The translations under genes and the position numbers were made by a program. From the NCBI RefSeq assembly GCF_900129875.1, contig NZ_FQXC01000004.1, forward strand, positions 372,001-436,000: 64,000 nucleotides of DNA, in the 5' to 3' direction. Below the pieces are notes generated by a model. That model was not told the origin of the DNA, made no database searches, and worked only from the letters and a program-made list of their open reading frames with translations. Numbering within the stretch: position 1 is the stretch's first letter; each line of letters starts with the position of its first letter. This document shows positions 1-64,000 of this stretch, one piece after another. Source of the stretch: Marivita hallyeonensis. GTDB lineage: Bacteria; Pseudomonadota; Alphaproteobacteria; Rhodobacterales; Rhodobacteraceae.

Positions 1-1266
1 CCATGGCGTCTGAAGGTGCTCGTCCGGCACAGCGGCCAGTTCCGGCACCCAGCGGCGGGTGAACGCGCCGGTCGGGTCCTGATCCAAGCCCTGTTTTATG
101 GGGTTGTAGATACGGGGCGTGTTGATGCCTGTGGTGCCCGATTGCATCTGCATCTGGCTCCAGTGGATGCCGGCCTCGTAATCGGTGAACATCCGCGCGA
201 GGTGCTGACCGGTGCTGCGCCAGTCGAGCCAGAGATGGTAGCTGGCCACCGCGGTGACCATGGCGCGCATGCGAAAGTTGAGCCAGCCTGTGGCCTGCAG
301 CGAGCGCATGCAGGCATCAAGGAATGGCAGGCCCGTTTCGCCCTTTTCCCACGCAGCGAGGCGTGCGGAATCCGGCTCAAGCGGCCGCATGCCTTCATAT
401 GCGCGGTGCAGGCAGCGGTGTTCCAGTTCGGGCTCATCTTCGAGCTTCTGCATGAAGTGATCGCGCCATGCGAGGCGGGACTGGAAGGACTTCAGACTGC
501 CCGCCCATCCGTCGCGTGGCCCGCCACGGACTTCACGTTGACGGGCTGCGCAACCCTGGCTGACCTCACGCACGGAGACCGTGCCATAAGCAAGATGCGG
601 GCTGAGGCGAGAACAGGCAATCGCGCCTTCCAGCGGAGAGGACATGTCCTTGCGGTACGTCTGGCCGCGTTCGGTGAGGAAGCCACCAAGAAGCGAGAGC
701 CCATGTTCCCGTCCGCCTGACTGGCGGTCCGGGCACGGATCGGGGACGCATAGGTCTGGGATCGGGTCCGACGCTGACGACACAGGCCGCAAGGCCCGAG
801 GAACGTCCGTCTGAGGCTGCGCAAGAAACCGGTTGCGCCTCGCGGCCCAGCGGTCGCGCGTGTCCAGTCGGCGGACCACACCGGATTGGGGAAGCTCGGT
901 CCAGTCAACGCCGTTCGCCCGGGCCCACTCTGCGACGCACCTGTCCCGTACATAGGTCCAGCCGTTTCCGGTTTCCTCATGGCTGACAAGGTGCGCAAAC
1001 GCGATCTCATCGTGCAGTTTCTGCATCACATCGACCGCGTCACCGACCCGGATCACCAGATCGCTGCCCAGAGCGCGAAGAGCGTCACGCAAGCTGGCAA
1101 GGCTTTCGCAGAGAAACGCGTATTGCCGTCCCGACGTGTCGGACAACGCCCAATAGTCCGGCTCGATGATGTAAAGCGGCACGACATCTCCGCGCTCGGC
1201 TGCGTGGGCGAGTGCGGGGTGGTCGTGGATACGCAGATCACGTTTGTACCAGAGGACGGAGGTCAT
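1..1266 (-). CDS. Cryptochrome/photolyase-family FAD protein, C-terminus cut by window edge
   Basis: An open frame runs on the minus strand from an ATG at 1266 to the first base of the window, giving 422 codons with no stop. The N-terminus reads SVLWYKRDLRIHDHPAL, the usual start of the photolyase antenna domain. The last 130 residues carry the FAD-binding core: WLNFRMRAMV, then RIYNPIKQGLDQDPTGAF and RRWVPEL. The family repairs UV-induced pyrimidine dimers using light, or acts as a cryptochrome; which applies here cannot be told from sequence alone. About 80-100 residues of the C-terminus should lie beyond the left edge. It is divergent from pepN, with a 149-bp gap holding both promoters. 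Confidence 0.88.
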   Translation of the reverse strand, partial: MTSVLWYKRDLRIHDHPALAHAAERGDVVPLYIIEPDYWALSDTSGRQYAFLCESLASLRDALRALGSDLVIRVGDAVDVMQKLHDEIAFAHLVSHEETGNGWTYVRDRCVAEWARANGVDWTELPQSGVVRRLDTRDRWAARRNRFLAQPQTDVPRALRPVSSASDPIPDLCVPDPCPDRQSGGREHGLSLLGGFLTERGQTYRKDMSSPLEGAIACSRLSPHLAYGTVSVREVSQGCAARQREVRGGPRDGWAGSLKSFQSRLAWRDHFMQKLEDEPELEHRCLHRAYEGMRPLEPDSARLAAWEKGETGLPFLDACMRSLQATGWLNFRMRAMVTAVASYHLWLDWRSTGQHLARMFTDYEAGIHWSQMQMQSGTTGINTPRIYNPIKQGLDQDPTGAFTRRWVPELAAVPDEHLQTPW

Positions 1267-1415
1267 GCCATTCAACCTAGGCGCGCCGCGGCGTTTGCAC
1301 AGAGCATCCAGGCGCAGCGTCGACGGAAATCTGCCGCGCTACCCGTTTCCCTTCTCCGCAATCGCGGCGTAGACATACGCTCAACTCGAAAACGCATGAT
1401 CCGGAGCCTGCCCGC

Positions 1416-3965
1416 ATGAAAGACGCCGCACCCAAGACGATCTATCTCAAGGATTACACGCCCTTCGGTTTCACGGTGGAGAGCGTCCACCTGACGTTCG
1501 ATCTCGCCCCGAGAGCGACGCGGGTGATCGCAAAGATCGAGTTCGCTCCGAACCCGGAAAGGACCGACAAGACGTTCTTCCTTCACGGCGAAGAGCTGAA
1601 GCTGAAATGGGCAAAGATCGATGGGACGGAGGTCTCGCCTGTCGTCACGGATGACGGTCTGCGCTGCGACGTGCCCGACGGGCCGTTCACCTGGGAATGC
1701 GAGGTCGAGATCAGCCCCGAGACGAACACCGCGCTCGAAGGGCTTTACATGTCGAACGGCATGTATTGCACGCAGTGCGAGGCCGAAGGGTTTCGCAAGA
1801 TCACCTACTACCCCGACCGGCCAGACGTGATGAGCACGTTCACGGTGCGGATCGAAGGGGACGAACCTGTCAAGTTGTCGAACGGCAACCCGACGGGCAG
1901 CGGGGACGGTTGGGCCGAATGGCACGATCCGTGGCCAAAACCGGCCTACCTCTTTGCGCTTGTCGCTGGCAATCTGGTGAACCATCCGGACAGTTTCACG
2001 ACGATGTCCGGCAAGGACGTGGAGTTGAACATCTGGGTCCGTCCGGGCGATGAGCACAAATGCGCTTTCGGGATGGAGGCGCTGAAGAAGTCGATGCGCT
2101 GGGACGAAGAGGTCTACGGGCGCGAATACGACCTCGACATCTTCAACATCGTGGCGGTCGACGATTTCAACATGGGCGCGATGGAGAACAAGGGGCTGAA
2201 CGTCTTCAACTCCTCCTGTGTTCTCGCCTCACCCGAAACCAGCACCGACGACAATTTCGAACGCATCGAAGCGATCATCGCGCATGAGTACTTCCACAAC
2301 TGGACCGGCAACCGCATCACCTGCCGCGACTGGTTCCAGCTGTGCTTGAAAGAGGGGCTGACGGTCTTTCGGGACGCACAATTCACCGCAGATATGCGTG
2401 GCGAGCCAGTCAAGCGTATTCATGACGTGATCGACCTGCGCGCGCGCCAGTTCCCCGAGGATCAAGGCCCGCTCAGCCATCCGGTGCGCCCTGAAAGCTT
2501 TCAGGAAATCAACAACTTCTACACGGCCACCGTCTATGAGAAGGGCGCCGAGGTGATCGGCATGCTCAAGTCGCTGGTCGGGGACGAGGCGTATTACAAG
2601 GCGTTGGATCTCTATTTCGACCGTCAAGACGGGCAGGCTTGCACAATCGAGGATTGGCTGAAGGTCTTCGAAGACGTGACCGGCCGCGATCTGAGCCAGT
2701 TCAAACTATGGTATTCGCAATCCGGCACGCCGCGCGTTTCGGTGGCGGACGATTGGTCAGACGGCACCTATACCCTGACGTTCAAACAGCACACGCCACC
2801 AACACCGGGCCAAGAGGTGAAGGACCCGAAAGTCATTCCGATTGCGGTGGGTCTGCTGAACCCGAACGGGGACGAGATTGTCCCAACCCGGATGCTTGAA
2901 ATGACCGAAGCCGAGCAAAGCTTCACCTTCGACGGACTGGCGTCGAAACCGACCCCGTCCATCCTGCGCGGGTTTTCGGCCCCGGTGGTACTGGAACGGG
3001 TGGTCAGCCGCGAAGAACAGGCGTTCTTGCTGGCGCATGACACGGATCCGTTCAACCGATGGGAAGCCAATCGCACACTGACCCGAAATTGCCTGGTCAA
3101 CATGATCACCGATGACGCGGAACCGGACGATGCCTGGCTGACCGGTCTTGAAAAAGTGGTGCGGGACGACACGCTTGATCCCGATTACCGGCAACTGATG
3201 CTAAGTGGGCCAACCCAATCAGAACTCGCGCAGGTGCTGTTCGAACAAGGCGTGACACCCGATCCCGACAAGATATGGGATGCCTCTGAACGGCTGCGGC
3301 AGCACATCGCGAACAAATGGCAAGGCTGGCTCAAGGACCTTGCGGACCAGATGGTTGTCGATGCTCCGTACAGCCCCGATGCCGAACAAACCGGCAAACG
3401 CGCGCTTTCGGGAGCCCTGCTATCGCTGATCTCGCGTCTTGACGGTGGGGCGGCGGCGCAGGAGCGGTTCGACACCGCAGACAACATGACGCTTCAGTTG
3501 TCCGCCCTGACACACCTGATCCGCGCGGGTCGGGGCGATGCAGCCCTTGAGGCGTTCTACACGCAGTGGCGAAACGACCGGCTCGTGATGGACAAATGGT
3601 TCGGCATTCAGGTGGGCATGGCCGATCCCGGGGTTGCGGTCGACGTGGCGACGGCGCTGTCGCAGCACGAAGATTTCGACTGGAAGAATCCCAACCGGTT
3701 CCGCGCGGTCATGGGTGGCCTGGCGATGAACCACGCCGGGTTCCACCGCAAAGACGGCGCGGGATACGCGTTTCTCGCCGATTGGCTCATCCGGCTGGAC
3801 GACAAGAACCCGCAAACAACGGCCCGGATGTGTTCGGTGTTCCAGACCTGGAAACGCTACGACGCCAACCGGCAAGCCCTAATCCGCGAGCAGCTTGAGC
3901 GGATCAAGGCGAAACCGAAGCTGAGCCGTGACACGGACGAGATGGTGACGCGCATCCTGGGGTAA
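1416..3965 (+). CDS. pepN: Aminopeptidase N (M1 family zinc metallopeptidase)
   Basis: This 849-residue protein is a cytoplasmic M1 aminopeptidase that removes N-terminal residues from peptides. The exopeptidase motif GAMEN is at residues 254-258. The zinc motif HEYFH is at 290-294, with the third zinc ligand Glu at 313 in LKEGLTVF, the standard spacing for the family. Length and ending match the E. coli PepN type, with DUF3458 and alpha-helical C-terminal regions. The ATG at 1416 has a GGAG about ten bases upstream. It stands alone, divergent from the photolyase gene and convergent with the small ATPase gene that follows. Confidence 0.97.
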   Translation: MKDAAPKTIYLKDYTPFGFTVESVHLTFDLAPRATRVIAKIEFAPNPERTDKTFFLHGEELKLKWAKIDGTEVSPVVTDDGLRCDVPDGPFTWECEVEISPETNTALEGLYMSNGMYCTQCEAEGFRKITYYPDRPDVMSTFTVRIEGDEPVKLSNGNPTGSGDGWAEWHDPWPKPAYLFALVAGNLVNHPDSFTTMSGKDVELNIWVRPGDEHKCAFGMEALKKSMRWDEEVYGREYDLDIFNIVAVDDFNMGAMENKGLNVFNSSCVLASPETSTDDNFERIEAIIAHEYFHNWTGNRITCRDWFQLCLKEGLTVFRDAQFTADMRGEPVKRIHDVIDLRARQFPEDQGPLSHPVRPESFQEINNFYTATVYEKGAEVIGMLKSLVGDEAYYKALDLYFDRQDGQACTIEDWLKVFEDVTGRDLSQFKLWYSQSGTPRVSVADDWSDGTYTLTFKQHTPPTPGQEVKDPKVIPIAVGLLNPNGDEIVPTRMLEMTEAEQSFTFDGLASKPTPSILRGFSAPVVLERVVSREEQAFLLAHDTDPFNRWEANRTLTRNCLVNMITDDAEPDDAWLTGLEKVVRDDTLDPDYRQLMLSGPTQSELAQVLFEQGVTPDPDKIWDASERLRQHIANKWQGWLKDLADQMVVDAPYSPDAEQTGKRALSGALLSLISRLDGGAAAQERFDTADNMTLQLSALTHLIRAGRGDAALEAFYTQWRNDRLVMDKWFGIQVGMADPGVAVDVATALSQHEDFDWKNPNRFRAVMGGLAMNHAGFHRKDGAGYAFLADWLIRLDDKNPQTTARMCSVFQTWKRYDANRQALIREQLERIKAKPKLSRDTDEMVTRILG

Positions 3966-4032
3966 TCCCTGGTTTGCGTGGTTTGTGACTCGTCACGCGA
4001 CGGACACGCGGCGACCTGGGCCCGTGTCCGTA

Positions 4033-4551
4033 TCACTCACTTATGGCAACCGCGCGATGCATCACGATGTTGAAGCCCTCTTCGGCGGAGGGGGCGACAA
4101 AGTGCTTGGTCACCTGCCGGAACTGGTCGTCGCTGACGGCAAACGGATGATCGGCTTGTGTGTTGCGGGCGTGCAAGCGCGCGAGGCAAACGTCATCAGG
4201 CACATCCAGAACATGAAGCTGATGCCCTGCATTCGTTTGGTCGAGAATGCCTCGCATCCAATTGCGCGACTCGACCGTGTTGGCCTGAAAATCAAGAACG
4301 ACCGAAAGGCCCGAGTTCAAAAGCGATACGACATGCGGTTCCGTGATGCGGCGCAGTTTCGACATGCAGCGCACGAAATCCGCAACAGAGCTCATCTCGT
4401 CTGCATACAGAGCGTTCAACCAGTCGTCTTCGGCGATAACGACCGTTCTCTCCGAACGGCCAAGTTGCGCACTCAACGTGGATTTTCCGGAGGCGATCTT
4501 TCCACAGAGCATGTGGAGGGTGGGAACATCTGGGGACATGAGAACAGCCAT
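4033..4551 (-). CDS. Small P-loop ATPase / kinase-like protein
   Basis: This 172-residue protein has a clear Walker A motif, GKIASGKST, at residues 17-25 and an acidic AEDDW segment near 40. It resembles the zeta-toxin/chloramphenicol-phosphotransferase-like group of small AAA_33 nucleotide-binding proteins, which phosphorylate small molecules or nucleotides. No substrate can be assigned. An in-frame TTG lies 12 bases upstream, but the ATG at 4551 is the better start; another ATG at 4539 is possible. It is a single gene, convergent with pepN, and its 5' side faces a 309-bp gap before the SDR gene. Confidence 0.75.
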   Translation of the reverse strand: MAVLMSPDVPTLHMLCGKIASGKSTLSAQLGRSERTVVIAEDDWLNALYADEMSSVADFVRCMSKLRRITEPHVVSLLNSGLSVVLDFQANTVESRNWMRGILDQTNAGHQLHVLDVPDDVCLARLHARNTQADHPFAVSDDQFRQVTKHFVAPSAEEGFNIVMHRAVAISE

Positions 4552-4860
4552 TTTCTTGCGCAATGCGTGCGCGTTACGTTCGGAATCGATTTGCCCGGCC
4601 TGTCGGTCAGACCGGGACTGTAATTCGACTTGGGCAGCGTGCGCCGCAGTTCCGAACGAGGCGTTTCATGCCTGATCTATGCCACTCCGTCGGTCTGATG
4701 TCTATGCAAGCCGCAGGGGTATGCCTTGGTGGCGGACGCTTCACGCGCAAGCGAACCGGACAGTCTTCCGTTTGCCCGACACGCTTCGTCGAAACGGCTG
4801 GATCATGCCACAGCCCGAAGTATGCTGGCTGCGCAGAAACGACTGTCGGGGAGAACCAGC

Positions 4861-5598
4861 ATGACCACGCTTCTTGTCACCGGAGGCAGCGCCGGGATCG
4901 GGGCAGCGACGGCGCGGATGGGTGCCGCGCGGGGATACGACCATGTCGTTGTTACCTACAGTCAGGATGCAAAGGGCGCTGATGCGATTCTGCGCGATAT
5001 CGAGGAGGCCGGGGCCACCGGGCATGCAATCCGCGCGGATGTGCGGGATGCGGCTGCGCTGTCGGCGCTTTTCGACCGGATCGGCGACCTGCCCCCTGCC
5101 CCTCTGCACCTGGTGAACAACGCAGGGGTCGTGACACCGACGGGATCGCTGGCCGACCTGACACCGGACCGGGTGCGCGCGGTTTTCGAAGTGAACGTCT
5201 TGGGAGCCTTCGAGGTGGCGCGGCTGGCCGTCGCGTATATGCAGGCACATCACGGCGGGCATGTCGTCAATATCTCCTCGGCAGCGGCACGCCATGGCAG
5301 CCCGGGCCAATACGTGGACTACGCCGCCACCAAGGGCGCCATCGAGACGTTCAGCGTGGGCATCGCGCATGAGCTTGCTGCGGACGGTATCCGAGTTAAC
5401 GCGTTGCGGCCCGGCCTGATCGAGACGGAAATCCACGCCAAGGGCGGCGTTCCTGACCGGCTTGAAAAGATCGGGCACACGCCACCTCTTGGTCGACCGG
5501 GCACCGCAGACGAAGTGGCGGAAGGTATCCTGTGGCTTCTGTCGGACGCCGCAAGCTATGTGACCGGGACGGTTCTTGATGTCACGGGCGGGCGATGA
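4861..5598 (+). CDS. SDR-family NAD(P)-dependent oxidoreductase
   Basis: This 245-residue classical short-chain dehydrogenase has the Rossmann glycine motif TGGSAGIG at residues 7-14, NNAG at 86-89, and the catalytic triad Ser140, Tyr154 and Lys158 (YAATK). The end VTGTVLDVTGGR is typical of the FabG-like branch. The open frame extends 45 codons upstream, but the ATG at 4861 is preceded by a GGGGAGA ribosome-binding site and gives the normal N-terminus. The substrate is unknown. The stop overlaps the next start by four bases (ATGA), so the two genes are probably translated together. Confidence 0.9.
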   Translation: MTTLLVTGGSAGIGAATARMGAARGYDHVVVTYSQDAKGADAILRDIEEAGATGHAIRADVRDAAALSALFDRIGDLPPAPLHLVNNAGVVTPTGSLADLTPDRVRAVFEVNVLGAFEVARLAVAYMQAHHGGHVVNISSAAARHGSPGQYVDYAATKGAIETFSVGIAHELAADGIRVNALRPGLIETEIHAKGGVPDRLEKIGHTPPLGRPGTADEVAEGILWLLSDAASYVTGTVLDVTGGR

Positions 5599-6020
5599 TC
5601 CTGGAGCATGAGGTCAGCGCACGACGCCCCAAGGCACTGGTGGCGATCGCGCTGGTCTGGTTGGGGCTTTGGGGTGTCTGGGTCGGACTCGACGCGGCGC
5701 CGTGGATACTCGTCCTGCTTGGCCTGTTCACCCTGCCCGCCATCTTCGAGGCCGCGCGCGGCGACGTCGCACGACTGACGCTCGACGACACACGGCTGAC
5801 GTGGCGCAGCGAACGGCATTCGGGGGATGCGCCCTTGAAGGACATTGACCACGTGCGGTTTGACACGCGGCTCGACCTTGCCGTCAACGCGCGGCTGGAG
5901 CTTGTCAACGGCACGGTCTTGCGGCTTCCCGTGGAATGCGTTCCGCGATATGATATCTTCTGTGCAGCATTAGATGACGCCGGTATCCGGCACGAGCGCC
6001 ACCACTTCAGCTTTTTCTGA
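5595..6020 (+). CDS. Small membrane protein of unknown function
   Basis: A 141-residue protein with two hydrophobic segments near residues 14-31 and 35-49, followed by a soluble C-terminal domain of about 90 residues with alternating beta-like stretches (RLTLDDTRLTW, ARLELVNGTVLRLPVE). This looks like a two-helix anchor with a cytoplasmic PH-like domain, but no family was recognised. It is translationally coupled to the SDR gene by a four-base overlap. It could be a membrane partner of that enzyme; nothing else supports this. Confidence 0.75.
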   Translation: MILEHEVSARRPKALVAIALVWLGLWGVWVGLDAAPWILVLLGLFTLPAIFEAARGDVARLTLDDTRLTWRSERHSGDAPLKDIDHVRFDTRLDLAVNARLELVNGTVLRLPVECVPRYDIFCAALDDAGIRHERHHFSFF

Positions 6021-6181
6021 AGACCGGCGGGCGCCGGAACAAGCGGCCAACCGCCGGCGTTCACAGATTAGCGGCATGCACCCGCGCAAAGTTTTTCGCG
6101 CCTGCTTCACGGCTTGCCTCTTGGCGCAAAATCTCAAGCGTGTGTCATGCCGCTGTCACTCAGCTCTGTCAGGAGTGTGCC

Positions 6182-7042
6182 ATGAAAGACCGTATTGATC
6201 CGCTGATTGAAGATCGCGCACCCTGGCTCTTTGACAATTCGTTGAAAGCGCATCTGGCGCGCCCGGTGCTGGATCACGTGCTGGGTTATCATAGCACGCT
6301 CGACCTGGCCGAAGCCGTTGCCGATCTGCCTGCCGGGCGGATCATGGATCAGATGGCCGAGCGTCTGGCGAAAAAGATGCGGGTCTTTGGCTTGGGGCAC
6401 ATTCCACGGCATGGCGCAGCGTTGATCGTAGCCAATCATCCGACCGGTATCGCCGATGGGATCATCCTTCATGCGGCGCTGAGACAGGTGCGGGAGGACG
6501 CCTACTACTTTGCCAACCACGATATTCTGAAGGTTCTGCCGCAAATGGCCGATCGCATAGCGCCCGTGGAATGGCGGAAGGATCGGCGCAGTCATGGCAA
6601 AACGCGCGAAACGATGGTGTTTGCGCGTCAGGCAGTCAAGGACGGTCGGTTGGGAGTGATCTTTCCGTCAGGCCGGCTTGCCAAACGGCGCGGTCTGCGA
6701 CTGCACGAGCGGCCTTGGATGGCCTCAGCAGCCATGCTGGCGCGCAAGTTCGATTTGCCGGTCATTCCGATTCACATGCAGGCGCGCAATTCGGCGCTGT
6801 TCTACCTGTTCGATGCGATCCACCCCACGCTGAGGGATATCACGCTGTTCCATGAAACGCTGAACAAGGACCGTCAGCCGTATGAATTGCGTGTCGGAGA
6901 GCCGATCTCGCCCGGCGCGTTGCCGGAGAATTCGGATGACGGTATCGACATGCTGCGCCGCGCGACGCTCGCCCTGGGCGAACCGGAAAATCAGGGGGTT
7001 TCTCTGTGGGATGCCTCGCGCACCAAGACACGGCGGGCCTGA
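6182..7042 (+). CDS. PlsC-type lysophospholipid acyltransferase family protein
   Basis: This 286-residue protein carries acyltransferase motif I as NHPTGIAD (residues 85-92). His86 and Asp92 are five residues apart, one more than the classical HX4D. Motif III is FPSGRLAKR instead of the usual FPEGTRS. Such enzymes transfer acyl chains to lysophospholipids or ornithine lipid precursors at the inner membrane. The ATG at 6182 is chosen because an AGGAG sits eight bases upstream; the frame itself opens earlier, at 6140. It stands alone, convergent with the transglycosylase gene. The exact acceptor is unknown. Confidence 0.82.
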   Translation: MKDRIDPLIEDRAPWLFDNSLKAHLARPVLDHVLGYHSTLDLAEAVADLPAGRIMDQMAERLAKKMRVFGLGHIPRHGAALIVANHPTGIADGIILHAALRQVREDAYYFANHDILKVLPQMADRIAPVEWRKDRRSHGKTRETMVFARQAVKDGRLGVIFPSGRLAKRRGLRLHERPWMASAAMLARKFDLPVIPIHMQARNSALFYLFDAIHPTLRDITLFHETLNKDRQPYELRVGEPISPGALPENSDDGIDMLRRATLALGEPENQGVSLWDASRTKTRRA

Positions 7043-7078
7043 GAGAAGCGGTACGTCGGTTCCGAGTGTCGTCTTACA

Positions 7079-7798
7079 TCAAAAACCTTGGGTCGAAATC
7101 ACCGGGTTGCTGACCACTGGCACCGGTCGCGCGACGGGTCTGAGAGACCGCGACAACCCCGCACAATAAGGCTGCGAGCGCATCCAGGCCATCATGTCCG
7201 TGCTCTTATTGCGGCTGTGGAACGGGCCCCAATCCGCCGCGACGCCCCGCATTCTGTGAGACACGACACCGTCGCGAGGCACCGTGGTTGCCATGATCCG
7301 CAATGCGCATTGCAGGTTCGCGCCACCATCCTTCAGCGCATCGCGTGATTGCGCGCGGCAGCGGTAACCACGTGCGGTGGCCGGCAGGATCTGCAGCAGC
7401 CCGTACCACTTGCCGCCACCGCCTACGGCAGTGGGGCGGAACGTGCTTTCATGTTTCGCTAGGGTCGACAACAGACCGATCCAGAACGCCTCACGCGCCG
7501 AAGTATCATTGGTCGGATAGGCAGGACACCAATCCGCAATGTCCTTGGGCACAATCTGAGGCAGGACGCTGGCATGGCTGCGCAGCGCCATCAACGCCGC
7601 GCGTGACCAGCGATCCGCTTCGCGACGGTGTTCCCAACGCATCTCGGGCAAGGGTGTGTAATTGCGCGCAACCGGGCGCAAAGATGCACTCAGCGTGGTG
7701 GTGGTGGCACCATCAACCACAGTGGCAGGTGTTGCGCTGACAATCTGTCCGAAACTCAGCAAAAACACTGCCACGCCTATGATCCCCCAGCGTGACAT
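7079..7798 (-). CDS. Lytic transglycosylase (SLT domain), secreted
   Basis: This 239-residue protein begins with a signal peptide (MSRWGIIGVAVFLLSFGQ, cleavage after about residue 22). The transglycosylase catalytic Glu is at 117 in AKHESTF, followed by GLLQI at 133-137 and an ALRIM segment near 165, the standard SLT motif order. It should cleave peptidoglycan glycan strands in the periplasm. The same frame stays open far upstream, but that extension would overlap the divergent gene and lacks the signal peptide start, so the ATG at 7798 was chosen. The gene is convergent with the acyltransferase gene. Confidence 0.86.
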   Translation of the reverse strand: MSRWGIIGVAVFLLSFGQIVSATPATVVDGATTTTLSASLRPVARNYTPLPEMRWEHRREADRWSRAALMALRSHASVLPQIVPKDIADWCPAYPTNDTSAREAFWIGLLSTLAKHESTFRPTAVGGGGKWYGLLQILPATARGYRCRAQSRDALKDGGANLQCALRIMATTVPRDGVVSHRMRGVAADWGPFHSRNKSTDMMAWMRSQPYCAGLSRSLRPVARPVPVVSNPVISTQGF

Positions 7799-8041
7799 TC
7801 GCGCGTATTTCGGGGATTTCGCGGCAAAGATCAACAAAAACCGGCGTTTTGCATCAGAATGGGCGGATTTCTGCATGATTTCGGTTTTTTGCGGGACTTC
7901 CTGCGCAAGGCTTCGCCAACGCCCACAGATTACCCCGACGAAATCGCTTTGGCGCCCGAATTGCGACACGTTTTTCAAGGATATGTTGCGAAACAAACTG
8001 TTCCCTCTGGTGATCGCACCACGAATTCGAAGGCCCCCGTC

Positions 8042-9250
8042 ATGCCGGTTTTGGACAACCTGACAACCTTGATCCGCAAGGCCCGCAATGCCGCAGAAAC
8101 GCCTGCGCCAGGTGGCGCCCTGTTGAACATCGAGGCGATGAAGTCTTCCAAGCTCAATCTTCCGGTCAAGACCACGAGCGAAGAAGAGGACGTTCACAAC
8201 GCCCTTTTCGAAGCGGGGCTCTACCTCGCCCGGCAAGACGCGTGGGGCACTCTTGGCGACCGCATTCGCACGGCGGATGCAGAGCGCGCCCTGACCCCCG
8301 GTGGCGTACCCGAGGCCGAGATTCTCTCGGAAGGCGCGCGCGCCGACGCGGTCACCGCGGCAACGCGAGCAGTGAATGCGGGCGACGAACTTGGTGCGTC
8401 CGCCATAATGAACGACATGCAGTTGGTTCTTGAGGAAACCGACGGAGATCACGGCGTCGCCTATGTGGTTGCGATGGCAAATATCGACATCGGCTGGGCA
8501 TGGCGCGGCGAAGGCTGGCGGCAGGATATTCCCGCAGCGCATCGCGCCGCGTTCTTCCGCCACTTCAAGACCGCCAGTGATCTGGTGGATCGCTTCGACG
8601 CCTTCGAACTGGACTCGCCCATGCTCGCCGCCGTCCGCTGTGCTCTGCTGTCTGCTGAAACGCGCCCGCGAGCACGGGCCAGTGACGACTATGAAGACCT
8701 GATCGATCTCGCGCCCGGCGTCGGCAAGTACATGCGCGCCCTCGGCAATCACATGTTGCCCCGCTGGTTCGGCAGTTATCAGAGGCTCGATCACGAAGCA
8801 CGCCGTACGATGGAGCGCACCGAAGATGTCTGGGGGTCCGGCGCTTACGCCTGGACCTATCTGGATGCCCTGACGGTCGATGGCGAGGCGTATGCTTTGC
8901 TTGATGCCGATCTCTTCTGCCAGGGCCTACGCGACATCCTTGCGCGGCAGACCGATCAGCACACCGCAAACGTCTTTGCCGCCTATACTGGAACCGTGTT
9001 GGAGCCTGAGGGCGTCAATGTCGAGGCGCGCGCGCAGATCGCGGACTGCTTTGACTGGATCGTGACCGACCATCTGCGCGAGGTGCATCCGCGGGTCTGG
9101 TATGCGGCCAAGGGGGTTTGGGCGTCACGGCTGGATGACCAGGATCGCCTGACCAAGGGCCGCCACCGCGCCTGGGCCGCGCTCGACCGACACGCGCGTG
9201 GTTTGCCGCCTGTCACAGCGCCCGCGTCGGACGCGCTCGAGACCGGCTAG
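8042..9250 (+). CDS. Conserved hypothetical protein, soluble helical
   Basis: This 402-residue protein has no signal peptide or membrane segment. The sequence is rich in Trp, Tyr and acidic residues and looks mainly helical, for example [15 protein letters not shown] and [11 protein letters not shown] do not recognise a family. The open frame starts at 7859, but the ATG at 8042 avoids the divergent transglycosylase promoter and is preferred. It lies 74 bp upstream of gatB on the same strand and may share transcription with it. Confidence 0.75.
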
Positions 9251-9324
9251 CCACGCCTCAGACCACTTGCCCCCTGCGCGCCTCTGGCGTATTCCCCGCT
9301 GCGGTATGCAAGAAGGGAAGCGCC

Positions 9325-10842
9325 ATGCTGGACCACCTGAGTTTTGAGTCCCCGAAACCCAAGGTCATCGCCGGAGCCAAGCACGATTGGGAACTGGTGA
9401 TTGGCATGGAGGTGCACGCACAGGTTGCGTCCAAGGCCAAGCTCTTTTCCGGCGCGTCGACGCAATTCGGGGCAGAACCCAATTCCAACGTGTCTTTCGT
9501 GGATGCGGCCATGCCAGGCATGCTGCCAGTCATCAACGAGTTCTGCGTGGAACAGGCGGTGCGCACCGGACTTGGTCTGAAGGCTGAGATAAACCTCGTA
9601 AGTGCCTTTGATCGCAAGAATTATTTTTACCCGGACCTGCCGCAAGGTTACCAGATCAGCCAGCTCTACCATCCCATCGTGGGCGAAGGCGAAGTGATCG
9701 TGGATATGGAGCCCGGTATCGCGCGGCGGGTGCGGATCGAGCGGATTCACATCGAACAGGATGCAGGCAAATCGATCCATGACATGGACCCGGCGATGTC
9801 TTTCGTGGATCTGAACCGTACGGGCGTTGCGCTGATGGAGATTGTGAGCCGCCCAGATATACGCGGGCCCGAGGAAGCGGCGGCTTATGTTGTGAAGTTG
9901 CGCCAGATATTGCGATATCTGGGGACATGCGACGGGAACATGCAAAATGGCAACCTGCGGGCGGATGTGAACGTGTCGGTCTGCCGGCCTGGCCAGTACG
10001 AGAAGTACCAAGAAACACAGGATTTCAGTCACTTAGGCACGCGCTGCGAGATCAAGAACATGAACTCCATGCGGTTTATCCAGATGGCGATCGACTATGA
10101 GGCGCGGCGTCAGATCGGGATTCTGGAGTCCGGGGGCCAGATCGATCAGGAAACGCGGCTGTACGATCCGGATAAAAATGAAACAAGATCAATGCGTTCC
10201 AAGGAAGAGGCGCATGATTATCGGTATTTTCCGTGCCCGGATTTGCTCCCCTTGGAGATCGAACAGGCGTGGGTGGACGACATCAAGGCGTCCCTTCCCG
10301 AGCTGCCTGACGAGAAAAAAGCACGGTTTGTCAAAGACTTCGGGCTGTCCGAGTACGACGCGGACGTTTTGACGGCGGATACGGCGAATGCGGAGTATTT
10401 CGAAAAGGTTGTTGATGCGTGCGGTGACGGGAAACTGGCGGCGAACTGGGTCATTAACGAATTGTTCGGACGGCTCAAGAAAGAAGACCACGACATCACG
10501 GACAGCCCTGTATCGCCTGCGCAACTGGCTGGAATCATTGCGCTTATCAAGGCGGATGAAATCTCGGGCAAGATCGCGAAGGATCTGTTCGAGATCGTCT
10601 ACACCGAAGGCGGCGATCCGGCAGAGATCGTCGAAGCGCGCGGGATGAAGCAGGTCACGGACACGGGTGCCATTGAAGCCGCCGTGGACGAGATCATCGC
10701 GGCGAACCCGGATCAGGTAGAAAAAGCCAAGCAAAACCCGAAACTTGCGGGCTGGTTCGTGGGTCAGGTGATGAAAGCCACGGGCGGCAAGGCGAACCCG
10801 AAAGCGGTGAACGAACTGGTCGCGAAGAAGCTGAATGGGTGA
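9325..10842 (+). CDS. gatB: Asp-tRNA(Asn)/Glu-tRNA(Gln) amidotransferase subunit B
   Basis: This 505-residue protein is the tRNA-binding kinase subunit of GatCAB, which amidates misacylated Glu-tRNA(Gln) or Asp-tRNA(Asn). It shows the GatB opening [13 protein letters not shown], the signature [19 protein letters not shown], and a C-terminal YqeY-like tail ending in [15 protein letters not shown]. Length is normal. The start at 9325 follows an AGAAGGGAAG ribosome-binding site. gatA and gatC are not adjacent, as is usual in this group. Confidence 0.98.
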
Positions 10843-10902
10843 TTTCGGCCCTTTTTTCGCTTGGGTGTTGCGGGGGTCATGCCCGACCTGCGCGGAAAGA
10901 GG

Positions 10903-11155
10903 CGATTGTACGGTTTGAGCGTACGAATCGTCCAGCTTAGATGGTGAAAACGGGGCTTTTGGCCCCGTTTTTGCGTTTTTGGCAGGTGTTGCGCGTGAAT
11001 GGTACGGTTTGTACGGGGGAAGCGTACGTTTTGTACGGTTCAGTGCCGCTGCGCGACCATGGTCACGTACAAAGCGGTCGCAATTTGCGCAACGGTGTCT
11101 TTCTCGATCAAGCTTGCGCATCCCGCACCATATGCGAGGGCTAATCCTGCGTACG
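10903..11155. repeat. Cluster of GTACG elements with a hairpin
   Basis: GTACG occurs at 10908, 10921, 11002, 11011, 11024, 11033 and 11151, with a further GTAC at 11067. One match on a given strand would be expected about every 1 kb. The first two form an imperfect hairpin: CGATTGTACG at 10903-10912 pairs with CGTAC and AATCG at 10920-10930. The four copies at 11002-11037 lie just past the stop of the small minus-strand gene, and the last two lie inside that gene. They may be binding sites or the remains of a repeat; the function is not known. Confidence 0.45.
10947..10973 (+). terminator. Rho-independent terminator downstream of gatB
   Basis: AAAACGGGGC at 10947-10956 pairs with GCCCCGTTTT at 10962-10971 around a five-base loop, giving a ten-base stem with an A tract on one side and a T tract on the other. 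This symmetry would let it work in both directions, for gatB and for the small minus-strand gene. Confidence 0.8.
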
Positions 11156-11219
11156 TGATCCGATGGCACCAGAGGGTGCAGAACAGGGTCTTCAAAATCG
11201 TCTTCAATTGGTTCAGCAT
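11040..11219 (-). CDS. Small membrane protein of unknown function (59 aa)
   Basis: The 59-residue product starts at an ATG with GGAG eight bases upstream. It has a basic N-terminus (KTILKTLFCTLWCHR), a hydrophobic stretch around residues 22-40 containing YAGLALAYGAGC, and a second hydrophobic patch, IATALYVTMVA, at the end. Three Cys residues are present. No family was recognised. It is transcribed away from the HTH/TPR gene, so the two may share a regulated divergent promoter. A longer reading from 11297 lacks a ribosome-binding site. Confidence 0.5.
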   Translation of the reverse strand: MLNQLKTILKTLFCTLWCHRITYAGLALAYGAGCASLIEKDTVAQIATALYVTMVAQRH

Positions 11220-11369
11220 TTTCGTCACTCCACGAAAGGTTGAACCGGGCCCGGTGTCAGCTACAGTGCCGACAGGAACAGGATCGCAGATGCCCACCGA
11301 AAAGCCCCGACGGAGCGTGTCGGGACATGTCGGTCATTGTGTGCGGTCGTAGGTGTTTGTGGGGAAACG

Positions 11370-13088
11370 GTGCTGAGTTTTGGGACGCGCTTTGGTGATT
11401 TGATCCGGGAGAAACGCGAAGATCGCGGGTGGTCTTTCGCAGAGATGGCATTGGCCGTTTACGGAGAGGACGGCAAAGGCGGTGAAAGCCGGAAAGCGGA
11501 TATCCAGAAACTGGAAGCCGGAAAAAGTGCGAAACCGACCGCGCGGACACTGAAGAAGTTTCGTGACGCATCAATTGTTTCAAAGGAGGAAATCGACGCC
11601 TGCCGGACAGCGGAAGAAATCGAACTTGCGCGATATGCGGAGCATTTGTTCGAGGTCATCAAGGAAGCTGTGGCGCAAACCGAGGTGTCGGATGATCTGG
11701 CCCTGGAACTGACCGAACGCTACGCCGCCGGAAACCCCGAAGACTTCGAAGGTGCGGTACGTGGTTTGATGCGGGCCTTGGAGATTGCGGCCAAGCGCCC
11801 GACCACGGGCAATCTGGATGCCGATGTGAACGACATCATCGCCGAGGTGAAGCGGCTCAATGATGTAGGTCAGATGGAAGATGCGGCGCGCGCGTTGGAC
11901 GAGGCGCTGGAAGCAGGGCTCGCCGAAGAAGAGCTCCGCAAGGCGGGAAATGATGCACTGATCCGCGAAGGGATCGATCAGGCGATCCTGATGCGGGATG
12001 TGGAGAAGGCGGCTGCGCTGTTGGTGCGGCAGGTGGAACGGGAGACGCCGAGTACAAAACGGCAGTTTCAAATGTTGCACGATGTTGCAGTAGAATGGAC
12101 GACTACGGGACGGGACCGTGGTCTGGCGTTTGACTTGGAAGTCAGCATTGCATTGTCCCGGATGTTGATGGACCGCGCCAGCGATCGAGATGAACGCGGA
12201 CAGGCTGCGAACCGAACTGGCAATGCGCTGTCTGCCCTCGGGGAGCGCGAAAGCGGGACCGCGCGGTTGGAGGAGGCGGTGGCGGCCTATCGCGCGGCGC
12301 TGGAGGAATACACGCGAGAGCGGGTGCCGCTGAACTGGGCCATGACGCAGAACAATCTAGGCAATGCGCTGTCAATCCTCGGGAAACGCGAAAGCGGGAC
12401 GGCGCGGTTGGAGGAGGCTGTGACGGCCTATCGCGCGGCGCTGGAGGAACGGACGCGGGAGCGGGTGCCGCTGGACTGGGCCATGACGCAGAACAATCTG
12501 AGCAATGCGCTGCTCGCCCTCGGCGAGCGCGATAGCGGGACGGCGCGGTTGGAGGAGGCCGTGACGGCCTATCGCGCGGCGCTGGAGGAACGGACGCGGG
12601 AGCGGGTGCCGCTGGGCTGGGCCACGACGCAGAACAATCTGGGCAATGCGCTGCAATCCCTCGGAGAGCGCGAAAGCGGGACCACGCGGTTGGAGGAGGC
12701 GGTGGTGGCCTATCGCGCGGCGCTGGAGGAATACACGCGGGAGCGGGCGCCGCTGGAGTGGGCCGAGTCGCAGAACAATTTGGGTAACGTGCTGCAAATC
12801 CTCGGGGGACGCGAGAGCGGGACTGCGCGGTTGGAGGAAGCGGTGGCGGCCTATCGTGCGGCTTTGGAGGAATTCTCGCGTGAGCGGGTGCCGTTTCAGT
12901 GGGCGACGACGACGGAAAACCTTGGGTTGGCGTATGAGGCGTTCTTCGACAAGACGGGGGACCGGGCGCAGTTGGAAGAAGCGATTGCTTTGGTGCGGGC
13001 GGCGCGGGAGGTGTTTGAGGAGGCCGGAGCGTCGTTTTATATTGAGAAGTCGGATCGGATTTTGGCGGATTTGGAAGCGAAGCTTTGA
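11370..13088 (+). CDS. HTH and tetratricopeptide-repeat protein
   Basis: The 572-residue product begins with a helix-turn-helix-like region (residues about 5-70, with IREKREDRGWSFAEMA and KLEAGKSAKPTARTLKKF), followed by a helical linker and a TPR array. Five consecutive units of 47 residues each open with a variant of LGERESGTARLEEAV and end in TQNNLGNAL; a sixth, diverged unit follows. The units are encoded by 141-bp repeats in perfect register (12237, 12378, 12519, 12660, 12801). The GTG at 11370 is the most plausible start; a TTG at 11337 is also open. It is probably a DNA-binding regulator with a protein-interaction array, but no target is known. Confidence 0.72.
   Translation: MLSFGTRFGDLIREKREDRGWSFAEMALAVYGEDGKGGESRKADIQKLEAGKSAKPTARTLKKFRDASIVSKEEIDACRTAEEIELARYAEHLFEVIKEAVAQTEVSDDLALELTERYAAGNPEDFEGAVRGLMRALEIAAKRPTTGNLDADVNDIIAEVKRLNDVGQMEDAARALDEALEAGLAEEELRKAGNDALIREGIDQAILMRDVEKAAALLVRQVERETPSTKRQFQMLHDVAVEWTTTGRDRGLAFDLEVSIALSRMLMDRASDRDERGQAANRTGNALSALGERESGTARLEEAVAAYRAALEEYTRERVPLNWAMTQNNLGNALSILGKRESGTARLEEAVTAYRAALEERTRERVPLDWAMTQNNLSNALLALGERDSGTARLEEAVTAYRAALEERTRERVPLGWATTQNNLGNALQSLGERESGTTRLEEAVVAYRAALEEYTRERAPLEWAESQNNLGNVLQILGGRESGTARLEEAVAAYRAALEEFSRERVPFQWATTTENLGLAYEAFFDKTGDRAQLEEAIALVRAAREVFEEAGASFYIEKSDRILADLEAKL
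12237..12941 (+). repeat. Five tandem 141-bp TPR-coding repeats
   Basis: Repeat starts at 12237, 12378, 12519, 12660 and 12801 are each exactly 141 bases apart. Long stretches, such as the one encoding GTARLEEAV and AYRAALEE, are nearly identical at the DNA level, including third codon positions. This points to recent duplication or gene conversion rather than only protein-level constraint. Confidence 0.9.
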
Positions 13089-13094
13089 CGGTGC

Positions 13095-13118
13095 GGTGCG
13101 TGTGAACACGCACCCTAC
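13095..13118. repeat. Palindromic element, TGAA loop with CTAC tail (copy 1)
   Basis: GGTGCGTG at 13095-13102 and CACGCACC at 13107-13114 form a perfect eight-base stem around TGAA, followed by CTAC. It lies 7 bases after the HTH/TPR stop codon. It shares loop and tail, but not stem sequence, with the elements at 14763, 37747 and 38040. Confidence 0.7.
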
Positions 13119-13315
13119 GGGGTTGGCTCCGCCTGTCGCGTCAGCGGCAGGCACGCGTCCGCCCGCCCCACGGCGGGCGCGTTCCGCACCCGCCCGGCCG
13201 GAGGCTTTGCACGCAAAGCCCAACCTTTTTGCAATGCGCGATCTCGTTCCAATATGCTGGCCTCGGCGCGCGGGCTTGGGTATGAGGGCCTCGGTTCAGG
13301 TGTGAGGCGGGCGGC

Positions 13316-13729
13316 ATGTTCGAATACAAGGTGGTTCCGGCCCCGGTGAAGGGGCTCAAGGCCAAGGGGGTCAAAGGGGCGGAGGCGCGCTTTGCTTTGG
13401 CGGTGGAGCAGGCGATCAACGCGTTGGCGGCGGATGGCTGGGACTATGTGCGCACGGATGTGTTGCCCTCGGAAGAGCGGGTCGGCCTGACCGGGTCGGT
13501 GACGAACTGGCGCAACCTGATGGTGTTTCGGCGGGGTTTGGCGGTCGAGGCCGCTCCGGAGGCGGAGGTGGTGCTTGCGCGGATGGAGCCGGTGTTGACG
13601 GCGCCTGCGGTGGCGGCGGTGCCGGAGGGTGACGGGGTGGCAGAGGATCATCCGCAGTCCGACGCGCTTGCGAAGCAGGCGGATGACGCGGATTTCGAGG
13701 AAGGGCCGGAGGAGACGCGGCCGGCGTGA
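13316..13729 (+). CDS. DUF4177 domain-containing protein
   Basis: This 137-residue protein opens with MFEYKVVPAP and contains the DUF4177 pattern of an Ala-rich helix and AADGWDYVRTDVLPSEER, then a short strand NLMVFRR near residue 70. The C-terminal half is a low-complexity stretch rich in Ala, Glu and Pro. The function of the family is unknown. The protein is likely cytoplasmic. It is flanked on both sides by palindromic elements. Confidence 0.82.
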   Translation: MFEYKVVPAPVKGLKAKGVKGAEARFALAVEQAINALAADGWDYVRTDVLPSEERVGLTGSVTNWRNLMVFRRGLAVEAAPEAEVVLARMEPVLTAPAVAAVPEGDGVAEDHPQSDALAKQADDADFEEGPEETRPA

Positions 13730-13764
13730 GTTTGGTGACGGAGTGACGCCCCGGTCTACGGTGT

Positions 13765-13787
13765 GGCGGGTTGGAACCCCTCCCTAC
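13765..13787. repeat. Degenerate palindromic element with CTAC tail (copy 2)
   Basis: GGCGGGTT at 13765-13772 faces AACCCCTCC at 13775-13783, followed by CTAC with one overlapping base. The arms are imperfect. The element resembles a decayed version of the one at 38040. It lies between the convergent DUF4177 and bolA genes. Confidence 0.5.
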
Positions 13788-14041
13788 GTGTCGAGGTCCA
13801 TGCTGAGCGCGTGGATGGCGGCGGTCAGCTCGGGGCCGAGGGCCTTGTGCACCATGCGGTGGCGGTTGATGCGGGACTGACCCGCGAAGGCGTCTGAGCG
13901 GATCACGACGTGGAAATGGCTTTCGCCGCCCTCCTGGTAGCCGGCATGGCCGCGATGGCGTTCGCTGTCGTCGCGCACGGTGAGTTCGCGGGGCGCCAAT
14001 GCGTCACGCAAGCGGGTCTCGATCTGTTCGGTTCGGGTCAT
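13784..14041 (-). CDS. BolA family protein
   Basis: This 85-residue protein has the BolA/IbaG core: DDSERHRGHAG followed by SHFHVVIRSDAFAGQSRINRHRMVHKAL. BolA proteins pair with monothiol glutaredoxins in iron-sulfur or iron regulation and can bind nucleic acid. It is divergent from the J-domain protein with 74 bp between the two starts. Confidence 0.93.
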   Translation of the reverse strand: MTRTEQIETRLRDALAPRELTVRDDSERHRGHAGYQEGGESHFHVVIRSDAFAGQSRINRHRMVHKALGPELTAAIHALSMDLDT

Positions 14042-14115
14042 TTTTTCGCCTCCAAGGGCTTACCTCCGGCGCGGTTTGGTCTACACTCACGCCTCCGAGT
14101 CGAAAAGGGCAGGTT

Positions 14116-14748
14116 ATGAGCAAATCAGATCCATTCGGTTTCGATATGTCGATCAAGTCGGCCAAGAAGAAGAATCCGCGCGGACGGCGCGGGATGTCCG
14201 GCGCGTCCGAGACCTCGACCCGAATCTGCGACCACGAGGGCTGCGAGGAGGCGGGCAAGTTCCGCGCGCCGAAAGCGCCGGATGTTCTCGACGACTTCTA
14301 CTGGTTCTGCCAGGAGCATGTGCGCGAGTACAACACCAAGTGGAACTTCTTCGACGGCAAGACCGAGGCCGAGATGAACGCGCAGGCGAGCTCGGACAAA
14401 GTGTGGGAGCGGCGCACGAAAGATTGGCGCGATCCCGAGGCCAAGGCCTGGGCGCGGCTGGGGATCGAGGACCCGCATCAGGTGCTGGGTGCCAATGCGA
14501 CGCGGAACCCGGGCAAGAACGGGGCGTCCACGGGGCACACCAAGCGGCTGCCGCCGACCGAGCGGCGGGCGATCGAGATCCTCGAGGCGAAGGACACCTG
14601 GACGAAGGCGGAGGTGCGCAAGGCGTACAAATCGCTGATCAAGGTGCTGCACCCGGACATGAACGGCGGCGACCGGTCTCAGGAAGAGCAGCTGCAGGAG
14701 GTGGTCTGGGCCTGGGACCAGATCAAGGACAGTCGGAATTTTAAGTGA
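14116..14748 (+). CDS. J-domain protein (C-terminal DnaJ domain)
   Basis: This 210-residue protein carries its J domain at the C-terminus. Helix II holds VRKAYKSLIKVLHPD, and HPD, which stimulates DnaK ATPase, is at 179-181. The N-terminal half has Cys38, Cys43, Cys65 and His68 in a spacing that could bind a metal (CDHEGCEEAG, FCQEHVREYN). The ATG at 14116 follows AGGTT; a longer frame from 13999 overlaps bolA and was rejected. It is a DnaK co-chaperone without the Gly/Phe and zinc-finger regions of DnaJ. Confidence 0.88.
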   Translation: MSKSDPFGFDMSIKSAKKKNPRGRRGMSGASETSTRICDHEGCEEAGKFRAPKAPDVLDDFYWFCQEHVREYNTKWNFFDGKTEAEMNAQASSDKVWERRTKDWRDPEAKAWARLGIEDPHQVLGANATRNPGKNGASTGHTKRLPPTERRAIEILEAKDTWTKAEVRKAYKSLIKVLHPDMNGGDRSQEEQLQEVVWAWDQIKDSRNFK

Positions 14749-14762
14749 GGGGTTGGGTTTGT

Positions 14763-14784
14763 GCCGGGCTGAAGCCCGGCCTAC
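14763..14784. repeat. Palindromic element, TGAA loop with CTAC tail (copy 3)
   Basis: GCCGGGC at 14763-14769 and GCCCGGC at 14774-14780 pair around TGAA, followed by CTAC at 14781-14784. The 25 bases at 14761-14785 recur at 37745-37769 in the same orientation with one mismatch. The rest of the 14749-15015 gap shows nothing recognisable. Confidence 0.75.
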
Positions 14785-15015
14785 GCTGACGCTGCACCGG
14801 ACATGCGATCCATGCCTTTGGCTTGTTTTTGCGACGAATTCCAATTTGGTGCAAAACTAATGATATGTACGCCGACAAGGGCGGATTCCACGCTTTCTCT
14901 GCACCTGCGAACAAGTCTCGTCTTTCCGGAAAAAGCCGACATTCTGAAACGTTGTCGATGAATTTCTGATCGACCGAATGGGCCAAACGCGCTTTTGCTT
15001 CAGGCCACCGTTAGC

Positions 15016-16389
15016 TCAATGGGCGCTAACACCTGACATCCAAGACGCGGCGTATATTGAGAGTGCGTCATTGTTGGGAAGATAGATCCGTCGCTGATCT
15101 GTCGGCGGCGACCTCGATCCAGTGGACAACGCAAGAAGCGCCGCGCCTTCGCTCGTACCGGTGGCACTATCCGATGCCTCGACATTACAGTTCGTTGCTG
15201 TTGCGAGCATGGCGCAGAAACTAGGGTTCCCGGCGAATGGCCCCTCAATGATGACGGTGCCCTCGTGTCCCGTAAGCGACAAACATTCCGCTGTCATGAG
15301 AGCCAGATAGAATCCCGTCGCCACAGTGCGTTCAATGCTGCAAACGGGTGGTTCGGTGCCAACCCACTTTGCTCGGCGATTTTGAAACGGCCCGCTCTCT
15401 GGAATGATTGAGGGCAAGAGCATCAGACCGCTTCGCGCGACTCCGGTTAGGTCGTCCTCAGTATAGTCGACAGGAGCACCTTGAAGGATCGTGTCATATT
15501 CACGCCCCCCCATGAACCGCGCAGATGGGACGGGATCGCCCAAGGCATTGACGTTGATCAAAGTGTCGCGTGCAGGATCGAGGTTTGTTTGTTTGCCCCC
15601 AACACTCATTGCGATAACCCAAGTGCCCGTTGAGACCACGGAGAACGGCGCCTTTTGCCGAAAGACGTACGGCAACAGCGACGCATTCGAGTCGTGAATG
15701 CCGCAGTAGACCGGCGTTGAGGGATCAAGGCCGGCCCGGTCGGCGATATCGGGAAGAAGTGTTCCGAGGATCTCCGAGCATTTGCGAGGGGTCCCGATCT
15801 TATCGGCAATGCCTAAGCTATGGACCAAATTTGAAAAGGAGTTCGTGTGCGGATTCCAAAGGTCGGTATGACAGCCGAGTGAGCTTACGTCGCAGGCATA
15901 AGCACCCGTCAGCCTGTAGGCCCAGTATTGCGGATATGTGACGATGGCGACTGTTTGGCGCCGCAAGTCGGGGTCTTCGGTGAATTGCCAATGAAGCTGG
16001 GCGCCGAGGTTGAGGCCCATGGGCAAGCGCGGTGCACCTGTTTCTTCAAACGGCGGTCTGATGGAGTCATAGGCGGCGGCAGTGGCATCAGGCCCATTGT
16101 GTTCGTAGTCAAGGATAGGTGCTACGAGATCACCATCGGGACCGATCAATGCAGCGCAGGCGCCGTGGGTCGTGATCGAGATCGCGTCGATGATGTGGCT
16201 TTGGTGAAAACTGGCCATCGCATCCAGCAGGAAATTCCAGATGCCATCGACATCGAAATGGGGCCAGGGCGGCCCGGCCAGAACCGTGTTGGGGCGTTTG
16301 ACGACCGCCAACTCCTTCAGCGTAGACAAGTCCACCAGTGCGAGCTTGGCGTTTGTCTTGCCGATGTCGATGACGGCCACATGGGTCAT
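15016..16389 (-). CDS. rhaK: Rhamnulokinase-type FGGY carbohydrate kinase
   Basis: This 457-residue sugar kinase has the FGGY N-terminal phosphate loop [15 protein letters not shown], and [12 protein letters not shown] in the second actin-like domain. Its place as the last gene of a complete rhamnose operon identifies it as the kinase that converts L-rhamnulose to L-rhamnulose 1-phosphate. It overlaps rhaU by four bases (ATGA). In Rhizobium leguminosarum the corresponding kinase is also reported to be needed for uptake by the RhaSTPQ transporter. Assignment rests on family plus context; fuculokinase activity cannot be excluded from sequence. Confidence 0.85.
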
Positions 16390-16700
16390 AGCATGTGAAA
16401 CATGGACGTCAGTGGCACGGCAACGGGTTCATTGTCGGGCTTGGTGTCCATGATGTCGGCCATATGGGCCCACCACTTTTGCATGATCTCGTGATCAGGC
16501 AGCGCGCCCATAGTGTGTTCGTCTTTGCGCCAAAGCACCCCGAACAGGATGTTGGTGTCCTCGTCCAGATGGATTGAATAATCCGAGACGCCAGCGTCTT
16601 TCAGCAGCGTCACAAGCTCTGGCCAGATCTCATCGTGGCGTTTCTTGTATTCATCCCGACACCCCGGCGTCAGATGCATCTTGAAGGCGTACTTTTCCAT
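16386..16700 (-). CDS. rhaU: L-rhamnose mutarotase
   Basis: The 104-residue product has the length and motifs of the RhaM/RhaU mutarotases: [33 protein letters not shown], and [18 protein letters not shown] near the C-terminus. It interconverts the alpha and beta anomers of L-rhamnose. The start at 16700 overlaps the rhaQ stop by one base and its stop overlaps the rhaK start by four, so translation is tightly coupled. An in-frame extension to 16925 lies inside rhaQ and is not used. Confidence 0.95.
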
Positions 16701-17680
16701 CAGCGGGTCCTCCACATCGTCCATAGGCGTGGCAGTGCGATAACGCCGATGAGCAATGCGCCAATCACGATGGACATTACGATGCCGGGTACGTTGAGCA
16801 ACCCAAGACCGAAGGTAACGAGGCCCATGACGAAGGCCGCGATGACTACGCCGGGGATCGAGCCTGATCCGCCGAGGATGTTGACGCCTCCGAGGACAAC
16901 CATCGTGACAATCTCCAACTCCCACCCCGTAGCGATGGACGGGCGGGTGGATCCCAGGCGCGAGGTCAGGCAGATCGCCGCGATGCCGGACATCAAGCCA
17001 GTCAGCAGAAACAGGATGAATTTCACCCGCCCCACGCGGATACCGGAAAACAGCGCGCCGGTGGGGTTGTTGCCGATCGCATAGACCGCACGACCAAAGT
17101 TGGTCATGTGCAGGACCACGCCGTAGATCACGGCAATGATGGCGAACAGCACGAATTCAAACGAGATCACCCACCAGACGTAGCCCTGTCCGAAGAAGGC
17201 AAATTCAGGCGGGTAACCGCGATAGGCCTGATCCCCGAGGATGATGAAACTGATCCCGCGAAACAGGGACATGGTGCCGATGGTCACAACAATGGACGGC
17301 AGGCCAAGACCAGTGACAAGGATGCCGTTGAAAGCACCACACACCAGCCCCGTGGCCAGCCCGATCAGAACCAGCCCTTCGGTGCCCACGCCCATTTGCA
17401 CGGCGGCCCCCATTGCGGTGGAGGCCAGCGCGATGATCGACGCCACTGACAAATCGATCTCGCCCGAGATGATCAGCAGCGCCATGGCGAAGGCGATCAT
17501 CGCTTTTTCGGTGAAATTGAACGTCGCGTCGCTGAGGTTCCATGCGTTCAGGAAGTAGGGCGAGGCGAAGGAATTGGCCACAAAGATGCCAATCGCCACC
17601 AGCATCAGAAGGCTTTCCCAGCTCTTGACTTTGCGCTCCAGCGGGGATTGCAGGCGGTCGGGGATGCTGCGCGTGTTCAT
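16700..17680 (-). CDS. rhaQ: Rhamnose ABC transporter permease
   Basis: This 326-residue inner membrane protein belongs to the BPD_transp_2 (ribose/rhamnose-type) permeases. About nine to ten hydrophobic segments can be read. The conserved [11 protein letters not shown] region follows the third segment, and [16 protein letters not shown] near residue 265 corresponds to the coupling region. It should pair with RhaP to form the translocation channel. It overlaps rhaP by four bases. Confidence 0.92.
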
Positions 17681-18657
17681 GTGGCGTGCTCCGCTTTTTT
17701 CAGGATAATGCGACCCGGCGATCGGTTGGCCTGTGCGTTTAGGACGACCGCAATGATGATCGCGCCGCCAGAGATCGCCATTTGGGAGAAGGGTGAGATA
17801 TTCACGACCGGAAGGGCGTTGGCGATGATGCCCAGAAACAGCGCGCCGAGCAGCGCCCCGAAAACGGTGCCGATGCCACCCATGATCGACACACCGCCGA
17901 TGACGCAGGCTGCCACAACGGTCAGCTCAAACCCGCCTGCAACGTCGACATAGGCCACGGCAAAGCGGGACACCCAAAGGTAGCCCGTCAGCCCAGCGAT
18001 GGCGCCCGAGATGGTGAAGGCCCAGAACTGTGTCTTGCCCACGTTGATGCCAGCATAGGTCGCCGCATGGGGGTTGCCGCCTGCCGCATAAAATGCGCGA
18101 CCCAGCGATGTGCGGGTCATGACTATGGTGAACAGGATAACAGCAGCAATAGCGATCCAGCTGAGGATCGGCAGGCCCAGTAGGTCCGTGCGGGGGACGG
18201 ATTTGAAGCTGTCCGACATCTCGTGGCTGTTGACCCATTTGCCTTCGGTCAGAAGGAAGATGATGCCGCGAAAGATCGTCATGGTGCCCAGCGTCACCAC
18301 GATCGGTGGGATTGCCAGTTTCCAAACCAGAATGCCGTTGAACATTCCCAGCAGGGTTCCAAAGCCGATGGCGATGAGCACAATAAAGATCACCGGCAGG
18401 CCGGGGACGGCGATGTTGATCAGGGATACGACCATACCTGTTAGTGCCAGATTGGCCGCGACGGACAGATCAATGCATTTTGTCAGGATTACGATCATCT
18501 GACCAATGGCCAAGAGGATCAGTGGTGAGGTGTCGTTGAACACTGCCAAAAGGTTTGACGGGACCACGAAAGCGGGAAACCGCCATGCGATGATGGCCAA
18601 AAGGATCGCAATCGCGACCATCAATAGCGCTTCGCGAGATGCGAGGAGTTTGGTCAT
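17677..18657 (-). CDS. rhaP: Rhamnose ABC transporter permease
   Basis: This 326-residue permease is the paralogous partner of RhaQ. It has TKCIDLSVAANLAL where RhaQ has [11 protein letters not shown], and GGVSIMGGIGTVFGAL near the C-terminus. About ten membrane segments are visible. Overlaps of four bases with rhaT upstream and rhaQ downstream indicate one transcript. Confidence 0.92.
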   Translation of the reverse strand: MTKLLASREALLMVAIAILLAIIAWRFPAFVVPSNLLAVFNDTSPLILLAIGQMIVILTKCIDLSVAANLALTGMVVSLINIAVPGLPVIFIVLIAIGFGTLLGMFNGILVWKLAIPPIVVTLGTMTIFRGIIFLLTEGKWVNSHEMSDSFKSVPRTDLLGLPILSWIAIAAVILFTIVMTRTSLGRAFYAAGGNPHAATYAGINVGKTQFWAFTISGAIAGLTGYLWVSRFAVAYVDVAGGFELTVVAACVIGGVSIMGGIGTVFGALLGALFLGIIANALPVVNISPFSQMAISGGAIIIAVVLNAQANRSPGRIILKKAEHAT

Positions 18658-20177
18658 GCGGTGGCCTCCGTAATGCCTGCGGCGTGGCTGACCAGCACTT
18701 CAGGGCTAATGTCTTGGCGGTCGAGCTCAGCGGCGATCCGCCCCTCGCGCATGATGATCACACGGTCCGACATTCCGACGATTTCGGGGATTTCTGAGCT
18801 TACCATGATGACCGCCAGCCCTTGGGCGGCCAGTTCTGCCATGAACTCATGCACGGCGGCTTTGGACCCGATATCAATGCCTTTGGTGGGCTCATCGAGG
18901 ATGATGACCTTAGGTTCGGTCGCGAGCCATTTGGCGATGACAACCTTCTGTTGGTTGCCGCCCGACAGGCTGCCTACATGGGTGTCCAAAGACGCGGCGC
19001 GCAGGTCCAGCCGTTCCGTGTATTCACGCGCCAGTTTGAATTCTTCGGCCAATTTCAGAAAGCCCTTGCGGGAGGTCTGTTTCAAGGACGGCAGGGTCAC
19101 GTTCTGAAAAATGGGCAGATCAACGATCGCGCCTTGTTTGCCGCGGTCCTCTGGGACGTAGACGATGCCATGGGACACCGCATCGGCGGGGGAGCGGATG
19201 GTCGTCTCAGCCCCATCAATATGCACTGTTCCGGCGGTGGGTTTAGTGGTGCCAAACAGCGCCTGCATGAATTCCGAGCGGCCCGCGCCTACGAGGCCAT
19301 AAAAGCCAAGGATTTCGCCTCGTCTGAGGGTGAAGCCGATGTCGGCAAATTCGGTCGGGTGGTCGTAGCCTTCGACGGTCAGGACCTCTTCGCCCAGTTT
19401 ACGGTCGCGTTCGGGGAAGATCTGGCTCACGTCGCGGCCGACCATCATCTTGACCAGCTCGGCCTCGCTCACATCGGCAATGGCGCCGTCGCCGACCATC
19501 TGGCCATCGCGGAAGACCGTGTAATTGTCGGCGATGCGGAAAATCTCGTCGAATTTGTGGCTGATGAACAGGATTGCTTTGCCCTGCGCCTTTAGACCAT
19601 CGACCAACTCATACAGCTCTTCGATCTCAGCGTGGCTGAGGGCGGCAGTTGGTTCGTCCATGATGACCACCCGCGCGTCCACGGACAGGGCGCGGGAAAT
19701 GGCGACAAGGTGTTTGTTGGCGGTGCCAAGCTCCTTGAGGATCGTGCCTGGGTCGATCTTTGCGCCTAGCCCGTCCAGAATTTCTTGTGCGCCCTTGTGC
19801 ATGGCGCGGATGTCGATCAGGCCAAAGCGGCCCTTGGGTGCGTGACCCAGAAAGATGTTTTCGGCAACGCTGAGTTCGTCAAACAACACGGTTTCCTGAT
19901 GGATCGCGGTGACGCCTGCGTTTTCAGCGGATTGCGGTGTCGGGAATTGTACGGCCGCGCCGTCGACCCGGATTTCGCCGCCGTCGGGCTGGTAGATACC
20001 TGTCAGGGTTTTTACGACCGTTGACTTGCCTGCGCCGTTTTCGCCCACAAGGGCTGTGACTTTGCCCGGATAGAGGTCAATGGACACCTCAGAAAGCGCT
20101 CGCACCCCGGGGAAGGTCTTGGTCACCTTTTTTAGGGACAGAACGGGGGCGTCAGATGGGGACACGGTGGGCCTCAT
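18654..20177 (-). CDS. rhaT: Rhamnose ABC transporter ATP-binding protein
   Basis: This 507-residue protein has two fused ABC domains. Domain one has Walker A GENGAGKST at residues 45-53 and Walker B VVIMDEPTAALS. Domain two has a degenerate A loop (GLVGAGRSE), the signature LSGGNQQK and Walker B VIILDEPTKGIDIG, the usual pattern in ribose-type sugar importers. The ATG at 20177 is preferred; the frame opens upstream at a TTG (20228). A 72-bp gap containing a hairpin separates it from rhaS. Confidence 0.93.
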   Translation of the reverse strand: MRPTVSPSDAPVLSLKKVTKTFPGVRALSEVSIDLYPGKVTALVGENGAGKSTVVKTLTGIYQPDGGEIRVDGAAVQFPTPQSAENAGVTAIHQETVLFDELSVAENIFLGHAPKGRFGLIDIRAMHKGAQEILDGLGAKIDPGTILKELGTANKHLVAISRALSVDARVVIMDEPTAALSHAEIEELYELVDGLKAQGKAILFISHKFDEIFRIADNYTVFRDGQMVGDGAIADVSEAELVKMMVGRDVSQIFPERDRKLGEEVLTVEGYDHPTEFADIGFTLRRGEILGFYGLVGAGRSEFMQALFGTTKPTAGTVHIDGAETTIRSPADAVSHGIVYVPEDRGKQGAIVDLPIFQNVTLPSLKQTSRKGFLKLAEEFKLAREYTERLDLRAASLDTHVGSLSGGNQQKVVIAKWLATEPKVIILDEPTKGIDIGSKAAVHEFMAELAAQGLAVIMVSSEIPEIVGMSDRVIIMREGRIAAELDRQDISPEVLVSHAAGITEATA

Positions 20178-20213
20178 GTGCAAGTCAGGAATTTGGAAAT
20201 GGGGAGAGGGCGG

Positions 20214-20240
20214 GTCTGGCGCAGGCAAGCCGCGCCAGAC
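20214..20240 (-). terminator. Stem-loop between rhaS and rhaT
   Basis: GTCTGGCG at 20214-20221 pairs with CGCCAGAC at 20233-20240 around an 11-base loop, and one further C:G pair extends it to nine. No T tract follows on the minus strand. Such hairpins after a binding-protein gene often protect its mRNA so that it is made in excess over the membrane components. That role is inferred here. Confidence 0.6.
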
Positions 20241-20249
20241 CTGGTGACA

Positions 20250-21242
20250 TCAGAAGATGTCTTTGAACTGGTCGATGTTGGAGCTGTCATAGGTGAACGG
20301 ATCGGCCATAGCGGCGCTGCCCGTTTCATCCAACGTGATAGACCCCATTCGTCCCATCGGAATTTCGCCGCTGGGGTCGGTGCCGGTGGCCAATGCATGA
20401 GCGATCATCGTGGCCGAGTAGCCTAGATCGATCGGGTTCCAGATGGCAAAGCTCTCGGTTGCGCCGCTTTCCACGCAACCCGCCATCTCGGACGGAAGGC
20501 CGAGGCCCGTGACGTTGATCTCACCGATCTTGCCCGCGTCAGACACCGCCTGACAGGCTGCAAGGATACCCACGGTCGTTGGCGCGATGATCGCCTTCAG
20601 ATCAGGGTAGGTTTGCATCAGGCCCTGCGCTTCGCGGTATGACTTGTCCGACAGGTCGTCGCCATAGACCGTAGCGACCAATTCGATGCCCGGATAGTTC
20701 GGCAGCACTTCTTCGGCGGCCGCGATCCAGGCGTTCTGGTTGGTGGAGGTCGTCGTGGCTGACAGGATCGCCACCTGACCGCCATCGGGCATGTGATCCG
20801 CAGCCAGCTTGATGATGGTGTTGCCAATCAGAGGCGTTGAAGATGGGTTCAGATGCATCATCCGGCCTTCTTCGGCCACACCGGAATCCCAGCTGATAAC
20901 GGTGATGCCGCGGTCCATCGCTCGCTTAAGTGCTGGAACGACGGCGTCTGGGTCATTGGCGGAAATCGCAATGGCATCAACGCCTTGTGCGATCAGGCTG
21001 TTGATCACCTCGATCTGGCCTTCGGCGGTGGTGTCTGTGGGACCGGTGTAAATGATCTCGACATTTCCGAGCTCTGCAGCGGCCTCTTCGGCGCCTTCTG
21101 CTGCGGCCTCAAAGAAGCCGATGCCAAGGGCTTTGACCACAATTGCGATGCGCATGTCATCCTGCGCCATGGCCGTTGTGCCCATCATGCTCGCAGCCAT
21201 GCTGAGGCCTGCGACAAGTGAAGTGAAAGTACGACGTTTCAT
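20250..21242 (-). CDS. rhaS: Rhamnose ABC transporter substrate-binding protein
   Basis: This 330-residue periplasmic protein starts with a signal peptide (MKRRTFTSLVAG, cleavage near AMAQ at residue 27). It has the type I sugar-binding fold: MRIAIVVKALGIGFFEAAAEGAEEAA, then AIAISANDPDAVVPALKRAMDRGI. It is the first transporter gene after rhaR. A GGGAGGAT ribosome-binding site sits five bases before the ATG. Confidence 0.93.
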   Translation of the reverse strand: MKRRTFTSLVAGLSMAASMMGTTAMAQDDMRIAIVVKALGIGFFEAAAEGAEEAAAELGNVEIIYTGPTDTTAEGQIEVINSLIAQGVDAIAISANDPDAVVPALKRAMDRGITVISWDSGVAEEGRMMHLNPSSTPLIGNTIIKLAADHMPDGGQVAILSATTTSTNQNAWIAAAEEVLPNYPGIELVATVYGDDLSDKSYREAQGLMQTYPDLKAIIAPTTVGILAACQAVSDAGKIGEINVTGLGLPSEMAGCVESGATESFAIWNPIDLGYSATMIAHALATGTDPSGEIPMGRMGSITLDETGSAAMADPFTYDSSNIDQFKDIF

Positions 21243-21281
21243 ATTGGATCCTCCCTGAAAGAACGTCTGGTCATTAAGCGG

Positions 21282-22088
21282 TTAAGAGGCCGCCTCATCC
21301 TCGGCCTGCCCGACGCCGGCATCGGCGACGATCAGGGTAACTTCTGCGGCTTCCAGCATGCTGGCGGCCTTGTCGGATATGCCATCGTCGGTGATGACCG
21401 TGTCGATCCGTGACAACGGGCACAGCACAAGGCTGGAACGTTGTTCGAATTTTGAACTGTCCACTAGGACCACCAGTTCATCCGCTTGGCCGATTAACTT
21501 CTGTTCGGCCTGGATGAGCAGTGGGTCAGCCTCCATCAAACCCAGCGGCCCAATGCCTTGCGCGCCCATGAACATGCGGCGGGCGTAGAAGTTGCGCGTC
21601 ACGTCGTTGTCGAAGGGCGACAGGATGATGTTCTGTTCGCGGTAGATCGCACCGCCTGACAGCATAATCGTGTTCTTGGAATGCTTCAGCAGGTGTTCTG
21701 CGATGGGAAAACTGTTGGTGAAGACCTGACAGCGGCGGGACGCCAGCGGGTGCACCATTTGAAACGTCGTGGTGCCGCCGTTGATGATGATTGGGTCACC
21801 ATCTTCGCACAGATCCACGGCGGCGCGGGCAATCGCGCGCTTTTCGGGGCTGTGAAGCGTTTCGTTGACAGCGAAAGGCCGTCCTGCAAGGCCGACGAAC
21901 TGCGGTGGCGTGATGGCTTCGGCGCCACCACGAACGCGGCGCAGCTTCTTTTGCATGTGAAGGCTGGCGATATCGCGGCGGATCGTGGCCTCTGACGCGC
22001 CGGTCAGTCCGCACAAGTCTCCGACTGTCACTACGGGACGGTCCTGCACGGCAGATAGAATTATTCTGTGGCGTTCAGTCTCGTGCAT
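21282..22088 (-). CDS. rhaR: DeoR-family transcriptional regulator of rhamnose catabolism
   Basis: This 268-residue regulator has a DeoR HTH at the N-terminus (TVGDLCGLTGASEATIRRDIASL) and a sugar-phosphate sensor domain with INGGTTTFQMV and LVDSSKFEQRSSLVL. In Rhizobium the equivalent RhaR represses both arms of the locus. It lies at the head of the minus-strand operon, facing the phased operator at 22130-22202. Start at 22088 follows GGGAGGA. Confidence 0.92.
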   Translation of the reverse strand: MHETERHRIILSAVQDRPVVTVGDLCGLTGASEATIRRDIASLHMQKKLRRVRGGAEAITPPQFVGLAGRPFAVNETLHSPEKRAIARAAVDLCEDGDPIIINGGTTTFQMVHPLASRRCQVFTNSFPIAEHLLKHSKNTIMLSGGAIYREQNIILSPFDNDVTRNFYARRMFMGAQGIGPLGLMEADPLLIQAEQKLIGQADELVVLVDSSKFEQRSSLVLCPLSRIDTVITDDGISDKAASMLEAAEVTLIVADAGVGQAEDEAAS

Positions 22089-22129
22089 TTCGTCCTCCCG
22101 CCTTCAACGTTGTTCAGATTCGCAGCACC

Positions 22130-22202
22130 TGTCAATCATTTTCAATCACAAACAATCATTCTGCGCCGTAGCATGATTGAAATTGATTGTTTATGATTGA
22201 CA
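22130..22202. promoter_or_regulatory. Divergent rha operator: six 10-bp-phased half-sites
   Basis: CAATCA occurs at 22133, 22143 and 22153, and its complement TGATTG at 22174, 22184 and 22194. Each set is spaced by exactly 10 bases, and the whole is symmetric about position 22166. TTGACA hexamers, resembling -35 boxes, sit at both outer edges (22130-22135 on the minus strand, 22197-22202 on the plus strand), at the same distance from the centre. It lies between rhaR and rhaD. It is the likely RhaR operator; convincing -10 boxes are not evident. Confidence 0.82.
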
Positions 22203-22272
22203 ACATGCAGTTGTATACGCAGCCTACCGGCATGTTCAGAGGGTGCCGCCGTGCCCCTGCAGGGAGGAAAGA

Positions 22273-24375
22273 ATGTTGAAAACCGCTGAAAAGCAGCTGC
22301 TTGAAAACCGTTGGTCCGACGCTGATGCGGCGGGAATGAGCGAATCGGAACTGCTGCTCTACCGCTCCAACATCCTCGGTTCGGACAAGCGGGTGACCAA
22401 TTACGGCGGCGGAAATACATCGGCCAAAGTGATGGAAACGGACCCTTTGACCGGCGATCAGGTTGAGGTTCTTTGGGTCAAAGGATCGGGCGGTGACATC
22501 GGATCCATCAAGATGGACGGCTTTTCGACGCTTTACATGGATAAGCTGCGCGCGCTGAAAGACCTGTATCGCGGGGTCGAGTTCGAGGACGAAATGGTAG
22601 CGTACCTGCCCCATTGCACGTTCAACCTGAACCCGCGCGCGGCCTCCATCGACACCCCCTTGCACGCCTATGTGCCACGCACCCATGTGGATCACGTCCA
22701 TGCGGATGCGATCATCGCAATTGCCGCCTCGGCCAACTCTGAAGAGCTGACAAAACGCGTATTCGGCGACCGGATCGGCTGGCTGCCTTGGAAACGGCCG
22801 GGCTATGAATTGGGTCTTTGGCTTGAGAAATTCTGCCTTGAGAACCCCGATGCCGACGGCGTGGTTTTGGCCAGCCACGGCTTGTTCACATGGGGTGACA
22901 CGGCCAAGGAATGCTATGACACCACCATTGATGTGATCAACGTGGCGACTGAATGGCTGGCCGCCGAAAGCGAGGGTAAACCGGCCTTCGGTGGTGCAAA
23001 GCACGAAAGCCTGCACGCCGCCGCCCGCCGTGCGATCGCCGCCCGTCTGATGCCCACGATCCGTGGATTCGTCAGCGGCAACCAGCACATGGTTGGCCAT
23101 TTCAACGACAGCGATGCGGTGCTGGAATTTGTGAATTCTCAGGACATGGAACCGCTTGCGGCGCTCGGCACCTCTTGCCCGGACCATTTCCTGCGCACGA
23201 AAATCCGCCCTCTCGCTGTCGATTTTGATCCCGCAAAGAACAACATCGATGAGGTGCTCGAAGGTCTTCCCAAGCAGATCGCGGATTACCGCGACGACTA
23301 CGCCGCCTATTACGAACGCTGCAAACACGACGACAGTCCCGCCCTGCGTGATCCCAATGCGGTGGTCTATCTGGTGCCCGGCGTGGGCATGATCACCTTT
23401 GCAAAAGACAAGGCAACGGCGAGGATCAGTGGCGAATTCTATGTCAACGCGATCAACGTGATGCGCGGCGCGTCAGCGGTCAGCGAGTATTGCGGCCTGC
23501 CCGAACAGGAAGCCTTCGATATCGAATACTGGCTTCTCGAAGAGGCCAAGCTGCAGCGTATGCCCAAGCCCAAGGCGCTTGCGGGCCGTGTGGCACTTGT
23601 CACAGGCGGTGCAGGGGGCATCGGGTCTGCCACCGCAGAACGCTACCTGCGGGAAGGGGCCTGCGTGATGCTGGCCGACATCAACGACGAAGCTCTGGCC
23701 TCAACGTTGGATAGTCTCACTTCGCGGTTTGGTTCGGATGTGGTCCGGCAGGTCAACATGAACGTGACAGATGAGAACGCCGTCGCCGCCGCCTACGAGG
23801 ACCTCGCCGTTGAATTTGGCGGCGTTGATATTCTCGTCTCCAACGCGGGTATCGCATCCTCGGCACCGGTCGAGGACACCACGCTTGAGCTATGGAACAA
23901 GAACATGGACATCCTCAGCACGGGGTACTTCCTGGTCAGTCGCGAGGCTTTCAAGGTCATGCGGGTGCAGGACCTGGGCGGTTCGATCATTTTCGTCGCG
24001 TCCAAAAACGGCCTTGCGGCATCGCCCAATGCGTCGGCCTATTGCACGGCCAAAGCTTCAGAAATCCATCTGGCCCGTTGTCTGGCGCTCGAAGGTGCAG
24101 AGGCGGGCATTCGCGTCAATGTTGTGAACCCCGACGCCGTGCTGCGCGGGTCCAAGATCTGGGAAGGCGACTGGCTGGAACAGCGCGCGGGCACCTATGG
24201 CACCGACAAGGACGGGCTGGAGGAAATGTATCGCCAACGGTCAATGCTTAAACGATCGGTTCTGCCCGAAGATATCGCCGAGGCTGCCTATTTCTTTGCC
24301 GCAGACACTTCCTCCAAGTCCACTGGCAACATCATCAACGTGGACGCTGGCAACGTTCAGGCGTTCACACGGTAA
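22273..24375 (+). CDS. rhaD: Bifunctional rhamnulose-1-phosphate aldolase / lactaldehyde dehydrogenase
   Basis: This 700-residue fusion has a class II aldolase domain (about 1-420), with zinc-binding HVDHVHAD and a distal ASHGLFTWG. A short-chain dehydrogenase domain follows (about 430-700), with VTGGAGGIGSA, a SNAG motif and the YCTAK active site. The first half splits rhamnulose 1-phosphate into dihydroxyacetone phosphate and L-lactaldehyde; the second probably oxidises the lactaldehyde. The ATG at 22273 follows AGGGAGGAAAG; an in-frame start at 22243 was rejected. It is divergent from rhaR under the shared operator. Confidence 0.95.
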   Translation: MLKTAEKQLLENRWSDADAAGMSESELLLYRSNILGSDKRVTNYGGGNTSAKVMETDPLTGDQVEVLWVKGSGGDIGSIKMDGFSTLYMDKLRALKDLYRGVEFEDEMVAYLPHCTFNLNPRAASIDTPLHAYVPRTHVDHVHADAIIAIAASANSEELTKRVFGDRIGWLPWKRPGYELGLWLEKFCLENPDADGVVLASHGLFTWGDTAKECYDTTIDVINVATEWLAAESEGKPAFGGAKHESLHAAARRAIAARLMPTIRGFVSGNQHMVGHFNDSDAVLEFVNSQDMEPLAALGTSCPDHFLRTKIRPLAVDFDPAKNNIDEVLEGLPKQIADYRDDYAAYYERCKHDDSPALRDPNAVVYLVPGVGMITFAKDKATARISGEFYVNAINVMRGASAVSEYCGLPEQEAFDIEYWLLEEAKLQRMPKPKALAGRVALVTGGAGGIGSATAERYLREGACVMLADINDEALASTLDSLTSRFGSDVVRQVNMNVTDENAVAAAYEDLAVEFGGVDILVSNAGIASSAPVEDTTLELWNKNMDILSTGYFLVSREAFKVMRVQDLGGSIIFVASKNGLAASPNASAYCTAKASEIHLARCLALEGAEAGIRVNVVNPDAVLRGSKIWEGDWLEQRAGTYGTDKDGLEEMYRQRSMLKRSVLPEDIAEAAYFFAADTSSKSTGNIINVDAGNVQAFTR

Positions 24376-24384
24376 GAGGCGAAT

Positions 24385-25620
24385 ATGAGCTATGACAGCG
24401 CAAAAGCACAGTTTGCAGACTGGGGCATCGACACCGAAGCCGCGATTGAACGCCTGAAAACCATCCCGATTTCTATGCATTGCTGGCAAGGCGATGACGT
24501 GGTCGGGTTTGAACAAAAAACAGGATCGTCTGGTGGCGGCATTCAGGCGACTGGGAACCATCCCGGTCGCGCCCGCACGCCGGATGAGCTGCGGGCCGAT
24601 CTAGAATTCGCCTACTCCATGGTCCCCGGGTCGCACCGACTGAACCTGCATGCGATGTATCTAGACACGGAAAAGATCCCCGACCGAGATGAGATCGAGT
24701 ACAAACATTTCGCGCCGTGGGTGGACTGGGCCAAGGATCAGGGTCTCGGACTTGATTTCAACCCAACGTTCTTTGCCCATGACAAGGCGGACGATAATCT
24801 TACCCTGTCACACCCCGACCAAGGCATCCGCGATTTCTGGATCGAACATGGGCGCCGGACCCGCGAGATTGCAGCACAAATCGGGTCAGAGCTTGGCTCC
24901 ACCTGCGTCAACAACATTTGGGTGCCAGACGGGTACAAAGACACGCCTGTTGACCGCATGGCAGCCCGTCGCCGGTTGGAGACGTCTATCGACCAGATGA
25001 TCGCCGCGCGCTACGATGGCGCGCACATGCGTGATGCTGTGGAAAGCAAACTCTTCGGTATCGGGGTAGAGGCCTGCACCGTCGGTAGCCACGAATTCTA
25101 CATGGGCTATGCCATGAAGAACGATACGGTGCTTTGCCTAGATATGGGCCATTTCCATCCCACGGAAAACGTGGCCGACAAGCTAAGTGCGGCATCACTT
25201 TTTGTGGATGAAATCCTGTTGCACGTCTCTCGTCCGATGCGGTGGGACAGCGACCATGTGATCCTTCAAAGCGATGATGTGCTGCAGATTGCGCAGGAAC
25301 TTGTGGCCTCTGATCTGCTGGATCGGACCTATATCGGACTTGATTTCTTTGACGCCACCATCAGCCGGACAGCGGCCTGGGTGATTGGCACGCGGAACAT
25401 GCAAAAGGCGCTGTTGCGCGCCTTGCTGATGCCGCTTGACCGTCTTCGGTCTGCAGAAGATGCGTTGGATTTCACACAGCGTTTGGTCGTGACCGAACAA
25501 CTCAAAGACTTGCCATTTGGGCGCGTTTGGGATGAGTTTTGCACGCGAATGAATTGTCCATCAGGTCTGCAACTGGTCGATCAACTTGAGCATTATCAAA
25601 TGACTGTTTCAGGGCGCTGA
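24385..25620 (+). CDS. rhaI: L-rhamnose isomerase
   Basis: This 411-residue TIM-barrel isomerase converts L-rhamnose to L-rhamnulose. It shows ISMHCWQGDDVVGFEQ near residue 33, the metal-site segments LDMGHFHPTENVADKLSA and LHVSRPMRWDSDHV, and YIGLDFFDATISR. It lies nine bases after rhaD and is clearly co-transcribed. With rhaK and rhaD it completes the phosphorylative rhamnose pathway. Confidence 0.95.
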   Translation: MSYDSAKAQFADWGIDTEAAIERLKTIPISMHCWQGDDVVGFEQKTGSSGGGIQATGNHPGRARTPDELRADLEFAYSMVPGSHRLNLHAMYLDTEKIPDRDEIEYKHFAPWVDWAKDQGLGLDFNPTFFAHDKADDNLTLSHPDQGIRDFWIEHGRRTREIAAQIGSELGSTCVNNIWVPDGYKDTPVDRMAARRRLETSIDQMIAARYDGAHMRDAVESKLFGIGVEACTVGSHEFYMGYAMKNDTVLCLDMGHFHPTENVADKLSAASLFVDEILLHVSRPMRWDSDHVILQSDDVLQIAQELVASDLLDRTYIGLDFFDATISRTAAWVIGTRNMQKALLRALLMPLDRLRSAEDALDFTQRLVVTEQLKDLPFGRVWDEFCTRMNCPSGLQLVDQLEHYQMTVSGR

Positions 25621-25918
25621 CGGATCGATCAAGCTTTGGCAATGTGTCGCCGCAACCACTGTTGATTAGTGCTTATCAATGGACGCTTTCGAATACTCGT
25701 TTCTTGGATGAATGACCGCAAAGTGGGCTGCGGTCGCAGCATTCTGCGGTTTAAGTTAACGGCAGCTAAGGGCCGCTTGGGCCCTGCAGCGAGCTTTGTG
25801 GTGGCTTGATGCAGCGCTGCCTCCGAGGTCCGCTCGGAGTCCAAACTACGCCAATGCTGTCGGGCGGCGAAAGGTGGCTTCGAAGTGACGAAATGGATAA
25901 ATCCGGCTAAACGAAGTT
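25621..25918. other. Intergenic region after rhaI with a short hairpin
   Basis: No gene is supported in these 298 bases. AGGGCC at 25769-25774 pairs with GGCCCT at 25780-25785 around GCTTG, but no T tract follows. It probably separates rhaI from the next gene, but a true terminator cannot be claimed. Confidence 0.35.
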
Positions 25919-26875
25919 ATGCGCTTGGCTTTTGTTGGTACATCACACGTTCATACGCCCGATTATCTTGCGGTGACGCGCTCAATGCCTTGGCTCAAAG
26001 TTGTGGGAATTGCCGAGCCAGACCCTGACACGATCGGGTTGATCTATGACTTACCTCCTTTGTTTGATCGGCAAGAGGACCTCCCAGATCATGATGTGGC
26101 GGTCGTTCTCACAGACGCAGACAGCCACGATCGAGTATGCGCAGGGTTAACCGCCCCAGCCGTTTTCATTGAAAAACCGCTGGCCGTCTCTCATAACAGA
26201 GCGCAGCACATTTCGCGCTTGTTGACCCAAAGAGGAATCGACACCGAGACAGGCTTCTTTCTTCGTCACTCGGCTGCGTTCAATGCACTTTGCGGAGCCT
26301 GCAATAATGCCCAGATGGGGACAGCCCGGTTTGCGCGGTTTTCTTTTTCACATCCGGGTTTCTTGGACGGATGGCTGCAAAAATGGCCTGCCCATATCTC
26401 GAGAACCCGCATGGGAGGAGGTGCTTTCGCTGACTTGGCCATCCATCTGGTTGACGCCGCAACCTGCATCTTCGGTCCTTTGACCGCTGGGTCCTGTCAA
26501 CTCGACACAAGCGCATCCACCAGACTGGGTTTCGATACTTCTTTCGATACACAGGGTCAGGCCACGCTCACTTCGCACGAAGGTTGTCTTATTCATGTCT
26601 GGGCAAGTGCCGAAGCCCCAAGCGTCAACCTTAGAATTGAGGTTTTCTGGGAAGGCGGGGAGGTCCTGCTGAATGATGGGTGTGTCACGCGAAAGTATCG
26701 CGCTGCTAATCCCGAAGTCGTCCACGATGGCGAGATGCCAACGCCAGCCGACGGATTTCGAGCGGCACTAGAAGGCTTCCGTAATCGTAGTGAGCGGATC
26801 ACCAATGTTGAAGAGGCCGTTTCCGCCAACGCCTTGATGGAGGCGTTACTCAAGACGGCGTCGAAGCTTTCATAG
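25919..26875 (+). CDS. Gfo/Idh/MocA-family oxidoreductase
   Basis: This 318-residue protein starts with a Rossmann segment (RLAFVGTSHVHTPDYL), contains FIEKPLAVS, the family's EKP motif, near residue 87, and a C-terminal beta domain with MGGGAFADLAIHLVDAA, where Asp and His match the usual catalytic DxxxH. These enzymes oxidise or reduce sugars and inositols with NAD(P). It lies 298 bp after rhaI; a role in processing rhamnose-containing sugars is possible but not shown. Apparent GC is lower than in the core genes. Confidence 0.82.
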   Translation: MRLAFVGTSHVHTPDYLAVTRSMPWLKVVGIAEPDPDTIGLIYDLPPLFDRQEDLPDHDVAVVLTDADSHDRVCAGLTAPAVFIEKPLAVSHNRAQHISRLLTQRGIDTETGFFLRHSAAFNALCGACNNAQMGTARFARFSFSHPGFLDGWLQKWPAHISRTRMGGGAFADLAIHLVDAATCIFGPLTAGSCQLDTSASTRLGFDTSFDTQGQATLTSHEGCLIHVWASAEAPSVNLRIEVFWEGGEVLLNDGCVTRKYRAANPEVVHDGEMPTPADGFRAALEGFRNRSERITNVEEAVSANALMEALLKTASKLS

Positions 26876-26923
26876 CGAAAGCTGACCACTGCGTAGTTGC
26901 TGCGAATTCGCGCTTCGTGCCGC

Positions 26924-27859
26924 TCATGATCCGCCGGGGCGCGTCTTTCTCCGGGAAAGGAGCGACAATCCGGGTGATCCGGCATAGGCCCAGATGCCGA
27001 CCGCCACGCAGATCACACCGACTGCTGTCAGCCAGGAGAGCGGTTCGCCGAGCAGCACGTAACCCCCCAGAGCGGTCAGGGCGGGAACGACCGCGCCGCT
27101 GACGGCTGCGACGCTTGCCCCGAGATGGCGGATGGCTACGCCATAGGCGGCAAGACCGATGAGCCCCGCGAGAATGCCCTGTGCGGCGACCTGCAAGGCA
27201 ATGTCCGGAAGCGGCGCGTCGAGCAGAGCCGCGCTCGGCGACACAATCCATATCGGCAGAACCAGAATGGACGACCAGAAACAGATCAAGGCGGCTCCGT
27301 GCCAAGGGTCCAACCCGCTTTTGCGATAGGCCACTGTGTAGATCGCCCAAAACACCCCGGCCGAGATGAACAATGCATCGCCGAGAAGGACGTTCGGCCC
27401 GCCGACGGTTCCGAACAGCGTCGTTCCAACCACGCAAGCAACTCCGAGAACGATGATGCCAAGGCCGACAACGCGTCCCCGTCCAAAACGTTCTCCGAGG
27501 AACACCTTGCTCAGGAGGGTCACGAAGATCGGCATCGAACCGGGCAGAAGCGCGCCCATGTGGCTTGCCGGTGCGAATTGCGCACCGACCATGCCCAGAA
27601 GACCGAAGGGCAGACCGCCGCCTATGACGATCAGCGCAAGTATCCATAAGGGCTGATCTTTGGCCAAAAAGCCGTCTCGCATCAGAATTGGAAACAGGGC
27701 AAGTGCGGGGATCGCGTAGCGCAGGAGCGCGAGGTCGATTGGCGTCAGAGTCGTCGTGACGCCGAAGCGTGTCGCCAGCTGCCAGCCCGCGCCCACCGTC
27801 ACCGTGATGAGCCAGGCAAGAAGTCCTGCCCGCCGGTCGGGGCGAACATCAGGCTGCAT
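26924..27859 (-). CDS. EamA/DMT-family permease
   Basis: This 311-residue protein has about ten membrane segments arranged as two EamA repeats of roughly 140 residues each. Examples are LLAWLITVTVGAGWQLATRFGV in the first half and VLLGDALFISAGVFWAIY at the start of the second. The start at 27859 is supported by GGGAGG eight bases upstream; it overlaps the end of the glutathionyl-hydroquinone reductase gene by 11 bases. Substrate is unknown. Context suggests export of something linked to the reductase. Confidence 0.85.
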   Translation of the reverse strand: MQPDVRPDRRAGLLAWLITVTVGAGWQLATRFGVTTTLTPIDLALLRYAIPALALFPILMRDGFLAKDQPLWILALIVIGGGLPFGLLGMVGAQFAPASHMGALLPGSMPIFVTLLSKVFLGERFGRGRVVGLGIIVLGVACVVGTTLFGTVGGPNVLLGDALFISAGVFWAIYTVAYRKSGLDPWHGAALICFWSSILVLPIWIVSPSAALLDAPLPDIALQVAAQGILAGLIGLAAYGVAIRHLGASVAAVSGAVVPALTALGGYVLLGEPLSWLTAVGVICVAVGIWAYAGSPGLSLLSRRKTRPGGS

Positions 27860-28850
27860 GATAACCGCCTCCCACATCTTTAAACGGGATCAGCGCGTCG
27901 TTCTGCCAGACGGTCAAAGCCCCCAGCCGGTCGCGTCCGTGTGGTTCCGTCCAGTCGATGCCCGGCAATTCCGGCACGATCCCGTGCGGGTTGTTGTCCG
28001 TGTCGTTCTGGAAATAGCCCGTTAGGTTCGCTTCAAAATCGAACGTGTCAGCGATGCCTGGCCACGAGTAGACATCCCGCGCATAGGCCCACAGTGCCGG
28101 ATACTCGACCAGCCTCCGCCGTGTGCATCGAAAGAGCGGTGCATAGACCGCATCGAACCTGACGAGTGTTGCGAACAGGAACAGATCGGACTCGGTGACC
28201 TGTTGGCCGAAAAGACAACGACGCTTGGCCAGATGCGACTCGAGCCAATCGAGTGTTGCGAACACGTCACGGGTGGCCTCCAAGTAGGCACTCTGAGCCG
28301 TGGCGAACCCGGCGCGGTAGACCGCGTTGGCAAGTCCCTCGTAGACGCCAGTGTTCAGGGCATCGATCTCGTCAGCCAGCATGTCAGGCGCAAGTCGCCA
28401 CCTGTTCCCGATCTGATCGAGCGCCCGCGCGATGCCCGCCGATGAATTTGACAGAATTCTGCGCGTGCTCGTGTCCCAAAGCACCGGCACTGTTGCGCGC
28501 CCCGTGTAAGTCGGATCGGTGGCGGTGTAGAGTTGGTGGACATGCCGGATGGGGTCCGCGCCAGGATCGAGTTCCGGAAAACCGGTCAGCGCGTAGCCTT
28601 CCACTCTGGGGCCACCGGCCAGAGCGACAGAGATTTTTTCTAGATCCTTGAGCGCCCGGACCAGAGTTGTGCGATGGGACCAAGGGCAACTCTGAGAGGC
28701 GACAAGAACAATATTGGTTTTGTTTTGCAGACATGCAGCGATCTCTCCGGCGGAAAGCGTCGGCAGTTCGGATGTCTCGCGCTTGAACGCGCCATCCTGC
28801 ATGTATCGGTTGGTGCTATCACACCAAACTCCGTCGATCAGCATTCCCAT
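27849..28850 (-). CDS. Glutathionyl-hydroquinone reductase (Xi-class GST)
   Basis: This 333-residue protein has an N-terminal thioredoxin-like fold with the active-site Cys in SQSCPWSHRTTLVRAL (Cys at residue 55). A C-terminal GST helical domain follows. These enzymes remove glutathione from glutathionyl-hydroquinones and act in breakdown of quinones and chlorinated aromatics. The family's usual motif is CPWAHR; here Ser replaces Ala. The ATG at 28850 follows AAGGATGG. It is probably co-transcribed with the EamA permease and divergent from a LysR regulator. Confidence 0.85.
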   Translation of the reverse strand: MGMLIDGVWCDSTNRYMQDGAFKRETSELPTLSAGEIAACLQNKTNIVLVASQSCPWSHRTTLVRALKDLEKISVALAGGPRVEGYALTGFPELDPGADPIRHVHQLYTATDPTYTGRATVPVLWDTSTRRILSNSSAGIARALDQIGNRWRLAPDMLADEIDALNTGVYEGLANAVYRAGFATAQSAYLEATRDVFATLDWLESHLAKRRCLFGQQVTESDLFLFATLVRFDAVYAPLFRCTRRRLVEYPALWAYARDVYSWPGIADTFDFEANLTGYFQNDTDNNPHGIVPELPGIDWTEPHGRDRLGALTVWQNDALIPFKDVGGGYHAA

Positions 28851-28937
28851 GGGCCATCCTTTCTAAGCAGCACAGTAGCGAGACCGGCATATTCCGTCTG
28901 TTCACAAGCACACCAGTTTCGGTCTACTAAAGGCACC

Positions 28938-29882
28938 ATGCGTGACTTGCCTCTCACCCTCCTGCGCGCCCTGGCGGCCGTTTATGAAACCGGCGGGATA
29001 CGCCCCGCCGGGCGTCTTCTCGGGATTCAGCACTCCGCAGTCAGCCGTGCGTTGCGTGATCTGGAGGCGTGGCTTGAGGTGCCGCTGTTCGAGAAGCGTG
29101 ACGGGCAAAGGGCCCTTGTCTTCTCCGCCGACGGTGCGGCGCTCGGCAAAGCCGCGCTGTCCGCAATGAGAGACCTTGAGACCGCCGTTCTGAACACACG
29201 CGAAGGTTCGAGCGCGAATTCTGTTACCATCGCGACGACGCCCTCGTTCGCGATGCGATGGCTTCTCTCGCGACTTCCACGGTTGACCGATACCCACCCG
29301 AAAATCGAGGTGTCGATCCTTGTCGATCAGGCCCGCAAGAGCCCAATGGCAACGGGTGCCGATCTGAACATCCGAATGGGTGCACAACCTTCGCTGGACG
29401 TCGACCCCATTCCGTTGATGGATGAACGGGTGTTTCCGGTCATGGCTCCAGGTCTCTGGGAGAAACTGGGAAGGCCATCGAAAATTGACGAACTGCTGAA
29501 TCTGCCATTGCTGCACGACCGCGACCCGTCAACGTCCTGGGGAACGTGGCGGAGGCAATTCGGCCCGGAGCGACTGGACGTTCGAAAGGGTCCGCGTTTG
29601 ACGTCTTCCGATTTGATCCTGCGAGCTGCTGAACAGGGCCAGGGCGTGGCTCTTGCACGAGGTCGCTTGGCCGAGGAAAGCCTTGCCAATACTTCGCTTC
29701 TTCGACCGTTCGGGGACGTCGAACTCGATTTGGGCGACAACTATTGGATTATTGCAAATCCTGAAACTGGCCGGAGACGAGTGGTGCAAACTGTGATCGC
29801 TTGGTTGTTGTCGGAAGCGCAGATGGGTTCAGAAGAAGTGGCCATTGCCGTTTCACATGAAGAGAAAGACCAAAAAGCGTAA
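28938..29882 (+). CDS. LysR-family transcriptional regulator
   Basis: This 314-residue protein has an N-terminal winged HTH (LLRALAAVYETGGIRPAGRLLGIQHSAVSRALRDLE, reported here only as residues 7-42) of the GcvA-like branch, and a periplasmic-binding-like effector domain from about residue 90. It is divergent from the glutathionyl-hydroquinone reductase gene with an 87-bp gap, the classical layout for LysR control of that operon. The frame opens upstream at 28674, but the ATG at 28938 gives the normal HTH start. Confidence 0.88.
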   Translation: MRDLPLTLLRALAAVYETGGIRPAGRLLGIQHSAVSRALRDLEAWLEVPLFEKRDGQRALVFSADGAALGKAALSAMRDLETAVLNTREGSSANSVTIATTPSFAMRWLLSRLPRLTDTHPKIEVSILVDQARKSPMATGADLNIRMGAQPSLDVDPIPLMDERVFPVMAPGLWEKLGRPSKIDELLNLPLLHDRDPSTSWGTWRRQFGPERLDVRKGPRLTSSDLILRAAEQGQGVALARGRLAEESLANTSLLRPFGDVELDLGDNYWIIANPETGRRRVVQTVIAWLLSEAQMGSEEVAIAVSHEEKDQKA

Positions 29883-30027
29883 GCCGACATTCGTCCAACC
29901 GCAGATTTGTCCCACAATCCTTCAGTTCGAGCAGGCAACGATTTCTGCAATGCGGCGAAAGTCTGGTATGGCGGGCCGCACCGCAGCATCGTCGGTGGCC
30001 GCTGGATGACCGGTATGGGCCGTTGAG

Positions 30028-31089
30028 CTATAAGGCCGCAAGAACCGCAGCGACAGACTGCCTTGTGTCTTCGGTGCCACCGAGATCGGCAGTGCGCGTC
30101 TCGTTCTGTGCCAAGGTGGTGGCCATAGCATTGATCACGGCCTCAGCGGCTTGGGTTTCGCCTAGGTGCTCCAGCATCATAGCGCCGGCCCAAATCGCAG
30201 CCGCCGGATTGGCGATGCCTTTGCCGGCAATATCCGGTGCGGAGCCATGCACGGGTTCGAACATGGACGGTGTCTTTCTTGCAGGGTTAAGGTTTGCCGA
30301 CGGCGCAATCCCGATTGACCCGGCAACGGCTGGACCCAGGTCCGACAGGATGTCTCCGAACAGGTTTGACGCGACAACCACGTCGAACCAGTCCGGGTGC
30401 AGAACAAAATGCGCCGCAAGGATATCAATGTGATAGGCGGCCGTTTCGACCCCGGCGTGACGCGCCGTCGCCGCTTTGAACCGCTCGTCCCAGAAGGGCA
30501 TTGTGTGGACGATCCCATTTGATTTGGTGGCCGACGTGACATGCTTTCGCCGGCGCTTGGCAAGATCAAATGCCACCTCCATGATCCGATCGGTCCCGTG
30601 GCGGGTGAACATAGCAACTTGATTGGCAGCTTCCTGCGGCGTGCCCTCGTAGAGCCGTCCACCGATCTTGGAATACTCTCCTTCGACATTTTCGCGCACA
30701 ACGACGAAGTCGATATCCTCTGGCTTCCGGTCAGCCAGCGGGCACTTGACCCCTTCAAAAAGCTTCACCGGACGCACATTGGCATAGAGGTCCAGTTCGC
30801 GCCTCAATGGTATAAGCAAACCCCAAAGGGAAACGTGGTCTGGAACCGTTGGCCAGCCGACGGCACCCAAGTAGATAGCATCATATTCCCGGACCAGGTC
30901 TATACCGTCCTCCGGCATCATCTGCCCGGTGTTCTGGAAACGATCACAGGACCAGTCGAACTCGGTCCAGTTCAACGAGAAGCCAAACTTTCGCGCGGCG
31001 GCCTCCAACACCTCCTGTCCTGCCTCAATGACCTCGTGGCCGATCCCGTCGCCGGGGATTGTCGCAATGCGGTGACGTCGATGGTTCAA
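30028..31089 (-). CDS. Tartrate / D-malate-type dehydrogenase (isopropylmalate dehydrogenase family)
   Basis: This 353-residue protein carries TIPGDGIGHEVI at the N-terminus and the signature NLFGDILSDLGPAVAGSIG near residue 245. Length and the segment LYANVRPVKLFEG fit the tartrate dehydrogenase/D-malate dehydrogenase (decarboxylating) branch rather than LeuB. It starts at TTG, supported by AAGGA eight bases upstream and an overlap with the hydrolase stop. It probably oxidises D-malate or tartrate with NAD; the exact substrate needs testing. Confidence 0.85.
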   Translation of the reverse strand: MNHRRHRIATIPGDGIGHEVIEAGQEVLEAAARKFGFSLNWTEFDWSCDRFQNTGQMMPEDGIDLVREYDAIYLGAVGWPTVPDHVSLWGLLIPLRRELDLYANVRPVKLFEGVKCPLADRKPEDIDFVVVRENVEGEYSKIGGRLYEGTPQEAANQVAMFTRHGTDRIMEVAFDLAKRRRKHVTSATKSNGIVHTMPFWDERFKAATARHAGVETAAYHIDILAAHFVLHPDWFDVVVASNLFGDILSDLGPAVAGSIGIAPSANLNPARKTPSMFEPVHGSAPDIAGKGIANPAAAIWAGAMMLEHLGETQAAEAVINAMATTLAQNETRTADLGGTEDTRQSVAAVLAAL

Positions 31090-31970
31090 GGTGCCGATCC
31101 TTCAAGGAAGAATGATTTGAGTTCTGACTGAACATGCTCCGGGCATTCTTCAGCGAGGTAGTGTCCTCCAGGCAAACTACGTCCACGCACATTTGTGGCG
31201 CGTTTGCGCCACAGGGCCACGCAGTTGAAATACCGCTCGATCACTCCATGCGCCCCCCAGAGCGCGAGCACTGGCATGTCCAGTTTGCGGTCGTCGTCCG
31301 CATTGTCATGTTCGATATCGATGCTTGCCGCAGCTCGGTAATCCTCACACATCGCATGAACGGTCGAAGGCGTGTGAATGGCAGCGAGATAGGCTTCCCA
31401 AGCATCGTCCGTGAAAGGTTCAAGACCTGCAGACCCATGTCCACATTTATATGTAAGGAAGGCTTCCGGATCTGCGCCAATCATCCGTTCCGGCAAAGGG
31501 GCCGGCAAGGTCAGCCAGAACCAATGCCAATACGCATGCGCGAATCCCTCCGTCGTATTGCGATACATTTCGCGCGTCGGTGCAATGTCCAACACCGCGA
31601 GCTTCAGCACCCGCTCGCTATGGTCAGCTGCAAGGCGATGAGCGACGCGTCCGCCGCGGTCATGACCGCACAGCAAAAACCTGTCGTGCCCCAGCTCGGA
31701 CATGACCTGTACCATGTCCGCAGCCATTTCCCGCTTGGAATACGGAGCATGATTGGCATCTGTTTTTGGTTTCGAGGAGGCGCCGTAACCACGCAGGTCC
31801 GCCGCGATCACTGTAAAGTCTTGTGCCAGGACAGGCGCCACCTTGTGCCACATTACATGGGTTTGTGGGTACCCATGCAACAACAGAAGGGGAGGACCTG
31901 AACCGCCAGTGACGCCGGCGATTTCGGCACCCACCGTGGCGATCCGGAATTTTCGGAAGTCTTCAAACAT
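31086..31970 (-). CDS. Haloacetate-dehalogenase-type alpha/beta hydrolase
   Basis: This 294-residue protein has the key residues of fluoroacetate dehalogenase in matching order: nucleophile Asp104 in GHDRGGR with carboxylate-binding Arg105 and Arg108, acid Asp128, halide-pocket His149-Trp150 (AYWHW), Tyr211 and catalytic His270 (GGHYLAEE). All are offset by about six to ten residues from the Rhodopseudomonas enzyme as I recall it. The oxyanion motif HGYPQTH is at 32-38. It probably replaces a halogen on a 2-halo acid with hydroxyl. It is coupled to the dehydrogenase gene by a four-base overlap. Confidence 0.82.
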   Translation of the reverse strand: MFEDFRKFRIATVGAEIAGVTGGSGPPLLLLHGYPQTHVMWHKVAPVLAQDFTVIAADLRGYGASSKPKTDANHAPYSKREMAADMVQVMSELGHDRFLLCGHDRGGRVAHRLAADHSERVLKLAVLDIAPTREMYRNTTEGFAHAYWHWFWLTLPAPLPERMIGADPEAFLTYKCGHGSAGLEPFTDDAWEAYLAAIHTPSTVHAMCEDYRAAASIDIEHDNADDDRKLDMPVLALWGAHGVIERYFNCVALWRKRATNVRGRSLPGGHYLAEECPEHVQSELKSFFLEGSAP

Positions 31971-32015
31971 ACTGATATCAGCAGCATGAGGCCGAACAAA
32001 GTCCAGACGTAAATA

Positions 32016-32915
32016 TTAAGTGTAATCTCTTATCAATGAGACATCCTCAGGCAAACAAGCCAAGAATTGGTCCACTGCGGTCAGTGTTTCGCCCTTCCGC
32101 CATGCCACATGGACATCCACCATTGGGCCGCCACCTTCGAGGGGGCGGTAGACGATGTCGCGCCGTTGGAACTGGCTGACCCAATGAGGAACAAGTGACA
32201 CTCCCAAACCGGCTGCGACCATGGCAATGATCATGTGTCGTTCGTTTGCCTCCTGAAGAATGCGAGGGGTTAGGCCTGCAACCTCAAAGTGATTCTGAAT
32301 AACATCAAACAAGATTGGCCTGTGCGAGCGGGCTGGAATGACGAGCGGCTCAGAGGCCACCACTTCTAGTGGCACTTCTTTTCCGCCTGCGGCGGGATGG
32401 TCGGCAGGCAGAGCAACAATCACCGGTTCGCTAAACACGAACTTGTGGTCCAAGAAGTCTTCTTTTGGTGGAACGCGGACAAAGCCAACATCTAGGGAAT
32501 GGTTGGCCAAGCCATGCAGAGCAGGTGCTGACAACATTTCGAAGACTTTAACTTCAATATTATTGTGGGAACGTCGGAATGCGCGGATCACCTGTGGCAG
32601 GATACCAGCGGTTGCGGAATCAACTCCGCCGATTTTCAGGAGCTCTCCACTGTCGCCACCAATTGCTCGTGCGGCCGCTTCCGCGGCTTCGGCTTGGGCA
32701 ATTGTGGCCTTTGCTTCTGGTAAGAAAACCTCGCCAGCACGGGTCAGGCTGACCGTTCGTGTTGTACGTTCGAACAGTTTGACGCCCAATCTGCCCTCAA
32801 GACTGCGGACTTGCGCAGAAAGGGCTGGCTGGGCCATATGAAGCTTCTCCGATGCCCGGCCAAAGTGCAGCTCTTCGGCAACCGCAAGAAAGATCCTGAG
32901 CTGTTTGAGTTCCAT
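32016..32915 (-). CDS. LysR-family transcriptional regulator
   Basis: This 299-residue protein has the N-terminal HTH in MELKQLRIFLAVAEELHFG and KLHMAQPALSAQVRSLE, and an effector-binding domain from residue 90. It begins at 32915; an in-frame extension to 33131 runs into the divergent transporter gene and is not used. It lies 45 bp upstream of the hydrolase gene on the same strand and divergent from the tctCAB transporter, so it probably controls both arms. Confidence 0.88.
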   Translation of the reverse strand: MELKQLRIFLAVAEELHFGRASEKLHMAQPALSAQVRSLEGRLGVKLFERTTRTVSLTRAGEVFLPEAKATIAQAEAAEAAARAIGGDSGELLKIGGVDSATAGILPQVIRAFRRSHNNIEVKVFEMLSAPALHGLANHSLDVGFVRVPPKEDFLDHKFVFSEPVIVALPADHPAAGGKEVPLEVVASEPLVIPARSHRPILFDVIQNHFEVAGLTPRILQEANERHMIIAMVAAGLGVSLVPHWVSQFQRRDIVYRPLEGGGPMVDVHVAWRKGETLTAVDQFLACLPEDVSLIRDYT

Positions 32916-32958
32916 GTATTGACGTTCGATCTGGGGTGAGAAGAAATATTTATAACTG

Positions 32959-32978
32959 ATTTCATCTAAATCGAAATG
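32959..32978. promoter_or_regulatory. Possible LysR binding site
   Basis: GATTT at 32959-32963 and AAATC at 32969-32973 form an inverted repeat, and an overlapping pair ATTTC (32960-32964) / GAAAT (32974-32978) forms another. The site lies in the AT-rich gap between the LysR start and tctC, as expected for a T-N11-A type site. This is a prediction from position and symmetry only. Confidence 0.4.
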
Positions 32979-33048
32979 GCAAGCATGTCTAACCTCCCAA
33001 TCCAATGTCGAGAGTTTTCGACTACTAGGGAGGACAACCATGAACCGT

Positions 33049-33055
33049 TTTTTTG
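33049..33055 (+). other. T7 tract causing a frameshift in the tctC signal peptide
   Basis: Seven Ts follow ATGAACCG (33041-33048). Removing one T fuses the ATG and its ribosome-binding site to the downstream frame. The tract could be a sequencing or assembly error, a loss-of-function mutation, or a slippage site giving on/off expression. Confidence 0.7.
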
Positions 33056-33991
33056 ACCACGGCTTTTGCGGCCGTTTCACTTTCGCTCGCAGCCAGTGCT
33101 CTGCATGCCGATGACTACCCATCCAAGGCAATTGACTACATTATTCCCTACAATCCTGGCGGGGAGTCTGACGTCACTGCTCGCTTTCAAGAGAAGTTCT
33201 GGAGCGATGTGACCGGACAGGATGTTGTCATTTCTTACAAGCCGGGAGCAGGGGGAGCCACAGCTTGGTCCCAGCTGGGTGGATTTGACGCCGACGGCTA
33301 CACGATCATGAACGTCAACTTCCCACATGCGATCCTACAACCTTCGATCAAAGATGTCGGATATCAGACCGGGGATGTCACACCGGTTTACGTGTTCCAC
33401 TACACACCGGACGCCATCGTGGTACGCGCCGACAGCCCATATCAGACGCTGCAAGACCTCATCAATTTCGCAACCGAGAACCCGGGCGCGCTGACCTTCG
33501 GCGGTTCCGGCACCAATTCGGCCAACCATCTCGCGGCTGTGCGCTTTGGTCAGATGGCTGACGTGAAGGTAACCTATGTGCCGTTCGGCGGGTCAGCGCC
33601 TGCCATGGCGGCCGTTCTTGGCGGCCAGATCGGTGCGGGCATGACATATACAACGCAAGGGGTCAAAGCCGGAGATCAAGTGCGTGTGCTGGCCATTGCC
33701 ACAGAAGAGCGGCTCGACATCTTTCCAGATGTACCAACCTTCAAGGAACTGGGCTTTGATTACGTTGCCGGTGCCTATCGTGGTGTGACGGTTCCCGCGG
33801 GAACGCCAGATGATGTCCGCAATGCGCTGTCTGTTGTGATTGCTCAAATCAACGACATTCCCGAATTCCAGGCCCAGATGCAGGAAAATGGCTATGTCCT
33901 GGTCGATGTTCCAAACTCCGAGATGGGTGCCTGGATTGCTGAACGCCAGGCCGACTACGCGTCTGGCATTGAGACCCTGAAAGGCAACTAA
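33053..33991 (+). CDS. Tripartite tricarboxylate transporter substrate-binding protein (TctC/Bug), frameshifted start
   Basis: The 312-residue frame matches TctC/Bug binding proteins: PSKAIDYIIPYNPGGESDVTAR, then PGAGGATAW and FGGSGTNSANHLAAV. It opens at a TTG inside the signal peptide. A strong AGGGAGG ribosome-binding site and an ATG at 33041 lie just upstream but are out of frame because of seven Ts at 33049-33055. With six Ts the protein would begin MNRFLTTAFAAVSLSLAAS, a normal signal peptide. Either the T run carries an indel or sequence error, or expression depends on slippage. The mature protein would bind a carboxylate in the periplasm. Confidence 0.85.
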   Translation: MTTAFAAVSLSLAASALHADDYPSKAIDYIIPYNPGGESDVTARFQEKFWSDVTGQDVVISYKPGAGGATAWSQLGGFDADGYTIMNVNFPHAILQPSIKDVGYQTGDVTPVYVFHYTPDAIVVRADSPYQTLQDLINFATENPGALTFGGSGTNSANHLAAVRFGQMADVKVTYVPFGGSAPAMAAVLGGQIGAGMTYTTQGVKAGDQVRVLAIATEERLDIFPDVPTFKELGFDYVAGAYRGVTVPAGTPDDVRNALSVVIAQINDIPEFQAQMQENGYVLVDVPNSEMGAWIAERQADYASGIETLKGN

Positions 33992-34015
33992 TTTCACATC
34001 CCGGAGCAGCGCGCC

Positions 34016-35512
34016 ATGTTGGACGCCTTACTTTCAGCCTTGTCGCTGGAAAACCTCCTCCTTGCGTTTCTTGGCGTGATCGGAGGAACCATCATCGGCG
34101 CGTTGCCCGGACTTTCGGCGACCATGGCGGTCGCCGTTCTGGTGCCATTTACATTCACGATGGACCCAAGCTCTGGCTTGATCGTGTTGGGTGCGATCTA
34201 CACCGGTGCAATATATGGCGGTGCTTACTCGGCCATTTTGGTAAACACACCAGGTACCCCCGCTGCTATCGCGACCTCAATGGACGGGTTCCCCATGGCC
34301 AAACGCGGAGACGGTGACCTCGCCGTAACACTCTCCTGTCTTGGTTCGGTTGCAGGTGGTATTGTAGGGGCACTCGCCCTTTTGTTCCTCGCGCCACCCC
34401 TGTCGCAAATCGCACTGTCTTTCGGGCCAGTGGAGTATTTCTGGCTGGCGATCTTTGGGTTGTCGCTTATTGCGACACTGTCTCGTGGAGCAACCTTGCT
34501 CGGATTGATCGGTGGGGGGATAGGTCTGCTTCTTTCCTGTGTTGGGTCGGCGGTGGTTGGCGGGGATGTCCGATATACGTTCGGCCTGACCTCCCTTCTG
34601 GGCGGCATTCCGGTTATTCCCGCCTTGATCGGCCTCTACTGCGTGCCGGTGTTGATCGATATGGTGATCCGCCCCGAAGCGCATTTGGAACGCCGCGCCG
34701 AACAGATGCGCGGGTTCCGCCTGACCGAGGCGCTCAGTCTGATGTGGCGCTCGAAGTTCAATGTGATCCGCTCGGCGATGATCGGAACCGGCGTCGGCAT
34801 CATCCCGGCGGCAGGCGGCTCAGTAGCCGGACTTGTGGCTTACTCCGAGGCCCGCAGGACTGCCAAAACACCAGAACAGTTCGGTAAAGGTGCACATGAC
34901 GGGGTGATTGCGTCCGAGGCATCAAACTCCGCCACCGTGGGCGGCGGGTTTATTCCAACGCTTGTGCTAGGCATTCCCGGCACACCGCCTGACGCCATCA
35001 TCCTCGGCGCGCTTCTGGTGCAGGGGATCCGCACCGGCCCGCAACTCTTTACCCAGCAAGCTGACATCGTATTTACGTTCACCTTCGGGCTCCTGATAGC
35101 CACACTCCTGATGCTGCCAACCGGACTGATCATCGGGCGCTATGCGTATCGGTTGATCGTCTCGGTGCCCAAAACCGCGCTGGCGCCTGCCATCGCTTTT
35201 CTGACGATTGTGGGTTCCTTTGCCATTGAGGCAAACACCTTCCATGTGTTGATCATGGTGTCGCTTGGTATCATCGGCTGGCTTCTTGCGCGTATCGGCA
35301 TTGAGGCGTCGCCCATCGTTTTGGGATTGATCCTCGGGCCTATTGCGGAAGCTGGTTTTGTGCAAGGCTGGCTGATCGGCGGGGCACAAGGGGATCGCTT
35401 TGGCATGTTTTTCGGCCAACCGATTTCCCTTGCGATCATGGCGCTCACAGTGTTGACGCTTGCCTCTTCCGGCGTCTTCAAACGAAAGACTCGTCTGGAG
35501 TGTTCAACATGA
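34016..35512 (+). CDS. Tripartite tricarboxylate transporter large permease (TctA)
   Basis: This 498-residue membrane protein has roughly 11-12 hydrophobic segments and the family motifs GALPGLSATMAVAVLVP near residue 28, YGGAYSAILVNTPGTPAAIATS near 63-84 and GIPGTPPDAIILGAL near 320. It forms the main sodium-driven channel for a carboxylate. It lies 24 bp after tctC and overlaps tctB by four bases. Confidence 0.93.
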   Translation: MLDALLSALSLENLLLAFLGVIGGTIIGALPGLSATMAVAVLVPFTFTMDPSSGLIVLGAIYTGAIYGGAYSAILVNTPGTPAAIATSMDGFPMAKRGDGDLAVTLSCLGSVAGGIVGALALLFLAPPLSQIALSFGPVEYFWLAIFGLSLIATLSRGATLLGLIGGGIGLLLSCVGSAVVGGDVRYTFGLTSLLGGIPVIPALIGLYCVPVLIDMVIRPEAHLERRAEQMRGFRLTEALSLMWRSKFNVIRSAMIGTGVGIIPAAGGSVAGLVAYSEARRTAKTPEQFGKGAHDGVIASEASNSATVGGGFIPTLVLGIPGTPPDAIILGALLVQGIRTGPQLFTQQADIVFTFTFGLLIATLLMLPTGLIIGRYAYRLIVSVPKTALAPAIAFLTIVGSFAIEANTFHVLIMVSLGIIGWLLARIGIEASPIVLGLILGPIAEAGFVQGWLIGGAQGDRFGMFFGQPISLAIMALTVLTLASSGVFKRKTRLECST

Positions 35513-35952
35513 CTCGGATTGTGAACCAGTGGCGTCAGGCCCTCGTTGCCGTCCTCAGCATCGGTCTGGGGGCCTTTGCAATCTCACAGACAAACAGCAT
35601 GTCCGAACTGGGACGCGTCTTTCCGACCACTGCCAGCCTGATTGCGATTTCTGCTGGTTTGGGGGTGTTGGTGCAGATCATCCTGCGGCCGAGCGCTGAT
35701 ACAGTGGCAAACGAGAAGATTGACCACTTTAGAGCCGGGCTCTTCGCCGCGACCATGTTGGTTTGGGCGCTGTCACCTGATCGCTTCGGTTTTGTGCCCA
35801 CGTCTAGCATGGCTGTGTTTGCGGTCGCGGTGATCACACGCCGCGAACCGATGTCAAAGACATCGATCCTTGTTCATGCCGCGGCCGGCGTCGTTCTGGT
35901 GCTGGGGTTCTCGCTGCTTCTGAGCGAAGTGCTGAACGTGCGGCTTCCTTGA
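35509..35952 (+). CDS. Tripartite tricarboxylate transporter small permease (TctB)
   Basis: This 147-residue protein has four hydrophobic segments, as in the TctB family. The ATG at 35509 overlaps the tctA stop (ATGA) and follows a GGAG at 35497-35500; a GTG at 35500 is also open. It completes a tctC-tctA-tctB operon. The substrate is not identifiable from sequence, but a dicarboxylate would fit the divergent dehydrogenase. Confidence 0.85.
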   Translation: MTRIVNQWRQALVAVLSIGLGAFAISQTNSMSELGRVFPTTASLIAISAGLGVLVQIILRPSADTVANEKIDHFRAGLFAATMLVWALSPDRFGFVPTSSMAVFAVAVITRREPMSKTSILVHAAAGVVLVLGFSLLLSEVLNVRLP

Positions 35953-36388
35953 CGATTTGGTGAAACCATCAAACAAGAACCAGTGGTGCTGAAGACGAGG
36001 AATGCTTTGCTCGGAACAATAGTTCAAAAGATCTGGGAGGCGTCCGCTGGCAAGTTGTGTGGGCCGACCAAAGGCTGGCACCGTCTGTATCGTGCCGTAA
36101 TGCAACAGCCGTTTGCTTTGGCTTGGACCTCGAAGCCGTCCGACGTACGCGCACAAACAACATCCAAGTCTCGCAGTCGCAGCGAAAGTCCTGTGTGGAT
36201 TGCTCCTGCATAGCAAGACGTATTTGAATGCGTTCGCACTGGTCAGAAGCAGACATGTGTCCGGCCTGTTTGCGCGGCACATGTGGCCGCTGGCCCTGAT
36301 GGTTTCCGCAGGCCAAGTCCCATACAGGTTCGCGGACAACACTGTGTCCCGGACATTCGACGGGGTGTCTTGGTTGGCGGGCTGACTG
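35953..36388. other. Gap between tctB and the IS element with no supported gene
   Basis: Open frames exist on both strands, but none has a ribosome-binding site, codon bias or recognisable domain. A weak hairpin (TGGTGAAACCA) lies just after tctB. The sequence looks like non-coding or decayed DNA next to the insertion sequence. Confidence 0.4.
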
Positions 36389-37502
36389 TGCGCCATCAAC
36401 TCGTTGGTCTTGCTATCTCGTTTTTGTTCCTTTGCTTCAGGCGTAGTGTGGGCGATAGTATTCGTTCCTCGTCAAAACGGCCCATATGATCCGTGCGGTT
36501 TTGTTGGCCATCGCCACGGTCGCGAGCCTGGTTGGCTTGCGTTCAAGCAGTCCGATGGCCCATGGGTCGACACGATCTGGATTCACCTTCATCTGTCGCA
36601 GCCGAGCTGTCATTCCTGTGACCAATAGGCGTCGAAGATATCGATCACCCATCTTCGAGATCCTGCCCAGTCTTTCTTTGCCACCGCTGGATCGGTTCAG
36701 CGGCGTCAGACCAAGCCAAGCTGCGAACTCGCGACCGTTCTTGAACTGGCGCGCATCGCCGATCGTTGCTGCTATGGCGGAAGCTGTCACCGGTCCGACG
36801 CCCGGTATAGTTCGAAGCAGGGCCACATGCGGATCTTGCTTTGCCTGAAGACGCATACGCATTTCGTACCAACGGATCCGCAAGTGCAAAGCCACGAGCT
36901 GATTGCTCAAATTTGTCAGCACATCAACTGCAACTTCGGGAATATCTGGGGGGTCGTTGTCCAACACATCTTTTGCGAATTTCACCGCGCTGCCAATTCC
37001 TTGGGCAATCACAATTCCAAATTCGGCGAGCAGACCGCGCAACAAATTGCTGATCTGAGTGCGTTGGCGAACGATGAGATCACGCGCGCGATGAAGGAAC
37101 AGAACGCTTTGTTGCTCTTCCGTTTTGATCGCAACAAACCGCATGGTCGGGCGTGTCACGGCTTCGCAGATCGCTTCGGCATCGGCGGCATCAGATTTGC
37201 CGCGCTTGACGTAAGGCTTCACGTAATTGGCCGGGATCAAACGGACGTCATGCCCGAGTGCGCTCAATTGGCGCGCCCATTAGTGGCTCGAACTGCAAGC
37301 TTCCATTCCTACCAAACAAGCTGGAAGGTTTTCAAAGAAAGCCAAAAGCTGCGCCCGCCTTATCGCGCGATTGAAAACAACATCGCCACTTTCAGCGATG
37401 CCATGGACCTGAAAGATGTTCTTGGCGAGATCTATGCCAATTGTTGTAACCTGCATTGGGTGGCTCCTCTAATAGCAGTTATGACAACTGCATTATGGCG
37501 CA
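36389..37502. mobile_element. IS110-family insertion sequence
   Basis: A transposase gene of the IS110 family is flanked by short inverted repeats, TGCGCCAT at 36389-36396 and ATGGCGCA at 37495-37502, lying 40 and 38 bases outside the gene. Subterminal repeats like this are typical of the IS1111 subgroup, in which true ends lie a few bases further out and no target duplication is made. A palindrome, GCAGTTATGACAACTGC (37475-37491), lies between the transposase start and the right repeat. Exact ends are not certain. Confidence 0.7.
36437..37456 (-). pseudogene. IS110-family transposase, interrupted by an in-frame TAA
   Basis: Read from the ATG at 37456, the frame is 340 codons to the stop at 36437, the normal size for IS110 transposases. 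It has the DEDD N-terminal domain (GIDLAKN, GMEAC, KSDAADAEAI) and the C-terminal Transposase_20 domain (TIPGVGPVTASAIAATIG, SSGGKERLG). Codon 59 is TAA (37280-37282) where relatives have Tyr in a HYWAR motif. The 276-residue downstream frame lacks the first catalytic Asp, so the element is probably inactive. Suppression or a sequence error are alternatives. Confidence 0.85.
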
Positions 37503-37746
37503 TTGCGACGCCGGTTGGAGCAGGAGCCATCCACCCCATCAGGTTTGACGAGCCGCACCGCGGCAATCGGTATGTCGGGTCAACGGCAGGTTTGGGCCGA
37601 AAGGCGCATAGCCCTTGTTTGTTTGCAGCCAAAGGCTTGTCATCTCAACACTTTTGTAAATATGATTTACCATTGGAGCCTTCTACAAAACCACATCGAC
37701 CTCACCATTGGGACGCTGTGCTGTGGCCTCCACATTCTACGGCGGT

Positions 37747-37768
37747 GCCGGGCTGAAGCCCGGACTAC
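37747..37768. repeat. Palindromic element, TGAA loop with CTAC tail (copy 4)
   Basis: CCGGGC at 37748-37753 and GCCCGG at 37758-37763 pair around TGAA, with CTAC at 37765-37768. The surrounding 25 bases (37745-37769) match 14761-14785 with one difference, in the same orientation. Confidence 0.75.
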
Positions 37769-38013
37769 GTGCTGCGGCGTGGCATCGTGGGTGCGGTGGC
37801 CAGACCGCGGGATGGCCATCTGACCGGTGATCGGCGCGCTTTATGGTCGCCACATCCGCGAAAGATCGGAGCTTTGCGCGAGGGACCGCCAAAATGGCCA
37901 GCCCTTGCGGGCGGTCTGGCCATCGCGCGGGCACCTTCGGTGCTATTCCGCGCGGGTCAGACGATGCTTGGGTTATCACATTAGGTAATGGGCGTGTTTT
38001 TGAGCCGGCATGC

Positions 38014-38035
38014 GCCGGGCTGACGCCCGGTCAAC
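38014..38035. repeat. Palindromic element, variant loop and tail (copy 5)
   Basis: GCCGGGC at 38014-38020 faces GCCCGG at 38025-38030 around TGAC; the tail is CAAC instead of CTAC. It directly precedes copy 6. Confidence 0.6.
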
Positions 38036-38039
38036 GGGT

Positions 38040-38062
38040 GGTGGGTTGAAAACCCACCCTAC
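38040..38062. repeat. Palindromic element with GGTGGGTT stem and CTAC tail (copy 6)
   Basis: GGTGGGTT at 38040-38047 and AACCCACC at 38051-38058 form a perfect eight-base stem around GAA, followed by CTAC at 38059-38062. Stem sequence differs from copies 3-5, but loop and tail type are kept. Confidence 0.7.
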
Positions 38063-38162
38063 CCTTTTGATGCATGGTGTGTCAGGACATCTTTGAAAAG
38101 AAGACGCCGACGGTGGTTTGCCGTCTCGGGCTTCGTCACTTTTCAAACCGGCGACATACCGA

Positions 38163-39287
38163 TCACAAAACCTCGTCCACCACGCGCTTTAAGCGCTCGA
38201 CCGTGCCGTCCACGTCGTAGAGCTTATCCAACCCGAACAGCCCCAGTCGGAACGTGCTGAATTCGGGGGGTTCGTCGCATTGGAGGGGGACTCCGGCGGC
38301 GATTTGCATACCTTTGGCGGCGAAGGCGCGGCCGGATTGGATTTCGGGGTCGCTTGTGTAGCTGACGACGACGCCGGGTGCGCCGTAGCCGTCGGCGGCG
38401 ACGGATTTGATGCCTTTGGACTTGAGATGCGCGCGGACGGCGTTGCCGAGGGCCCATTGCTGGTCCTTGAGCTTGTCGAAGCCGTACTCGCGCGTCTCGA
38501 GCATCGTGTCGCGGAAGGCCTTGAGGCCGTCGGTGGGCATGGTGGCGTGGTAGGCGTGGCCGCCGCCCTCGTAGGCCTGCATGATCTGGTGCCATTTCTT
38601 GAGGTCGGTGACGAAGCTGTTGGAGGTGGTGTCCTCCATGCGCGCGACCGCCCGGTCCGACAGCATCACCAGTCCGGCTGACGGGGTCGAGGACCAGCCT
38701 TTCTGCGGGGCGGAGATGAGCACGTCGACGCCCGTGGCTTTCATATCGACCCAGGCGCAGCCCGAGGCGATGCAGTCGAGCACCATGAGCCCGCCGACCT
38801 CGTGCGCGGCGTCGGCCAGGGCTTTCACGTAGTGATCCGGCAGGATGATGCCCGCGCTGGTTTCCACGTGCGGGGCGAAGACGATGTCGGGTTTTTCCTC
38901 GCGGATGCGGGCGGTGACGTCTTCGATGGGCGCAGGGGCGAAGGGCGCTGTGGCCTCGTTGCCGGTCTGGCGGGCCTTCATCACGATGGTCTCACCGCCG
39001 AACTGGCCCGCGTCGAAGATCTGGGACCAGCGGTAGGAGAACCAGCCATTGCGGACGATGAGGCTCTTGGCGCCCTGCCCGAACTGACGTGCGACGGCCT
39101 CCATCCCGTAACTGCCACCGCCGGGGACAAGCACGACAGCGTCGGCGTTGTAGACTTCTTTCAGCATCGACGAGATGTCGGTCATCACCTGCTGAAACGC
39201 CTTGGACATGTGGTTCAGTGACCGGTCGGTGAAGACGACCGAGAATTCTTCGAGACCCGTGGGGTCGACGGTATCGAGCAATGCCAT
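38163..39287 (-). CDS. Class V aminotransferase
   Basis: This 374-residue PLP enzyme belongs to the alanine-glyoxylate/serine-glyoxylate aminotransferase branch. It has PGGGSYGMEAVARQF near residue 55, Asp171 in VLDCIASG, which should contact the PLP ring, and the Schiff-base Lys196 in SAPQKGWSSTPSAGLVML. The family moves amino groups between small amino and keto acids. The ATG at 39287 gives MALLDTVDPTG; the longer frame to 39479 has no family resemblance and was rejected. Confidence 0.88.
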   Translation of the reverse strand: MALLDTVDPTGLEEFSVVFTDRSLNHMSKAFQQVMTDISSMLKEVYNADAVVLVPGGGSYGMEAVARQFGQGAKSLIVRNGWFSYRWSQIFDAGQFGGETIVMKARQTGNEATAPFAPAPIEDVTARIREEKPDIVFAPHVETSAGIILPDHYVKALADAAHEVGGLMVLDCIASGCAWVDMKATGVDVLISAPQKGWSSTPSAGLVMLSDRAVARMEDTTSNSFVTDLKKWHQIMQAYEGGGHAYHATMPTDGLKAFRDTMLETREYGFDKLKDQQWALGNAVRAHLKSKGIKSVAADGYGAPGVVVSYTSDPEIQSGRAFAAKGMQIAAGVPLQCDEPPEFSTFRLGLFGLDKLYDVDGTVERLKRVVDEVL

Positions 39288-39516
39288 TGGGGGTTCCCTC
39301 CCATGTTTTCGCGCACCGGGGTAGCGCGGCGCTGACGGGAAGGCAAAGTCTACTTCGGTATACGGCACCCGAAATCGCAGCACGCGGGTCGCCGATGCGC
39401 GCGATGCGCCGCGTTTCGGAAATCGCGCCGCGCCGGACGCCCGTGGCAGCCACGCTGCGCATTTTGCCCGAAATATCACAGCCTTGGATGTTTTTGCGAG
39501 CGTGCTTTCCCTTTTG

Positions 39517-39531
39517 TTAACGAACGGTTAA
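39517..39531. promoter_or_regulatory. CtrA-type box TTAA-N7-TTAA
   Basis: TTAA at 39517-39520 and TTAA at 39528-39531 are separated by exactly seven bases (CGAACGG), the full consensus for the alphaproteobacterial cell-cycle regulator CtrA. It lies 48 bases before the Hint-domain gene. The sequence is also a near palindrome, GTTAACGAACGGTTAAC. Confidence 0.7.
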
Positions 39532-39578
39532 CGTCTCGAAAAACGAGCGGAGGCACAGATCCTCCCGGGTAGAGCAGT

Positions 39579-40673
39579 ATGGCGACCACCACCCTTCTTT
39601 TGAACGGGTTCAGTATCGTGGGGAATCCGCAGTCGAATTCCAACGCCTCAAATGGCGGGGAATTCATGCTGCATGATGGCGATGCGGTGTGGGACAGCAA
39701 TGATATCGTTGCGTTTGTCGTCGACAATGTAACGGTCAACGGGGTGCTGACCGATAACTCGGTCGTCACGCAGATCATCGTCTATGACAACGCGTCCGAC
39801 TATTACAACGACATCGCCAAATACACCTATACCGGCTCGGGCGACATCGATGACGGTCGCAACAACATGGGCGACCGGTATATCGAGTTCGACGCGTCCG
39901 GGCTGACCTCGACCGATGCGGGTGCGCCGGTTCTGGGCGAGTTGGCAGCGATTGCGGGGGTGGACATTCTGGGCACGCTTGCCTCGACCACCGGGCCGCT
40001 GGAAGTCCCTACAAACGAAGACATCGACATCAACGATGACGGACAGATCACCGGGGAAGAAGCGGCGGATGGCGCGTTTTCTTCGACCATCGCGGACGGG
40101 CTTCTGGTGATCTGCTTTGCCCGGGGGACGCTGATCGAGACGCCGGACGGACCACGTTTTATCGAGACGCTGCGCGAAGGCGATGCGGTGACGACGCTGG
40201 ACGCTGGCGCGCAGGACATCACCTGGATCGGGCATGTGCGCGTTCCGGGCACCGGAGTGAACACTCCTATCCGGATCCGTGCGGGCGCGTTGGGTAATGT
40301 GCGCGATCTTTGGGTGTCGCCCAATCACCGGATGCTGGTGCGCGGCACCGTGGCGGAGCTTTTGTTCGGAGAGCCGGAGGTCTTGGTGGCGGCCAAGCAT
40401 CTGGTCGACGGGGAGCGTATCTTCGAAGAGCCGCGCGAGATGGTGGAGTACTGGCATTTCCTTTGCCACGGTCATCAGTTGGTGTTCGCCGAAGGCTGTG
40501 CCTCCGAGACGCTTTATCCCGGGCAAGTGGCGATGCAGAGCATTGCAGAAGAGGATCGGGACGAGATCCTCGGCTTGTTGCCGGATGTGAGCGGCGCAGT
40601 CTGCCCCGGTCCCATGGCGCGGTACACGCTGAAGCGGCACGAGGCGAAGGCGCTATTGACGGTGGCGGCTTAG
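39579..40673 (+). CDS. Hint (hedgehog/intein) domain protein
   Basis: This 364-residue protein has an N-terminal acidic, beta-rich region and an EF-hand-like calcium loop (Asp150, Asn152, Asp154, Gly155, Glu161). A Hint_2 domain follows, starting at Cys179 in CFARGTLIETPDG, with SPNHRMLV downstream. Such proteins are common in Rhodobacteraceae and are thought to be secreted by type I systems and possibly self-processed at the Cys. There is no signal peptide, consistent with type I export. A CtrA-type box lies upstream. Confidence 0.85.
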   Translation: MATTTLLLNGFSIVGNPQSNSNASNGGEFMLHDGDAVWDSNDIVAFVVDNVTVNGVLTDNSVVTQIIVYDNASDYYNDIAKYTYTGSGDIDDGRNNMGDRYIEFDASGLTSTDAGAPVLGELAAIAGVDILGTLASTTGPLEVPTNEDIDINDDGQITGEEAADGAFSSTIADGLLVICFARGTLIETPDGPRFIETLREGDAVTTLDAGAQDITWIGHVRVPGTGVNTPIRIRAGALGNVRDLWVSPNHRMLVRGTVAELLFGEPEVLVAAKHLVDGERIFEEPREMVEYWHFLCHGHQLVFAEGCASETLYPGQVAMQSIAEEDRDEILGLLPDVSGAVCPGPMARYTLKRHEAKALLTVAA

Positions 40674-40687
40674 GTCGGACCTGTCAG

Positions 40688-41146
40688 TCAGCCGATCGGA
40701 CCCGGCAGGCGTTCTTCGGAGAGCAGCACGTTGGCGTCGATATTGCCGACGCCCGGCAGCGTCATGATGCGGCGGCGGAGGACTCGTTCGAAATCGGCGA
40801 TATCGCGGGCGACCACGCGAAGGCGGTAGTCGTAGGCCCCGAGTACGTGTTCGACGGTTTGCACTTCGGGGATGGCGGTCACGGCGCGTTCGAAGTCTTC
40901 GAGGCTGACGCGGCCCTTTGTGGCGAGTTTGACGCCAAGGAAGACGGTGACCGAGAAGCCGAGCGCTTCGCGGTCCAGATCGAGGCGTTGGCCGCGGAAA
41001 ATGCCCGCGTCCTTGAGGCGCTTGAGGCGGCGCCATGCAGCGGGCTGGCTCAGGCCAAGCTGGCGCCCCAGTGCGCCCGCAGAGAGGAGCGCATCGGCGG
41101 CCACGGCGCGGATCATGGCGCGGTCGGTATCGTCGAGGTCGATCAT
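40688..41146 (-). CDS. Lrp/AsnC-family regulator
   Basis: This 152-residue protein has the AsnC HTH (DDTDRAMIRAVAADALLSAG, GLSQPAAWRRLKRLKDAG) and a RAM ligand-binding domain with VEHVLGAYDYRLRVVARD and MTLPGVGNIDANVLL. The start at 41146 overlaps the stop of the second Lrp-type gene by four bases, so both are made from one mRNA. It probably senses an amino acid and, given its position, may control ilvC. Confidence 0.92.
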   Translation of the reverse strand: MIDLDDTDRAMIRAVAADALLSAGALGRQLGLSQPAAWRRLKRLKDAGIFRGQRLDLDREALGFSVTVFLGVKLATKGRVSLEDFERAVTAIPEVQTVEHVLGAYDYRLRVVARDIADFERVLRRRIMTLPGVGNIDANVLLSEERLPGPIG

Positions 41147-41598
41147 AGCGGCAGTGTCTCGTCGAACTTGACGCGGGAGACGTGCATGAGCGCTTCGATA
41201 TCTGCGATATGCGGCAGGGTCAGGAGCTTGTCCCGGTACACTTCCTGGTAATGCGGCATGTCGCGGGCAATGACCGAAAGGCGCGCGTCTACCTGGCCGA
41301 GGAAGGTTTGCGCCTCGATCACTTCGGGGATTTTGCGCGCCTGCGCGAGGAATTCGTCGAATGCGCGCGGTTGGGTTTTGTCGAGTTGCACGCGCAGAGA
41401 CACCTCGACCGTGTATCCAAGGGAGGGCCAATTGATGACCGAGCGCACGGCGCGGATCACACCAGCTGCGCGCATCTTGTCGAGACGTCGCGCTAGTGTT
41501 GTGGGCGTCACCCCTGCCCTGTCGGCGAGATCTGCGGTGGGCAGATCGGGCGCGGCCTGAAACTGGCGCAGGATTCGGAGATCGGTGGGATCGAGCAT
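41143..41598 (-). CDS. Lrp/AsnC-family regulator
   Basis: This 151-residue protein has the HTH MLDPTDLRILRQFQ and GVTPTTLARRLDKMRAAGVI, and a RAM domain with FLGQVDARLSVIARDM and LTLPHIADIEALMHVS. It is the first gene of a two-regulator operon divergent from ilvC, with a 132-bp gap. The two Lrp-type proteins differ enough to be separate subunits, so they may form heteromers. Confidence 0.92.
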   Translation of the reverse strand: MLDPTDLRILRQFQAAPDLPTADLADRAGVTPTTLARRLDKMRAAGVIRAVRSVINWPSLGYTVEVSLRVQLDKTQPRAFDEFLAQARKIPEVIEAQTFLGQVDARLSVIARDMPHYQEVYRDKLLTLPHIADIEALMHVSRVKFDETLPL

Positions 41599-41631
41599 GA
41601 ATTCGGCGTAACATGCGAGGCACGCGAATGA

Positions 41632-42753
<1,122 letters not shown>

Positions 42754-42782
42754 TCGGCAAAGATCAGCATTTCATGCTCTGG

Positions 42783-42810
42783 GGGCGGTCGCGAGGGGCC
42801 GCCCTTTTTT
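42783..42810 (+). terminator. Terminator downstream of ilvC
   Basis: GGGCGG at 42783-42788 pairs with CCGCCC at 42799-42804, followed by six Ts. It ends the ilvC transcript, 30 bases after the stop. Confidence 0.85.
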
Positions 42811-42840
42811 CGTGTCGCATGGGCTGCGCCCATCCGATCC

Positions 42841-42894
42841 GTGGGGGGCTCTGCCCCCCACACCCCCCGAGATATTTCTGGCCGGAAGAAATGC
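42841..42894. repeat. Rhodobacteraceae-type intergenic palindrome (GGGGGGC-TCT-GCCCCCC)
   Basis: GTGGGGGGC at 42841-42849 and GCCCCCCAC at 42853-42861 form a perfect nine-base stem. It is followed by CCCCCCGAGATATTTCTGG and AAGAAATG. This type of GC-rich hairpin with an AGATATTT...GAAGAA tail is familiar from many Rhodobacteraceae genomes. It lies between the convergent ilvC and FAD dehydrogenase genes and may act as a terminator for the latter. Confidence 0.65.
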
Positions 42895-42898
42895 CGGG

Positions 42899-44557
42899 TC
42901 AGGCGATCCTGTCGCTGCGCCCTGCAGCGCGACCCGAGAAGAGGCAGCCGCCGAGGAAGGTGCCTTCGAGGGCGTTGTAGCCATGGTAGCCGCCACCGCC
43001 GAACCCCGCGACCTCGCCCGCGGCGAAGAGGCCGGGGATGGGCTGACCTTGCACGTCGAGCATCTGGCTTTGCAGGTTGGTGTGCAGACCACCGAGCGAT
43101 TTGCGGGTGAGCAGGTTGAGTTTCACCGCGATCAGAGGACCGTTTGCGGGGTCGAGGATCTTGTGCGGTTTCGCGGTGCGGATCAGGCGGTCACCGCGGT
43201 AGTTGCGGGCGGCGTGGATCGCCATGATCTGGGCGTCCTTGGAGAACGGGTTGTCGATCTGCGCGTCGCGCGCTTCGATCTGGGCGCGCAGCTGAGCCTC
43301 GTCTATGAGGTTGCCACCTGCGATCTGGTTCATCCCTCGGGTGAGAGTGGTGAGGTCATTTGCGACGACGAAATCCTCACCGCGTTCCTTGAAGGCCTCC
43401 ACCGGGTCGGTGGCGCGGGATCCGGACAGGATGCGCTGACGGAGAACTTCGATCCACTTGCCGGAGGTGAAATCGGGGTTCTGTTCGGAGCCGGAGAGCG
43501 CGAATTCCTTCTTGATGATCTTCTGGGTGAGGATGAACCAGCTGTAATCGAAGCCCGTGTCGAGGATCAGCTTGAACGTGCCGAGGCTGTCGAACCCGGG
43601 CAGTGCGGGGGGCGGGAAGCGGTTGCCTTTTGCGTCAAACCACATGGAGCTTGGCCCCGGCAGGATGCGGATGCCATGGGCGGGCCAGATCGGGGCCCAG
43701 TTTTTCACCCCTTCGGTGTAGAACCAGAGGCGGTCCTTGTTGATGGTCTGGGCGCCGGTCGCTTCGGCGATGTCGAGCATGCGGCCATCGACATGCGCGG
43801 GGACGCCCGAGAGCATCTGTTTCGGTGGGGGGCCGAGGCGGTCGGTGGGCCAGTGTTTGCGGACAAGGTCGAAATTGCCGCCGATGCCGCCTGAGGTGAC
43901 GATCACGCTTGGGGCGGTGAGGGTGAAATCGCCAACGGGGGTGCGGTTGGTCTCTGCCCCCTGCTCTGCCGGGTCATCTGCAAGGATCGTGCCGGAAACG
44001 CCTGTGGCGGCGCCGTTCGCCATCTCGATCCGGTCGACCCGATGGCGGAAGCTGAACGAGATACGACCCGTCGTCTCGTGCGCCTTGCAGCGTGCAATGA
44101 ACGGGGCGAGGACACCGGGGCCAGTGCCCCAGGTGATGTGAAAGCGCGGGACGGAATTGCCGTGACCGTTGGCGAAACCGCCGCCGCGTTCGGCCCAGCC
44201 GACCACCGGGAACCAGCGCATGCCGAGGCCGTGCAGCCACGGTCGCATCTCTGTGCTGGCGAAGTCGAGATAGGCTTCGGCCCACTGGCGCGGCAGGTCG
44301 TCCTCTGGGCGGTCGAACTGGGCGGAGCCCATCCAGTCATTCGCGGCCAGCGCGCGGCTGTCGCGGATGCCCATGCGGCGCTGCTCGGGGGTGTCGACCA
44401 TGAAGAGGCCGCCAAGCGACCAGTGCGCCTGACCGCCAAGGTTCTGCGGGCCTTCCTGATCGACAAGGATAACCGTCTTGCCCCGGTCAGCGAGTTCGTG
44501 CGCCGCGACGAGACCCGCGAGTCCCGCACCCACGATGATAGCGTCTGCCTGATCCAT
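42899..44557 (-). CDS. FAD-binding dehydrogenase (fumarate reductase/KstD-like)
   Basis: This 552-residue flavoprotein has the FAD dinucleotide fold AIIVGAGLAGLVAAHELADRG at residues 6-26, and a C-terminal second FAD contact LFAAGEVAGFGGGGYHGYNALEG. It is of the FAD_binding_2 type, related to ketosteroid dehydrogenases and flavocytochrome c. The substrate is unknown. The ATG at 44557 follows GGGGAGG; the longer frame from 44605 is not needed. Confidence 0.88.
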   Translation of the reverse strand: MDQADAIIVGAGLAGLVAAHELADRGKTVILVDQEGPQNLGGQAHWSLGGLFMVDTPEQRRMGIRDSRALAANDWMGSAQFDRPEDDLPRQWAEAYLDFASTEMRPWLHGLGMRWFPVVGWAERGGGFANGHGNSVPRFHITWGTGPGVLAPFIARCKAHETTGRISFSFRHRVDRIEMANGAATGVSGTILADDPAEQGAETNRTPVGDFTLTAPSVIVTSGGIGGNFDLVRKHWPTDRLGPPPKQMLSGVPAHVDGRMLDIAEATGAQTINKDRLWFYTEGVKNWAPIWPAHGIRILPGPSSMWFDAKGNRFPPPALPGFDSLGTFKLILDTGFDYSWFILTQKIIKKEFALSGSEQNPDFTSGKWIEVLRQRILSGSRATDPVEAFKERGEDFVVANDLTTLTRGMNQIAGGNLIDEAQLRAQIEARDAQIDNPFSKDAQIMAIHAARNYRGDRLIRTAKPHKILDPANGPLIAVKLNLLTRKSLGGLHTNLQSQMLDVQGQPIPGLFAAGEVAGFGGGGYHGYNALEGTFLGGCLFSGRAAGRSDRIA

Positions 44558-44649
44558 GTCTGCGCCTCCCCGAAAGAGTGTCACAGGGACAGGCGGCAGA
44601 TGCAATTATGACGCCTCGGCACTTCGCGGCCGGGCGCACTTGGAACAGG

Positions 44650-44733
44650 TTACATGTCGTCTTTCAACTGGATCACACACCAGGCCAACAGGGCGATCAG
44701 AATGGCGATGGGCAGAATGAAAAACGCGTCCAT
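44650..44733 (-). CDS. Very small membrane protein (27 aa)
   Basis: A 28-codon frame encodes MDAFFILPIAILIALLAWCV followed by IQLKDDM. It is one membrane helix with acidic residues at both ends. A strong GAGGAGG ribosome-binding site sits six bases before the ATG. Size, composition and start signal fit a real small membrane subunit or regulator; no family was recognised. It lies upstream of the FAD dehydrogenase on the same strand. Confidence 0.55.
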   Translation of the reverse strand: MDAFFILPIAILIALLAWCVIQLKDDM

Positions 44734-44873
44734 GGGGTCCTCCTCGGGGTCTTGCATCTGGCGCGGGTGTTGCCGCCCGGGTGCCAGTTGCCTACAGAGC
44801 TAAGGACTCTCTGACCGGTTGCAATGATTTGCGCCACGTTTGGGGGCATCCCGACACTTGGTGCCACTTATTT

Positions 44874-45803
44874 ATGCAAACGCAACCCGACATCACGCCC
44901 GCGAACTGGGCCATGGTCGCGATCCTTGGGCTTGTCTGGGGTGCGACCTTTCTGTTCATCGAACTGGCCCTGGAGGGGATCACGCCGTTCTGGCTGGCGG
45001 CGGCGCGGATCGGGTTTGCCGCGGTGCTGACGACCGCTGTCTGGCTCTGGCGCGGAGGCCGTGTGTTCCTGACCGAGGTCTCGGCGTGGCGCATGCTGGC
45101 GCTGGCGGGGGTGATCAATTCGGCCATTCCGTTCATGCTTTTGAGCTGGGGGCAGCAGACGGTGACCTCGGGCTTTGCGGGCGTGTCGATGGCGGCCGTG
45201 GCCTTGATCGTGTTGCCGCTGGCGCATCTCTTCGTGCCCGGAGAGCGGTTGACGCTGCGGCGTCTGCTGGGCTTTGGCATCGGCTTTGCCGGGGTCACCG
45301 TGCTTTTGGGTGGACAGGTTTTCGAGTCGACCGGCGATCCGTTGGAGCCGTTTGGACGGCTGGCCTGCCTCGGGGCGGCCACGTGCTATGCGGTGAGTTC
45401 GATCATGGTGCGCCGCCTGCCACCTGTGGACCCGTTTGGGCTGGCAGCGTTGGCGCTCGTGTTCGGGTCGCTGCTGGTCATCCCGGCGGCGGTGGTTGTC
45501 GAAGGCGCGCCGGTGATGCCGGACGGGCGGACGCTTTGGGTGGTGGCGATCCTCGGATTGATCCCGACGGCGGGGGCGAACCTCTTGCGGATCTTCGTGA
45601 TCCGCAGCGCAGGACCGGTCTTCATGTCACTGGTGAACTACCAGGTGCCGATGTGGTCGGTGATGCTTGGGATCTTGATCCTTGGGGAGCCGTTCAAACC
45701 GATCCTGTTGCTCGCCATGGCGCTGATCCTCAGCGGATTGTTCATCAGCCAGTGGGGCGCATTGAAGCGATTGTTCGGGCGGGACGCTACTCCCAGCAGC
45801 TGA
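44874..45803 (+). CDS. EamA/DMT-family permease
   Basis: This 309-residue protein has ten predicted membrane segments in two EamA repeats, with NWAMVAILGLVWGATFLFIE in the first and CLGAATCYAVSSIMVRR at the start of the second. It probably exports metabolites or amino acids. The ATG at 44874 is chosen over an upstream in-frame start at 44781. Its 3' end overlaps the convergent protease-like gene by 17 bases. Confidence 0.88.
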   Translation: MQTQPDITPANWAMVAILGLVWGATFLFIELALEGITPFWLAAARIGFAAVLTTAVWLWRGGRVFLTEVSAWRMLALAGVINSAIPFMLLSWGQQTVTSGFAGVSMAAVALIVLPLAHLFVPGERLTLRRLLGFGIGFAGVTVLLGGQVFESTGDPLEPFGRLACLGAATCYAVSSIMVRRLPPVDPFGLAALALVFGSLLVIPAAVVVEGAPVMPDGRTLWVVAILGLIPTAGANLLRIFVIRSAGPVFMSLVNYQVPMWSVMLGILILGEPFKPILLLAMALILSGLFISQWGALKRLFGRDATPSS

Positions 45804-47505
45804 CGAGAACCGTCATCGCGGTGCCCATCTGCGTCAGGTCCACCGGGTCGAGCCGGGGCAGCGTGGTGCTGGCCTGCACGGCGATGCCAGCGCGTTGCAG
45901 GACGGCGCGCACGGTGTCGCTTTTGGTGGCGAAGCTGACATCGGCGGGAAGCTGACGGCCCGCGGCGTCGCGCGGGAGCAGCATGCCAAGCACAGCGCCG
46001 CGATCGTCGAGCACGGGACCGCCCGCATCTCCGTCGAGCGTGCTGATGTCGAGGCGGGTCAGCGTTTCCTCACCATTCAGGCCCCGCAGATCGGCGAGAC
46101 GGCCAAAGGTCATGGTGGCGGAGGGCAGGACACCGCCGAAGGAGTAGCCGGAGACCGCGATCTCGGACTGCAGGCGCGGGGTGCTGTCGCGGAACTGTGC
46201 CACGGTCGTTGGCGCAAGCGGTTGGGTGGCTTGCAGGATGGCGATGCCGGTGGCGGGATCGGTGGCCATGACCTCGGCGTCGTAGCTGTCGTTCAGGGTG
46301 ATCCGCCCGCAGTTCTCAACGGCGGTGTCGGTGGTGACCACCCTGCCCCGCGTGTCGACGAAGAAGCCCGACGCAGTGCGCAGCGGCTGACGGATTTGCA
46401 GACCGGCGACGAGATCGACGCTTTGGTTGTCTTCGGCGATCATGGCCGGATCGAGCACGCCCTCCAACGGCTGAAAGCTTTTCTGCATAGCCGCGAGGAT
46501 ACGGGTGCGACGGTCTTCGTCGCCTGTGGGCCAAACGAGGGTGAAGCCCTTGATGGCCCCGTCCGCGAGCCGGACTTCGGTGTGCGACACGATGCGGTTG
46601 TTTTGACCGGTGAGGACAAAGCTGTCGCGATTGCGCGTGCGGTCGCCCTCAAGCGGCACGATTTCGAGCGTTTGCATGATCTCGTAGAGACCCGCGAGGC
46701 GATCCCGGTCGCCGGGCTGGCTGATCAGCAGGACCTGCGCGTTCTCGACGTCACCGGTTGGCGCAAAATGCGCGAACGGGCTGTCGTAGCGATCGAAGCG
46801 CACCGCGCCCAAGGGCAGGTCCACGGCGATGCCTGCACGGGTGTCGCGGACGGTCTGGATGTCCATACCGTCGAGCACCGCGTTGTATTGGCGGAACAGC
46901 TCGGCGCGTTGAGCAGTGGTGAGAATACCAGTGTCGTCGAACCCGTTGGATTGCTGCCATGCGCGCATGGCGGCGCGGGTGCCGCGCCCGAAGGCCCCGT
47001 CGATGGCGGCGTTGTAGAAGCCCGCCCATTTCAGGGCAATCTGCAGCTCTTCGCGTTCGGCTCGGTTGAGCTGTGCCTCGGAGGCGCGTGCCTGGGCGGG
47101 GGTTTCGTCGGCTGGCTGCAGCTCTGGCACGACCACGGTGGCTTGTGGCTGCGGTGTGATCGGCGCGGTTGTCGCGGGGCCCGCCCCGATGGGCCAGATG
47201 CGCTGGCCGTAGCGGCCCGGGCTTTCAAGGTAGCTGTCGCTTGGGATCTGGCGGCGTGATCGCAAGCTGCGCAGAAGCGCGTTGGCTTCGGCGCGCGGGT
47301 ATGGCCCGAGGGCGATCCCGTACCAACCGCGACCCAGATCGAAGCCGTTCACGTCCGGCAGAACCGCTGCATAGTCGCGCAGACGATCCTCGGCGACGGA
47401 CAGGGTCGGCTGTGCTTCGATCTGGATATAGACCGTGTCCTGTGCTTTGGCCGGGGTGACCCAGACCAACAGCAGTGCCATCAGGGAAAACAAAACGTTG
47501 CGCAT
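45787..47505 (-). CDS. Secreted trypsin-like protein with peptidoglycan-binding domain, catalytic residues lost
   Basis: This 572-residue protein has a signal peptide (MRNVLFSLMALLLVWV, cleavage near residue 22), an N-terminal SPOR-like region, a PG_binding_1 domain (about 148-205, with DGAFGRGTRAAMRAWQ) and a C-terminal trypsin-like domain (about 365-555). The triad appears absent: TTDTAV replaces TNAHVV (His to Thr394), TGIAIL replaces the usual D-[LI]-A (Asp to Gly420), and GDAGGP replaces GDSGGP (Ser to Ala494). It may be a structural cell-envelope protein. An ATG at 47547 is also in frame. Confidence 0.82.
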   Translation of the reverse strand: MRNVLFSLMALLLVWVTPAKAQDTVYIQIEAQPTLSVAEDRLRDYAAVLPDVNGFDLGRGWYGIALGPYPRAEANALLRSLRSRRQIPSDSYLESPGRYGQRIWPIGAGPATTAPITPQPQATVVVPELQPADETPAQARASEAQLNRAEREELQIALKWAGFYNAAIDGAFGRGTRAAMRAWQQSNGFDDTGILTTAQRAELFRQYNAVLDGMDIQTVRDTRAGIAVDLPLGAVRFDRYDSPFAHFAPTGDVENAQVLLISQPGDRDRLAGLYEIMQTLEIVPLEGDRTRNRDSFVLTGQNNRIVSHTEVRLADGAIKGFTLVWPTGDEDRRTRILAAMQKSFQPLEGVLDPAMIAEDNQSVDLVAGLQIRQPLRTASGFFVDTRGRVVTTDTAVENCGRITLNDSYDAEVMATDPATGIAILQATQPLAPTTVAQFRDSTPRLQSEIAVSGYSFGGVLPSATMTFGRLADLRGLNGEETLTRLDISTLDGDAGGPVLDDRGAVLGMLLPRDAAGRQLPADVSFATKSDTVRAVLQRAGIAVQASTTLPRLDPVDLTQMGTAMTVLVSCWE

Positions 47506-47660
47506 CGTAAACGTGCCACCTGCTCGAACAAACTTCCTCGGTGCCATGCTCTAGCAAGATTGCTTCGGCTCTGGAACGCGAAAATACCACCTCTCGCGCA
47601 ATTGAACTTTGTCGGCCATGCGCCTAATCAGGCGCCAGTGCCAATTGGGGTGAAGCCACG

Positions 47661-48590
47661 ATGGATCAGACCGCCACGAAACCTCGGTGTTTTCAGGACA
47701 TCATCCTGCGCCTGCAAAGCTACTGGGCGGCGCAGGGCTGCGCGATGATGCAACCGTATGACCTTGAGGTCGGAGCCGGGACATTTCACCCGGCCACAAC
47801 GCTGCGGTCATTGGGGACGATGCCGTGGTCGGCGGCCTATGTGCAGCCGTCACGCCGTCCGACCGACGGGCGCTACGGCGACAGCCCGAACCGGTTGCAG
47901 CATTACTACCAGTATCAGGTGCTCATCAAACCGTCGCCGCCGGACCTTCAGGACCTGTATCTGGGGTCGCTGAAGGCCATCGGCATCGACATGGACCTGC
48001 ACGACATTCGCTTTGTCGAGGACGACTGGGAAAGCCCGACGCTGGGCGCGTGGGGTCTAGGTTGGGAAGTGTGGTGCGACGGGATGGAAGTGTCGCAATT
48101 CACCTATTTTCAACAGGTTGGCGGGCATGATTGCCACCCCGTTTCGGGCGAACTGACCTACGGTCTTGAACGTCTGGCGATGTATATTCTGGGCGTCGAT
48201 CACGTGATGGACATGCCTTACAACGCACCCGATGCGCCGATCCCCCTGAGCTATGGCGATGTGTTCCGCGAGGCAGAGGCGCAATATGCGCGGTGGAACT
48301 TCGACACCGCCGACACGGACGTCTTGTTCCAGCATTTCAAGGATGCCGAGGCCGAGTGCGCCCGCATTCTGGAGCAACCGGCAGAGGACCCCAAAACCGG
48401 ACGTCGGATCGTGATGGCACTGCCAGCCTATGACCAGTGCATCAAGGCCTCCCACATCTTCAACCTGCTGGATGCGCGCGGCGTGATCTCGGTCACCGAG
48501 CGGCAGGCCTATATCGGGCGCGTGCGGTCGCTGGCGAAGCTGTGTGCGGATGCGTTCGTGCAGACCGAAGCCGGAGGGTATGCGGCCTGA
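47661..48590 (+). CDS. glyQ: Glycine-tRNA ligase alpha subunit
   Basis: This 309-residue protein is the catalytic alpha subunit of the tetrameric bacterial GlyRS. It matches the family throughout, for example [39 protein letters not shown], and [19 protein letters not shown]. It starts an operon of four closely packed genes that ends with glyS. Confidence 0.98.
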
Positions 48591-49291
48591 TGGCACAGGC
48601 CAATCGAAATACGCCGCTGCGGCGGGCCAAGTATGGCCTGATGCAGCATCTGCCGGGGGAGCTTGGGCTGAAATACCGCCGCAAGCTGCGCAAGCTTTAT
48701 GCGCCCGCGGCAGAGGCAGCATTTTGGGAGGCTTTGGCTGGCGCGGCAGGCAAAGTTTGCGTCGATCTGGGGGCCAATCTGGGCCAGCACACCCGGACGA
48801 TGGCGGCCCATGCGGCGAAGGTTTACGCGTTCGAACCGGACCCGTGGACTGCGGCGCAGCTGCGCGAGGCATTGGCCGATCTGGATAACGTCGAGGTGGT
48901 TGAGGCGGCGGCGGGGACCGAGGACGGGACGTTTCCGCTTTACCGGACGGCGTCGTTTGACGCGGATCCGGTCGAGCAATCGCAGTCGTCATCATTGATG
49001 GCGCAGAAACGGAACGTCGATACTTCGTCGGCGATCGACGTGGCTGTCGTGGACTTCCCGGCGTTTCTGGAGCGGCTTGAGACCGATATCGCGGTCATCA
49101 AGATGGATATCGAAGGCGCAGAGGTGCCGTTGTTGGAGGTTCTTTTCGATCATCCGGTGATGCGGCGGATCGGGCATCTGTTCGTCGAGACGCATGAGAG
49201 CCGCATTCCCGATCTTCTGGAGCGCACCGATGCGCTGCGGGCGCGGGCGGCAGAGATGGTGCAACCTGTCGTCAACATGGATTGGAAATAG
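48590..49291 (+). CDS. FkbM-family methyltransferase
   Basis: This 233-residue protein has the SAM-binding motif VCVDLGANLGQHTRTMA near residue 56 and the FkbM pattern VYAFEPDP, with IKMDIEGAE near residue 165. FkbM enzymes methylate small-molecule or sugar hydroxyls. It overlaps the glyQ stop by one base (TGATG), and its position between the two GlyRS subunit genes seems conserved in the family. The target is unknown. Confidence 0.9.
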   Translation: MAQANRNTPLRRAKYGLMQHLPGELGLKYRRKLRKLYAPAAEAAFWEALAGAAGKVCVDLGANLGQHTRTMAAHAAKVYAFEPDPWTAAQLREALADLDNVEVVEAAAGTEDGTFPLYRTASFDADPVEQSQSSSLMAQKRNVDTSSAIDVAVVDFPAFLERLETDIAVIKMDIEGAEVPLLEVLFDHPVMRRIGHLFVETHESRIPDLLERTDALRARAAEMVQPVVNMDWK

Positions 49292-49293
49292 CG

Positions 49294-49821
49294 ATGACGG
49301 GCAAGATTCTCAGCGTGGTCATCGTGGTTTGCGCGCTCATCGCGGGCGTGGCGATGTATTATCTGCAGGTCTATGCCTTCTACGAGGAAGTTACGCCGAC
49401 GGGCGTGGATGATGTACAGCTGACCACGGTGAACGGCGGTGTCGAGACGATTTTCTACGAGGATTTTCAAGCGATTGACGCGGATAGCTCACCCATCAGG
49501 TACAGGGCGTGTTTCACCACGACGACGCCTTTGACAACGCTGTTGACCACCTATGAGGCATATTCCGGCGCCGCGCCGCGCAACGCGCCCGGGTGGTTCG
49601 AGTGTTTTGATGCCGAGGCCATTGGCGAGGATATCCGCAATGGCCGGGCGCATGTGTTCGTGAGCCAGCGCAACCTCGAGTTTGGCATCGACCGGGTGGT
49701 TGCCGTCACCGAGGACGGGCGCGGGTATATCTGGCACGAAGTGAATGAATGCGGGGACAAGGCCTATGATGGCAGCCCGCTGGGCGAGGATTGCCCTGAA
49801 CGAGACCTTGGAGGCAATTGA
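49294..49821 (+). CDS. DUF6446-type membrane-anchored protein
   Basis: This 175-residue protein starts with one membrane helix (ILSVVIVVCALIAGVAMYYL) and has a periplasmic domain with four Cys residues, RACFTTTTPL, GWFECFDAEAIG, VNECGDKAY and GEDCPE. These may form two disulfides. Its ATG lies two bases after the fkbM-type gene, and its stop overlaps the glyS start by one base. Function is unknown; the family name is recalled from related Rhodobacteraceae operons. Confidence 0.75.
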   Translation: MTGKILSVVIVVCALIAGVAMYYLQVYAFYEEVTPTGVDDVQLTTVNGGVETIFYEDFQAIDADSSPIRYRACFTTTTPLTTLLTTYEAYSGAAPRNAPGWFECFDAEAIGEDIRNGRAHVFVSQRNLEFGIDRVVAVTEDGRGYIWHEVNECGDKAYDGSPLGEDCPERDLGGN

Positions 49822-52043
49822 TGCCCGACCTTCTGATCGAGCTATTTTCCGAAGAAATCCCTGCGCGGATGCAGGCGAAGGCGGCCGATGACCTGAAGTC
49901 GAAGGTCACGCACGGGCTGGTTGAGGCCGGGCTGACCTATGCCGGTGCGGCGGCGTTTTCCACGCCGCGGCGGTTGGCATTGCGGGTGGACGGGCTGACC
50001 GATCGGTCACCGGACATCAAGGAAGAGCGCAAGGGTCCGCGCGTCGATGCGCCGGAGAAAGCGATCGAGGGGTTCTTGCGCGGGGCCGGTGTGGAGCGGG
50101 ACGACCTGATCGAGCGGGATGACAAGAAGGGTCGCGTGTTCTTTGCGGTGATCGAAAAGCCCGGACGCATGGCGTCCGAGATCGTGGCGGACGTGCTGGA
50201 AGAGACGATCCGCAATTTCCCCTGGCCGAAGTCGATGCGTTGGGGATCCGGGTCGTTGCGCTGGGTGCGCCCGTTGCATCGGATCGTTTGCGTCCTGACC
50301 TCGGAGGATGGGTCTGACGTGGTCCCCTTGGACGTGGACGGCATCAAGGCCGGACGGACCACCGAGGGACATCGCTTCATGGCGCCGGACGCGTTCAAGG
50401 TGTCGTCGTTTGACGAGTACGAGGCGCGACTGAAGCGGGCCTATGTGGTGCTTGACGCGGCCGAGCGGGCCGAGGCGATCTGGCATGACGCCACCAATCA
50501 GGCTTTTGCCAATGGATTGGACGTCGTTGAAGACAAAGGTCTTTTGACCGAAGTGGCGGGTCTGGTGGAATGGCCCGTGGTGCTGATGGGAGAGATCGGG
50601 GCGGACTATCTCGACCTGCCGCCGGAGGTGCTGCAAACCTCGATGAAGGAGCACCAGAAGTTCTTTTCGGTCCGCAATCCCAAGACGGGCAAGATCGAGC
50701 GGTTTGTGACTGTGGCGAACCGGGAGACCGCGGACCACGGTGCGCTGATCCTTGCGGGCAACCAGAAGGTTCTGTCGGCGCGGTTGGCGGATGCGAAATT
50801 CTTCTGGGAAAACGATCTGCGCATTGCACGGTCAGAGAAGATGGCGCCGTGGCTGGAGGCGCTGAAGAACGTGACCTTCCACAACAAGCTGGGTTCGCAG
50901 AAGGCGCGGATCGACCGGATCGCGGCGCTGGCGCGTGAATTGGCCCCGGCGGTGGGGGCGGATGTGGAGGTGGCCGCTCAGGCCGCGCAGGTGGCGAAGG
51001 CGGATCTGTCCTCTGAGATGGTGTACGAATTCCCGGAATTGCAGGGGCTTATGGGCCGCTATTACAGCGAGGCGGCTGGATTGCCTGCGGACGTCGCGGC
51101 GGCCTGTGAAGAGCATTACTCACCGCTTGGTCCATCCGACGTGGTGCCGCATGCGCCGGTGTCAGTGACCGTAGCACTGGCCGACAAGATCGATACGCTG
51201 ACCGGGTTCTGGGCCATCGATGAGAAGCCCACGGGATCGAAAGACCCGTTTGCGCTGCGCCGTGCCGCGCTTGGGGTGATCCGGCTGGTGCTGGAGAACA
51301 ACCTTTCGATGTCGCTGGACCGGTTCGTCGATGCGCAACTCGTCCGGCACAAGGGCAACATCATTGACGCGATGAGTGACGACGAGGTCGAGGAAATCAT
51401 CGAAGCGATTGCCAAACACGGTGTGTTCGGTGCCGCGTACCGGATGCTCAAGGAAGCGCGGGGCGGTGAAGCGTCAGAGGGGCTTGAGGCCATGCAAGGC
51501 GCCCTGCCCGATGCGTCTGACGACCTGTTGGCCTTTATCCATGACCGGTTGAAGGTCTATCTGCGCGATCAGGGCGTGCGGCACGACGTGATCGACGCCT
51601 GTATTGCGATGGAAGGCAAGGACGACCTGGCCCTGCTGGTCGCACGGGCGCGGGCGCTTCAGGATGTGCTGAGCACCGAAGATGGCGAGAATCTTGTCCA
51701 GGGATTCAAGCGCGCCAACAACATCCTGACGCAGGCCGAGGAAAAGGACGGTGTTGAATACTCGTTCGGCGCAGACCCGAAATTCGCCGAGGATCCGACC
51801 GAAACCGCCCTGTTCGACGCTTTGAAAGAAGCCGAAGCGAAGATCACGCCAGCGATGGCAAAGCAGGACTTCGCCGCAGCGATGAGTGCGATGGCGGCAC
51901 TGCGCGGTCCGGTGGATGCGTTCTTTGAAGCGGTGCAGGTCAACGCCGAAAGCGACGTCTTGCGGCGCAACAGGCTCAACCTTCTCAATCAGGTACGCAC
52001 GCAGTGCCTTCAGGTTGCCGATTTGACCCGCATCGAAGGCTGA
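49821..52043 (+). CDS. glyS: Glycine-tRNA ligase beta subunit
   Basis: This 740-residue protein is the tRNA-binding beta subunit of GlyRS. Diagnostic stretches are LLIELFSEEIPARMQ at the N-terminus, MRWGSGSLRWVRPLH near residue 140, LQTSMKEHQKFFSV, and a C-terminal anticodon-binding domain ending in RLNLLNQVRTQCLQVADL. It starts at an ATG at 49821 that shares its A with the upstream stop. Confidence 0.98.
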   Translation: MPDLLIELFSEEIPARMQAKAADDLKSKVTHGLVEAGLTYAGAAAFSTPRRLALRVDGLTDRSPDIKEERKGPRVDAPEKAIEGFLRGAGVERDDLIERDDKKGRVFFAVIEKPGRMASEIVADVLEETIRNFPWPKSMRWGSGSLRWVRPLHRIVCVLTSEDGSDVVPLDVDGIKAGRTTEGHRFMAPDAFKVSSFDEYEARLKRAYVVLDAAERAEAIWHDATNQAFANGLDVVEDKGLLTEVAGLVEWPVVLMGEIGADYLDLPPEVLQTSMKEHQKFFSVRNPKTGKIERFVTVANRETADHGALILAGNQKVLSARLADAKFFWENDLRIARSEKMAPWLEALKNVTFHNKLGSQKARIDRIAALARELAPAVGADVEVAAQAAQVAKADLSSEMVYEFPELQGLMGRYYSEAAGLPADVAAACEEHYSPLGPSDVVPHAPVSVTVALADKIDTLTGFWAIDEKPTGSKDPFALRRAALGVIRLVLENNLSMSLDRFVDAQLVRHKGNIIDAMSDDEVEEIIEAIAKHGVFGAAYRMLKEARGGEASEGLEAMQGALPDASDDLLAFIHDRLKVYLRDQGVRHDVIDACIAMEGKDDLALLVARARALQDVLSTEDGENLVQGFKRANNILTQAEEKDGVEYSFGADPKFAEDPTETALFDALKEAEAKITPAMAKQDFAAAMSAMAALRGPVDAFFEAVQVNAESDVLRRNRLNLLNQVRTQCLQVADLTRIEG

Positions 52044-52117
52044 CACCTGCGCTGTAAATGCACCTTGTCAGGCTGCGCCGCACTCGTATGCTGCGCGCAG
52101 ATCGATGAGGTGCTGCG

Positions 52118-54667
52118 GTGCGGAATCCTGCGCATGACAACCCGGATGTGACACTGATCACACCGACGTCGCCGATGGCGACGCCGACCCATGGCGGGCG
52201 GGCGAAATGCTTGCAGCGCTTGGTGCGGCTTGATCTGCCGGTGCCCACGACCATCGCGTTATCCTTTGCATCTGTCCACAAGCTAGCAAGCGGCTATCGC
52301 CCGGATGTTCGCGAAATTCTTGAGAAATTTCCGTCGGATGCGCTTTTGTGTGTGCGGCCCTCGTCCGAGGATCCGGATTGGGGTGGGCCGGGCGCGATCC
52401 TGAATATCGGCATGAATGATGACCGCCACGCGATCCTGTGTGAGCGGATCGGCAAGGATGCCGCGACAGAGATCTATCTGCGGTTTATCCAGAACTACGC
52501 GATCGATGTGGCGCGGCTTGACGCGGAAGTGTTCGACGGCATCAGCGGCACCGGGTCGAAAGCCTTGGCCAAAGCGTTGAGTGTCTACGAGGACGAAGCC
52601 GAGGAACCGTTCCCGCAAGATCCGGCAGTACAACTGGCCGAGATCCTGCGATCCATGGCGCGGGCTTGGGAAGGCACGACGGCGCGGCTTTTGCGGCAGG
52701 CGAAGGGCGCACCGGTCGATGCGGGGCTGGGGCTGGTCGTGCAGCAGATGGCGCTTGGGCTGGGCACGGGTGCCTGTGGCTCTGGCGTGTTGCAATTGGT
52801 CAATTCCGAAACCGGCCTGCCCCAGATCACCGGGCGGTACCTAAGCCAGAGCCAGGGGCGCGAGGCGTTGGACCGGCGGTCGGAGTCGATCTACCTCGAA
52901 AAGGATCCGCGCGGGCCGTCTTTGGAGGAACTGGCCCCGGAGGCCTTTGCGGCGTTGAAGGACCATGCTGCTCTGATGCGGCGCAAGCTGCGCGAAGAGA
53001 TGCAGATCGAATTCACGATCGAAGACGGAAAGCTGCACATTCTTGATGGGGTGCGCGTGGAACGCAGCGCACGGGCGGCGTTGAAAATCGTGGTGCGGTT
53101 GGCCGAAGACGGCATCATCACCAAACAGGACGCAGTGATGCGGATCGAACCGCGCGCCCTGTCAGAGCTGTTGCACCGTCAGGTGGCGGCGTCGAGCCCT
53201 CGTGATGTGCTGGGCACTGGAATCGCGGCCAGCCCCGGCGCGGCGACCGGCAAGATCGTCTTTACCTCGGAAGCGGCGCAAGCCAGTGCCGCGCGCGGAG
53301 AACCTTGCGTGCTGGTGCGCCGCGAGACCAGCCCGGAAGACATCCGGGGCATGAACGTGGCGGCGGCTGTGTTGACCGAGCGCGGCGGCATGACAAGCCA
53401 TGCTGCGGTGATTGGCCGAGGGCTTGGCCTGCCCTGCGTGGTGGGCGCAACTAGCATGCGGTTTCAGATCAAGCGTCGGACGCTGACGTCTGCGGACGGT
53501 CGCGTCTTGAGGGAAGGTGACGAGATCACCATCGATGGCAGCAGCGGTCAGGTTCTGGCCGGGTCGGTCAAGATGATCGAGGCCAATCTGGATGATACGT
53601 TCCGCACCTTCATGAGCTGGGCCGACGCCGAACGCGACATCGGCGTGCGCGCCAATGCGGATACGCCGGCGGATGCAAAGACAGCCTTGCACTTTCGCGC
53701 GCAGGGGATCGGGCTTTGCCGGACCGAGCACATGTTCTTTGAGCCGGAACGCCTCACCCCGATGCGCGAGATGATCTTCGCACGCGATCCGAAGGACCGG
53801 GCGGCGGCGCTTGAACTGGTGCTACCGATGCAGCGCGCCGATTTTATCGAGCTGTTCCAGATCATGCAGGGCCAACCTGTCTGTATCCGTCTGTTCGACC
53901 CGCCCCTGCACGAGTTCCTGCCGACAAGCCGGTCCGGGCAGCGTGAGCTTGCGGACGCGCTGGACATCCCGGTCAGCGATGTGACCCGGCGGATCGACAG
54001 TCTTGCCGAGTACAATCCGATGTTGGGCATGCGAGGGGTGCGGTTGGGGATCTCTGTGCCCGAGATTTATGACATGCAGGCGCGCGCGATTTTCGAGGCC
54101 ACGGTCCACTCCAATAAGAGCGGCACGCCGATTGTGCCCGAGATCATGGTCCCGCTGGTGTCGGCCAAGCGCGAAGTGGAACTCGTGCGCGGGCGTATCG
54201 AGGCCGTCGCTGCGGCGGTACGGACCGAGAAAGACGCCGATTTCAGCTACCGGCTGGGCGTGATGGTGGAAACGCCCCGCGCCTGTCTTCGCGCGGGTGA
54301 CATCGCCGAGCACACGCATTTCCTGAGTTTTGGCACCAATGACCTGACCCAGATGGCTTACGGCCTGTCGCGGGATGATGCGGGGCGGTTCATGTCGGAA
54401 TATGTGCGTCAGGGTGTGTTCGAAGAAGATCCGTTTCACATCCTCGATACCGAGGGCGTCGGCGAGTTGTTGCGCCTGGGTGTAGAGAGGGGTCGAAGTG
54501 CCCGTCCGAACGTGGTTTTGTCCATTTGCGGGGAACATGCGGCGCATACCGAATCAATTGCCTTCTGTCGGGAGGCCGGATTCGACTATGTGAGCTGCTC
54601 TCCCTTCCGTGTTCCGGTGGCGCGACTGGCTGCCGCACAGCTTGCGTTGGCCGACAAGATGAAGTAG
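52118..54667 (+). CDS. Pyruvate phosphate dikinase-like PEP-utilising protein
   Basis: This 849-residue protein has a PPDK layout: a diverged ATP-grasp N-terminus (about 1-330), the phosphohistidine domain with His428 in TERGGMTSHAAVIGRG, and the PEP-binding barrel with GIGLCRTEHMFFE and the catalytic Cys804 in SICGEHAA. It starts at GTG with GAGG upstream. The N-terminal portion lacks the usual GGKGANL opening (it has HGGRAKCLQ). It may interconvert PEP and pyruvate or be a phosphotransferase of other specificity. It lies 74 bp after glyS. Confidence 0.82.
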   Translation: MRNPAHDNPDVTLITPTSPMATPTHGGRAKCLQRLVRLDLPVPTTIALSFASVHKLASGYRPDVREILEKFPSDALLCVRPSSEDPDWGGPGAILNIGMNDDRHAILCERIGKDAATEIYLRFIQNYAIDVARLDAEVFDGISGTGSKALAKALSVYEDEAEEPFPQDPAVQLAEILRSMARAWEGTTARLLRQAKGAPVDAGLGLVVQQMALGLGTGACGSGVLQLVNSETGLPQITGRYLSQSQGREALDRRSESIYLEKDPRGPSLEELAPEAFAALKDHAALMRRKLREEMQIEFTIEDGKLHILDGVRVERSARAALKIVVRLAEDGIITKQDAVMRIEPRALSELLHRQVAASSPRDVLGTGIAASPGAATGKIVFTSEAAQASAARGEPCVLVRRETSPEDIRGMNVAAAVLTERGGMTSHAAVIGRGLGLPCVVGATSMRFQIKRRTLTSADGRVLREGDEITIDGSSGQVLAGSVKMIEANLDDTFRTFMSWADAERDIGVRANADTPADAKTALHFRAQGIGLCRTEHMFFEPERLTPMREMIFARDPKDRAAALELVLPMQRADFIELFQIMQGQPVCIRLFDPPLHEFLPTSRSGQRELADALDIPVSDVTRRIDSLAEYNPMLGMRGVRLGISVPEIYDMQARAIFEATVHSNKSGTPIVPEIMVPLVSAKREVELVRGRIEAVAAAVRTEKDADFSYRLGVMVETPRACLRAGDIAEHTHFLSFGTNDLTQMAYGLSRDDAGRFMSEYVRQGVFEEDPFHILDTEGVGELLRLGVERGRSARPNVVLSICGEHAAHTESIAFCREAGFDYVSCSPFRVPVARLAAAQLALADKMK

Positions 54668-54849
54668 CCGGCGCCACACTTGCGCCTAGATTTCGCCCCA
54701 ATTCCGAGGCGGTCAGCGGACATGCGCTTTATGCATGACCCGTAAGCTTGTGGAAAACTTAATTTTTCTGTAACAGCCCCCCGTCTGCGCGCCACTGCCC
54801 GAAATCTGCACGTGTCGCCACCCCTAACGTTGCGAGATCAACACTCGTT

Positions 54850-55482
54850 ATGTCGAGATTGTTTGCAATACTCCTGGCTGCCTTCAGCCTGACAACACCT
54901 GCGCTGGCCGAGCGCGCGAACGACGCCGCGCAATCCCTTCTTAAACAGGAACAAAATGGATTGCGCGCTGCCGGGCAATCCCACCTGACTTCGCTGGTCA
55001 CCCCTGTTTCCCGCAAATCCGCGATCTACAACACCTCATGGCTGAATGCACAGCCCCGCGCCAAGGGTGGCGCGCAATGGGAGTGCCTGGCCGAAGCGCT
55101 GTACTTTGAAGCACGCGGCGAGACCGTCAAAGGCCAGTTCGCGGTGGCGGAAGTCATCATGAATCGTGTCAAAAGTGCGCGCTTCCCGGACACGGTTTGT
55201 GGCGTGATCAATCAAGGCACCGGGCGGAAATACGCCTGCCAATTCACCTATACCTGTGACGGCCTTCCTGAACGCATTCACGAGCCCCGCGCCTGGGAGC
55301 GTGTGGGTAAGGTGGCGCGTGCCATTCTGGACGGCATCGCGCCGATGAACCTGACCGATGGCGCCACACATTATCACACGACAGCGGTACGCCCGCGCTG
55401 GTCGCGGACGTATACACGCACCGCGCATTACGGGGTTCACCTCTTCTACCGGCACACCTGGCGGGTCAGCAGCTCAAGCTGA
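54850..55482 (+). CDS. SleB-type cell wall hydrolase, secreted
   Basis: This 210-residue protein has a signal peptide (MSRLFAILLAAFSL, cleavage near residue 20) and a Hydrolase_2 domain in the C-terminal half: CLAEALYFEARGETVKGQFA with the catalytic Glu, AEVIMNRVKS, and HYHTTAVRPRW. It should cut peptidoglycan in the periplasm. It is a single gene with a 182-bp leader and a 118-bp gap to folB. Confidence 0.9.
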   Translation: MSRLFAILLAAFSLTTPALAERANDAAQSLLKQEQNGLRAAGQSHLTSLVTPVSRKSAIYNTSWLNAQPRAKGGAQWECLAEALYFEARGETVKGQFAVAEVIMNRVKSARFPDTVCGVINQGTGRKYACQFTYTCDGLPERIHEPRAWERVGKVARAILDGIAPMNLTDGATHYHTTAVRPRWSRTYTRTAHYGVHLFYRHTWRVSSSS

Positions 55483-55600
55483 CGTCGCGCCTCCAGGCCA
55501 GCAAATGTCGCGAGTGGGACGAAAAGCGCCCCTTCGCGGCATTTTTTTGTGGGCGCGAGGATGGTAGCGGTTCTGTGAGCACGGAACTGGAGGGTGCCGC

Positions 55601-56527
55601 ATGAGTTCAGAAATTCGCCTTGCCTTCGCGCACCCTTCCGAACGCGCCATTGCGACGGCAGACGATGGGCCGGTTGATCGTATCTCGTTGCGGGACCACA
55701 TCGTCGATGTCGAGATCGGCGCCTTTCAGGCCGAACGCGGCACGACGCAACGTGTGTGCTTTAACGTCGTCGTGGAAGTGCAACCGATCGTGGGACATAT
55801 CGACGACGATGTGGACCGTATCCTGTCCTATGATCGGGTCACCGAGGCCATCGCGACAGAGCTTGCGGCGGAACGCCTGAACCTGCTGGAGACGCTGGCC
55901 GAACGCATTGCGGAGCGTATTCTTCTGGAACCGCAAGCATTGCGTGCCTTCGTGCGGATCGAAAAACTGGATCGCGGTCCCGGCGCTCTTGGCGTGGAAA
56001 TCGTTCGATCTCGATCCGACCTGACCGACGCGGCTCAGGATCAAAGCCAGGAGCGACCGCACCCGCGGATCGTCTATGTCTCCAATGCGGCGATTGCATC
56101 GGAGTACATGCATGGCTGGATCGACCAATTGTCAGCAGAAGACGCCCCGTTGATTCTCAGTGTTGGCCTGCCAGATGGCCCGCGGCCCGAGGTCGGGCAT
56201 CCGCTGGCGCAACGACGGATCGATCTTCTGGCCATCGAACAGAACGGCTGGGTTCTGGCGGCGCGGGACACGCGCTGCAAGGTGGTGGCCACGCGAACAG
56301 AGCTCGACTGGGCGATGAAGAATGGCCAGGTCTGCATCTGGGCCCCATCGAAGATCGTGCTGGATGCGGTCGACGGACCGGACGCGGCCCCCACCGATGC
56401 GGTTGACCTCACCGCATGGTTTGCGGCCGAAATGGAGGCCTGTGAGCTCTTGGTGATTGGGTCCGACGCACCCGGCCATACGGATGTTTCAATTCGCAAC
56501 ATCGGTGTCGGCGAAAGCCTGCTTTAA
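55601..56527 (+). CDS. folB: Dihydroneopterin aldolase with C-terminal extension
   Basis: The first 130 residues form the FolB fold: DRISLRDHIVDVEIGAFQAERG, LSYDRVTEAIATELAAERLNLLETLAERIAERIL, reported as residues 26-108, and VRIEKLDRGPGALGVEIVR. The enzyme makes 6-hydroxymethyl-dihydropterin in folate synthesis. Another 170 residues follow, with no recognised domain (VLAARDTRCKVVATRTELDW, IWAPSKIVLDAVDGPDA). It lies 39 bp upstream of folP. A CTGGAGGG ribosome-binding site precedes the ATG. Confidence 0.85.
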   Translation: MSSEIRLAFAHPSERAIATADDGPVDRISLRDHIVDVEIGAFQAERGTTQRVCFNVVVEVQPIVGHIDDDVDRILSYDRVTEAIATELAAERLNLLETLAERIAERILLEPQALRAFVRIEKLDRGPGALGVEIVRSRSDLTDAAQDQSQERPHPRIVYVSNAAIASEYMHGWIDQLSAEDAPLILSVGLPDGPRPEVGHPLAQRRIDLLAIEQNGWVLAARDTRCKVVATRTELDWAMKNGQVCIWAPSKIVLDAVDGPDAAPTDAVDLTAWFAAEMEACELLVIGSDAPGHTDVSIRNIGVGESLL

Positions 56528-56566
56528 GCAGTTGCCAAAATCCCGATTGCGGATCATGCAAGCGCC

Positions 56567-57577
56567 ATGACCACCTACTACCGAGCTTTGCCGCGTGCCG
56601 CGATCGACCGCCCGATGTCTGCCGTGCCATTGGCCGGCGGCGCGCTTTGGTTTTCCGACATCCTTGCGATGACGCGCGAGGGCGACGTCGAGGTTCTGGC
56701 CCCGGCGGATCTGCCGACTGATGTTCTGGATCGCCTGACCGCGCGGCGCGCGCCGGTCGCCGAATGCGATCTGCGGCGCCCTGTCCTGATGGGGATCTTG
56801 AATGTCACGCCAGACAGCTTTTCGGACGGCGGGCGGTTTGCCGACACAGACGATGCGGTTGACCAAGCGCGTGCCATGGTCGCGGCGGGGGCCGGGATCA
56901 TCGACGTCGGCGGCGAAAGCACGCGGCCGGGTGCGGACACCGTGGACGTCGACGAAGAGATCTCCCGTGTCGTGCATCCGATCTCGGTTATCCATGCCGG
57001 GTTGGATGTGGCGATTTCGATCGACACACGGAAGGCGGCGGTCGCGGAACGTGCATTGGACGCGGGCGCGGCGCTGGTGAACGACGTGTCGGGCTTTACC
57101 TTCGACGCGAACCTTGCGCCGCTTTGCGCAAAGCGCGGCGTGCCGGTCTGTGTGATGCATGCGCAGGGCGATCCCCAGACGATGCAAAACGCGCCGCAAT
57201 ACGATGATGTACGCTTTGACGTGTACGATTTCCTCGAAGCGCGGATCGCGTTTCTGGAGGGGCTGGGTCTTGCTCGGTCGCAGATCGTTGTCGACCCCGG
57301 CATCGGGTTCGGAAAGACGTTGGACCATAACCTGTCGCTTTTGCGGGATATTTCGCTGTTCCACAGCCTTGGATGCGCGATCCTTTTGGGCGCGTCGCGC
57401 AAGAAATTCATTGGCACGATTTCCGGCGCTGACATCGCGGACACACGTGTGGCCGGATCGGTATCGGTGGCCTTGCATGCGGCGGCACAAGGGGTGCAGA
57501 TTCTGAGGGTGCATGATGTGCCCGAAACGGCGCAGGCCCTGGCGCTCTGGCGCGCGGTAGACTTTGGAGAGATCTGA
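56567..57577 (+). CDS. folP: Dihydropteroate synthase
   Basis: This 336-residue TIM-barrel enzyme condenses the pterin with p-aminobenzoate. Both signatures are clear: [18 protein letters not shown] near residue 74 and [17 protein letters not shown] near residue 108, with LVNDVSGF and GIGFGKT further on. The N-terminus has about 70 extra residues compared with the shortest bacterial forms. The stop overlaps the glmM start by one base. Confidence 0.96.
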
Positions 57578-58920
57578 TGGTGCGGAAGCTTTTCGGAACC
57601 GACGGGGTGCGCGGCACGGCCAACATTCATCCGATGACCGTTGAGATGGCAGTGCGGATCGGTGCCGCCGTCGGCCGGCATTTTCGAAGCGATTCCAGAG
57701 GCGTACACCGCGTTGTTATCGGGAAAGATACGCGCCTTTCAGGCTACATGTTCGAAAACGCACTGACCGCCGGGCTGACTTCAACGGGCATGAACGTGCT
57801 GCTCCTGGGCCCCGTGCCGACGCCCGCCGTCGGTTTGCTGACGCCCTCCATGCGCGCCGATCTGGGCATCATGATTTCGGCCAGCCACAACCCGGCCAAT
57901 GACAACGGCATCAAATTCTTCGGCCCCGACGGGTTCAAGCTGTCGGATGCGGATGAGGCCGAGATCGAGGCGTTGATCGACACCGGCGTGGAGCCTGCGC
58001 AGGCCAGCAATATCGGCCGTGCCAAGCGGATCGACGATGGTCGGTTCCGTTACCAAGAGCGGGTGAAATCGACCTTTCCGGCGGGCATGCGTCTGGACGG
58101 CCTGAAGGTGGTTCTCGATTGCGCGAACGGCGCTGCCTACAAGGCCGCGCCGGAAGTTCTTTGGGAACTGGGCGCGGAAGTCATTCCCTTCGGTGTGACG
58201 CCGAACGGGACGAATATCAACGAAGGCTGCGGATCGACCAATCCGCAACTGGCTGCCGCAGCCGTGATTGCGCATGGGGCGGATATCGGCATCTGCCTCG
58301 ATGGTGACGCGGATCGCGTGATCCTGATCGATGAGACCGGCCAGGTCGCGGATGGCGACCAGATCATGGCGCTGATGGCCGCGCGATGGGCCGAGGAAGA
58401 GCGTCTGCGCGATGGCGTGCTGGTGGCGACGGTGATGTCGAACCTTGGGCTGGAGCGGTTTCTCGACGGTCGCGGGCTGCGGCTGGAACGGACTGGTGTC
58501 GGGGACCGCTATGTCGTCGAGGCAATGCGGCGGGGCGGCTGGAACCTGGGTGGGGAGCAATCCGGCCATATCGTGATGACCGATTTCGCCACAACCGGCG
58601 ACGGGCTTATGGCCGCGCTGCAATTCCTGGCCGAGATGTGCCGCACCGAGCAGCCCGCAAGCGTCTTGGCGCGGAGTTTTGACCCGGTGCCGCAACTTCT
58701 GAAGAACGTGCGCTATGCGGCGGGCGCGACGCCGCTGGAGGCGCAATCGGTGCAGTCGGCCATTGCGGATGCCGAGGCCCGGTTGAACGGCAGCGGGCGG
58801 TTACTCATCCGAAAGTCGGGGACCGAGCCGTTGATCCGCGTGATGGCGGAATGCGAGGACGAGGGGCTGCTGACCGAGGTGGTGGACACGATCGTTGCAG
58901 AGGTGAGCGCGGCGGTCTGA
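57577..58920 (+). CDS. glmM: Phosphoglucosamine mutase
   Basis: This 447-residue enzyme converts glucosamine 6-phosphate to glucosamine 1-phosphate for cell wall synthesis. It has [12 protein letters not shown] at the N-terminus, the phosphoserine loop [17 protein letters not shown] with the active Ser at 103, the metal loop DGDADR and the C-terminal phosphate-binding [12 protein letters not shown]. The folP-glmM order is common in proteobacteria. Confidence 0.97.
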
Positions 58921-58972
58921 GGATGCGCGGACGCGTCCTCGCGTTGGCATGGCCGCAAACACCTCCCTTTGA

Positions 58973-59911
58973 TCAATCCGCCGCGAAGATCGCCTGCACG
59001 ATCGCGGCATCGAGGGCGACCATCGCCTCCCACTCCACACAGGCGTCGTAAGCGACCACAACCCGCCAGCCATTGAAGAACCCGACCACGTAGCTGCCCA
59101 CGTTGAGCCTTTCGGGAAAACAGAGCGCGCCGAAATGCCAGTAATTCGACCCGCCCCTCATGCTGCGCGCCAGCATGCCGCGTTCGTAGACCGCACCCCC
59201 GCCGAGATCGGCCATGGGTTCGTCGCGCGTGGGATCGGATGTGTCGAACCAGTGCGCATGAAAGCGGAGATAGTCGTCGGCGGTCATTGACCAGCCGCCC
59301 CAGGACAGAAATGCGCCCGAGACCGGCGACGGCGCCGCCGCCACCCCGGCTGTGTCCAGCACACGGGCGCGGCAGGCCGCCTCGTACGTGTCTTGCGTCA
59401 CGTTTTCGATCACGAGGGCAAGCAGTGCGAAATTGTCGTTCGAGTAGACATGGACGTCCTGCGGGCCCTGTGGCGCTTTGCGCGTGCGCATCTTGGTCAC
59501 GATTGCATCTGCCCGGTGCCGTGGATCGCCCAGCCAGGCGCTCATGTGGCGCTGGGTCGCGTCCTCTATGACGCCGCTTTCGTGGGTGACGAGGTCTCCG
59601 ACGGTCATCTCGTCGAACCCGGGCACGAAAAGCGACACCGGATCGGCCCAGCGCAGTTTTCTGTCCGCGACAAGATCGGCAACGCAGACCGCCGTGATGG
59701 CTTTCGACAGGCTGGCCAGTTCGACCGGCCGAGCCGTGGGCAGACCAAGATCAATGGTTTGGATCGCGCCGTCCGGGGATTGCATCGCCACGACGCCCGA
59801 GGCGTCCCGTTCCGTCAGCCAGCCCTGCACCGCATCCGCGACGCCATTGGCGGTTTGCGCCGTTGCGCCGCACGCGATCCAGACGAGGATTGCGGCGGCG
59901 CGGAGGTACAT
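58973..59911 (-). CDS. Secreted serine hydrolase of the beta-lactamase/class C family
   Basis: This 312-residue protein has a short signal peptide ([15 protein letters not shown]) and the penicillin-binding motifs SLSK (Ser67, Lys70) and YSN (Tyr156). It is probably a periplasmic esterase or DD-peptidase rather than a true beta-lactamase; a clear KTG box was not found. Its start shares one base with the proS stop, so the two genes form a unit. It is convergent with glmM. Confidence 0.82.
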   Translation of the reverse strand: MYLRAAAILVWIACGATAQTANGVADAVQGWLTERDASGVVAMQSPDGAIQTIDLGLPTARPVELASLSKAITAVCVADLVADRKLRWADPVSLFVPGFDEMTVGDLVTHESGVIEDATQRHMSAWLGDPRHRADAIVTKMRTRKAPQGPQDVHVYSNDNFALLALVIENVTQDTYEAACRARVLDTAGVAAAPSPVSGAFLSWGGWSMTADDYLRFHAHWFDTSDPTRDEPMADLGGGAVYERGMLARSMRGGSNYWHFGALCFPERLNVGSYVVGFFNGWRVVVAYDACVEWEAMVALDAAIVQAIFAAD

Positions 59912-61254
59912 CAGGCGGTGGCCTTGCCGTAGATTTCCGCGACCCGTGCGACGGCCTGCTCGGGCGGCAGTTCTTCGCTTTCGCCGGTGCGGCGGGAGGT
60001 CAATTCGACCACGCCGTTCTTGAGCCCTCGTGGGCCGACGGTGATGCGCCAGGGCAGACCGATCAGGTCCATGGTGGCAAACTTGCCCCCTGCCCGTTCA
60101 TCGCGGTCGTCGTAGAGCGGCTCCAGTCCCAGCGCGGTGAGGCTGGCATAGAGCGCGTCGCAGGCAGCGTCCGCCTGTTCATCGCCTTGCCGCAGGTTGA
60201 CGATACCGCAGTGGAACGGGGTCACGCCTTCGGGCCAGATGATGCCGTTGTCGTCATGGCTGGCTTCGATGATTGCGCCCAAAAGGCGGCTGACGCCGAT
60301 GCCGTGCGAGCCCATATGGACCGGCACTCGGTTGCCGTCCGCGTCAGCAACGTTCGCCCCCATGGCGTCCGAGTATTTTGTGCCGAAGTAGAAGATTTGG
60401 CCAACCTCGATGCCGCGCGCTGTGCGCTGGCGGTCGGCGGGAACCTTGGCGAACTCCGCCTGGTCATGGGTTTCATCGGTGCGCGCGTAGCGCGAGGTGA
60501 ATTCTTCGAGCACGGCCTGGCACTGGTCCACGTTGTCGTAGTCGATCTCGCGGTCACCGAATTTCAGATCGGTGATCTCGCTGTCGTAGAACACTTCGGA
60601 TTCGCCCGTTTCGGCAAGCACGAGGAATTCGTGGGTATCGTCACCGCCGATGGGACCTGAATCGGCGCGCATCGGGATCGCTTGCAGACCCATGCGTTCG
60701 TAAGTGCGCAGGTAGCTGACAAGGTGACGATTGTAGGCGTGCAGCGCGTCTTCCTTGGTGAGGTCGAAATTGTAGCCATCCTTCATCAGGAATTCGCGGC
60801 CGCGCATGACGCCGAAACGCGGACGGATCTCGTCGCGGAATTTCCACTGGATGTGGTAGAGCGTCAGCGGCAGGTCCTTGTAGCTGCTGACATGGCTGCG
60901 GAAGATGTCGGTGATCAGCTCTTCGTTGGTGGGGCCGTAGAGCATGTCACGGTCGTGTCGGTCGCGGACGCGGAGCATTTCGGGGCCGTAGGCATCGTAG
61001 CGCCCGGATTCGCGCCAAAGGTCCGCCGATTGCAGCGTCGGCATCAGCATCGGGATATGGCCCGCGCGCACCTGTTCCTCGTGCACGATGTTTTCGATGT
61101 TTTTCAGCACCTTGTAGCCCAGCGGCAGCCACGAGTAGATGCCTGCGCTGGCCTGCTTGATCATCCCTGCGCGCAGCATCAGGCGGTGGCTCACAATCTG
61201 CGCCTCGGCGGGCGTTTCTTTGAGGACAGGCAGGAAGTAGCGGGACAGGCGCAT
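59911..61254 (-). CDS. proS: Proline-tRNA ligase (short alphaproteobacterial form)
   Basis: This 447-residue class II synthetase starts [18 protein letters not shown]. It has motif 2 in [30 protein letters not shown] and motif 3 in [19 protein letters not shown], the first given as residues about 135-164. It lacks the large editing insertion, as is typical of Rhodobacteraceae. The ATG at 61254 is preferred over a GTG four codons upstream. Confidence 0.97.
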
Positions 61255-61410
61255 GGGTGTTCTCACTTTGGCGTTTGGGTTGTCCTAGCTGGTTGGGTGA
61301 ATTCGGACAAGACCGACGGTCGGTTCAAAGCAGTCCAAAGCTACGAACGCGCAGTGCAACCCGAGTTCTTGGAGTTGGCAGTGTGAATAAACCCGGTTAC
61401 GTTTCGCCCG

Positions 61411-62079
61411 ATGGCGTTTCAACTAACCACAGAAAAACCTTCAGTGACGTTTGTCATCCCACGCGGTATGCCGAATAGGCTGGCCGCGTCATTGCCGGGG
61501 CATTGGTCGAGTGTCATTGACATCTCTTCCAATTGTCCGGGGAGTTCTTCGATACACGGCGGAGTGCACCTAGTCATCAGCGAATTCAGTTCCGGGAATT
61601 ACAGTGGCTGGGTCGACACCGGAAAAGCCGAAGCCGTGGCCGTCTCGGGATTGACCAGTTGCGGTGCCGCTATAATGATTAGCAGTGGTCTGGAAAGGAT
61701 GGCTGCAGCGCATATGAGCGGTGACGTCCAATTCAACGAGGAGTGGTGCGCCAAATTGGGCTACACCGCGCCCGACGCAGCGAGTTCCTCAACGGCTCCT
61801 ACCGCGAACCCAGCACTTCCGTTCCTGATTTTGGCAACGGGTCCCGAAGGTGGTTTAAATGCTGAGGCTGTACTGCGAAGATACGCAAAAGCACTGCGTC
61901 TGCTGTTGATGCCTAATCGTGTAATCTTCGTCAAAGGCGCTAGGTCAGTGCTCGCGTGCCGTAGCGACGACGGACACAGTGTAATCGTTCACGCACAAAG
62001 AGACGTCCATTGTCCCGAACCGCCCAAAAAGACACGCAAACCCGGGAAATTCAAAAATCTCTTCTCGCGCAAAACTTGA
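61411..62079 (+). CDS. Orphan protein with a CheD-like Cys/His pair
   Basis: This 222-residue protein matches no family I recognise with confidence. SGLTSCGAAIMISSGLERMA followed by AAHM places Cys84 and His101 17 residues apart. CheD glutamine deamidases have the same spacing, and related Cys/His pairs occur in CNF- and BLF1-type deamidase toxins. The C-terminus is a basic tail (KKTRKPGKFKNLFSRKT) after a Cys-rich segment. Apparent GC is lower than in proS and the permease next to it, suggesting transfer. No good ribosome-binding site precedes the ATG. Deamidase function is a hypothesis. Confidence 0.6.
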   Translation: MAFQLTTEKPSVTFVIPRGMPNRLAASLPGHWSSVIDISSNCPGSSSIHGGVHLVISEFSSGNYSGWVDTGKAEAVAVSGLTSCGAAIMISSGLERMAAAHMSGDVQFNEEWCAKLGYTAPDAASSSTAPTANPALPFLILATGPEGGLNAEAVLRRYAKALRLLLMPNRVIFVKGARSVLACRSDDGHSVIVHAQRDVHCPEPPKKTRKPGKFKNLFSRKT

Positions 62080-62130
62080 AACCCGGGCAACAAGGCGCGA
62101 TGTAGGACCAAAGCCAGAGAGGCAGGGCAC

Positions 62131-63198
62131 ATGGCACTCCCGGCACGGGATCAGTTGAAATATTGGGGCGTCGCGGCGGCCGTGTTTGCGGTGGTGCTGT
62201 GGTTCCTGGGGGACGTGCTCTTGCCCTTCGTGCTGGGCGGGGCGATTGCCTATTTCCTCGATCCGGTGGCGGACCGGTTGGAGAAGATGGGGCTGAGCCG
62301 GGTGACGGCGACGTTGATCATCACGGTGGTCTGCATCCTTGCCTTCGTGATCCTGCTTTTGCTGGTCATACCGGCGCTGGTGGATCAGGCGGTGGATCTG
62401 TTCAACGTGGCGCCGACGGTCTTTGGCAACCTGCGCGATTTCCTGATCGCGCGGTTCCCGGACATCATGGATGTGGAAAGCCCGCTGCGGCAGTCGCTGG
62501 TGTCTGTGGGCGAGACCATTCAGGCGCGGGGTGGAGAGCTTCTCAACACGGTGCTGAGCTCGGCCGCGGGGATCATCAATATCGTCATGCTCTTCGTGAT
62601 CGTGCCGGTGGTTTCGGTGTACCTGCTTCTGGATTGGGACCGGATGGTGTCCCGGATCGACGAGCTGTTGCCACGCGATCATGCGCCGACGATCCGCAGA
62701 CTGGCCGCCGATATCGACAGGACGCTGGCGAGTTTCATTCGCGGCATGGGTACCGTTTGTATCATCCTCGGCACGTATTACGCCGTCGCTCTGATGATGA
62801 TCGGTCTGCAGTTCGGTCTGGTTGTCGGATTCGTGGCCGGTCTGGTGACCTTCATCCCCTACCTGGGCGCGCTGATTGGCGGGGCGCTCGCGATCGGTCT
62901 GGCGCTGTTCCAGTTCTGGGGCGATTGGGTGTCGATTGCGCTTGTGGCCGGTGTCTTTGTGCTGGGCCAGGTGATCGAGGGCAATGTGCTGACGCCCAAG
63001 CTTGTGGGGTCGTCCGTCGGACTGCACCCTGTCTGGCTCATTCTGGCGCTGTCGGTCTTCGGGACGCTTTTCGGCTTTGTCGGCATGCTGGTGGCAGTGC
63101 CGGTCGCGGCGGCGATTGGCGTGGTCGCGCGGTTCGCGGCGGACCAGTACAAATCGAGCCGGCTGTATCGCGGGTTGAGTGATCAGGACCCGGAGTGA
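62131..63198 (+). CDS. AI-2E/PerM-family transporter
   Basis: This 355-residue membrane protein has about seven hydrophobic segments and the AI-2E family layout: LWFLGDVLLPFVLGGAIAYFLDPVADRLEKMG near the N-terminus (residues 23-54), then a soluble middle part, and FIPYLGALIGGALAIGLALFQFW and LVGSSVGLHPVWLILAL near the end. The transported substrate is unknown. It overlaps hdaA by one base (TGATG). Confidence 0.9.
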   Translation: MALPARDQLKYWGVAAAVFAVVLWFLGDVLLPFVLGGAIAYFLDPVADRLEKMGLSRVTATLIITVVCILAFVILLLLVIPALVDQAVDLFNVAPTVFGNLRDFLIARFPDIMDVESPLRQSLVSVGETIQARGGELLNTVLSSAAGIINIVMLFVIVPVVSVYLLLDWDRMVSRIDELLPRDHAPTIRRLAADIDRTLASFIRGMGTVCIILGTYYAVALMMIGLQFGLVVGFVAGLVTFIPYLGALIGGALAIGLALFQFWGDWVSIALVAGVFVLGQVIEGNVLTPKLVGSSVGLHPVWLILALSVFGTLFGFVGMLVAVPVAAAIGVVARFAADQYKSSRLYRGLSDQDPE

Positions 63199-63893
63199 TG
63201 CACCAACAAATGAAATTTGATATTCCGGCGCGGCCCGCGCTGGGACGGGGCGATTTTTACGTGACCGAAAGCAACGCGGTGGCTTTGGGGCTGGTCGATA
63301 CCTGGCCGCACTGGCCCGAGGGCAAGCTGCTTTTGGTCGGGCCGGAAGGCGCAGGCAAGACGCATCTGGCGCATGTCTGGTGCGCGGAGAGCGGTGCGCG
63401 AATGGTGGCGTCGCGCGACCTTGGCCAATTGGACATGGCAGGCGTCTGTTCCGGGTCGGTCTGCGTTGAGGATGTCGAACGCGTCGCGGGGGATCGGACC
63501 GCCGAAGAGGCCCTGTTCCACCTGCATAATCTGGTGCTGGCGAATGGGTACACCCTTTTGATGACCGCCACATCGGTGCCGAGCGTCTGGGGGTTGGACC
63601 TGCCGGACCTGGTCAGCCGGATGGTGGCGACCACCGTGGCCAAGGTATCACCGCCCGATGACATCCTGTTGTCGGCGGTTTTGGCCAAACTGTTCGCCGA
63701 CCGTCAGATCGTACCTCTGGCCGATGTGATCCCATATCTCGTGCGCTGGATGCCCCGATCTTTTGCCGCGGCGGGTCAGGTTGTGGCGCATCTGGACCGC
63801 GCGGCACTGGGCACTCCGAAGGGTGTGACCCGGACGCTCGCCCGTCAGGCATTGGCAGAGCTTGAATTCCCGGACGAAACCGCGCCAGAATAG
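63198..63893 (+). CDS. HdaA-type DnaA regulatory protein
   Basis: This 231-residue AAA+ protein resembles DnaA domain III. Walker A is GPEGAGKT at residues 48-55, and a diverged Walker B lies in SVCVEDVERV. It lacks the DnaA DNA-binding domain. In Caulobacter and relatives HdaA works with the sliding clamp to convert DnaA-ATP to the inactive ADP form after replication starts. The position between a PerM-type permease and a following gene is typical of the group. Confidence 0.88.
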   Translation: MHQQMKFDIPARPALGRGDFYVTESNAVALGLVDTWPHWPEGKLLLVGPEGAGKTHLAHVWCAESGARMVASRDLGQLDMAGVCSGSVCVEDVERVAGDRTAEEALFHLHNLVLANGYTLLMTATSVPSVWGLDLPDLVSRMVATTVAKVSPPDDILLSAVLAKLFADRQIVPLADVIPYLVRWMPRSFAAAGQVVAHLDRAALGTPKGVTRTLARQALAELEFPDETAPE

Positions 63894-63946
63894 CGGCTCT
63901 TCTGATCCGTCACCTCTGTGTCACTTTTCGCCCTTAAGGGACGCCC

Positions 63947-64000
63947 ATGAACGCCGCCGACTATCTGAAAGCCCCCCGCCCCGCGCCGACCGAGTTCCCG
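63947..64000 (+). CDS. Start of a gene cut by the right edge (possibly polyphosphate kinase)
   Basis: An ATG at 63947 opens a frame of 18 codons (MNAADYLKAPRPAPTEFP) that runs off the window. AAGGGACG lies eight bases upstream as a ribosome-binding site. In many Rhodobacteraceae a polyphosphate kinase gene follows hdaA; the identity is inferred from this neighbourhood only. Confidence 0.4.
   Translation, partial: MNAADYLKAPRPAPTEFP

Follow-up and report, generated by a model that had tools for sequence, protein, structure and literature searches.

What does a hydrolase with the active-site residues of a fluoroacetate dehalogenase act upon when its gene adjoins that of a tartrate/D-malate-type dehydrogenase and lies beside a tripartite tricarboxylate transporter? 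This question is raised by a gene cluster of Marivita hallyeonensis (contig NZ_FQXC01000004.1, assembly GCF_900129875.1) at positions 30028-35952 of the window, the 64,000-nt stretch of DNA that was analysed and whose numbering is used throughout. All six genes that an earlier note on this DNA had described are present there. The minus strand carries a beta-decarboxylating dehydrogenase of the tartrate/D-malate type (TDH; 30028..31089), the fluoroacetate-dehalogenase-like alpha/beta hydrolase (HYD; 31086..31970; Abhydrolase_1) and a LysR-family regulator (32016..32915), and the divergent plus strand carries tctC (33053..33991), tctA (34016..35512) and tctB (35500..35952). The TTG start of TDH overlaps the stop of HYD by 4 bases. 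The mechanically called LysR reading frame (32016-33131) is overlong; since its helix-turn-helix domain, found by profile match, first appears at residue 75, we take the gene as 32016-32915, encoding 299 amino acids starting MELKQLRIF. The transporter set is complete, with the substrate-binding protein TctC (PF03401, 144.5 bits), the large permease TctA (PF01970, 446.7 bits) and the small permease TctB (PF07331, 36.9 bits; cut-off, 29.1) all exceeding their Pfam cut-offs. PADLOC gave no anti-phage match for TDH or HYD.

The start of tctC is irregular: an ATG at 33040, behind a ribosome-binding site, is shifted by one base from the reading frame of the remaining gene, and the first in-frame start codon is the TTG at 33053. 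This frame break is either genuine damage to the gene or an error in the sequence. Between LysR and tctC lies an unstranded, partly conserved block (32946..32973), a candidate operator or promoter recognized in an alignment of six cassettes. In an ungapped scan it showed 2 mismatches in the window, 1 in L001 and L005 and 6 in L002 and L003, with no match within 8 mismatches in L096 and seven other loci. The closest structures of TctC were uninformative about its ligand, as the top three of 11 solved relatives (25hk, 2dvz and 4x9t) fell within 2 bits of one another.

The HYD-TDH pair recurs. It was found in 10 of the 80 best HYD loci (in one, L015, with a gap of ca. 0.9 kb), in records from Alphaproteobacteria, Granulosicoccaceae and Gemmatimonadota; it is also carried by a named Jannaschia plasmid, and the M. 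hallyeonensis genome itself holds a second pair elsewhere. Among 394 genomes sampled from the family, 18 had HYD, paired in 5 and unpaired in 13 at the thresholds used, and the pair was present in 5 of the 7 genomes holding both HYD and TDH. In a class-wide sample of 289 genomes, only that of M. hallyeonensis was paired, and the other 16 of the 17 HYD genomes were unpaired at the thresholds used. The ends of the two genes overlap or abut in 12 of 13 junctions, the window included (13 of the 16 paired loci were covered, leaving out L096, L097 and L098), and the full six-gene cassette occurs in five further loci (L001, L002, L003, L005 and L096), among them that of a cultured relative, Pseudaestuariivita rosea H15 (L003). 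Because the pair recurs, its junctions are tight and the cassette is found in these other loci, the gene set is more than a chance arrangement. The linked route that had been proposed thus gains support, though many HYD genomes are unpaired, and it is very likely that HYD and TDH act in one route. The importer may not be tied to the substrate of the pair, since 9 of the 16 paired loci have no such importer beside it (some of these on short contigs).

The fluoroacetate-dehalogenase residue set ascribed to HYD is real. Its Asp-His-Asp triad (D104-H270-D128), present in all 16 TDH-paired HYDs, is accompanied by the carboxylate arginines R105 and R108 and the halide-site residues H149, W150 and Y211, completing the set of RPA1163. 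After the nucleophile, HYD keeps the DRxxRxxxR motif as DRGGRVAHR (D104-R105-G-G-R108-V-A-H-R112), and D104, R105, R108 and R112 are invariant across 32 aligned sequences. According to PMC7429986, this motif separates fluoroacetate dehalogenases from epoxide hydrolases, which lack it. HYD also has two features given for Cif-like epoxide hydrolases in PMC8244358, namely an H-G-X-P motif whose X is aromatic (HGYP) and a His/Tyr pair in the cap (H149/Y211); both occur in RPA1163 as well, and so they do not discriminate in our alignment, which holds no Cif sequence. By sequence, the best solved relatives are 3qyj (Alr0039), 9c9f (the fluoroacetate dehalogenase of Delftia D4B), 4nvr (a putative acyltransferase) and 3r3u (RPA1163). 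The fold predicted by AlphaFold2 (mean pLDDT, 94.5) has 3qyj as its top Foldseek match (TM 0.97), and the ten best matches span TM 0.95-0.97.

In the pocket, K175 and G179 of HYD occupy the positions of Lys181 and Trp185 of RPA1163, and Trp185 is part of the substrate pocket according to PMC11465415. This tryptophan is not universal in fluoroacetate dehalogenases, 9c9f having Arg in its place. In counts that are not independent, because positions 175 and 179 track the phylogeny and unpaired sister HYDs carry the same residues, Lys at the 181 position was found in 16 of 16 paired HYDs versus 22 of 76 others. The 185 position was Gly in 15 and Ala in 1 of the paired HYDs; among the 76 unpaired ones, 15 had Gly there. 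The counts omit L095 and L106 (repeats of L003 and L004, respectively), L084-L090, L093 and L094, and the 76 include two Rhizobiaceae loci, L113 and L117, in which HYD adjoins TDH divergently; both are among the 22 and have Lys at both positions. PDB titles record structures of RPA1163 variants at Lys181 and Trp185 with 2-fluoro-3-arylpropanoates. Such a substituent does not demand a change at these positions, because RPA1163 with both unchanged was solved with 2-fluoro-3-phenylpropanoate (21bk). From Lys181 being kept, together with Gly or Ala at Trp185, in every paired HYD, a C4-dicarboxylate is our best guess for the HYD substrate.

TDH exceeds the curated cut-off of TIGR02089 (543.3 versus 470.4 bits), and its best solved relative is the tartrate dehydrogenase 3flk; family and residues support the proposed order of enzymes, first a hydrolase of the dehalogenase type and then a dehydrogenase of the tartrate/D-malate type. 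In the trees (in one drawing of which L039-L079, except L074, are hidden for display only), the window TDH lies outside the lineage of DmlA and Pseudomonas putida TDH, and as those two cluster together, the trees do not tell a D-malate enzyme from a tartrate enzyme. We know of no characterized member of the window TDH clade. TDH partners come from separate lineages: those of L014 and L015 group with DmlA and P. putida TDH, set apart from the window clade with a support of 0.991. Four loci of the window clade without HYD (L101, L103, L105 and L112) have an aldehyde dehydrogenase gene adjoining or near TDH, annotated and scanned in L112 and read by eye in the other three. The L112 semialdehyde dehydrogenase best matched succinate-semialdehyde dehydrogenases among solved structures; since the eight structure matches listed name no malic semialdehyde dehydrogenase, a carnitine-type reading of the HYD-less loci would be by analogy only. 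Separately, a haloacid dehalogenase type II lies near TDH in 2 of 8 TDH-without-HYD loci read (L099-L105 and L112). We rejected it as a convergent pairing for this count and because, in L112 and L103, it directly follows an aminotransferase gene and is separated from TDH by two genes.

Taken together, these observations lead us to favor, with moderate confidence, a cassette that imports and degrades a C4-dicarboxylic acid with a leaving group at C2, either a halogen or the oxygen of an epoxide. TctCAB would import the acid, and LysR may regulate the two arms of the divergent cluster. Within HYD, R105 and R108 would grip the C1 carboxylate, and K175 and the space freed by G179 would receive the far carboxylate. 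D104 would displace the leaving group, held by H149, W150 and Y211, with inversion, and H270 and D128 would hydrolyze the ester intermediate. The product would be a 2-hydroxysuccinate (D-malate from a 2-halosuccinate or tartrate from epoxysuccinate), which TDH would oxidize and decarboxylate to pyruvate or D-glycerate. Judged from sequence, the two conversions fit about equally. A MOFRL protein in the genome is compatible with D-glycerate as the product (glycerate kinase), but it is generic.

The earlier note had chosen the halogen, with HYD turning (S)-2-halosuccinate into D-malate and TDH yielding pyruvate and CO2. Its argument that inversion would convert L-2-halosuccinate into D-malate is sound in itself, and its linked enzymes and dehalogenase-type residues hold; the halogen does not follow, as epoxysuccinate fits the same residues and TDH. 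We regard the halide as possible, if somewhat doubtful. To our knowledge, halosuccinates are not common natural compounds. An open-licence library yielded no paper joining any pair of chlorosuccinate, bromosuccinate, fluorosuccinate and dehalogenase (variants such as "2-chlorosuccinate" or "-succinic acid" were possibly missed); nor did it join haloacetate dehalogenase with tartrate dehydrogenase, in agreement with the claim that the linked route had not been described. The window has no Rfam family at gathering score, the fluoride riboswitch included, and no CrcB, the sole CrcB gene found being on another contig (C9). These absences weigh against a halide but are not decisive, because chlorinated or brominated substrates would need no fluoride genes. 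In its favor, all halide-site residues are retained, W150 by every one of the 16 paired HYDs, as is the motif that marks fluoroacetate dehalogenases (PMC7429986). D-malate is moreover a substrate of both TDH relatives covered in PMC11353897, and the aldehyde dehydrogenases near TDH in the four HYD-less loci recall the carnitine-to-D-malate route described there. HYD might instead be an epoxysuccinate hydrolase, giving meso-tartrate from the trans substrate or L- or D-tartrate from the cis, with TDH forming D-glycerate or oxaloglycolate; this we entertain tentatively. A trans-epoxysuccinate hydrolase activity (EC 3.3.2.4) occurs in a pseudomonad that bears tartrate dehydrogenase, and we know of no gene for it. 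Fungal and cyanobacterial enzymes make (2S,3S)-trans-epoxysuccinate from fumarate (PMC12568646), and the Cif-like features of HYD point the same way, albeit without discrimination from RPA1163. Some related loci also have neighbors of a polyhydroxy-acid type: L012 has an L-threonate dehydrogenase that exceeds its cut-off, and, all three below their cut-offs, L105 has proteins resembling glyoxylate reductase and tartronate-semialdehyde reductase and L110 an enzyme resembling galactarate dehydratase. Against an epoxide stand the DRxxRxxxR motif and the Acinetobacter baumannii MDH, a TDH relative that, according to PMC11353897, does not use meso- or L-tartrate.

Two further explanations seem to us improbable. 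HYD could be a plain haloacetate or fluoroacetate detoxification enzyme with TDH as a bystander, as its near-identical predicted fold to RPA1163 and the many HYD relatives (the majority) not adjoining TDH would allow; the recurrent, tight pairing, the Gly at the Trp185 position and the lack of CrcB or a fluoride riboswitch within the window argue otherwise. Glycolate, the product of haloacetate dehalogenation, is not a TDH substrate known to us. It is similarly unlikely that HYD, instead of breaking a carbon-halogen or epoxide bond, hydrolyzes a hydroxydicarboxylic acid ester or lactone. A fluoroacetate-defluorinating hydrolase with esterase activity does exist, but according to PMC13230308 its nucleophile is Ser, and a Ser-to-Asp change raised dehalogenase and diminished esterase activity; all 16 paired HYDs have Asp as the nucleophile.

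We return to a C4-dicarboxylic acid with a C2 leaving group. By its recurrence, the operon links this HYD clade with a second enzyme of defined kind and, in part of the genomes, with an importer. This narrows the likely product to a 2-hydroxysuccinate and allows the substrate to be tested using a pair of recombinant enzymes and a few simple compounds. If the reading is true, a dehalogenase-like enzyme would funnel an unusual four-carbon acid into central metabolism. For most fluoroacetate-dehalogenase-like enzymes, we know of no established natural substrate. One speculative possibility is that the TDH-paired clade is a dedicated dicarboxylate enzyme, perhaps the missing trans-epoxysuccinate hydrolase, so that the cassette may supply the gene for an old orphan activity; from such a clade it would follow that fluoroacetate-dehalogenase-like enzymes may often serve the breakdown of natural epoxy- or halo-dicarboxylates and not of fluoroacetate.

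Parts of this scheme have known counterparts. As described in PMC6429283, cis-epoxysuccinate hydrolase likewise works in two steps through an ester intermediate, converting an epoxydicarboxylate to L-tartrate, and is ca. 30% identical to L-2-haloacid dehalogenase; we liken it to HYD by this description, not by sequence. Carnitine degradation in A. baumannii (PMC11353897) likewise ends with a decarboxylating D-malate dehydrogenase and has a LysR gene in its cluster, but there D-malate arises from malic semialdehyde and not via an alpha/beta hydrolase. P. putida tartrate dehydrogenase (3flk) and Escherichia coli DmlA are the same kind of enzyme as the window TDH (61% and 57% identical to it, respectively); with 79% identity between them, they make up a lineage of their own. 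The closest solved structure to HYD, the Nostoc alpha/beta hydrolase Alr0039 (3qyj; 53% identity), differs in keeping the pocket Trp and in having Cys at the Lys181 position. RPA1163 (3r3u; ca. 46% identity) and the Delftia D4B enzyme (9c9f; 51-52%) share with HYD the predicted fold, the Asp-His-Asp triad, both carboxylate arginines and the His/Trp/Tyr site. Relative to RPA1163, HYD has Gly for Trp185 and Arg for Tyr139, and, unlike these two enzymes as compared here, it is encoded in an operon with TDH, beside a tripartite tricarboxylate importer.

Six genes occupy 30028-35952 of the window (G000:C11:372001-436000; source genome, 4.19 Mb in 20 contigs). The minus strand carries a tartrate/D-malate-type dehydrogenase (TDH), a fluoroacetate-dehalogenase-like hydrolase (HYD) and LysR; tctC, tctA and tctB lie on the plus strand. 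LysR spans 32016-32915 when counted from the MELKQLRIF start (the mechanical ORF call is overlong), and 137 bases separate its start from the first in-frame start codon of tctC, a TTG at 33053. The HYD stop and TDH start codons overlap by 4 bases. Just past tctB lies an IS110-family transposase (36437-37267, minus strand), whose match begins at model position 69 of 343, the N-terminal part seemingly missing.

TDH was found downstream of HYD in 10 of the best 80 HYD loci in genome_contigs (L001, L002, L003, L005, L008, L011, L012, L014, L015 and L016), directly in nine and after about 0.9 kb in L015. The record names of these ten are Alphaproteobacteria, Granulosicoccaceae and Gemmatimonadota, several being metagenome bins that are possibly misbinned; by record name, the three HYD loci of closest identity belong to Rhodobacteraceae, Roseicyclus and Pseudaestuariivita. 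Across 13 HYD-TDH junctions, for which the nearest start codon was chosen by the analyst, we counted seven 4-base overlaps, two longer ones (8 and 14), three abutting pairs and one gap (L015). In a family sample of 394 genomes (E <= 1e-110 for both genes), HYD occurred in 18, TDH in 50 and both in 7, where chance (18 x 50 / 394) predicts about 2; the genes were adjacent in 5, including the source genome. In a class sample of 289 genomes (HYD, E <= 1e-100; TDH, E <= 1e-120), the counts were 17, 65 and 11, with adjacency in the source genome only. From these counts, the pairing is confined to a limited set of lineages, yet it is real. Another HYD-TDH pair, with identities of 75% and 81%, lies in the source genome at L093 9997-11939 (G000:C11:630596-632529), without TctCAB; separate weak LysR-like pieces (39-50%) upstream look like a decayed regulator, and a hydrogenase-like cluster, read by eye, lies downstream.

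The full TctCAB-LysR-HYD-TDH cassette is present in the window and in L001, L002, L003, L005 and L096, TctB identity falling to 33-35% in two of the others. L097 holds LysR-HYD-TDH, and a Jannaschia plasmid holds TctA, a mandelate-racemase-family enzyme, HYD and TDH. Nine of 16 paired loci, L097 included, have no such importer adjoining the pair, and the contigs of some are short. Two weakly TctC-like genes (28-30%) occur 8-9 kb from the pair in L015, and an ABC importer, by eye, adjoins the pair in L012.

In the window, the likely tctC start (33028-33055), a ribosome-binding site followed by an ATG at 33040, is shifted by one base relative to the reading frame of the remaining gene and lies beside a run of seven T. 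An ATG stands at or near the matching place in the other five aligned cassette regions, and in L096, where the frame was read, it is in frame. The shift could reflect an error in sequencing, a genuine break or a variable tract. Alignment of the LysR-tctC gap revealed a partly conserved block common to the six cassettes (window 32946-32973). An ungapped 27-base scan allowing 8 mismatches recovered it with 2 mismatches in the window, 1 each in L001 and L005, and 6 each in L002 and L003; it gave no match within that limit in L096, L093, L097, L110, L012, L008, L016 or L098.

HYD residues D104, R105, R108, D128, H149, W150, Y211 and H270 correspond to D110, R111, R114, D134, H155, W156, Y219 and H280 of the fluoroacetate dehalogenase RPA1163 (chain index minus two, placing the nucleophile at D110). 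The AlphaFold2 model of HYD (mean pLDDT, 94.5) returned 3qyj (Alr0039), 9c9f (the Delftia D4B enzyme), 8sdc and RPA1163 chains as its best ten Foldseek rows, at TM 0.95-0.97. A third, more distant relative in the source genome (G000:C10:353495-354310; L094, L083; 46% identical) groups in the tree with Rhizobiaceae plasmid copies and RPA1163, and a same-family genome has a HYD copy (68%) carrying one internal TGA (G173:C1:1696107-1696982).

We compared 16 TDH-paired HYDs with 76 others. At the RPA1163 Trp185 position, 15 of the paired enzymes have Gly and one has Ala, versus Arg in 49, Gly in 15, Trp in 6 and a few other residues elsewhere; Lys occupies the Lys181 position in 16/16 versus 22/76, and Arg the Tyr139 position in 16/16 versus 20/76. 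The contrast is suggestive rather than a statistical test, since the HYD sequences are related and the residues are common to unpaired sisters. The 76 include those of two Rhizobiaceae plasmids (L113 and L117), where TDH adjoins in divergent arrangement; both have Lys at the Lys181 and Trp185 positions and lack Arg at the Tyr139 position. Their clusters, in which the HYD relative is divergent from a tartrate dehydrogenase, also hold a second Iso_dh-type gene, PdxA, MmgE/PrpD and TTT importer genes, and may represent an undescribed di- or tricarboxylate route. Trp185 is described as a substrate-pocket residue (PMC11465415). By their PDB titles, RPA1163 Lys181 and Trp185 variants, including Lys181Ser/Trp185Gly, were solved with 2-fluoro-3-arylpropanoates, as was the enzyme unchanged at both positions (21bk) with 2-fluoro-3-phenylpropanoate. 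We infer that both positions face a group borne by the beta carbon of the substrate; a pocket widened there, with the lysine kept, would suit a second carboxylate.

TDH scores above the TIGR02089 cut-off. In the tree, E. coli DmlA and P. putida TDH are sisters (79% identical) and stand apart from its clade. The TDHs of L014 and L015, which are also paired with a HYD, lie outside the window clade (support, 0.991) and on the side of those two enzymes; HYD partners are therefore TDHs of at least two lineages. Nor does TDH family fix the product, because the A. baumannii MDH accepts D-malate but neither L- nor meso-tartrate (PMC11353897).

What, then, does HYD act on? A halogenated C4 acid would fit the retained Trp150 and remaining halide-site residues, and also the sequence DRGGRVAHR, which matches DRxxRxxxR, a motif given in PMC7429986 as telling fluoroacetate dehalogenases from epoxide hydrolases. 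An aldehyde dehydrogenase gene also adjoins or neighbours TDH in L101, L103, L105 and L112 (the L112 protein above the TIGR01780 cut-off, the others read by eye), which parallels the carnitine-to-D-malate route (PMC11353897). Epoxysuccinate would fit polyhydroxy-acid-type genes in L012, L105 and L110, of which only the L012 threonate dehydrogenase is above its cut-off. EC 3.3.2.4 is an orphan activity that the older literature places in a tartrate-dehydrogenase-bearing pseudomonad, and we count it on the epoxide side. The production of trans-epoxysuccinate by fungal and cyanobacterial enzymes (PMC12568646) counts on that side too. In the open-licence literature, no paper came up under the names of this trans-epoxysuccinate hydrolase. 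The evidence favors neither substrate. What we commit to is the statement common to both, namely, that HYD is a putative hydroxysuccinate-forming hydrolase feeding TDH. Separately, in the Leisingera loci L112 (3812-9059) and L103, a row of genes runs from an aminotransferase through a haloacid dehalogenase type II (95% identical between the two), an Lrp regulator and a semialdehyde dehydrogenase to TDH.

In the open-licence literature, no paper was found on haloacetate dehalogenase and tartrate dehydrogenase together, or pairing any two of chlorosuccinate, bromosuccinate, fluorosuccinate and dehalogenase (prefixed spellings were possibly missed); among the matches listed, the one co-mention of fluoroacetate dehalogenase and tartrate concerned a crystallisation salt. 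Each component of the cassette is already of a known kind; what seems to be new is the combination of genes, together with the clade-specific pocket of HYD.
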